A model generated the notes under the pieces. That model searched no databases and was not told the DNA's origin. It saw only the letters and a list, made by a program, of their open reading frames with translations. The position numbers were made by a program, and so were the translations under genes. From Psychrobacter pasteurii (GTDB lineage Bacteria; Pseudomonadota; Gammaproteobacteria; Pseudomonadales; Moraxellaceae), in assembly GCF_900162815.1 (NCBI RefSeq), contig NZ_FUGD01000052.1, positions 1 to 34,337 on the forward strand: 34,337 nt of DNA, written 5' to 3'. Shown here piece by piece: positions 1-34,337 of this stretch; position 1 is the stretch's first letter; each line of letters opens with the position of its first letter.

Positions 1-2
1 TT

Positions 3-260
3 GAACTTAAACGACAACTGGGATATAAATGCAAGCATGCAGGTTGTCAGCTTGAGATCGTAAATGAGAGTTACACTACCCAGACCTGCTCGTACTGCCA
101 TAAAATAAGTGACAGTAGTCCGAAAGGTAGAGCAGGCTTGCGAATAAGAGGATGGGCTTGTGCTGAGTGTGGCACATGGCATGATAGAGATATCAATGCT
201 GCTAAGAACATCCTTGCGGTCGGGCTTGACCGTCTAGCTGTAGGAATCCCCTCGGTTTAG
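3..260 (+). CDS. tnpB: TnpB (IS200/IS605 OrfB), C-terminal part, runs off left edge
   Basis: The open frame from the left edge gives 85 residues ending at TAG 258-260. It contains the TnpB zinc-ribbon (C-S-Y-C, then C-A-E-C) followed by HDRDINAAKNIL, the RuvC-III segment with its catalytic Asp. TnpB is the RNA-guided DNA nuclease carried by IS200/IS605-type elements. The 5' part lies outside the window. Bases 1-100 match 34238-34337 with four substitutions, so this is a second copy of the element at the right edge. No tnpA is visible next to it, which fits an IS1341-type tnpB-only element. Family assignment is strong; whether this copy is intact upstream cannot be seen. Confidence 0.9.
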   Translation, partial: ELKRQLGYKCKHAGCQLEIVNESYTTQTCSYCHKISDSSPKGRAGLRIRGWACAECGTWHDRDINAAKNILAVGLDRLAVGIPSV

Positions 261-277
261 CGAGGGGAGGAAGTCAA
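130..277 (+). ncRNA. Putative omega RNA (reRNA) scaffold, approximate limits
   Basis: In characterised TnpB systems the guide RNA is made from the 3' part of tnpB plus the element's right end, and the bases just outside the element act as guide. By analogy the scaffold here would cover the zinc-ribbon/RuvC-III coding region and the 248-267 hairpin, and the guide would be read from about 278 onward. The limits are inferred from family architecture, not from a defined promoter or end. Confidence 0.35.
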
Positions 278-280
278 GAC
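248..280 (+). mobile_element. Right end of the tnpB element (subterminal hairpin)
   Basis: A 7-bp hairpin, CCCCTCG (248-254) / CGAGGGG (261-267) with loop gtttag, sits on the tnpB stop codon and is followed by gaggaagtcaag. This hairpin and tail are typical of the right ends of IS200/IS605-group elements. The exact last base of the element is not fixed by anything in the window; about 272-280 is likely. Confidence 0.65.
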
Positions 281-312
281 TGCATAACAATTTAATTGCA
301 GCAGTCTAGGGT

Positions 313-347
313 AAACCTGATTTATAGCTTATTGAGCTATTAGGTTT
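313..347 (-). terminator. Hairpin overlapping the end of infA
   Basis: Arms 313-318 (AAACCT) and 342-347 (AGGTTT) enclose a second stem, TAGCT (325-329) / AGCTA (335-339). It starts in the last codons of infA and could end its transcript. There is no clear U-tract on the minus strand, so termination is uncertain. Confidence 0.3.
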
Positions 348-564
348 TACCACGGTAAGTAATACGACCTTTGGTTAAGTCGTATGGAGTCATCTCAACT
401 TTAACCTTATCACCGGTTAAAATACGGATGTAGTGTTTGCGCATTTTACCTGAAATATGGGCAATAATCTCATGTCCATTTTCAAGGCGCACTTTGAAAA
501 GTGTATTAGGAAGGGTGTCAATGACTTCGCCTTCAAATTCAATAATGTCGTCTTTTTTTGCCAT
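340..564 (-). CDS. infA: Translation initiation factor IF-1
   Basis: The 74-residue product begins [14 protein letters not shown] and is IF-1 along its whole length: a single S1/OB-fold with the conserved segments [19 protein letters not shown] and [14 protein letters not shown]-1 binds the ribosomal A site during initiation together with IF-2 and IF-3. The frame is open eight codons further upstream (to 588), but the conserved start is the ATG at 564 and the length then equals the family norm. It lies downstream of truA with about 125 bases between, and is the gene next to the tnpB right end. Confidence 0.96.
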
Positions 565-690
565 AATTATTTGGGTTAACCCGTTCAAAAAGAATTGTAG
601 GCAGTCATTATACGCAAATTCTAATCATTAAGCAAATTTTAAGGACTAATGACTTGATAAAGCCGGTTTAATTTGCTAGTTACCTAAAAT

Positions 691-1554
691 TTACTCGGCT
701 AAGTTCAACCATTGTGGGGCCAAAGGAAGTTTAGGTAGCAGTTGTTGATACGGCTCAGGATAGTAGGCATTGATAAAATATAGCCCATCTGGTGAGGCGG
801 TCGGCGGAGCAATAGTGCGGTCTTTGGCCTGCAAAATACGCAAGTAATCCTCAGGCTGTAATTCGCCCTTACCAATGGCGAATAGAGTGCCCATAAGGTT
901 TCTGACCATGTGATGCAAAAACCCATCAGCTTGAATATCAAACACGATAAACTGCCCATGCTCAAATAGTTTGGCATGATGAATATTACGTACGGGCTGA
1001 TTGGATTGACAGGCAGCAGCTCGAAAGCTACTAAAATCATGAGTGCCGACAATGTGCTCGGCAGTTTGCTGCATCAAGGCCAAATCAAGTGGCTCATGAA
1101 TGTGGGTAACCAAATGATTAAGCATGGCCGGTCGCTGTGGCTGATTTAAAGTGATATAGCGATAGCGACGAGCGATAGCACCAAAGCGGGCATGAAACTC
1201 ATCAGGCATCGGCTGTATCCAGCGTATGGCAATGTCATCAGGCAATAAGCTGTTAGCGCCGCGAAGCCAGTTATAAATACCGCGCTTGGCACTGGTTCTA
1301 AAATGAGCGAGCATATTGCCCCCGTGCACGCCAGCATCTGTGCGACCTGCTGCCACAACCTCGATGGGCTCATTGGCAATTTTGCTGAGCGTCTCTTCCA
1401 CCACCTGCTGCACACACAACACCTCTTGCTGTCGCTGCCAACCTCGATAGTTAGCCCCATTAAACTCGATACCCAGGGCATAAGTTTGTAAGGGGTTAGT
1501 AGCTTGAGCAGGGGTGTCAGTCACGGAGTCAGAGGGTTCGATATTAGAGGTCAT
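691..1554 (-). CDS. truA: tRNA pseudouridine(38-40) synthase TruA
   Basis: TruA isomerises uridines 38-40 in the anticodon arm of many tRNAs. The catalytic motif AGRTDAGVHG is present (Asp73 from the ATG), as are NGANYRGWQRQ near the N terminus, DFSSFRAAACQS and the late segment FLHHMVRNLMGTLFAIGKGEL. The ATG at 1554 gives 287 residues, somewhat longer than E. coli TruA because of a non-conserved N-terminal stretch of about 20 residues. A GTG at 1593 would add 13 residues, but it falls inside an intergenic tandem repeat (1579-1628), so the ATG is preferred. In Pseudomonas truA lies directly after fimV; here an asparaginase-like gene sits between a FimV-like gene and truA. Confidence 0.95.
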   Translation of the reverse strand: MTSNIEPSDSVTDTPAQATNPLQTYALGIEFNGANYRGWQRQQEVLCVQQVVEETLSKIANEPIEVVAAGRTDAGVHGGNMLAHFRTSAKRGIYNWLRGANSLLPDDIAIRWIQPMPDEFHARFGAIARRYRYITLNQPQRPAMLNHLVTHIHEPLDLALMQQTAEHIVGTHDFSSFRAAACQSNQPVRNIHHAKLFEHGQFIVFDIQADGFLHHMVRNLMGTLFAIGKGELQPEDYLRILQAKDRTIAPPTASPDGLYFINAYYPEPYQQLLPKLPLAPQWLNLAE

Positions 1555-1578
1555 GAATTTAGCCAAAGTTGAAGTATC

Positions 1579-1628
1579 AAAAATAGTAAGCACTACATAA
1601 GTAAAAAATAGTAAGCACTAAACAAGTA
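1579..1628. repeat. Tandem duplication, 2 x 25 bp
   Basis: Units 1579-1603 and 1604-1628 match at 23 of 25 positions (each starts aaaaatagtaagcacta). The repeat lies between the asparaginase-like gene and the truA ATG, and contains the alternative GTG of truA. It looks like a simple slippage or recombination duplication. Confidence 0.75.
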
Positions 1629-1716
1629 AACAGTTAAATAAGTCCTAAACGAGTCAGTACTACAAAGTTCAGGGCATATTATAAGGGCTTACTGACTTTG
1701 ATTGAAATGAAGTTAC

Positions 1717-2808
1717 TTACTGTTTACCAACACTATAGCTCCAACGTTGGCGACGACGAGCAGGGGTATCAAAGGCCAAGTGTAACCAAAGTAGGCGGGC
1801 ATAGACAGCAGGGACGGTCAATCGGCCAGCAGAAAATACGTGATGCTCATACTGCCAGCTGCCTGCCGCATAAGCTTCACTTACGCCGCCATAAGGGCAC
1901 TGAGTGGTACAAACTACGATGTGACCATGCTGATAAAGCTTATCCAAAGTTTGAGCCAGCTGCTCACTAAAGGGAATGTTACCGGCCCCAAAACCCATGA
2001 GTATGATGCCCGTAGGAGGCAACTCAATGAGCGCAGTCAATTGAGAACTTAACCACTCGCCACTATTAGGAACACAATAAATAGTAGGAATAATAGCCGC
2101 TTTGGCTTGGGAAGTAATGACTTCTAGTTTGGCTTGAGTGTCTTCTATCCAGTTGCGTCGGCGGGCTGTGGGTAGCGACTTCAGATAACTATTGGCAGGA
2201 TAGCCAGCACGAGTATGACCGGTAAATGCCATTAAATCATGACTGTGAATTTTTTGAACGGTTTGTGCCGGCCATGATTCACCAGCGAAGGTCACAAATA
2301 CACCTGACTCTCCGTGAGCGGCCAAACCAATAGCGTCCGATAGATTGCCCCAAGCATCACTATGAGGGTCAATATTGTAATTGTGAATGTCGTTGGCATC
2401 AAATAAAGGACGCATGCTTGCGGTAAGTGCCAACGAGACATCAGATCCGGCAAAAGCTTCTGCCAAAAACGAACCCAAGTAGCTAAGGGTATCTGTCCCA
2501 GTGATTAGCAAAAAATGGCGATAGCCTTGGGCATACCGGTTTAAAATTAACTGAAAGAAGTGACTGAAATCTGAAGGTGACAGCTGACTGCTGTCTTTTA
2601 CACAACTATTTTCTAAAACCTCTATATTGCTGGTCAGGTTTTGTCTGACCTTATCCATTAACAAAGGCAAAAAAATCGTTGCTGGCAAGGCTGATAAAGG
2701 TTTTCCATAGCTGCCAAAAGTCCCGCCGGCATAGATAAGTTGCACTTTGTTGGAAGTGGCTTGATTTAGATTATGGCCGGTTGAGCTGTCTGTTTTATTT
2801 TCTGTCAT
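1717..2808 (-). CDS. Asparaginase-family protein (altered active site)
   Basis: The 363-residue protein has the architecture of bacterial L-asparaginases: IYAGGTFGSYG with the usual nucleophile Thr30, DSSQLSPSDF (substrate-binding loop), TGTDTLSY (Thr105-Asp106), and TASMRP in place of the usual TGAMRP. Classical enzymes have an Asp-Lys-Pro just before that strand, whose Lys is catalytic. The aligned residues here are Asp123-Val124-Ser125, so the Lys seems to be missing. Substrate is therefore uncertain; it may act on another amide or be inactive. There is no signal peptide, so it should be cytoplasmic. It lies 86 bases downstream of the FimV-like gene on the same strand. Confidence 0.8.
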   Translation of the reverse strand: MTENKTDSSTGHNLNQATSNKVQLIYAGGTFGSYGKPLSALPATIFLPLLMDKVRQNLTSNIEVLENSCVKDSSQLSPSDFSHFFQLILNRYAQGYRHFLLITGTDTLSYLGSFLAEAFAGSDVSLALTASMRPLFDANDIHNYNIDPHSDAWGNLSDAIGLAAHGESGVFVTFAGESWPAQTVQKIHSHDLMAFTGHTRAGYPANSYLKSLPTARRRNWIEDTQAKLEVITSQAKAAIIPTIYCVPNSGEWLSSQLTALIELPPTGIILMGFGAGNIPFSEQLAQTLDKLYQHGHIVVCTTQCPYGGVSEAYAAGSWQYEHHVFSAGRLTVPAVYARLLWLHLAFDTPARRRQRWSYSVGKQ

Positions 2809-2894
2809 GATAAAAGTCTACAAATAGCTTTGAGTGTTAGATTTTGGGCATAAAGTATTATTTAGGAAGTGCTATATAAAGACACCTCCAGAAA

Positions 2895-5264
<2,370 letters not shown>

Positions 5265-5297
5265 GCCAACAAACTGCTTAAAATTGAATAGTAAATG

Positions 5298-5333
5298 ATG
5301 CCCTTTAATCTAATGATTGGAGGGCATTTTTTA
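5298..5333 (+). terminator. Intrinsic terminator of tgt
   Basis: A 13-bp stem (5298-5310 / 5315-5327, with two G-U pairs) closes loop TAAT and is followed by a run of T. It lies 34 bases after the tgt stop. Confidence 0.85.
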
Positions 5334-5505
5334 TACCTATATATGGTGAGTAGGCTGCTATCACTATGTATGGTTTGGCGTTGTCTGTCATAAAGTTATC
5401 TATATATAGGGGTGTATACAGTTCAGCGGATACATATAACTCAGAGGACCCAAGCCCAACTGGTATACAATGAAGGCTGTAGTAGATCAATATAAGGACA
5501 TAACC

Positions 5506-6558
5506 ATGATCTGTTTAGCCCGTTCAAAAATGATGTCAGCACGCCTCTTATCTCAAGTCAGTCTGTTCTCACTCGTCACTGCTGCCTCTTTGATCACCGT
5601 GCAGCATGCTTCAGCCAGCTCCTATCAGCAAGTCTATGATGTGGTGTTTAATGAAGCACTGCAGCCTGAGGTAAGTGGTGAGAAAATTGACTCTGAAATT
5701 CAACAAGAATTGGCGGTATATGAAGCAGGACAATTGCCTGCCTATAAGGTTAGCTCACGTCAATTTACCAAAAAGGTCAGGGAAAAACTGGCGAGCCGAT
5801 CAGAGCAAACCTTAAATGACGAGGCTGACTATTACGAACGACTAGATAAGCTGGTGCATAGCAATGGCATCTGTATGGCAGGCACGTGGCAGATAACCGA
5901 ATCGGGTAAAAACGGCGAAGGTCAACCCTACACCGGTATGTTTGCTAAAGATGCTAAGTCACTGTTTATCGGGCGTTTATCCGTGGCGTTATCGGATACC
6001 AAACAAGGCGAACACCAAGCATTCGGCATGGCTGGCAAGATATTTGGCACCAATGACCCCACACAGAATGTTACTACCGAGAGCTTTTTTGTCGCTGATG
6101 TATTGACCGGTGCTCGTAGAGATAGCGTGTTTGTCGCTCCTTTGACCAACAAGCCTAAAATCGGATTTCGCTTTAGTGTTTTGAGTTTGGAATTAAAAAT
6201 TGGCCCGATATTTTCTAAAGCTGATAAAGACGCGGGTATGCGGCCGATAAACGGTATTGCCCAGATGGGTTTGACCGCGGATGCCAATCCAGTTTCACCG
6301 AAATATATGATGCTGTCGCCGATAAAACCGGTGAATTATCAGATAAATCCAGGCGTTGATTTTCGTCAGGAGTTTGCTTTAACTCCACAAGAGAGTGCGA
6401 AAAATATCACCCGTGATTTTGCGATATATGTTTCGGAAACGGCCACGAAGCCAGAAGATAACGGCTGGCAGCATATTGGTTATATCAAAGCGGATAAAAC
6501 AGCGGTGTCTTATGGCTGTGATCGTCAACTGCACTTTGCGCATCCAAAAGTGTCTTAA
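5506..6558 (+). CDS. Exported protein of unknown function, faintly catalase-like
   Basis: The ATG at 5506 is chosen because AAGGA lies 8 bases upstream; the frame is open to 5470. The product is 350 residues. A signal peptide is clear: positively charged start, hydrophobic core at residues about 12-33, and a probable cut after Ala-Ser-Ala37. The mature protein contains HSNGICMAGTW (His118), PYTGMFAKD, FIGRLSVALSD (Arg157) and AFGMAGKIFGTND. Their order recalls the core of the catalase superfamily, but the catalase proximal Tyr motif is not recognisable. It is probably periplasmic; a heme-binding role is only a hypothesis. Single gene ending in a strong shared terminator. Confidence 0.7.
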   Translation: MICLARSKMMSARLLSQVSLFSLVTAASLITVQHASASSYQQVYDVVFNEALQPEVSGEKIDSEIQQELAVYEAGQLPAYKVSSRQFTKKVREKLASRSEQTLNDEADYYERLDKLVHSNGICMAGTWQITESGKNGEGQPYTGMFAKDAKSLFIGRLSVALSDTKQGEHQAFGMAGKIFGTNDPTQNVTTESFFVADVLTGARRDSVFVAPLTNKPKIGFRFSVLSLELKIGPIFSKADKDAGMRPINGIAQMGLTADANPVSPKYMMLSPIKPVNYQINPGVDFRQEFALTPQESAKNITRDFAIYVSETATKPEDNGWQHIGYIKADKTAVSYGCDRQLHFAHPKVS

Positions 6559-6570
6559 TGTTTTGAAAGT

Positions 6571-6602
6571 AAAAAAGCAGAGTCATTTGACTCTGCTTTT
6601 TT
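6571..6602. terminator. Bidirectional intrinsic terminator
   Basis: A perfect 14-bp stem (6571-6584 / 6589-6602) with loop ATTT has A-runs on one side and T-runs on the other, between converging genes. It can end both the exported-protein transcript (+) and the msrC transcript (-). Confidence 0.92.
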
Positions 6603-6646
6603 GTGGTTATTGAAGGTTTTATTGAACAAAGGCGATTTAACCAAAC

Positions 6647-7129
6647 TTACTTAAGCAACTCAACCAACTGCTCCAAATATTGCCCATCGACTTCATCAAA
6701 CGTTGCTAGTTGATCCGAATCAATGTCCAACACAGCGGTAATCTCGCCGGCTTCATTTCTTACCGGAACCACAATCTCTGACTGTGATAGAGACGAGCAA
6801 GCAATGTGATTCGGATGAGCATTCACATCATCGACAATTTGAGTTTTTCCTGTTGCCCAAACTTCACCGCACACACCTTTGCCATGATTGATACGAGTGC
6901 ACGCCAGTGGTCCTTGGAATGGGGCAAGGATTAGCTGATTCGACTCAGTATCAACTCGATAAAACCCAATCCAAAACCAGTTAAAGGTGTCTTTTAACAA
7001 GGCCGTTAGGTTAGCCATATTAGCAATTAAATCACTTTCACTGCTTAAAATGGCTTCGGCTTGCTTAAGGAGCAGCTCGTATTTTTCGGCTTTGGTGGCA
7101 GTGGCATCAACGGGAGTAAGAGTATGCAT
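6647..7129 (-). CDS. msrC: Free methionine-R-sulfoxide reductase (GAF domain)
   Basis: This 160-residue single GAF-domain protein matches the fRMsr family (E. coli MsrC/YebR), which reduces free methionine-R-sulfoxide using thioredoxin. The three conserved cysteines are in place: Cys77 (GPLACTRI), Cys87 (GKGVCGEVW) and Cys111 (HIACSS), with the spacing 10 and 24 known from the E. coli enzyme. WIGFYRV and LDIDSD complete the ligand pocket. Cytoplasmic repair and antioxidant enzyme. It is read leftward after queA, separated by about 100 bases containing a G/C hairpin. Confidence 0.9.
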   Translation of the reverse strand: MHTLTPVDATATKAEKYELLLKQAEAILSSESDLIANMANLTALLKDTFNWFWIGFYRVDTESNQLILAPFQGPLACTRINHGKGVCGEVWATGKTQIVDDVNAHPNHIACSSLSQSEIVVPVRNEAGEITAVLDIDSDQLATFDEVDGQYLEQLVELLK

Positions 7130-7149
7130 GGCGGTATCTCATTTGTTAT

Positions 7150-7175
7150 ACCCCGTCACAACAATGGAACGGGGT
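7150..7175 (-). terminator. Hairpin between queA and msrC
   Basis: ACCCCGT (7150-7156) pairs with ACGGGGT (7169-7175). It lies downstream of queA and just before the msrC start. Without a T-run it is either a weak terminator of queA or a leader hairpin of msrC. Confidence 0.35.
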
Positions 7176-7229
7176 TAGGGTATTTATAAAGGTCTACATA
7201 AATCATAAATAGTGTGTTATTAGCGATGA

Positions 7230-8417
7230 TTATGACTCGTTTCGCTCAAGCAACATGGCATCACCATAACTAAAGAAGCGGTACTTTTGAGCAACGGCAT
7301 GTTCATAAGCCTGCTCGATAGGGGCTTTACCGGCAAAGGCAGAGACCAACATTAGTAGCGTTGATTTGGGTAAGTGAAAGTTGGTCAACAGCTTATCAAT
7401 CACGCCAAACTTAAAGCCAGGATAGATAAAGATATCGGTATCGCCAGACCAAGCAGAAACCTCGCCTTGGTCATTGGCCGTCTTTTGATACGCGGTCTCA
7501 AGTACGCGGGTCACTGTGGTGCCAATGGCAATCACTTTATTGCCGTTTTGATGGGTTTGATTAATCAAATCTGCGGTGTCTTGCGGCAAGTTGGCATACT
7601 CGCTGTGCATGGTGTGATTGAGTAAATTGTCGGTCTTTACCGGCGCAAAGGTGCCAGCGCCAACGTGCAAGGTGACATAAGCGGTGTTAACGCCTTTATC
7701 GGCCAGTTGCTGCAACACTTTATCATCAAAGTGCAGGCTCGCTGTCGGAGCAGCCACGCTGGCAAGTTTGGTCGGGTCATGAAACACGGTTTGATAACGC
7801 ACATTGTCAGTTTCATCGGCATGACGTTCAAAGTACGGCGGAATTGGCAATTCACCATACTGCTCTAAGTCCGGCAGGATTGGATTTTTGAAACTTAAAA
7901 TAAATAGGTTTTCATGACGGCCAATCATCACACATTCTATATGGCCATCACCTAATAAAAGCGTCTGCCCTAACTTTGGCGCCTTGCTGGCACGCACATG
8001 GCATAACGCCACATTATCAAAGCTTTGTCCGTTCTCATCAGTAGTGAACTCAACATCATCGGTCAGTCTTTCAACCAAAACTTCTACTTTGCCACCGGTG
8101 TCTTTTTGGCCAAATAAGCGTGCTTTCATCACCTTTGTATCGTTAAACACAATCAAGTCACCTGCGTCTAAAAGATCAGGCAAGTCAGCGAAGTTTTTGT
8201 CCTGAATATCAGCAGTGCCATCCGTTTGCGCCATATTAGAAGCAGGCAAATACATCAGGCGTGACGCACTGCGCTCAGCCAGGGGATAACGGGCAATATA
8301 TTCATCGGGTAGCTCATAATCATAATCAGCAACACTGAGATAGCCTTCTGTTTCGGTGATGTTGGTTGTCATATTGTTTGAGCTGTCGAGTTGATTTTGA
8401 GGGGTAGGCTGAGTCAT
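7230..8417 (-). CDS. queA: tRNA preQ1(34) S-adenosylmethionine ribosyltransferase-isomerase
   Basis: QueA transfers the ribosyl part of SAM to preQ1-tRNA, making epoxyqueuosine-tRNA after Tgt has acted. Recognisable family segments are [18 protein letters not shown] near the N terminus, [17 protein letters not shown], a region ending in [49 protein letters not shown], and [32 protein letters not shown] in two parts near the C terminus. The 395 residues are slightly more than usual because of an extra N terminus of about 25 residues; the ATG at 8372 is a possible later start. No RBS decides between them. It is not adjacent to tgt, unlike in many relatives. Confidence 0.95.
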
Positions 8418-8616
8418 AAGAGGTCTTTAATCGGTTCAAAATAAGAAGAGGGTCTGCTGCAAGCCAAGGCTGCGCGCAATGGGGAGTAGTTTAACAGAAA
8501 TGCGAGTTTTTTGAGTTGGGTTTTAGCTCAGTTTGGGTTGCTGTGATTGTTTATTCATTGGCTATTAAGTGGCTGTTAGTTATCGATAAACTGTTGTTAT
8601 GCATTATGAGCTAACA

Positions 8617-9726
8617 CTACAAGCCAAACAAATCAGGCTGAGTGTTTAGGTCATCTAGACTGGTAAGATTGGAGTAGGTGACCCCGACCAAACGAATGGG
8701 CAGATGACGCGGGGCATCGGCGAGCAGTTTTTGTAGCCAATAATGTGCAGATTCGGCAGTAGGAAATGGCGTGTTCAAGGTATGTGAACGGGTAATCTGA
8801 GTAAAGTCAGCGTATTTTATTTTCAGAGTAATGGTATGGCCACGCCGTCCTTTTTTGGTCAGCTGCTCAAAAGCATCAGCGTTTTGTTCAAATATTTGCA
8901 CTAACAGGCTTTCAGTATCGCTCAAGTTATCGCGGAAGGTAGTCTCTGAGCCGACTGATTTGTGTTTTCGTTCGGCTTTGACCGGTCGTGTGTCATTACC
9001 GTGGGCAATTTCGGAATAAAAGCGGCCGCGTTTGCCAAACTCATATTCTAAGGTGTCCACCGGCGTTGCGCGCAAATCTGCGCCAGTGTAAATACCCATT
9101 TCATGCAGGCGCTTGGCGGTGGCCTTGCCGATACCGTGGAAGCGCTCGATAGGGAGTGTGGCAATAAAGGCATCGGCCTGATCGGGAGTGATGACGGCAA
9201 TGCCATTGGGTTTGTTAATGTCAGAGGCAATCTTGGCGAGCATTTTGTTAAAAGACACACCGGCTGAAGCGCGCAGTTGGGTCTGCTCATAAATTTGTGC
9301 CCGTAGCCAGTTTGCCATCAATGTGGCCGAGCCGTGATGTTCTTTAATCCCAGTGACATCCAGATAGGCCTCATCGAGTGATAACGGCTCGACCAAATCG
9401 GTCAGACTGAGCATAATCTCGCGGATTTGTTGACTGACCTGACGATACACCTCAAAGCGGGGACGTACGAATATCGCCTCAGGACAGCGCCGTTTTGCCT
9501 CATAGCAAGACATGGCCGAGCGCACGCCAAATTTGCGAATCTCATAACTGGCAGCAGCCACCACACCGCGGCCGCTGGGGTCACCGCCGACCACCAACGG
9601 CTTACCGCGCAGCTGTGGGTTATCACGCTGCTCGACACTGGCATAAAACGCATCCATATCTAGATGAATGATCTTGCGCTGCGGTTGGGTGTCTTGGATT
9701 AGGCTTTTGATAGTGGACTGGCTCAT
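8617..9726 (-). CDS. dinB: DNA polymerase IV (Y-family, translesion)
   Basis: The 369-residue Y-family polymerase carries HLDMDAFYASVE (metal ligand Asp23, likely steric-gate residue Tyr28), SLDEAYLDVTG (Asp118-Glu119), SAGVSFNKMLAKIASD, the HhH stretch FHGIGKATAKRLHEMG and a little-finger domain. It ends in QPDLFGL, a clear beta-clamp-binding peptide. The enzyme bypasses lesions at stalled forks. I see no LexA-type box upstream, in line with the lack of classical LexA in Moraxellaceae. It is read away from the AT-rich Nudix/helicase operon. Confidence 0.96.
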   Translation of the reverse strand: MSQSTIKSLIQDTQPQRKIIHLDMDAFYASVEQRDNPQLRGKPLVVGGDPSGRGVVAAASYEIRKFGVRSAMSCYEAKRRCPEAIFVRPRFEVYRQVSQQIREIMLSLTDLVEPLSLDEAYLDVTGIKEHHGSATLMANWLRAQIYEQTQLRASAGVSFNKMLAKIASDINKPNGIAVITPDQADAFIATLPIERFHGIGKATAKRLHEMGIYTGADLRATPVDTLEYEFGKRGRFYSEIAHGNDTRPVKAERKHKSVGSETTFRDNLSDTESLLVQIFEQNADAFEQLTKKGRRGHTITLKIKYADFTQITRSHTLNTPFPTAESAHYWLQKLLADAPRHLPIRLVGVTYSNLTSLDDLNTQPDLFGL

Positions 9727-9895
9727 ACCGCTATTATATAGGTTTGGCTAACGGGTCGCATTGGGTGTTGATTTGAGAGCGGGTTTGGGATATTACAGTA
9801 TGCGAATGGATGAGGTCTTTAAAGTATCGCTGTATTGATAATTTAATTCATTATATATAATCTTTAAAAACATAACGATTGGTTGATAATCGATT

Positions 9896-9920
9896 TTGAC
9901 AGTCATTTAATGCTTATAAT
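9896..9920 (+). promoter_or_regulatory. Possible promoter of the Nudix/helicase operon
   Basis: A perfect TATAAT lies at 9915-9920 in very AT-rich DNA 56 bases before the Nudix ATG. A perfect TTGACA at 9896-9901 is only 13 bases away, too close for a standard promoter, so the pairing is doubtful even though the -10 is good. Confidence 0.35.
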
Positions 9921-9975
9921 ACATATAGAATAATACTTAAAGGTGTTGATTAAAACAATTAGGAGTTTGAACTTA

Positions 9976-10377
9976 ATGAAACAACTGAAAGTAGCGGCGG
10001 CAATTATTATAAATAACGGTAAAATACTTTGTGTCCAAAGAGGGCTTAATAAATTTGACTATATTTCAGAAAAGTTTGAATTTCCTGGAGGAAAGATTGA
10101 AGCAGGCGAATTGCCATCAGATACGGTAGTCAGAGAGATTCATGAAGAGTTAGAAATGAATATTGCTGTTGAACAAGACTTTTTAACTGTTAATCATGAG
10201 TACCCAGACTTTAAGATTCAAATGCACTCTTTTATCTGCTCTACGCCAACGAGAGAGCTTGAGTTATCAGAACACATCTCATTTAAATGGCTAGATGTTA
10301 GTGAGCTTTGGGACTTAGATTGGGCTGCGGCTGATGTTCCTATTGTTGATAAGCTGATTAAGGAATTAGACCAATGA
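9976..10377 (+). CDS. Nudix hydrolase (MutT-like NTP pyrophosphohydrolase)
   Basis: The ATG at 9976 follows AGGAG with 10 bases between; a longer frame from 9943 lacks this. The 133-residue product is one Nudix domain: the box is complete at residues 39-59 (Gly39, Glu45, Arg53-Glu54, Glu57-Glu58), within FEFPGGKIEAGE and REIHEELEM. The size and the N-terminal IIINNGKILCVQRG fit MutT/NudG-type enzymes, which hydrolyse damaged or modified nucleoside triphosphates to monophosphates. The true substrate cannot be told. Its stop overlaps the start of the helicase gene (ATGA), so the two are translationally coupled. Base composition is AT-rich like its partner, unlike the urease genes. Confidence 0.88.
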   Translation: MKQLKVAAAIIINNGKILCVQRGLNKFDYISEKFEFPGGKIEAGELPSDTVVREIHEELEMNIAVEQDFLTVNHEYPDFKIQMHSFICSTPTRELELSEHISFKWLDVSELWDLDWAAADVPIVDKLIKELDQ

Positions 10378-13214
10378 CTGAGGCCATATCTCTTAATCAA
10401 AGCCTGAAAAAGAGCTTTATTGACAAACATTATAATGCTAATAAAAATTATCAGGCTGCTTTACTGACCAATGATAGAAAAGAAGGTAAGAAGTTTTTAT
10501 CTGCCTTATTAAAGGAGTTAAATGGCTGTGATGAGTTTTATATTTCTGTCGCTTTCGTGACAAATAGTGGTGTCGCAACCATTATTAATTGTCTGCAAGA
10601 GCTTGAGAAAAGAAACGTTAAAGGAACACTGCTTGTTTCACAATACTTAAACTTTACCCAGCCTGATGCGTTAAAAAAGTTGTCCAAGTTTAAGAATATT
10701 GTTCTAAAAATTGCGACCAATAACTTCCACTCAAAAGGTTATTTGTTTAAACACGGTCGTACAAACAACGTCATTATTGGCAGTAGTAACCTTACGGCAA
10801 GTGCTCTTTGTTCCAATAAAGAATGGAATCTAAAAGTTTCAACCACTGATGATGGACTGCTGTACGAGCAGGTTATTAGTGAATTTGATAAAGAGCTTGC
10901 GATAGCGAAAGATGTTACGCCTGACTTTATTCAAGAGTATTCACAGATTTGGAATAGAGCAAAGCTACTCAGAGAACAGGTTAAGGTTGCAGCGGAAAAG
11001 GTCATACCTAAGTCAGTCACGCCAAATCAAATGCAACAGGAAGCTTTAAAAAACCTAAGTGATTCACGCAAACAAGGTAAGAGTAAAGCGCTTATTATCT
11101 CTGCAACGGGGACAGGTAAAACTTACTTATCGGCTTTTGATGTACAGCAATATCAGCCCAAGAAGTTCTTATTCATTGTGCATAGAAGAACGATTGCCGA
11201 AGAGGCAATGCGAACTTTTAAAAGCTTATTAGACCCTAAAATATCTATGGGCTTGTTCTCAGGTCAAGACAAAGAGACCGAGTGTGACTATCTGTTTTCG
11301 ACTGTGCAAACCATATCAAAACAAGAGAACTTAGATCTATTTAGTCCTGAGCACTTTGACTACATCGTGATTGATGAAACGCACAGAGCAGGCGCGCAAT
11401 CATACAAGGCGATACTAGACCACTTCAATCCTGGATTCTTACTAGGAATGACAGCGACACCAGAGCGTACAGATGGGGCCAATATCTTTGAGCTATTTAG
11501 TTACAATCTTGCTTATGAGATTAGACTGCATCGTGCGCTAGATGAAGGCATGCTATCGCCGTTTCATTATTATGGAGTAACAGATATTACCGTTAATAAT
11601 GAAGTTATTGATGAGCATTCCGACTTTAACAAACTGACTAGCAATGAGAGAGTGAACCATATCATTGCCAAATCCAAATTTTATGGTACCGACTCTGGAG
11701 AAGTCAGAGGTCTGGTATTTTGCTCGACTAATAAAATTTCAGCCCAACTTGCCGATGAGTTTAACAGGCAGGGCTATCCTTCTATCGCTTTATCAGGTGC
11801 AAGCTCAGAGAGTGATAGGCTAGAGGCGATTCGACGATTAGAAAGTAAAAATAGTGACAAGATTGACTATATTTTTACGGTAGATATTTTTAATGAAGGT
11901 ATCGACATACCGAGCGTGAATCAAATTATCATGCTAAGACCGACTCAGTCCGCCATTATCTTTGTGCAGCAATTAGGCCGAGGTTTGAGAAAGGCAGAGG
12001 GTAAAGATTATTTAACGGTTATCGACTTTATAGGCAACTATTCTAATAACTATTTGGTGCCAATTGCTTTGTATGGTGATCGTTCATTTAACAAAGATAC
12101 CATTCGAAAACTGATTCGTAGTGGCAGTGACTTAATTCCAGGTGCATCGACTGTTAATTTTGACGAGATAGCTCGAGAAAAGATTTTTGAATCTATCAAA
12201 AATGCGAATATGCAAAAGTTGGCGGACTTAAAAAAGGACTACGAGGACCTAAAACATAAGACGGGTACAATCCCAATGATGATGGATTTCATCAAGTACG
12301 GCTCAAGAGACCCGTGGTTATTCGCGTCATATTCAAAGTCTTATTTAAATTTCGTTAATCGAGTTGAAGATGATTATCAAGACACAGTTTCACCAGATTT
12401 AAAGACACTTCTAGAACTGTTTACGCTTAATATCAATAATGGCAAGCGTGTTGAGGAAAGTCTATTACTACGACAATTGACTGAAGAAGATAGACTACAC
12501 AAAGACGATTTTATCAGTGAAATAAAAAGCACGTATGGCTATTTTATTGATGATAAGACCATTGAATCACTGCTAATTAATATTAACTTTAACTTCATCA
12601 AAAAAGACTATGACAATATCAGGCTAGAAGATGATGTCTTTAGTTTAGGTGAAAACTTAAAAACAGCATTAGCAAATAATACGTTTAAGCTATTTTTTGT
12701 TGATTCGATTGAATATTCCATTGCTACTTTTAATGCCATTTTTCCTAAAATGGAGTACGTTAATGGTCTACTTAGATATCACAAATACAGCAGGAAGGAT
12801 GTTTGCCGATTATTGAACTGGGAACAAGATATCAGTAGTACCGTTTACGGCTATAGAACAAGGAATGAGGTCACGCCTTGCTTCGTTACCTACCATAAAG
12901 CAGACGAGTTAGAAGGTGATATTAATTACAACGACCACTTTATCAATCCTTCTGAGTTTGCTTGGGAATCACGCTCAAACAGAAAGCTTAGCAGTGCGGA
13001 GATTAAGAACGTCATCGACTCTAAGCGAATACTTTTGTTTGTCAAAAAAGAAGATGGTGAAGGCACAGACTTTTATTATTTAGGTGACGTTGCTATCGAG
13101 CCTGATTCGATTGAGCAAGGGGAGACTGACAAAGGACAGCCAGTCGTCCATTTCAGATTCCTGCTCGATAAGCCAGTAGAAGACTCGCTTTATGATTACT
13201 TGATTCAGGAATAA
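10374..13214 (+). CDS. PLD-nuclease / SF2 helicase / DUF3427 fusion protein
   Basis: The 946-residue protein has three parts. Residues about 30-190 are a phospholipase-D-type nuclease domain with one catalytic motif, His119-x-Lys121 (FHSKGYLF) and IIGSSNLTASAL (Asn139), as in helicase-linked PLD nucleases that dimerise. Residues about 215-560 are a superfamily-2 helicase: Walker A SATGTGKT (Lys249), motif II DETH (334-337), motif III MTATPERTDG, motif V FNEGIDIPSV, motif VI QQLGRGLRK. Residues about 600-946 fit DUF3427, including YSRKDVCRLLNW. All catalytic motifs look intact. It overlaps the Nudix gene by 4 bases. Such proteins are usually annotated as type III-restriction-like helicases; a DNA- or RNA-targeting defence role is inferred, not shown. 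Confidence 0.88.
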   Translation: MTEAISLNQSLKKSFIDKHYNANKNYQAALLTNDRKEGKKFLSALLKELNGCDEFYISVAFVTNSGVATIINCLQELEKRNVKGTLLVSQYLNFTQPDALKKLSKFKNIVLKIATNNFHSKGYLFKHGRTNNVIIGSSNLTASALCSNKEWNLKVSTTDDGLLYEQVISEFDKELAIAKDVTPDFIQEYSQIWNRAKLLREQVKVAAEKVIPKSVTPNQMQQEALKNLSDSRKQGKSKALIISATGTGKTYLSAFDVQQYQPKKFLFIVHRRTIAEEAMRTFKSLLDPKISMGLFSGQDKETECDYLFSTVQTISKQENLDLFSPEHFDYIVIDETHRAGAQSYKAILDHFNPGFLLGMTATPERTDGANIFELFSYNLAYEIRLHRALDEGMLSPFHYYGVTDITVNNEVIDEHSDFNKLTSNERVNHIIAKSKFYGTDSGEVRGLVFCSTNKISAQLADEFNRQGYPSIALSGASSESDRLEAIRRLESKNSDKIDYIFTVDIFNEGIDIPSVNQIIMLRPTQSAIIFVQQLGRGLRKAEGKDYLTVIDFIGNYSNNYLVPIALYGDRSFNKDTIRKLIRSGSDLIPGASTVNFDEIAREKIFESIKNANMQKLADLKKDYEDLKHKTGTIPMMMDFIKYGSRDPWLFASYSKSYLNFVNRVEDDYQDTVSPDLKTLLELFTLNINNGKRVEESLLLRQLTEEDRLHKDDFISEIKSTYGYFIDDKTIESLLININFNFIKKDYDNIRLEDDVFSLGENLKTALANNTFKLFFVDSIEYSIATFNAIFPKMEYVNGLLRYHKYSRKDVCRLLNWEQDISSTVYGYRTRNEVTPCFVTYHKADELEGDINYNDHFINPSEFAWESRSNRKLSSAEIKNVIDSKRILLFVKKEDGEGTDFYYLGDVAIEPDSIEQGETDKGQPVVHFRFLLDKPVEDSLYDYLIQE

Positions 13215-13235
13215 ATTCTTTATTAGTTAAGTTAA

Positions 13236-13266
13236 TAAACAAGCCCCTATCAAAGGGGCTTGTTTA
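13236..13266. terminator. Hairpin between helicase gene and hupE/ureJ
   Basis: A perfect 12-bp stem (13236-13247 / 13255-13266, TAAACAAGCCCC and complement) lies 21 bases after the helicase stop, between converging genes. It is symmetric enough to serve both strands. The T-run is short and interrupted. Confidence 0.75.
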
Positions 13267-13328
13267 ACTCTAGCTAAACCATAATTAGTAATCGATTAAC
13301 CGTTATAGATGATATCAAAGTGGGCTGA

Positions 13329-13919
13329 TTAGCCTGCCGCCATCACACCACCGATGATAGCAACCACGCCACCTAACGCACGAGTGATACGGTTGTCTGA
13401 TTTTTGCATAGCAGCACCTAATGCACGGCCACCGTAAGTAATGGCTAGAGTCGCTGCCACAAAGCCAATCATGTAAGTGGCGATGTTAGCGCCTGCGGCC
13501 ATTTCTGTGCCATGGGCATAACCGTGAGCAACCATGAATAGCGCCACTAATGTACCGCCAATCGCTGTTGGTAGTTTGGCCAAAGTCGCGATTAATACAC
13601 CAGCTAGAAGTACTGACATTGCGATACCAGTTTCGATACCCGCTAGGCTCACACCTGCCCATGCGATTGCCGCACCTAAAATCATACCGCCAGCGACGAA
13701 TAGAGGGGTGCCACGCTTCATAGTGTTGTTTTGACGCATACTCCAAAAACCGATGGCAGCCATGGCTAATAAGTGATCAAGTCCCATAAATGGGTGCATC
13801 AAACCGCTCAAAAATGCGTTGTGAGTATGTAGAACCTCGCCATGGCCTGGATGCGCCAAAGCAAAAGTAGCGGTTAGCATAAGACCTGCAGTTAGCATGA
13901 ATTTAGACAAGTTTTTCAT
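13329..13919 (-). CDS. ureJ: HupE/UreJ-family nickel permease
   Basis: The 196-residue integral membrane protein has a cleavable N terminus (cut probably after FALA at about residue 22), leaving a mature end HPGHGE, then HPFMGLDHLLAMAAIG. Both His motifs are signatures of the HupE/UreJ family of secondary nickel transporters. About six hydrophobic helices follow. Its place as the last gene of the urease cluster, 124 bases after ureG, says it supplies Ni2+ for urease. The name hupE would be equally valid. Confidence 0.9.
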   Translation of the reverse strand: MKNLSKFMLTAGLMLTATFALAHPGHGEVLHTHNAFLSGLMHPFMGLDHLLAMAAIGFWSMRQNNTMKRGTPLFVAGGMILGAAIAWAGVSLAGIETGIAMSVLLAGVLIATLAKLPTAIGGTLVALFMVAHGYAHGTEMAAGANIATYMIGFVAATLAITYGGRALGAAMQKSDNRITRALGGVVAIIGGVMAAG

Positions 13920-14043
13920 GATTTTATTCCTCTAGTTATTTGATTGTTCTTGGTTAAAACGTCTGGTTATAAACGATTAAGGGTATTGTTTTTTTAGTAT
14001 TTCATAATGGCCATTAAAACCATTAAATGATGATTAAAGCGTC

Positions 14044-14682
14044 TTAGGCATCTGCTTTTTGTTTGCCAGGACGACGCTCAGGCAGCATGCCTTTGTCTAG
14101 GATAAAGCTGATGATTTCTTCTACGCCGACACCGTCATATAAGTTAGTGAAGATGAATGGGCGCTCGCCACGCATTTTTCTCGAGTCACGTTCCATGATG
14201 TCTAGTGACGCATGAACATATTCAGCGATATCAATCTTGTTGATGATTAATAGGTCAGATTTGGTGATACCAGGGCCGCCTTTACGAGGGATTTTATCGC
14301 CCGCAGACACGTCAATCACATACAGCGTTAAGTCTGATAACTCAGGGCTAAATGTAGCGGCTAGATTGTCGCCACCAGACTCTACTAAAACCAACTCTAG
14401 ATCTGGGTGACGCTGTTGTAGCTCATCAATGGCCGCTAAGTTCATAGACGCGTCTTCACGGATAGCGGTGTGTGGACAGCCGCCAGTTTCAACACCAAGG
14501 ATGCGGTCTGCCGGCAGGGCATCATGCTTTAATAAGAAGTCAGCATCTTCGCGGGTATAGATGTCGTTGGTCACTACGGCAATGTTGTAATGGTCTTTTA
14601 GCGCACTACATAATTGGCGTAAAAGGGCTGTTTTGCCAGATCCAACTGGGCCACCAACGCCAACTCGTAAACAATGTTTCAT
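14044..14682 (-). CDS. ureG: Urease accessory GTPase UreG
   Basis: UreG is the GTPase that, with UreD and UreF, delivers nickel to apo-urease. The 212-residue product has the P-loop GPVGSGKT (11-18), the metal-binding Cys69-Pro70-His71 in [23 protein letters not shown], and NKIDIAEYV for guanine recognition. All essential motifs are intact and the length is standard. It is read after ureF with a gap of 97 bases and before hupE/ureJ. Confidence 0.97.
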
Positions 14683-14779
14683 AACTTATTCTTCCTTATG
14701 ATGGATACACCGATGTGTAAAATTAAAATCAAACTGCCAAAGCCAAATGATGGGATAAATAATTGGCTTTTAATAAAGA

Positions 14780-15487
14780 TTAGCTTCTAAACAGTCGTGA
14801 GTATTGCGTTTCGTGCTGTGCACTGCCCAGCGCCAAGCCTGGCATAATAGGGCCAAGCTCTTCATCGGATAGGCTAAGTGCGGTATCAACAGCAGAAACC
14901 AATTTGGGTCGTAATTGTTCATTCAAACGCTGAGCGGCAGTATGTCCAAGCGGCATGGCTTTACAAGCAGCGGCCAGTTGGTTTTCAAGCCAAGCCCAAG
15001 CAAAGCCAAGTAACGTTTGGCGTACTGGAACATGGCGAGTGTGCGCTGTCCACGCAAACATGGTGACATAACCAGGTTCTGCTGGCATGAGCGCATCGCC
15101 ATTTTCAGCTTTGGGCTCAAGGTCTAAACTGGCCAGCAGCCGAGTTAACGCAAGGCCAAGTCGAATATCTTCATCGCTGAGCTCAGCCGTTTCGCGGTTG
15201 GCATGAATCCAGTTATTCCAATAGGCCAAACCATCACTATCATGGTTTTGCCAACAGCGTTGTAGTCGAGCCAACACCGGTAGTTCGCAGCGGGTCAAGC
15301 CGTCATTGAGCACGCCCTCCAACCATTCGTACAGCTCTTGCTCATTAGTTACCCAGCCCAGCTCAAACGAGCTTTCTAACCCTTGTGACCAAGCAAAAGC
15401 ACCGATAGGCAGGGCAGGGCTGATTAACTGAATCAGCCCCAATAAAGCCAAGTCACTAATAGCACTGGTGGGCTCTTTAGTGTGCAT
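14780..15487 (-). CDS. ureF: Urease accessory protein UreF
   Basis: UreF bridges UreD and UreG in the urease activation complex. The 235-residue protein shows the family segments LGLIQLISPALPIGAFAWSQG near the N terminus (in two adjoining parts), GWVTNEQELYEWL and, late, PLGHTAAQRL. The start is the ATG at 15487, overlapping the ureE end by 11 bases, with AGGAAGG upstream. The frame is open a further 59 codons, but that extension is only the out-of-frame reading of the His-rich ureE tail. Translational coupling to ureE is likely. Confidence 0.95.
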   Translation of the reverse strand: MHTKEPTSAISDLALLGLIQLISPALPIGAFAWSQGLESSFELGWVTNEQELYEWLEGVLNDGLTRCELPVLARLQRCWQNHDSDGLAYWNNWIHANRETAELSDEDIRLGLALTRLLASLDLEPKAENGDALMPAEPGYVTMFAWTAHTRHVPVRQTLLGFAWAWLENQLAAACKAMPLGHTAAQRLNEQLRPKLVSAVDTALSLSDEELGPIMPGLALGSAQHETQYSRLFRS

Positions 15488-16076
15488 GGTGATGCCCACC
15501 TTCCTGTTCGTGTGTGTGGTCATGTGCGTGGCCGTGATTATGATCGTGATCGTGTGTATGGTGACCGTGTCCATGATCATGGCTATGACCATGTGAATGG
15601 CTGTGCGCATGTTCGCGGCCAGCATGGGCATAGGCCCCTGATTCTGGGTCAAATGGGGCGTCATGATGAGTCAGCTCTGCACCCAATAGTTCAGCCAATT
15701 CTTCTAACACATGGTCGGGCGGAAAGCGTACCCAGTGACGGCCGTCTTCATCAAAGCCAATGGCCAAAGACACGTGGCGGTTACCCAAGTGATAGCAAAG
15801 GCGGGCTAGTGGCAGGCCATTTTCGATATAAGCGGTGGCCACCGGCTCATCAGCAGCAAGCACCTTAATAATCTCACCGGTTGTGGCTTTTAATAAATCA
15901 CCACTGCGCAACACTGGGCCACGGTCTAAAAACAACCCAACCTCGTGTCCTTGGTCTGTTTCAGCTTTTAGACGGCCACGAATACGCAGCTCATAAGGCA
16001 GGGTGAGGGTGTCAAATATTTCGACATTGGCACTATCATGCGCAGTGTTGTCGAGTCTTTCAGTAAATTGAATCAT
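15477..16076 (-). CDS. ureE: Urease nickel chaperone UreE with long His-rich tail
   Basis: UreE carries Ni2+ to the urease activation complex. Of 199 residues, the first 140 or so form the usual peptide-binding and metal-binding domains (RGRLKAETDQGHEVGLFLDRG in two adjoining parts, CYHLGNRHVSL with His101, the key nickel ligand region, and DHVLEEL). Residues 151-199 are a tail with 23 His among 49 positions, alternating with Gly, Asp, Ser and Ala. Such tails bind several nickel ions and may store them. It lies 20 bases after ureC and overlaps ureF. Confidence 0.96.
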   Translation of the reverse strand: MIQFTERLDNTAHDSANVEIFDTLTLPYELRIRGRLKAETDQGHEVGLFLDRGPVLRSGDLLKATTGEIIKVLAADEPVATAYIENGLPLARLCYHLGNRHVSLAIGFDEDGRHWVRFPPDHVLEELAELLGAELTHHDAPFDPESGAYAHAGREHAHSHSHGHSHDHGHGHHTHDHDHNHGHAHDHTHEQEGGHHHAH

Positions 16077-16096
16077 GTTGTGTTCCTTTAAGTGAT

Positions 16097-17800
16097 TTAA
16101 AACAAGTGATAGCGCTGAGCCAGAGGCACTTCGGCTAAAGGCTCACAAGTTAATAACTCACCATCTGAGCGCACTTCATAAGTTTCTGGATCTACCGTCA
16201 AATTCGGGCAGACATCGTTTAATTTCATGTCTTTTTTACGCATTTGACGCACGTTTTTACAGGCGACCAAACGGCTTTTTAGACCCAGTTTCTCTTCAAG
16301 ACCGGTATTCATCGCAGCTTGGCTAACGAAAGTGACACGGGTTGCAGATACTGCACGGCCTAGGGCACCAAACATACGGCGATAATGGACAGGCTGCGGC
16401 GTGGAGATAGCAGCGTTTGGATCACCCATGGCTGCGCCGGCAATCATGCCACCTTTTAAGATGATAGAGGGCTTAACGCCAAAGAATTTTGGACGCCATA
16501 ACACAAGGTCAGCCAGCTTGCCAATCTCAATCGAGCCCACTTCATGTGACACACCATGGGTGATGGCTGGGTTGATGGTGTATTTGGCGATGTAGCGTTT
16601 GACACGGAAGTTATCGGTGCCACGCTCTTGGTCTTCTGGCAATAAGCCGCGCTGAATGCGCATCTTATGCGCGGTTTGCCACGTACGACACACCACTTCA
16701 CCAATACGGCCCATGGCTTGCGAGTCCGAGGAAATCATCGAAATGGCGCCCATGTCATGCAAGATATCTTCGGCAGCAATGGTTTCACGGCGAATACGCG
16801 AGTCAGCAAAGGCCACGTCTTCTGGAATGTTAGGATCTAAATGGTGGCACTCCATCAGCATGTCTAAATGCTCATCAACCGTATTGATAGTGTAAGGACG
16901 TGTCGGGTTGGTAGATGAGGGCAATACATTTGGCTCGCCACAGGCCACGATGATATCAGGGGCGTGTCCACCACCCGCGCCTTCAGTGTGGTACGAGTGG
17001 ATACAGCGGTCTTTAAAGGCGTCCAAAGTGTCTTTAACAAAGCCCGATTCATTCAAGCTGTCCGCGTGTAGTGCGACCTGAATGTCATAGCGGTCTGCCA
17101 CATCAAGCGCGTTACTGATGGTGGCTGGTGTTGCTGCCCAGTCTTCGTGAACTTTTAAGCTCATCACGCCGGCTTTGACTTGTTCTTCAAGCGCCTCTGG
17201 CGTACTGGCACTACCTTTACCCAAGAAGCCGATATTGATGGGTAGGTCGTCGACGGCTTGCATCATTTTGCCAATGTGCCAAGGGCCAGGGGTGTTGGTC
17301 GTTGCAACAGAACCTGTTGCAGGACCAGTACCGCCACCAATCATAGTGGTCAGACCACTCATTAACGCCTCATCAACTTGCTGCGGGCAGATGTAGTGCA
17401 CGTGAGTATCAACGGCGCCCGCAGTTAGAATTTGGTTTTCACCAGCAATAATTTCAGTGCCTGCACCAATAATGATATCGACATCTGGCTGTGTGTCTGG
17501 GTTACCCGCTTTACCGATGGCAGCGATACGCCCGTCTTTTAGGCCCACATCTGCTTTTACAATGCCCCACCAGTCGATAATAATAGCATTAGTGATGACG
17601 GTATCCATCACTTGGTCTGAACACAGCTGACTTTGCCCCATACCATCACGAATGACTTTACCGCCACCGAATACCACCTCTTCACCATAATGGGTGTGGT
17701 CTTTTTCAATCTCTACCCAAAGCTCGGTGTCTCCTAAACGGATACGGTCACCGGTGGTTGGGCCATACATGTTGGCATAGGCGTCGCGAGATATTTTCAT
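16097..17800 (-). CDS. ureC: Urease subunit alpha (catalytic)
   Basis: This catalytic subunit of urease (urea to ammonia and carbamate) holds the two-nickel centre. All ligands are seen in the 567 residues: His133 and His135 ([10 protein letters not shown]), the carbamylated Lys216 ([10 protein letters not shown]), His245 ([11 protein letters not shown]), His271 ([12 protein letters not shown]), Asp359 ([14 protein letters not shown]), and the flap with His319/320 ([20 protein letters not shown]). Numbering is one less than in the Klebsiella enzyme. Length is standard. Its ATG overlaps the ureB stop by 4 bases, so alpha and beta subunits are made in step. It is markedly GC-richer than the operon on its left. 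Confidence 0.98.
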
Positions 17801-18132
17801 CGTGTTTCTCCTGAATCTGATTTGGCATCTAAATCACCCATAACCTCACCTCTAAAGCCAAAGATACGGCGCAGTCCAGTATAAGGCAGTAGGGAAACCT
17901 CACGTTTTTGGCCCGGCTCAAAGCGAATGGCAGTGCCAGCTGGAATAGCTAGGCGGTGGCCGTAAGCCTTTTCACGATCAAAGCTCAGCGCGCTATTGGT
18001 TTCTGCAAAGTGATAGTGAGAACCCACTTGAATTGGTCGGTCTCCCGTGTTTGCCACTTCAATGACGAAGCTGTCGCGATCGGCACACAGCTCAATGTCT
18101 TCTTTTCTTAATTGATATTCACCAGGAATCAT
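17797..18132 (-). CDS. ureB: Urease subunit beta
   Basis: The 111-residue beta subunit starts [19 protein letters not shown] and contains [20 protein letters not shown] and [23 protein letters not shown] (in adjoining parts), the usual UreB core. It packs on UreC and supports the active-site flap. It is a separate gene, not fused to gamma, as in Klebsiella. Spacing is 27 bases from ureA and a 4-base overlap into ureC. Confidence 0.97.
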
Positions 18133-18159
18133 GGTGCTCTCCTTAAGCGTTAGCTCGTG

Positions 18160-18462
18160 TTAGATAATCGGGGTATGAACGGTCACCAATTTGGTGCCGT
18201 CGGGGAAGGTGGCTTCGACCTGAATGCTTTCAATCATTTCAGGGACCCCTTCCATCACATCATCACGAGTTAGGATTTCGCGTCCTGCGCTCATCATTTC
18301 AGCGACAGTACGACCCTCGCGCGCGCCTTCCATGATGGCGCAGCTAATCAGCGCAATGGCCTCTGGGTAATTTAGCTTAAGCCCTTTTGCTTTGCGGCGT
18401 TCGGCCAACAAGCCGGCGGTGAATAACATTAATTTATCTTTGTCTCTTGGGGTAAGTTCCAT
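18160..18462 (-). CDS. ureA: Urease subunit gamma
   Basis: This is the complete 100-residue gamma subunit: [61 protein letters not shown] and [15 protein letters not shown]. The ATG is preceded by GGAG at a good distance. It assembles with UreB and UreC into the (abc)3 enzyme. The gap of 165 bases to ureD includes a small hairpin, so some independent regulation of the structural genes is possible. Confidence 0.97.
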
Positions 18463-18498
18463 GATGTGCTCCGTTTTTATTGCTATTGTTCTTTAGGT

Positions 18499-18520
18499 CT
18501 TATGCCGAGCAGGGCATAAG
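18499..18520 (-). promoter_or_regulatory. Hairpin in the ureD-ureA gap
   Basis: CTTATGCC (18499-18506) pairs with GGCATAAG (18513-18520), an 8-bp stem with a 6-base loop, 37 bases upstream of the ureA start. There is no U-run after it on the minus strand, so it may stabilise or process the mRNA between ureD and ureABC rather than terminate it. AT-rich imperfect repeats of TTTTTAATACAT lie beside it (about 18550-18590). Confidence 0.4.
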
Positions 18521-18627
18521 CAAAGGGAGAATGTGGTTTTATTAGACCGTTTTTTAATACATATTTTTTAATACAGGGTTTTAATACATCGTCTTTATAA
18601 GTTAGCAGTCGAGATATTGGGTTAACA

Positions 18628-19536
18628 CTAGGTCAGCCAAATACGAGGTGTCACTGACTCAACACCAATTAATCTTGGACGCAAAATGTCACGCGCCTGT
18701 TGGAATAACGCCCATGCCTCATTACGCTCCATGCCCAAATAGCGCAGTAATAACACACCGCGGCGATGGGTTACTGCCCAGTTGTGGCTGGCAGGAATTT
18801 TGTCGCGTAGTTCGGTAATGGCATCGGTTGGATTCTCAAGTCCCACCGCCCATAGGGTAGCGTGAACGGTTGAGCCGCCTTGCCCCCATTTGCCTAAGAA
18901 ACGTGGATGTTCAGGGTCGATGGATTGACGTTCTAGCCAAAGTGGTAATCCATTTCGGGTGAGTTTAAACTGCTGCTCAATGATGCCGCTGACATAAGGT
19001 AAGTCGCTGGCAGGACGGCCTAAACCAATGATTTCCCAGCCCAAGCACTTTGCGGTTTCGGCCAAATCAATTTCAACCGTTTGTACACCACGTGAGCCAT
19101 CGAAAGCCAAGGTTTCTTGCGGAAGCCATTCAAGCGTAGCGCCATCTTCAACTTTCAGATGCGTGTGCTGCGCCCAAGCCACGCTATTACTGTCGGCGCG
19201 GTATAGCTTGTTTGCCGCTGGCGTGGTGAGTAGCGCATGGGCATTTTCAGAAACCGTCACGTCAATGGTTAGCGAGTCACCACTGGCAATGCCGCCTGGG
19301 GGATGTAGTAGGTAAACGTGGCAACAGCCATCGCGTCCTTCAGGGTAAAAGGCGCGCTGTACGCGAAGTGGGCCATAATGGCGAGCCACATTCATGCGGG
19401 TGATGCTGGTATTCGCTTCAGGATAGGCGGCAAACCCTAAAGTTAAAGAGGCTGGCCAATGGCGACTGGCATCAAAACGATGCCCATAGTCGACAACCTC
19501 CCCTGTAGATGGGGGAGCGAACGATAAACGAGTCAT
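18628..19536 (-). CDS. ureD: Urease accessory protein UreD
   Basis: UreD (UreH in some species) binds apo-urease and forms the UreDFG complex that guides nickel. Family signatures are GPLRVQRAFYPEG, HVYLLHPPGGIASGD, TTPAANKLYRAD and LEWLPQETLAFDG. The chosen start, ATG 19536, gives 302 residues. ATG 19569 (or TTG 19572) would extend by 11-12 residues, MCCAHTKGLYG, which are not family-like. It is the first gene of the cluster, with a long leader of unusual structure upstream. Confidence 0.94.
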   Translation of the reverse strand: MTRLSFAPPSTGEVVDYGHRFDASRHWPASLTLGFAAYPEANTSITRMNVARHYGPLRVQRAFYPEGRDGCCHVYLLHPPGGIASGDSLTIDVTVSENAHALLTTPAANKLYRADSNSVAWAQHTHLKVEDGATLEWLPQETLAFDGSRGVQTVEIDLAETAKCLGWEIIGLGRPASDLPYVSGIIEQQFKLTRNGLPLWLERQSIDPEHPRFLGKWGQGGSTVHATLWAVGLENPTDAITELRDKIPASHNWAVTHRRGVLLLRYLGMERNEAWALFQQARDILRPRLIGVESVTPRIWLT

Positions 19537-19644
19537 GCCGTAAAGACCTTTGGTATGAGCACAGCACATCAAAACGCTGTGCCAGTTTATGTATATAGAA
19601 TAATAGTAATAAGCTGTTAGTTAATACTGATCGTTACTTATAAG

Positions 19645-19726
19645 CTGAGCATAAGGCGCTCAGTAGATAACGGGAAGTTATCGAAGTAGAGAGGTGTCCC
19701 TCTTTATTTGATTGTCATATCTACTA
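19645..19726 (-). promoter_or_regulatory. Candidate structured 5' leader of the urease cluster
   Basis: Three small hairpins lie in series about 110-190 bases before ureD: CTGAGC/GCTCAG (19645-19650/19658-19663), GATAAC/GTTATC (19666-19671/19677-19682) and AGAGG/CCTCT near 19688-19702. In the minus-strand RNA, AGUAGA (from 19720-19725) can pair with either of two later UCUACU copies (from 19685-19690 or 19662-19667), which would disrupt the hairpins. This is an alternative-pairing layout like that of leader switches. No known riboswitch consensus is recognised. Confidence 0.35.
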
Positions 19727-19987
19727 ATAAGCAGTGTATTAATAGACAAAACACAGCGCAGGGGCTGAATATAAAGCGGGAAGATAGATATAAGTAAGTG
19801 TAAAACGTAGTATAAATAACTATAAAGCAGTGGTCATAACGAACGGGTCGCTATTTAATGTTGCTTTTATAATCCTTATATTAGACCGTGTCAAGTAATT
19901 TTTTAAATAAAAAAACCATCAAAAAACAGTCTTTAAATCCCTTTAAAAATCAATGATTTGTTTTGAATATTAGCATCCATTTTACTG

Positions 19988-20085
19988 CGAAAAATCATCC
20001 TGATTTTCGTTGGAATATAAACCACGTTTGGTCTGATAACACGCTGTCCTATCGTGACGTAGCGACACAGACAGCGACACCAAAC
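19988..20085. repeat. Inverted and direct repeat cluster
   Basis: Hairpin 19988-20009 has arms around AAAATCA / TGATTTT. A larger interrupted stem pairs GTTTGGT (20026-20032) with ACCAAAC (20079-20085) and GCTGTC (20043-20048) with GACAGC (20070-20075). AGCGACAC occurs twice as a direct repeat (20061-20068 and 20073-20080). It lies just downstream of the HTH/coiled-coil gene and could be a transcript end, a protein-binding site or a small RNA. Confidence 0.45.
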
Positions 20086-20131
20086 CAATGTCTTGAAAGA
20101 CGAGGCGGGGGCGTGATTTCAATGACCTAAA

Positions 20132-20818
20132 TCACTCACCCAAACTGCGCTTAAAAGCAGGAGGTAAATAATCCTCTCGTTTGGTTTCAAGCTCTTTTCT
20201 TAGTTTATCTTCGTTTGCTAACAACTCTTTTGCTTCCTGCACTCTTTTCTCAAATATGCGAATTTCCTCTTCAATCGAATCCAGTTTCTTCTTAATAATT
20301 GCAAAGTATTCATCGTCGGTCACTTGATCAGCAGTCGCATGATTCATACCTGCTGTTGTCACGTTTCGGTCATCGTCAGCGGCTGGAGGATTAGTCTCAA
20401 GCCTGGTTGCTTTTGTTTTAGGCGTTGTCGATGTTTTTAGTGTCTTATGAGTGGTGATGCTCTCCGTATCTTCATTTTTAATCTTATTGGCCTTTCGCCA
20501 ACTATCAAGCGTGCCGGTGTTGACGTTGTGATACATCGCCAACGCTTTTTTGGTCATCGTGAGATTGTGGCCTTTTGATAGTAATTTATTTAATTGATCA
20601 ACGATGCGCTGTCGGTCTTCTGGGTAATATACGCTTTTGCCAGACTCTGTGGTGTGCTTGGGTGTGAATTTTTCTAAATTCTTAAGCAGCTTTTTATTGG
20701 TTTTGGTTGCCGCTTTTGGATTAATGGGTTTAACAGAAACTTCAATATCAGTATTGTTGGCTGTATCAGCACCCGAGGTTTCATTGATTTTTTTAGGTTT
20801 AGGTGCTTTGGTTTTCAT
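20132..20818 (-). CDS. Unknown protein with HTH-like segment and C-terminal coiled coil
   Basis: I do not recognise this 228-residue protein. The first 60 residues are Lys/Thr/Asn-rich and probably disordered. Residues about 65-112 contain YPEDRQRIVDQLNKLL and MTKKALAMYHNVNTGTLDSW, which reads as a helix-turn-helix of the kind that binds DNA (transposase-, KfrA- or phage-type). A second Thr-rich linker follows, then a strongly charged coiled coil (about 171-215). The start is supported by AAGGGA 9 bases upstream of ATG 20818. It stands alone between the urease leader and tRNA-Leu, beside repeats at 19988-20085. A DNA-binding role is inferred; mobile origin is possible but no integrase is present. 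Confidence 0.7.
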   Translation of the reverse strand: MKTKAPKPKKINETSGADTANNTDIEVSVKPINPKAATKTNKKLLKNLEKFTPKHTTESGKSVYYPEDRQRIVDQLNKLLSKGHNLTMTKKALAMYHNVNTGTLDSWRKANKIKNEDTESITTHKTLKTSTTPKTKATRLETNPPAADDDRNVTTAGMNHATADQVTDDEYFAIIKKKLDSIEEEIRIFEKRVQEAKELLANEDKLRKELETKREDYLPPAFKRSLGE

Positions 20819-21030
20819 ACTGAATATCCCTTACATTTAATGGTTTTCTTATTCAGTTAGATTAGACCTTAAACTGATGTATAGTCAACCCTGTTTACCA
20901 TGTGATTACTTTTATACTGTTTTTGGTTACTTATGAAGATTTTTAGCTGAGGGCAGGGTATCAGATTCTATAAGATAAAGAGGAAAGTGAGCTAATAGTA
21001 AAAGCTATAGGAAATAAAGTATAGGCAATA

Positions 21031-21066
21031 AAAAACCCTTACAGGCTATGAGCTGTAAGGGTTTTT
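21031..21066 (-). terminator. Intrinsic terminator of tRNA-Leu
   Basis: A perfect 14-bp stem (21031-21044 / 21053-21066) ends in a T-run on the minus strand, 6 bases beyond the tRNA 3' end. Confidence 0.9.
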
Positions 21067-21071
21067 AGTGT

Positions 21072-21158
21072 TGGTACCGGTGGTCGGACTTGAACCGACA
21101 CGCTTTTAAAGGCAACGGATTTTGAATCCGTCGTGTCTACCAATTCCACCACACCGGC
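21072..21158 (-). tRNA. tRNA-Leu, anticodon CAA
   Basis: Read on the minus strand, this 87-base sequence folds as a class II tRNA: acceptor GCCGGTG with CACCGGT, D-loop with TTGGTAGA, anticodon arm ACGGA-TTCAAAA-TCCGT (anticodon CAA, reading UUG), a long variable arm, T-arm with GGTTCAAGTCC, discriminator A and encoded CCA. It has its own promoter (21200-21227) and terminator (21031-21066), so it is a single-gene transcript. Confidence 0.97.
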
Positions 21159-21199
21159 ATGTAGGGTAGCAACTTTAATATGTGCTTGATAGGTGGCGT

Positions 21200-21227
21200 A
21201 TTATAACAACTTCTCAAATGTGGTCAA
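21200..21227 (-). promoter_or_regulatory. Sigma-70 promoter of tRNA-Leu
   Basis: On the minus strand TTGACC (21227-21222) and TATAAT (21205-21200) are 16 bases apart. Initiation would fall some 35 bases before the tRNA 5' end. Confidence 0.78.
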
Positions 21228-21275
21228 GAAGTTTTATTACTAATTTTGCCACCCTCATTATTTTTAAGCGACTGT

Positions 21276-22049
21276 CTAGCCTACGAAAGCACGCTCTACA
21301 ACGTAGTCAGCAGGCTCGCCCATACGTGGCGATACGGTTAGGCCGTAGCCATCTAAAATCTCAGAGATGTCAGCGTTAAATGGCATACTACCGCATACCA
21401 TTACACGGTCATCTTCTGGGTTGATTGGCGGTAAACCAATGTCTTCAAACAGCTTGCCAGACTTCATTAGGTCCGTAGTACGGCCTGTATTGCGGAAGTC
21501 TTCACGCGTTACTGTTGGATAGTAAATGAATTTCTCACGGAACCATTCGCCAAATAGCTCGTCGTTTGGTAGCTCTTCTTCAAACATCTCACGGTACGCT
21601 AAGTCTTCTACTTTACGCACGGTATGGCATAAAACGATTTTATCAAATCTCTCAAACACTTCAGGGTCACGAGACAGCGCTAAGAATGGGGCAAGACCAG
21701 TACCTGTCGCTAACATATATAAGTGTTTGCCAGGAAGTAGGTCATCTAAAACGATGGTGCCTGTTGGTTTTTTACTGATGATAAGCTCATCACCCACCTG
21801 AATATGCTGTAAGCGAGAGGTCAATGGGCCATCTTGAACCTTAATCGAAAAGAACTCTAAATGCTCTTCATAGTTTGGGCTTGCGATAGAGTAGGCACGC
21901 ATCAATGGCCTACCATCTACCATAAGACCAATCATGGCAAATTCGCCATTACGGAAGCGTAGACCGGCATCACGTGTCGTTTTGATAGAGAATAAAGAAT
22001 CATTCCAGTGGTGTACATGAGTCACTGTTTCAGTATGGAACTTTGACAT
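21276..22049 (-). CDS. fpr: Ferredoxin/flavodoxin-NADP+ reductase
   Basis: The 257-residue flavoprotein passes electrons between NADPH and ferredoxin or flavodoxin. It is of the bacterial short type: RAYSIASP (51-58) binds FAD, ATGTGLAPFLAL (from 114) the NADP pyrophosphate, CHTVRKVEDLAYR and MVCGSMPFN the nicotinamide side. The C terminus VVERAFVG is typical of proteobacterial Fpr. GAGG lies 5 bases before the ATG. It is read towards the tRNA-Leu gene; no terminator was seen in the short gap. An oxidative-stress regulator is known to control fpr in pseudomonads, but no site is identified here. Confidence 0.95.
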   Translation of the reverse strand: MSKFHTETVTHVHHWNDSLFSIKTTRDAGLRFRNGEFAMIGLMVDGRPLMRAYSIASPNYEEHLEFFSIKVQDGPLTSRLQHIQVGDELIISKKPTGTIVLDDLLPGKHLYMLATGTGLAPFLALSRDPEVFERFDKIVLCHTVRKVEDLAYREMFEEELPNDELFGEWFREKFIYYPTVTREDFRNTGRTTDLMKSGKLFEDIGLPPINPEDDRVMVCGSMPFNADISEILDGYGLTVSPRMGEPADYVVERAFVG

Positions 22050-22642
22050 ATAGGCCTCAACAATTAATGATGGCTGGAGAGTTTAAGAACCCACTTAATA
22101 TAAGCGAGTAACACTGTGTTTGTAGTAGGATGTTCGTACTATGACGTTTAAAATATTAACTATTTATTAAAAATTACGGTTTTGAGCAATGGTTTTCATG
22201 GATTGAAAGCATTACACGATAATTTTAAAAGCGCATATGATAACAAATTATTGCTTATCATAACGGTAAAGAGGGTAAATTTCGCTCAAAGCGTCATAAT
22301 AAAATGGAATAACAGATGTTGAAAATAATATAAGCAACTATTTTAAGTCTGTTTTTTTCAAGCTATTAAGCCCTTTGAGTATCAGACAGCACCGATGCCT
22401 ATAAGGCTCAGTATCTTTACACGTCTAAATCAATAATAATAGGGTTGCTAACCTGCGCTATTAAAAAGAGGAAGTATACTATAGTAACTGGTCTATTAGT
22501 GTTATTGGGATGTTTGAGACCGTTATCAAGAGTAACTTTTTTAGAGCCAGCATTAATTATTGTCTAATGTTCTATAATTTGCCCTTATAATTTACTCCTA
22601 TAGCTTACCCTTATAATTTGCCCAAAGGTATTAACGACATTC
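22050..22642. other. Divergent intergenic region, fpr / trmO
   Basis: About 590 AT-rich bases between divergently read genes contain no convincing gene. Visible structure: an inverted repeat ATGATAA (22237-22243) / TTATCAT (22255-22261), and four tandem 13-mers at 22572-22623 directly before trmO. Promoters for both genes must be here. Confidence 0.6.
22572..22623. repeat. Four tandem 13-bp repeats with TATAAT cores
   Basis: Units at 22572, 22585, 22598 and 22611 are each exactly 13 bases: ctataatttgccc, ttataatttactc, ctatagcttaccc, ttataatttgccc. Three contain TATAAT. The array ends 19 bases before the trmO ATG, so it overlaps the promoter or leader. Confidence 0.85.
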
Positions 22643-23440
22643 ATGTCTCAAGAAGAACTATTACTGACACCAAATCAGATAACTTTGCCTATTATTGGCT
22701 ACCATCGTTCGCCTTTGTCGCAGAAGTTTGGTATTCCACGTCAGCCAAACCTAGTGGCATTGTCCAGTGTTATTGAGTTTATAGCTCCTTATGATACGAT
22801 TGATGCCTTCGAAGGGATTGAAGCTTTCAGCCATTTATGGATTACTTGGCATACGCATCACAACCATTTAAAGCAGACTTCACAGGACAAGGCTCAAACG
22901 ATAGATAATGAGTTTAAGCCCAAAGTTCGTCCTCCAAGATTGGGAGGCAATACCAAGCTTGGGGTGTTTGCCACACGCAGTACCTATCGTCCGTCCCAAA
23001 TTGGCTTGTCGGTGGTAAAGCTAATAAAAGTTGAGGTGGTTTCAGGTGCAGTACGGCTACATATTAGCGGTGCTGATATGGTAGACGGCACACCGATTAT
23101 CGATGTTAAGCCTTATATTGCTTATAGTGATGCTATCACTGAGGCAGTCAGTGGGTTTGCGGCCGATAAACCGCAATTAAAGCCTGTGATACTCAGTGAT
23201 AATGCTAAGCAACAACTCACGGAGGCTATAGATCAACCTTCTAGCCAACTGACCGAAGAAGATGGCGATATTATTTGTCAGCTTATCGCACAAGACCCCA
23301 GACCGGCTTATCGTCAGAAGCAGTCTGAAAGGGTATTTTATATGCGTTATAAAGACTATGACATTTGCTTTCAGACTCATGAAAGTTTATCCGCTGAGAC
23401 TCAGAGCTTAATTATCGTATCGATTACAGCTCTAGAGTAA
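22643..23440 (+). CDS. trmO: tRNA (N6-threonylcarbamoyladenosine37-N6)-methyltransferase TrmO
   Basis: TrmO (TsaA/YaeB, VirR/COG1720 family) methylates t6A37 in some tRNAs using SAM. The 265-residue protein begins with the beta-barrel domain: IGYHRSPLSQKFGIPRQP, FEGIEAFSHLWITW, VRPPRLGGNTKLGVFATRS, TYRPSQIGLSVVKL and VDGTPIIDVKPYIAYSDA, all family hallmarks. A smaller C-terminal domain follows, with IAQDPRPAYRQ and YKDYDICFQ. Length equals the gammaproteobacterial form. It is followed by the tatD-like gene on the same strand after about 150 bases. Confidence 0.95.
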   Translation: MSQEELLLTPNQITLPIIGYHRSPLSQKFGIPRQPNLVALSSVIEFIAPYDTIDAFEGIEAFSHLWITWHTHHNHLKQTSQDKAQTIDNEFKPKVRPPRLGGNTKLGVFATRSTYRPSQIGLSVVKLIKVEVVSGAVRLHISGADMVDGTPIIDVKPYIAYSDAITEAVSGFAADKPQLKPVILSDNAKQQLTEAIDQPSSQLTEEDGDIICQLIAQDPRPAYRQKQSERVFYMRYKDYDICFQTHESLSAETQSLIIVSITALE

Positions 23441-23587
23441 GCCAACTTGAATTTGGTCAGTCAATAGCGATACAGTTAATAAGCTATTAAGTAATGGGTT
23501 AGTAAACCTAGAGACGACAAATCCTCTTCATTATCCAATATCCAATTTATCAACTTTTTAATCCATCAATTTAAAAAAAGAGTAACT

Positions 23588-24373
23588 ATGTATACAGACA
23601 GTCATTGTCACCTAAACCGCTTAGATTTAACCCAGCACGACGGAAAGTTAGACGGGGTTATTGAAGCCATGAAGCAAGCCAAAGTGAGTCGTGCCATGGC
23701 CATTATGTGCGACTTTGCTGAGTATGATGAGATTTATGACATCATTACCAAATACGGCGATGACCAGCTAAATCTTGGTATGAGCGTGGGCATTCATCCC
23801 TGCGAGGACTTAGAGGTTTTAAAATCAGCAACGGTGGAGCGTCTAGTAGAAACAGCAAAACCTGATCATGTCTGGGCCATTGGTGAGACGGGTCTGGATT
23901 ACTACTGGAGTGATGAGAATAAGCAGGAGCAAAAAGCCAGTCTAGCGCGTCATATCCATGCCAGCCAGCAGTTAAAAAAGCCCCTTGTGGTGCATACCCG
24001 TGAAGCCAAGCATGACACGATTGATATCCTAAAAGCTGAAAAAGCAGAACATGGTATTATTCATTGTTTCACCGAAGATTGGGATACTGCTAAGAAGGCT
24101 TTGGACTTAGGGTTTTATATCTCATTTTCGGGTATCGTTAGTTTCAAAAATGCCCAAAGCTTAAGAGATGCTGCCTTAAAAGTGCCAAGAGACCGTCTGC
24201 TTATCGAGACCGATAGCCCTTATTTGGCGCCTGTTCCTAAGCGTGGTAAGTCGAATGAGCCTGCGTATGTGCCTTATGTGGCCACCTGTTTGGGCGACTT
24301 ATTTGGCATAAGTAGTGAAGAGGTAGGGGAGCTTACCACAAAAAATTTCGAGGATTTACTGGCACAAGCTTAA
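23588..24373 (+). CDS. TatD-family metal-dependent DNase (YcfH-type)
   Basis: The 261-residue TIM-barrel hydrolase has all TatD metal ligands: His6 and His8 in DSHCHLN, Glu100 in AIGETGLDYYW, His136 in PLVVHTREA, His159 in GIIHCFTE and Asp209 in IETDSPYLAP. Relatives are 3'-5' exonucleases or endonucleases acting in DNA repair and degradation, and some deacylate D-aminoacyl-tRNA. Similarity is closest in style to YcfH rather than TatD itself, so no symbol is given. AAAAAGAG lies just before the ATG. Confidence 0.93.
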   Translation: MYTDSHCHLNRLDLTQHDGKLDGVIEAMKQAKVSRAMAIMCDFAEYDEIYDIITKYGDDQLNLGMSVGIHPCEDLEVLKSATVERLVETAKPDHVWAIGETGLDYYWSDENKQEQKASLARHIHASQQLKKPLVVHTREAKHDTIDILKAEKAEHGIIHCFTEDWDTAKKALDLGFYISFSGIVSFKNAQSLRDAALKVPRDRLLIETDSPYLAPVPKRGKSNEPAYVPYVATCLGDLFGISSEEVGELTTKNFEDLLAQA

Positions 24374-24396
24374 TAAAATGGGTATGCTATGCAGGG

Positions 24397-24414
24397 TATG
24401 ACTAATCAGTCATA
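24397..24414. promoter_or_regulatory. Perfect palindrome, candidate TetR operator
   Basis: TATGACT-aatc-AGTCATA is a perfect 7+4+7 palindrome 86 bases before the TetR-family start. Its size suits a TetR-type dimer and suggests self-regulation. It could also be a weak end for the tatD-like transcript, as AAATTTG follows. Confidence 0.4.
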
Positions 24415-24499
24415 AATTTGTTGTGGTTCCGGGCCACTTTTATAGTGCCTGTTAACGTAGATATTATTCATCAAAGATTATACAAGGTTGGGCGTTTTC

Positions 24500-25180
24500 A
24501 TGAGTAGGCAGCAGCAATTTAAGAACCGTGAAGAAAAGATTTTAGAGACCGCTGAGCAACTCTTACTTGAAGCAGGGAGTGGCGATATAACTCTAGACAG
24601 TTTGGCCGATCAGCTAGACTTGGCGAAGGGGACTTTATATAAGCACTTCTCAAGTAAAGATGAATTATATCTGCGAATCATCATTCGCTACGAAGAGCAA
24701 TTATTTAACATTAATAAAATCGATGACAGCGTCTCAGCTGGCGTGTCACGTATGATTCTTCAGCAATTGATGAGCCCACAAAAGGCCTTATTATTTAACC
24801 AAATTGAAGAGCGTCTGGCAGCCTCGGCTCAAGGCTTAAATAGAATGTTTGGTGAGCTATATGAGATTAGACGCGCACGTATGAAGCGTCTGATAGACCT
24901 TACAAGCCTATATTTGCAAGAGCAAAACAGTGGTTTGAGTACCCGAGACTATCTATCGACCATTTGGGCGATTGGACAAGGTGGGGCGAGCCTTCTAAAC
25001 TCAAGCTTCTATCAGCGTTATTTAGGGCGTCGTGACACCCTAAGAGTGGCTTTGGTGCAGCAGATGTTAGACTTACCAAAGCAGTATCCCAGTGTGGATG
25101 AAGCTGATGAGGATATGGTGGATTTGGTGAACCAGATTGACTCTGAAAGCGAAGCACACTTACAAGCCCAAAGTTCCTAA
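24500..25180 (+). CDS. TetR/AcrR-family transcriptional regulator
   Basis: The 226-residue product from ATG 24500 has the TetR N-terminal HTH: EEKILETAEQLLLEAG, ITLDSLADQLDLAKGTLYKHF (residues 30-50, in parts) and SSKDELYLRI. A C-terminal all-helical ligand and dimer domain follows. A TTG at 24488 would add four residues. The ligand and targets are unknown; no transporter or enzyme gene is beside it. A palindrome at 24397-24414 may be its own operator. It ends in a very strong terminator. Confidence 0.9.
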   Translation: MSRQQQFKNREEKILETAEQLLLEAGSGDITLDSLADQLDLAKGTLYKHFSSKDELYLRIIIRYEEQLFNINKIDDSVSAGVSRMILQQLMSPQKALLFNQIEERLAASAQGLNRMFGELYEIRRARMKRLIDLTSLYLQEQNSGLSTRDYLSTIWAIGQGGASLLNSSFYQRYLGRRDTLRVALVQQMLDLPKQYPSVDEADEDMVDLVNQIDSESEAHLQAQSS

Positions 25181-25187
25181 AATACTA

Positions 25188-25225
25188 AAAAAAGCCCTCT
25201 AATCTTAAGATTAGAGGGCTTTTTT
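25188..25225. terminator. Bidirectional intrinsic terminator
   Basis: A 19-bp perfect inverted repeat (25188-25206 / 25207-25225) has A- and T-runs at its ends, 7 bases after the TetR stop and between converging genes. It can serve the FabR-like gene on the other strand too, though that gene ends 125 bases away. Confidence 0.92.
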
Positions 25226-25349
25226 ATGGTTGTTACTTTTATGGTTAAGAGCTTTATGTGCTTCTCAACTATTTGAGTAACGTATTTGAATGACTTATTT
25301 TGATAGTTTGTTTCAATAAATAGTTGGTTTCAGTAGTTTGTTTCGATAA

Positions 25350-26066
25350 TCAGTCATCTGCCAATAGGGTGGCTTCATTAGAGCGCCAATTCTCGGCACC
25401 ATAAAACAGCATTTGGGCTTGTCTGGTGCACTGTCTTAACATCTGCTCTTTTTTATGTTCAGAGTTTTTGACATCGTCTTCTTCGTCATCATGCGCTTGA
25501 GAGTAGGTCAGGTCAAGCCAATCAATAATCCAAGTCAAAAATAGGTTTAAGCCGGCCTCAGCAAGCAGGCGTCTGTCTTCAGAATTGATGTGCTGGAAGG
25601 AAGGCTGGATGCCTAAGTCTTCCCCCATAATTTTCGCAAAAAGCTTAATTTGGGCATCAATGGCATTACGCACCGACTCTGAGCCGCCAAAGCGCTCACT
25701 GACCAAAAACTGCCAGTAGCGGGGGTGTTCATCGATGGAGGCGAAGAACAACTGGATACTCTTGGCGATTTGGCGGTCGTAACTGCGTCTACGCCCCATC
25801 TGTAAACCACTACGTAACGTGGAGAGTGCCTCACCTAACTCCTCTTCCACTAAGCAACGGCCTAGAGATTCCATGTCATCAAAGTGACGATAGAAAGCTG
25901 TTGGAACCACACCCACTTCTCGAGTGACTTGACGTAAGCTAATCGAGGCGAAAGATTGGCCCATCATACAAAGATCAAGTACCGCATTAAAGAAGGCTTG
26001 ACGGGTCTGCATCTTTTTTTGTTCGCGGCTATTTAACGGGCTATTACTGCTGCTAGTGCTGGTCAT
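25350..26066 (-). CDS. TetR-family regulator, FabR/DesT-like
   Basis: The start is ATG 26066; the frame runs on into dgt, but those residues are not family-like. The 238-residue protein has the HTH FASISLRQVTREVGVVPTAF followed by YRHFDDMESLG, very like E. coli FabR ([20 protein letters not shown]), and further shared features LVSERFGGSESVRNAI and FLTWIIDWLDLTY. FabR and Pseudomonas DesT repress unsaturated fatty acid genes by sensing acyl-CoA/ACP saturation. A membrane-lipid role here is inferred from that likeness only. It lies 79 bases downstream of dgt on the same strand. Confidence 0.82.
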   Translation of the reverse strand: MTSTSSSNSPLNSREQKKMQTRQAFFNAVLDLCMMGQSFASISLRQVTREVGVVPTAFYRHFDDMESLGRCLVEEELGEALSTLRSGLQMGRRRSYDRQIAKSIQLFFASIDEHPRYWQFLVSERFGGSESVRNAIDAQIKLFAKIMGEDLGIQPSFQHINSEDRRLLAEAGLNLFLTWIIDWLDLTYSQAHDDEEDDVKNSEHKKEQMLRQCTRQAQMLFYGAENWRSNEATLLADD

Positions 26067-26098
26067 GATAAACAATCTCAGTCGAAAGTAAACATTAA

Positions 26099-26126
26099 TG
26101 TGGGTCGTAACACCTGTTAACCCACA
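26099..26126. promoter_or_regulatory. Inverted repeat upstream of the FabR-like gene
   Basis: TGTGGGT (26099-26105) and ACCCACA (26120-26126) are perfect inverted arms 14 bases apart, 33 bases before the regulator's ATG. It may be an operator or a leader hairpin. Confidence 0.35.
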
Positions 26127-26145
26127 CAGCTTGCTAACTTCAAGC

Positions 26146-27615
26146 TTACCATATTTTATCCCCAATGCCATTTAAATCCTGAGCCAGTCGGTAGGCCTCA
26201 TGATCATTCATACCGGTTAGGTAGTCTAAGATATTTAACGCATTTTCATAGACGTCCATACCAAGCTCTCGGTTTAAAATATGCAAGTGTTGGTTTAATA
26301 ATTGAATCAAATGCTTTTGTTCAAAGTGAGGGGCTTGCTCAGTAATTGGCAGTAGGGCTAAGGGCATAAATGCGTCCAACAAAGTCTGCAGACAGCGATT
26401 GGCCATCAGCTCCATACGTATCTTGCTGGGGTGAGCAAAAATTTGGCTCGAGGCTAAGTTTTTGGCCCTATTGATACCTTCACTCACGCTTGGCTCACAG
26501 TGATCAAATAAGCTGCCATGCATTTCCCCTGCCAGCATGGTATCGGCATGGGTAACGAAGGCTTCTGTCACCTTATCTACCAAGCGCATCATGGCTCGGC
26601 CGCGTAACGCTGCTAACTTTTGTACAATGGGCGCATTATGAGTCACTTCGGGTGGCGCGCCTCGTGAACCAATGAGCCCCATCATTAAAGGCTCCACTTC
26701 CTCATAGCTGATCATATCCAAGTGAATACCATCTTCTAAGTCAATGAGGGCGTAGCAGATGTCATCTGCAGCTTCTAACAGATAGGCCAAAGGGTGACGA
26801 GCATATCCCTCATGATCAAGAGCGTAAGGTAGATGCAGTTGACCAGCTAGCTTATCGAGTAAGTTGGCATCATTGTTAAAGCAGCCGTATTTTTTGATAT
26901 CTAGAGCCCGGATAGGAGTAGGGGTCTGAGTATCAGTGTCTGGCTCTTCAGTTTGGTTGCTGTGCTTGGCCAACCAAGGATACTTCATAAAAGCGCCCAA
27001 GGTAGCACAGGTCAGGCGCATACCGCCGCGATCAGGGTGATGCTCATTACGGGTCAATAATCTAAACCCTTGCGCGTTGCCCTCATAGCCCTGTAAGTCT
27101 AAGCGCTGAGCTGGGGTCATGTGGCTCAAAAAAGCCTGTTGACTGGGCTGATTAAACCAGTCCCTAATCGCATATTCGCCGGCATGACCAAAAGGGGGGT
27201 TGCCAATATCATGAGCCAAGCAAGCCGCTTGCACAATCACCCCAACATCCCCCACGCTAATACCACGAGGCAGCCCCTCAGGTAGCTTGTCCTGTAGCTT
27301 CTCGGCAGCCATCATACCCAGTGAGCGGCCAATACAAGAGACTTCTAAAGAGTGGGTAAGCCGAGTATGAATGCCCATCTGATTGGTCAGTGGGTGGACT
27401 TGGGTCTTCTGGTTAAGCTGTCGAAAAGACTGGGAAAAAATAAGTCGGTCATAGTCTTTGTGAAAGGGAGTGCGCGACTTCTCTTGTGACAGATCTTTTT
27501 TGATACTGCCCAGACGGCGGTCAGTGAATAGATAAGACCAGCGTTTGTGCGCAGACATACCTTTTAAGCTTGAGTCATTTAAATGAGCGTTTAAGTTTAG
27601 GCTGGGCTGAGTCAT
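26146..27615 (-). CDS. dgt: Deoxyguanosinetriphosphate triphosphohydrolase (dGTPase)
   Basis: Dgt cleaves dGTP to deoxyguanosine and triphosphate, adjusting dNTP pools. The 489-residue HD-domain protein shows RTPFHKDYDRLIFSQSFRQL, TRLTHSLEV (His88), CLAHDIGNPPFGHAGE (His135-Asp136) and LLEAADDICYALIDLEDG with the last metal Asp. Length and motifs fit the longer Dgt subfamily. It is read after ychF but separated by a terminator at 27664-27696, so it has its own promoter in the short gap. dGTPases are known to limit phage replication by nucleotide depletion in some bacteria; nothing here marks this as such a variant. Confidence 0.93.
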   Translation of the reverse strand: MTQPSLNLNAHLNDSSLKGMSAHKRWSYLFTDRRLGSIKKDLSQEKSRTPFHKDYDRLIFSQSFRQLNQKTQVHPLTNQMGIHTRLTHSLEVSCIGRSLGMMAAEKLQDKLPEGLPRGISVGDVGVIVQAACLAHDIGNPPFGHAGEYAIRDWFNQPSQQAFLSHMTPAQRLDLQGYEGNAQGFRLLTRNEHHPDRGGMRLTCATLGAFMKYPWLAKHSNQTEEPDTDTQTPTPIRALDIKKYGCFNNDANLLDKLAGQLHLPYALDHEGYARHPLAYLLEAADDICYALIDLEDGIHLDMISYEEVEPLMMGLIGSRGAPPEVTHNAPIVQKLAALRGRAMMRLVDKVTEAFVTHADTMLAGEMHGSLFDHCEPSVSEGINRAKNLASSQIFAHPSKIRMELMANRCLQTLLDAFMPLALLPITEQAPHFEQKHLIQLLNQHLHILNRELGMDVYENALNILDYLTGMNDHEAYRLAQDLNGIGDKIW

Positions 27616-27663
27616 AAATCACCAAATCAACAAAGTAAGGATAAGTTGTGATTAGCATAACAG

Positions 27664-27696
27664 AAAAAGCCGATAAGTAACTTATCGGCTTTTTTT
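27664..27696 (-). terminator. Intrinsic terminator of ychF
   Basis: A 14-bp stem (27664-27677 / 27681-27694) closes a 3-base loop with an A/T run on each side. It lies about 60 bases after the ychF stop on the minus strand. Confidence 0.88.
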
Positions 27697-27757
27697 GGTT
27701 TGATGGTACTAACTACTAATGAGAGTTTAGGCTGTTTTGGCCCAAAAGCAATTAGAG

Positions 27758-28849
27758 TTATACGTTAAATCTAAAGTGCATCACATCGCCATCTTGAACG
27801 ATATAGGTCTTACCTTCTAAGCGAGATTTACCCGCAGCGGCAGCTCCTTTTTCACCACCATGCTCGATGAAGTCTTCATAAGCGATAACTTCAGCACGAA
27901 TGAAGCCACGCTCAAAGTCAGTGTGGATCACACCAGCGGCTTCAGGCGCCGTAGCACCCACTTTTACGGTCCAAGCACGAACTTCTTTTACACCGGCCGT
28001 GAAGTAAGTTTGCATATCAAGCAGTTTATAACCTAAGCGGATTACTTGGTCTAAACCGGCTTCTTCCATGCCCATACCCTCTAGGAAGTCCGCTTTATCA
28101 GCTTCATCTAACTGAGAGATTTCTGCTTCAATTTGGTTGCACAGAGGCAGGACGATGGCATCTTCTTGGGCTGCGTAGTCACGTACAGCGTCTAGGTAAG
28201 GGTTGTTTTCAAAACCATCTTCGCTCACGTTAGCAATATACATGGTCGGCTTTAAGGTAATTAGACCATAGCTTTTGATCAGTTTTTTCTCATCATTGTC
28301 TAAGTTTGCACCGCGCGCCGCTTTACCTTCGGCCAATAGAGGTTCAATTTTTTTGAACACTTCTAAAGTAGCTTGAGCGTCTTTGTCATTGCCTTTGGCT
28401 TTTTTGGTTAAGTTAACGATAGCACGCTCAACCGCTTCTAGGTCAGCCAACGCAAGCTCAGTGTTGATGGTTTCGATATCATCAATAGGGCTAACACGGC
28501 CGTCTACGTGAATTACGTTGTCATCGTCAAAGCAGCGAACCACGTGAGCGATGGCATCAGTCTCACGAATGTTGGCTAGGAATTGGTTACCCATACCTTC
28601 ACCTTGTGACGCACCGGCTACCAGACCTGCAATATCTACGAACTCCATAGTGGTCGGTAGGACACGTTCAGGTTTTACGATTTCAGCCAATTTGTTTAAA
28701 CGAGGATCAGGCACAGGTACGATACCTACGTTAGGATCCTTGGTACAAAAAGGGAAGTTTTCGGCTGCAATACCGGCTTTGGTTAAAGCATTGAATAAAG
28801 TTGATTTTCCAACGTTTGGTAAGCCCACGATGCCACAATTAAAGCCCAT
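27758..28849 (-). CDS. ychF: Ribosome-binding ATPase YchF
   Basis: YchF is an Obg-family P-loop NTPase that prefers ATP and binds ribosomes; it is linked to oxidative-stress response. The 363 residues include [18 protein letters not shown] (9-26), [20 protein letters not shown] (G3 region), NVSE in place of NKxD at the base-recognition site, which explains ATP use, and a C-terminal TGS domain (about 280-363, with [15 protein letters not shown] and [10 protein letters not shown]). Complete and of normal length. Confidence 0.97.
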
Positions 28850-29086
28850 GTTCTGTCTCTCTTAATCTAATTTGATAAATAAAATAAATGGAATACTTAA
28901 TACGGATACTAAGATTGATATAAAAAAACGGCTGTTGAATACAGTGATTGTGACTCATACTGACCCAATATAGTCATCTTTAGTGTCAGATCTAGTGTCA
29001 AATCATTGTTTAATAGAAGTTAGGTAAATAAACAGGTAAATAAATTTAGCGCGTATTGTAGCAAATATTGTCTGAAAGAGGGTAAG

Positions 29087-30010
29087 CTATTGCTCATCAC
29101 CGCTATGATCTTCAATTAAGCCTACCATCACGCCCATGTTCTTATTATCTTGATGAGAAATGTCTGGTGCGTATAGCGCCGACGCTATTCCCCCATCTAA
29201 AAATAACGCGTTATTGCAGTTTAGATCTTCTTTAAATAAGCTAGCAAATTGATAAAAATTAACCGGCTCATTACTGGTGACGAATTTTAGGTTGCCATCT
29301 TCACAGATACCCACACCATTGCGAGTCTTTTGTGAGGTGCTGGTAGGATTAAATTTGGGATGAATTTTGCCATCGATAACCAATATAGGCCCTGACTGAG
29401 TAGCATACCAAGGCTTGGCCATGCCGCTTTGTAGCATTTCATTGAGTTTATGGCTTTCGGTGATACTGACTCGGTTATTTTTATCCCACCACAATACACC
29501 GTTTGGCATCATATGGAAGTTGCCTGCGCCTTGATTTAGGTTCAGGGATAAAATCTGTGTACCTTGAAGAACGGTATAGCCAATAGGGCCAAATTCAGAA
29601 TTGTACATGCCGGCATTGGTAGCAAATTTTAGCTCGCTACTTTTGGGCAGATCTGCCAATAGGTTGTTGAATTTATATAACGGCTGAATAGATTGATCTT
29701 GATCGGCCAGACGAGCATTGCCGTCTTTTTGACCCGCTTGCCATTGACCTGATTTCCAAAATAAGTGCAAAGACAAAGCAGAATCGGCTTCAAGCAGCTC
29801 ATTTTGTGACACTTGACATAAGGCATGAGCAAAAGGAGCGGCCTTAGTTTCACAAAACTGCGGCTGCTCCGTGGTTGCCTCTTTTACTGACTCTATTAAG
29901 GTCTCTAACTCTCCGTCTTCACAGCCTGATAGTAGCAAGGTGCTCCCTAAAGTTAGGGCGGCTAAAGTCCAGCAGCTTTTAGGACGGAAGTAAGAGGAGA
30001 GTTTCATCAT
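29087..30010 (-). CDS. Lipoprotein with phosphodiester glycosidase (NAGPA/DUF2233) domain
   Basis: The 307-residue product starts with a lipoprotein signal: positively charged N terminus, hydrophobic stretch and lipobox LLSGC (Cys30). From about residue 110 it matches the NAGPA-type (DUF2233) phosphodiester glycosidase fold: ATNAGMYNSEFGPIGY, GNFHMMPNGVLWW, TQSGPILVIDGK, TRNGVGICEDG and the metal-binding-like LFLDGGIASALY. Relatives remove sugar caps from phosphodiesters; the substrate here is unknown. It follows the GltB-like gene by 21 bases, so it is probably co-transcribed and envelope-located. Confidence 0.88.
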   Translation of the reverse strand: MMKLSSYFRPKSCWTLAALTLGSTLLLSGCEDGELETLIESVKEATTEQPQFCETKAAPFAHALCQVSQNELLEADSALSLHLFWKSGQWQAGQKDGNARLADQDQSIQPLYKFNNLLADLPKSSELKFATNAGMYNSEFGPIGYTVLQGTQILSLNLNQGAGNFHMMPNGVLWWDKNNRVSITESHKLNEMLQSGMAKPWYATQSGPILVIDGKIHPKFNPTSTSQKTRNGVGICEDGNLKFVTSNEPVNFYQFASLFKEDLNCNNALFLDGGIASALYAPDISHQDNKNMGVMVGLIEDHSGDEQ

Positions 30011-30031
30011 ATATTAAGAGCCTTAACGGGA

Positions 30032-31771
30032 TTATATGTCCGTGGGAAATTCCGAGTGAGTCGGGGGAGTTGCCTTTCTGGAATCTCGAGAGTCATCGTT
30101 ATAAGCCACATAAGCTTCGTTATCGGCTTTGAAGCTATCAGGATCGGCCATAACCCACATTTGGTTATAGATGTCTGAACGGGCGTTCATATTCAACAAG
30201 GCGCCTTCATCTATAAAGTAAAAACATCTTGATAGCAGCTTAATTGAGCCATCACTCATACGTCTTGCCACGTGATACGGGTGCAATTCATAAGGATGAG
30301 ATAGACCCACTGCGCCTACGAAGTTTGCCAAAGATTTTAGCGTGTTTTTATGGAAGCTTGCCACACGATCTGACTTACTTGGCACATCTAAAGCTTTTTC
30401 GCGATAAGGGTCTTGTGTGGCCACACCGGTAGGACAAGTGTTGGTATGACAAGAGCGAGACTGGATACAGCCAACTGCAAACATAAAGCCGCGTGCCGAG
30501 TTACACCAGTCAGCCCCAAGAGCCAACATTTTCGCAATATCAAAGGCTGATACAATCTTACCGCTCACCCCGATTTTGATTTTATCACGAATGTTTGAGC
30601 CCACTAGGGTGTTATGCACAAATAAGAAGCCATCAATTAATGGCATGCCGAAGCTGTCCATAAACTCTACCGGTGCAGCACCAGTACCCCCTTCAGCCCC
30701 ATCTACTACGATGAAGTCTGGGTAGTTGTCTTCTTCAATCATGGCTTTAACGATGGCCATAAATTGCCAAGGCTGACCGATACACAGCTTGATACCCACA
30801 GGCTTACCACCCGATAACTCACGCAGTTGCTGCCAGAAGTGCACCAACTCACGAGGGGTGTTAAAGGCAGAGTGAGTGGATGGCGAGATGCAGTCTTCCG
30901 CCATAGGAATACGGCGGGTTAAGGCAATCTCTTTGGTGATTTTTTCTGCAGGCAATACCCCGCCTTTACCAGGCTTTGCCCCTTGAGACAGTTTAATTTC
31001 AATCATTTTTACCTGGTCGTCAGTGGCGTTTTGGGCAAATAATTCAGGATCAAAGTTGCCATTTTCATCACGGCAACCAAAATACCCGGTACCTAGCTGC
31101 CAGATTAGGTCACCGCCATATTTACGGTGGTAAGGACTAATTGCCCCTTCACCTGTATCATGAGCGAACCCACCCATTTTAGCGCCTTGGTTAAGCGCCA
31201 TAATTGCACGGCCCGATAAACTTCCAAAGCTCATGGCGGAGATATTAAAGACAGACATAGAGTATGGCTGTAGACAGCGCTCATTACCCACCGTAATACG
31301 GAAGTCTTGAACATCTAAAGGTTGGCTGGTTTGTGATTGCAAAAACCACTCTTTATCTTTTGCGTATAAGTCGTCAAGCGTACCAAAAGCATTGGTATCA
31401 CTGACGTTTTTTGCACGTTGATAAACCAAAGCGCGTTGCTGGCGTGAAAAGGGAACTTCTTCTTTATCGTTTTCGATGAAGTACTGACGAATCTCTGGAC
31501 GATAACTTTCTAAAAAATAACGGATATGACCCGCAATAGGATAGTTATAAAGCACAGAGTGTTTTGATTGCAACAAGTCATAAATACCTACCACTACCAA
31601 TATGCCTGACAACAAGGCCAGCCACCAGGTTTGCAGTAAGATGGCAACCACAGTTAGGATTACCACACCAAAAAATAGACCATAACGCTTTACGACACCA
31701 ACTTGGTATTGGCGTTCATTGCGATCTGTACTTTCTGCTTTAGACGGGATAGCGATTCGTGATTCTGACAT
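30032..31771 (-). CDS. Membrane-anchored GltB-like FMN-binding protein
   Basis: ATG 31771 is chosen because AAAGGA lies 7 bases upstream; the frame is open to 31807. The 579-residue protein has two N-terminal hydrophobic helices (about 31-47 and 49-65), then the FMN-binding domain of the glutamate synthase large subunit: FNISAMSFGSLSGRAIMALN, QGAKPGKGGVLPAEKI, IVVDGAEGGTGAAPVEF and a 3Fe-4S-type cluster GCIQSRSCHTNTCPTG. It lacks the GltB amidotransferase domain and the C-terminal part, so it is a stand-alone FMN-binding glutamate-synthase-family protein of uncertain substrate, attached to the inner membrane. A lipoprotein gene follows it. Confidence 0.9.
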   Translation of the reverse strand: MSESRIAIPSKAESTDRNERQYQVGVVKRYGLFFGVVILTVVAILLQTWWLALLSGILVVVGIYDLLQSKHSVLYNYPIAGHIRYFLESYRPEIRQYFIENDKEEVPFSRQQRALVYQRAKNVSDTNAFGTLDDLYAKDKEWFLQSQTSQPLDVQDFRITVGNERCLQPYSMSVFNISAMSFGSLSGRAIMALNQGAKMGGFAHDTGEGAISPYHRKYGGDLIWQLGTGYFGCRDENGNFDPELFAQNATDDQVKMIEIKLSQGAKPGKGGVLPAEKITKEIALTRRIPMAEDCISPSTHSAFNTPRELVHFWQQLRELSGGKPVGIKLCIGQPWQFMAIVKAMIEEDNYPDFIVVDGAEGGTGAAPVEFMDSFGMPLIDGFLFVHNTLVGSNIRDKIKIGVSGKIVSAFDIAKMLALGADWCNSARGFMFAVGCIQSRSCHTNTCPTGVATQDPYREKALDVPSKSDRVASFHKNTLKSLANFVGAVGLSHPYELHPYHVARRMSDGSIKLLSRCFYFIDEGALLNMNARSDIYNQMWVMADPDSFKADNEAYVAYNDDSRDSRKATPPTHSEFPTDI

Positions 31772-32161
31772 GAAAAATCCTTTGTCACTTTTGTTAAATA
31801 CTACCAAGGTTAAAAGACAATTAATAAACGGTTTTCTGACACTACTTTTTTACATTACGTATTCTTTAAATAAGTTTTCGCTTACTTTAATCTCAGACCA
31901 AGTCATTAAAGCTTGGCATTCTAACTTGCTTTAACAGCTAGCTTTTCGTCACAACCTAGGGCATCTTGTCAAACTTAAAATATAAAAATAGCCAGCGACG
32001 CAAACAGAAGTTATCTGCCTACATTAAAGTTTATTTAATTATTATAAAAGGGATGTAAGTCGCTTAGTTATTTGTAAGTTATATACAAGTCATCAAGTGG
32101 GTTTATAGCAAGCTAATAAGTCACCTTACATTAAGCAAGAAAGTCCGTATAGTTTTTGAGC

Positions 32162-32221
32162 AGCGGTGTCGCCAGTGCCAGCAAAAACAAAACTGGCTAC
32201 TAAAAAGTACTAGTAACCGCT
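32162..32221. ncRNA. Candidate structured RNA, three-way-junction-like
   Basis: An outer helix AGCGGT (32162-32167) / ACCGCT (32216-32221) encloses GCCAGT (32171-32176) / ACTGGC (32192-32197) and TACT (32198-32201) / AGTA (32206-32209). All arms are perfect complements. I recognise no known RNA family, no promoter is assigned and the strand is unknown. Confidence 0.3.
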
Positions 32222-32238
32222 AACAGGCTGGGGTTAAA

Positions 32239-32300
32239 GATAAATATAAATTATTTAAAAAATGACGAATATTTATCTCTATTATAGCCAATATTTGGCT
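32239..32300. repeat. Two further inverted repeats upstream of ndk
   Basis: GATAAATAT (32239-32247) / ATATTTATC (32269-32277) is a 9-bp inverted repeat with 21 bases between. AGCCAA-TAT-TTGGCT (32286-32300) is a perfect short hairpin or operator-like palindrome. Confidence 0.6.
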
Positions 32301-32590
32301 TTAAACCTAATATTCGGCGGTTATTATTGGCAAGATATAACAGATATATAACACTCAGCCTTAATTGGAAGAGACGCGAGGTCAAATCTAATTTTGCCGG
32401 CCTCAATACTTAAGAATTAGTATCAGAATGTTGCTATTTTGCGATTGATTTCGTTTTTTTCTGTTATTTAATAAATGAGTCGTTATAATAAGCGCAGTTT
32501 GAAGGTGGTCTCTGTATTTAGAGGCAGGTCTTCATAACCTATAAAAATATATTTTGTTTACTTAATTTCATTAACCTTGAGGAGCTTTAC

Positions 32591-33022
32591 ATGGCTATCG
32601 AACGTACTTTATCAATCATCAAACCTGACGCAGTTGGCGGCAACCACATTGGCGCTATCTACAGCCGTTTTGAAGAAGCGGGTCTAAAAATTGTTGGCGC
32701 TAAAATGCTACATCTTGATGATGAAAAAGCTGGCGGTTTCTACGCTGAGCACAAAGAGCGTCCATTCTACAACGACCTAGTATCTTTCATGACTTCAGGT
32801 CCTGTTGTTGTATCAGTATTAGAAGGCGAAAACGCTATCGCTAAGCACCGTGAGATCATGGGTGCTACTAACCCAGCTGAAGCTGCTGAAGGTACTATCC
32901 GTAAAGACTTCGCTTCAAGCATCGATGAAAACGCAGTACACGGTTCTGACTCAGCTGAATCAGCAAAACGTGAAATTGCTTACTTCTTCGCTGATAACGA
33001 AGTATTAGACCGTACTCGTTAA
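32591..33022 (+). CDS. ndk: Nucleoside diphosphate kinase
   Basis: Ndk balances nucleoside triphosphates by phosphate transfer through an active-site His. The 143-residue protein shows [17 protein letters not shown]-like [15 protein letters not shown], and the catalytic His117 in ENAVHGSDS, followed by [10 protein letters not shown]. Length is standard. TTGAGGAGC lies just before the ATG as a strong ribosome-binding site. The codon use is regular, as in highly expressed genes. Single gene with its own terminator. Confidence 0.98.
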
Positions 33023-33099
33023 TTCAAGTTTTTAGCCCGTTTTTAGTTACTTATCTTAGTTATCTATTTTGGTTATCTAAAAACGCAAGGTTTTAAACG

Positions 33100-33130
33100 A
33101 AACGGCTAGGCCTTGGGCTTAGCCGTTTTT
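33100..33130 (+). terminator. Intrinsic terminator of ndk
   Basis: A 13-bp stem with one G-T pair (33100-33112 / 33116-33128) closes a 3-base loop and is followed by T's. It is 78 bases after the ndk stop. Confidence 0.85.
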
Positions 33131-33282
33131 CATTGTTAATTCACAGCCAAGTTTTTTAGGGCTTGTTAATATGCTGACACAGACAAACCTCATGTGAGTT
33201 GAAAATTTCAGTTATAATAGCCACATAGTTATAACAGTCATATACTGTTAAACCGCTTATTTGTAGAGCCAGTTTATCACCG

Positions 33283-33390
33283 GTCGCCGTAAAACCACCT
33301 ACTTCAGGGGGTGGATATAAGGCGACATGTACTGTAGTGAGTAGTGTTTAAAAGGTTGTAAGTTGAAATTAACCTCGGCATACTAAGTAT
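33283..33390 (+). mobile_element. Left end of the second tnpB element (subterminal hairpin)
   Basis: Nested inverted repeats GTCGCC (33283-33288) / GGCGAC (33321-33326) and CCACC (33295-33299) / GGTGG (33310-33314) form the kind of imperfect hairpin found at left ends of IS200/IS605-group elements. They lie about 65 bases before the tnpB ATG at 33391. The exact outer boundary, and so the target motif (TAM), cannot be fixed from one end. Confidence 0.55.
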
Positions 33391-34337
33391 ATGAAAACAC
33401 TCAAGCTACGCATTAAAGACAAGCACACAAAAGAGCTGAATCAGCTAAGCGGTTCGGTGAACTTTGTGTGGAACTATGTCAATGCGCTGTGCTTTGAGCA
33501 TTTAAAACGTACTGGTAAGTTTTTTAGTGCTTATGATCTAAGTGAGTACACCAAAGGAAGCGGTGAGTATTTAGGATTACACAGTCAAACACTGCAAGCC
33601 ATCAATGAAACTCATGCCAAGGCGCGTAAGCAGTTTAAAAAAACCAAACTTCATTGGCGTACTAATAGACCTGATGCCAAACGAAAATCACTTGGTTGGA
33701 TACCTTTTAAAAAGTCTGCTATCAAGCATCTAAGCACAAGACAAACAGGCAAAAAAGCACTTAAATCAAAAATTCAGCTATCACTTTCTAAAGGTCAAAA
33801 GCTCATCATAGATGTATTCGATAGCTACAACCTAAGCCTATATCAAATTAACACCTTAGAGATAGTACAAGACAGTCGTAGTCGTTGGTATGCGTGTATC
33901 ACCGTTAAAGACTTTCCTAAGCAAGTAAGTGGTAAGGGCAGCGTTGGAATTGATTTAGGCTTAAAAGAGTCTGCTACTACCTCAATGGGTGATAAACTTA
34001 CTATTAAGCAGACTAAAAAATGGGCTAAAAAGCTTGCTATCGCTCAACGTGCTAGCAATAAAAAACGTGTTAAAGCAATCCACGCCAAAATTAAAAATAC
34101 AAGATTAGACTTAATTCATAAATTCACCACCAAACTTGTCAAAGATAATGCTTTGATAGTGGTTGGTGATGTTAAATCACGCTCATTTACCAATAAAAGA
34201 ACCAAGCTAGCTAAATCGACATACGATGCAGGATGGTTTGAACTTAAACGACAACTGGAATACAAATGCAAGCATGCAGGTTGTCAGTTTGAGATCGTAA
34301 ATGAGAGTTACACTACCCAGACCTGCTCGTGCTGCCA
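33391..34337 (+). CDS. tnpB: TnpB (IS200/IS605 OrfB), runs off right edge
   Basis: Read from ATG 33391, 315 codons are visible before the window ends inside the zinc-ribbon. The N-terminal part (MKTLKLRIKDKHTKELNQLS, WNYVNALCFEHLK) is the usual OrfB start. RuvC-I is intact as VGIDLGLKES (Asp188). At RuvC-II the usual Glu is replaced: LIVVGDVKSRSF has Gly259-Asp260. KLAKSTYDAGWFELKRQL and the first ribbon cysteines (TCSCC) follow. RuvC-III lies outside the window but is present in the related copy at 3-260. No tnpA is seen next to it. Whether the enzyme cuts DNA depends on the RuvC-II variant. Confidence 0.93.
   Translation, partial: MKTLKLRIKDKHTKELNQLSGSVNFVWNYVNALCFEHLKRTGKFFSAYDLSEYTKGSGEYLGLHSQTLQAINETHAKARKQFKKTKLHWRTNRPDAKRKSLGWIPFKKSAIKHLSTRQTGKKALKSKIQLSLSKGQKLIIDVFDSYNLSLYQINTLEIVQDSRSRWYACITVKDFPKQVSGKGSVGIDLGLKESATTSMGDKLTIKQTKKWAKKLAIAQRASNKKRVKAIHAKIKNTRLDLIHKFTTKLVKDNALIVVGDVKSRSFTNKRTKLAKSTYDAGWFELKRQLEYKCKHAGCQFEIVNESYTTQTCSCC

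Follow-up and report, generated by a model that had tools for sequence, protein, structure and literature searches.

The two overlapping genes that we analyzed in a window of 34,337 nucleotides from Psychrobacter pasteurii (contig NZ_FUGD01000052.1) encode a small Nudix protein and a 946-residue member of the SauUSI family of type IV restriction enzymes. The best explanation, and in our judgment the probable one, is a SauUSI-type type IV restriction unit joined by a nucleotide-pool arm, the purpose of which would be chiefly self-protection. Judging from its sequence, the large protein very likely shreds DNA containing methylated or hydroxymethylated cytosine. The Nudix protein probably destroys the corresponding 5-methyl-dCTP and 5-hydroxymethyl-dCTP while they are free nucleotides.

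Both genes are on the forward strand. The Nudix reading frame extends from the ATG at 9976 to 10377 (133 residues), and a GTG at 9943, upstream in the same open frame, is a second candidate start. The nuclease gene (10374..13214, 946 residues) shares the bases ATGA at 10374..10377 with it, confirming the four-base overlap described in the first-pass annotation. Translational coupling of the two genes through this ATGA is likely, and overlap or near contact of the pair recurs among the relatives. The hairpin that had been noted as closing the operon is real: an inverted repeat occupies positions 13236..13266, 3' of the operon. The terminator scan reports it on the minus strand only. The Pfam scan identified the flanking genes as dinB and a hupE-like gene, neither of which is a defence gene, and the next gene resembles, judging from its sequence, ureG.

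The 946-residue protein holds the Pfam domains PLDc_2, ResIII/Helicase_C and DUF3427, and with the invariant motifs these bear out the earlier description of a PLD nuclease, an SF2 helicase and DUF3427 in one chain. It matches the PADLOC model mREase_IV (PDLC03658) with 731 bits over residues 7-944, and SauUSI (PDB 7CLG) with 713 bits over residues 7-943 (937 residues). By this full-length match it is a member of the SauUSI family, which is already known and solved. The N-terminal PLD nuclease domain (10374..10943, forward strand; PLDc_2, RE_NgoFVII and the SauUSI alignment) was delimited by the residues 1-191 used for the PLD part of SauUSI (PMC7913695), and contains the catalytic H119-x-K121 (10728-10736, forward strand), aligned to that of SauUSI. 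The SF2 helicase-like ATPase/translocase is at 11010..12173 on the same strand (ResIII at residues 215-365, Helicase_C at 445-539, and the invariant motifs). In the alignment, the C-terminal part of DUF3427 (12774..13205, forward strand) corresponds to the SRA-fold domain by which SauUSI recognizes its target. The protein thus has the single-chain order of PLD, SF2 ATPase, coupler and SRA that the SauUSI type demands, together with its catalytic H-x-K and the residues of its 5mC pocket. In the alignment of 16 relatives, H119-x-K121, the Walker lysine K249, D334-E335-x-H337 and Q533-x-x-R536 were invariant. So were all five predicted pocket residues, Y827, F837, V838, D854 and W864, which align to Y831, F841, I842, D858 and W868, the 5mC pocket of SauUSI (PMC7913695). 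The type also demands a host that does not itself methylate C5 at the target sites, and the search with PF00145 agrees with this for the methyltransferase family that it covers, as there was no match in the 229 contigs of the host genome.

The Nudix protein matches PF00293 and PF14815 in Pfam, the PADLOC candidate PDC-S07 (153.6 bits, with the model spanning almost all of the protein) and Q5LBB1 of B. fragilis, PDB 3GWY (125 bits, 49% identity). The same 3GWY is the top fold match of its AlphaFold model (pLDDT 90). The catalytic residues of the Nudix box are present. The box had been called complete, which holds for all but the last residue, the final Gly being Glu60 here and Asp in 3GWY. The residue at the position of Asn119 in MutT has a role in specificity. 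This position is taken by Asp120 in our protein and by Asp in 103 of 103 Nudix partners, as in NudG, unlike the Asn of MutT. Both the box and this Asp are as the Q5LBB1/NudG type demands. The protein lacks the Asn that would mark it as a MutT, and its score with the MutT model TIGR00586 (85.8 bits) is under the cut-off of 97.9. The best deoxy substrates of Q5LBB1 are 5-methyl-dCTP and 5-hydroxymethyl-dCTP, with kcat/Km of 4.8e6 and 4.4e6, respectively, and release of PPi (PMC5158307, portions consulted). These modifications are the ones that SauUSI reads in DNA. An identity of 49% does not fix the specificity of our protein. Given the likeness to 3GWY and the partnership with a SauUSI-type enzyme, the clearing of modified nucleotides, one of the roles suggested for the Nudix protein at the outset, is the best-supported reading of its sequence.

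The tree of Nudix proteins places 3GWY inside a clade with 84 of the 103 SauUSI partners, the Nudix protein of this locus included, and such grouping with the assayed enzyme is what the Q5LBB1/NudG type demands. The clade that joins 3GWY and our protein has 100 tips and a support of 0.746, a clade of 104 has 0.933, and the values along the path from our protein to 3GWY range from 0.30 to 0.93. The 3GWY clade does not include the remaining 19 of 103 partners, and 10 of these, including those of S. aureus, are not even in the wider clade that takes in NudG; the substrate of these partners is therefore less bracketed. Nudix and nuclease tree distances are correlated (Spearman 0.773, 98 pairs, with none of 999 permutations as high), a correlation that is confounded by shared ancestry and only supportive.

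The neighborhood surveys support the two genes as a conserved unit, and the Nudix gene as the conserved partner that it was proposed to be. It adjoins the SauUSI-type gene in all nine unbroken loci examined in the genus and in 75 of the 77 testable loci of the nearest nuclease relatives (it is absent at L100 and L113). The draws from Bacteroidota and Bacillota, each containing one centre genome picked for having the nuclease, gave 8/8 loci (7/7 without the centre genome) and 12/14 loci in three arrangements (11/13 without it). SauUSI has a Nudix gene directly upstream in both of the S. aureus records that we examined. The SauUSI-type loci found without Nudix were L100, L113, L201, L205 and L121 of Fusobacterium. 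The four surveys of the genus, the nearest relatives and the two draws rule out a chance neighbor. A core gene is ruled out by the genus count, as only 10 of its 105 genomes have the unit, which is thus accessory there. The Nudix Pfam domain was absent from all 120 nuclease relatives listed, and no Nudix was found in the Tepidibacter and Janthinobacterium nucleases, in which fusions had been suspected. The adjacency of Nudix and SauUSI-type genes is already in print, in passing, and the literature searched yielded no published mechanism for it.

Among 14 genomes of the genus with the hupE gene, the operon adjoins hupE in two (G000 and G046), and in G039 the contig ends there. In the other 11, similarity ends at the hupE stop and no dinB was seen within 1.5 kb; the comparison of the 14 recovered no empty site. 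Of ten flanking proteins from six other loci in the genus, one matched PADLOC strongly (169 bits with mads_3; its neighbor is an outer-membrane efflux gene), and the others weakly or not at all.

The first-pass annotation had proposed a candidate system for which it gave no name. The conserved pair stands; the nuclease belongs to a known family (7CLG, PADLOC mREase_IV), and the PADLOC check assigned the Nudix protein to a candidate already listed, PDC-S07. We read PDC-S07 from its name as a single-gene candidate, and set aside matches of about 370 residues, which we took to be MutY-like. The model also matched 14 of 14 control genomes at 1e-8, with E. coli among them at 1e-25, and PMC12851794 (portions consulted) reports PDC-S07 for 99% of the genomes of Enterobacter; hence a match to it does not on its own indicate defence. 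Of the Bacteroidota PDC-S07 loci fetched, 13 of 30 did not adjoin a nuclease of the 5mC-reader type.

According to the best explanation, the 946-residue protein would find 5mC or 5hmC by its SRA domain, translocate with ATP and cut with a PLD dimer, as shown for SauUSI. The Nudix protein would convert 5-methyl-dCTP and 5-hydroxymethyl-dCTP to the monophosphate and PPi, as shown for Q5LBB1. The modified dCTP could come from salvage after the shredding of modified DNA or from the phage's own enzymes, a 5-methyl-dCTP pool in a bacterium free of such phages being an assumption. Its use by the host polymerase would make the host's own chromosome a target of the nuclease, which its removal by the Nudix protein would prevent. 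SauUSI restricts on its own, needing no partner in vitro or cloned as far as the consulted portions of PMC3874153 report, and thus the Nudix protein would have another job.

Removal of modified dCTP would also starve phages that build modified DNA, and the two purposes may hold together. That the Nudix arm chiefly attacks phages, draining the 5-hydroxymethyl-dCTP or 5-methyl-dCTP of cytosine-replacing phages while the nuclease cuts modified DNA, such that monomer and polymer are both hit, we consider unlikely. It calls for an enzyme activity identical to that of the self-protection reading, and is favored by Nudix and McrA-like pairs on viral contigs and by the monitoring of the 5hm-dCTP pool, floated as an idea in PMC12707154 (portions consulted). 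However, a drained precursor would leave phage DNA unmodified and invisible to the nuclease, so the two arms would partly oppose each other. A gating role, with the Nudix protein sensing 5hm-dCTP or acting on a cleavage nucleotide as signal or trigger, would suit the tight operon with its ATGA overlap and the related Nudix found fused to an SLFN-type helicase. The self-sufficiency of SauUSI and the lack of the Nudix Pfam domain in all 120 listed nuclease relatives make it highly improbable. An ordinary MutT-like sanitiser of 8-oxo-dGTP or dCTP, limiting mutation near a DNA-damaging nuclease, is improbable as well. Some sources do name relatives 8-oxo-dGTP diphosphatase or MutT, and TIGR00586 gives 85.8 bits, but this score is below the cut-off, Asp replaces Asn119 in every partner, the nearest assayed relative favors 5-modified dCTP, and nucleases of several types, all with a reader of modified cytosine, are seen in such a pairing.

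Related Nudix genes pair at some loci with TagI-like SRA-HNH nucleases and at others with McrA-like HNH nucleases. A Nudix neighbor was seen in 3 of the 10 McrA-like groups looked at and beside 1 of 7 SRA genes of one draw; the one plasmid SRA-HNH looked at was without it. The AlphaFold model of the viral-contig McrA-like protein (pLDDT 40.6) was set aside. In the sister family with DUF3427, Nudix was present at 10 of 22 Bacteroidota loci and at 0 of 15 Pseudomonadota loci, the downstream flank seen in the latter being 0-669 bases and the upstream flank of L247 being 254 bases. As a tentative generalization, different readers of 5mC/5hmC DNA (SauUSI, some TagI-like SRA-HNH, some McrA-like HNH and some DUF3427 sister enzymes) in bacteria and phage-like elements might repeatedly gain a dedicated 5-modified-dCTP pyrophosphatase, giving a general two-layer immunity against precursor and polymer in which Nudix is also the self-protection of methylase-less restriction.

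To our knowledge, the usual accounts of type IV enzymes give the nuclease no protective partner. If the self-protection reading is true, a conserved pool-cleaning partner would explain how the cell tolerates an enzyme that attacks suitable 5mC/5hmC sites in its own DNA. It would also assign a function to PDC-S07, a widespread unnamed candidate, and to 5X1X, a protein of solved structure that carries the name MutT, and link nucleotide-pool control to the restriction of modified phages.

Compared to SauUSI (7CLG, PMC7913695), the large protein has the same domains end to end, the same catalytic HxK and SF2 motifs, and, at five of the six positions of the reader that were compared, the same residue or a conservative replacement. 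It differs in an identity of about 40% and in having Tyr825 at the inserted residue Met829 of SauUSI. The likeness of the Nudix protein to Q5LBB1_BACFN/3GWY (PMC5158307), nested among the SauUSI partners, is one of sequence, fold and tree; the gene neighborhood of Q5LBB1 was looked for and not located. NudG/Orf135 and MutT of E. coli share its fold at 32% and 34% identity; NudG has the Ala-Asp motif in common with it, whereas MutT has Asn in place of the Asp. 5-Methyl-dCTP is listed as a likely physiological substrate of NudG (PMC5158307, table). Cloned SauUSI is functional in E. coli in the absence of this Nudix, yet E. coli has NudG. The NMR structure 5X1X of S. aureus 'MutT', which bears the title of a DNA mismatch repair protein in its deposition and lies outside the 3GWY clade (tips L120 and L122), is identical in 127 of 127 compared residues to the Nudix protein beside the SauUSI gene at L120, and thus appears to be a SauUSI partner.

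The large protein encoded by the operon is a known kind of nuclease. The PADLOC model for type IV methyl-directed restriction enzymes matches residues 7-944 of its 946 residues with 731 bits, and PDB 7CLG, a protein of 953 residues carrying the database label putative helicase, matches residues 7-943 with 713 bits. We take 7CLG to be SauUSI, the type IV restriction enzyme of S. aureus. This assignment is supported by residue numbering: the residues that the consulted passages of the SauUSI paper (PMC7913695) name have the same numbers in 7CLG. According to these passages, SauUSI is a dimer with a PLD nuclease, an SF2 ATPase, a coupler and an SRA-fold target domain; its recognition site is S5mCNGS, the modified base being 5mC or 5hmC, and after translocation it shreds the DNA lying between sites. 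Its pocket residues Y831, F841, I842, D858 and W868 (same passages) align with Y827, F837, V838, D854 and W864 of the window protein, which show no variation among 16 relatives. The inserted residue differs, being Met829 in SauUSI and Tyr825 here. Because the pocket is conserved, the DUF3427 region most likely comprises part of the coupler and a reader of modified cytosine. A LexA-like Peptidase_S24 domain occurs in many of the nuclease relatives listed (P0203-P0240; the named ones are Bacteroidota) and is C-terminal in L038 (5977-9360); it hints at self-cleavage control tied to DNA damage.

By reading of the open frames, the nuclease gene (10374-13214, forward strand) follows a Nudix gene (9976-10377, forward strand). 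The four-base overlap described in the first-pass annotation was confirmed as ATGA, shared by the Nudix stop and the start of the nuclease frame, and the hairpin placed at the operon end was found as an inverted repeat 3' of it. The flanks are dinB and a hupE-like gene. The dinB-like gene (8617-9726) has a counterpart near the operon in genome G006 (L292:12443-13600), in the other orientation. At two loci of the genus an HNH nuclease gene (L295:11452-12522 and L296:5823-6923) stands directly upstream of the Nudix, giving a three-gene HNH-Nudix-SauUSI cluster.

The first-pass annotation had left it to a survey whether the Nudix is a conserved partner or a chance neighbor, and our survey decided for the former. 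The nuclease occurs in 10 of 105 genus genomes, and the Nudix lies directly upstream of it at all nine unbroken loci examined, a count that does not take in the additional copy of G078. In the tenth genome, G046, the operon again occupies the dinB-hupE site, its nuclease gene being interrupted by an insert that bears a transposase; this element (L291:4172-5358) carries an rve-type integrase gene. From named genomes we took the 80 nearest loci, which are best-scoring relatives and not a random sample; 77 of them have enough upstream DNA. Among these 77, 75 have the Nudix, which precedes the nuclease gene on the same strand in 73 and is convergent downstream in two; in the other two no adjacent Nudix was found. 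One SauUSI gene of a Ruminococcaceae MAG (L136, in the genome of L092) is flanked by two Nudix genes. In an even draw of 296 Bacteroidota genomes, all eight loci above 700 bits have the Nudix (7/7 without the centre genome). An even draw of 329 Bacillota genomes gave the nuclease in 14, with the Nudix at 12 of 14 loci (11/13 without the centre genome). The centre genomes, G502 and G519, were picked for holding the nuclease and are included in 8/8 and 12/14. The sets also overlap: L080 and L086 duplicate genus loci, and draw genomes G502, G503, G524, G519 and G528 duplicate loci of the 80-locus set. The two genes form a genuine and widespread pair.

The arrangement changes between loci, which speaks against the simple passing down of a single fixed operon: the 12 Bacillota Nudix genes are upstream in five cases, downstream on the same strand in two and convergent in five. 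Two S. aureus records, one filed as a plasmid and one as a phage but both probably parts of the chromosome, have the Nudix directly upstream of SauUSI or of a frame-broken copy of its gene. No adjacent Nudix was found at SauUSI-type loci L100, L113, L121, L201 and L205. At lactobacillus loci L119 and L124, a MazG-like pyrophosphohydrolase lies behind the nuclease; in L119 (6877-8957, Lactiplantibacillus) a GIY-YIG/SLFN helicase gene comes after the SauUSI gene as well. The sister DUF3427 family (PADLOC PDLC03659, matched for one member) has a Nudix at 10 of 22 Bacteroidota loci examined, leaving out 10 further places without a locus, and at none of 15 Pseudomonadota loci; for the 27 negatives the downstream view was at most 669 bases, and one had only 254 bases upstream.

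Parts of the association are in print. Among the matches listed for SauUSI and "Nudix" in the open literature, a scope outside which most subscription papers fall, the two terms met in a single paper, in unrelated passages. A figure legend of PMC7641849 calls the small proteins adjoining streptococcal SauUSI homologues MutT homologues, and a passage of PMC12813430 reports that PDC-S07, the PADLOC candidate family of the Nudix, and type IV RM co-localized in S. suis in 23 of 23 cases; these passages offer no mechanism for the pairing. PDC-S07 by itself is no defence marker, since it is found in 99% of Enterobacter genomes (in the passage seen of PMC12851794).

The closest solved relative of the window Nudix is 3GWY from B. 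fragilis (125 bits, 49% identity), also the best fold match of its AlphaFold model (pLDDT 90); fifth in rank comes MutT2 in complex with 5-methyl-dCTP. The protein of 3GWY, Q5LBB1_BACFN, was assayed on a 74-compound library. The passages seen of PMC5158307 give kcat/Km values of 6.7e6 for 5-Me-CTP, 4.8e6 for 5-Me-dCTP, 4.4e6 for 5-MeOH-dCTP, which we read as 5-hydroxymethyl-dCTP, and 8.5e4 for 5-OH-dCTP, with cleavage mainly alpha-beta. In a MutT-rooted tree of 159 tips (window, NudG and MutT each entered twice), 3GWY is nested in a 100-tip clade (support 0.746) of 84 SauUSI partners, 13 McrA-like partners, one sister or partial partner, 3GWY and the window Nudix. A wider 104-tip clade has support 0.933, and other values on the path range from 0.30 to 0.92. 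Of 103 SauUSI partners, 19 fall outside the 3GWY clade, many of them Bacillota and those of S. aureus included, and 10 fall outside a 118-tip clade that contains NudG; for partners outside these clades the predicted substrate is less secure. The position of MutT Asn119 is Asp in 103/103 SauUSI, 13/13 sister or partial, 13/13 McrA-like and 4/4 SRA/SLFN-linked partners and in 19 of 22 other Nudix proteins; the remaining three, E. coli MutT itself among them, have Asn. PDB 5X1X, an NMR structure from S. aureus that bears the title DNA mismatch repair protein MutT, matches the Nudix at L120:3574-3975 without a difference over 127 residues; that Nudix adjoins a SauUSI gene.

The pairing extends, not regularly, to other nucleases of the 5mC-reader type. 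McrA and SauUSI act on m5C and hm5C, and TagI cuts DNA with either (passages of PMC3874153 and PMC12707154, respectively). At L125 the gene order is a related Nudix, an SLFN-type helicase and an SRA-HNH nuclease that closely matches TagI (6GHS, 6e-66); at L208 such a Nudix comes after an SRA-HNH gene, and the two frames overlap. Such a neighbor adjoins one of seven SRA genes in 340 Bacteroidota genomes, and none adjoins the one plasmid SRA-HNH gene examined, of 6 records matched. Thirteen viral-contig loci, close relatives treated as one group, have a 3GWY-like Nudix. The gene overlapping it encodes an intact HNH protein in 11; the HNH gene is broken in one, and another meets the contig end. 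E. coli McrA comes nearest to the HNH part (6GHC, 4e-17; L271 tested), and two of five scanned proteins match SRA weakly (about 9e-5, below the Pfam cut-off). Nine further McrA-like groups were examined, six on plasmids (from 45 matching records) and three viral; one plasmid locus (L314, Priestia) and one viral locus (L309) have a Nudix directly upstream, and no adjoining Nudix was found in the other seven. A related Nudix is fused to an SLFN-group-3 helicase at L183/L209 (L183:4128-6584) and stands beside one in others of the set L131, L285 and L125; two of these Nudix-linked helicases match PADLOC PDC-S41.

Type IV enzymes lack a methylase that would guard the host, whose safety lies in having no modified cytosine at the target sites of its own DNA. 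A profile search with PF00145 gave no match in the organism's own genome. We infer from the gene association and the activities of the relatives that the window Nudix would act as a pyrophosphatase removing 5-modified dCTP, to the presumed benefit of keeping modified bases out of the chromosome. A pool of this nucleotide might come from shredded modified DNA by salvage, or from precursor made by a phage. The Nudix is unlikely to take part in the cutting step, since SauUSI restricts by itself, both in vitro and from a clone in E. coli, as stated in the passages of PMC3874153. The methyl and hydroxymethyl groups on the deoxy substrates of Q5LBB1 are also the two cytosine marks that SauUSI recognizes in DNA. 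Precursor control of the same modification that the nuclease targets is a role for the Nudix that is well supported but unproven.
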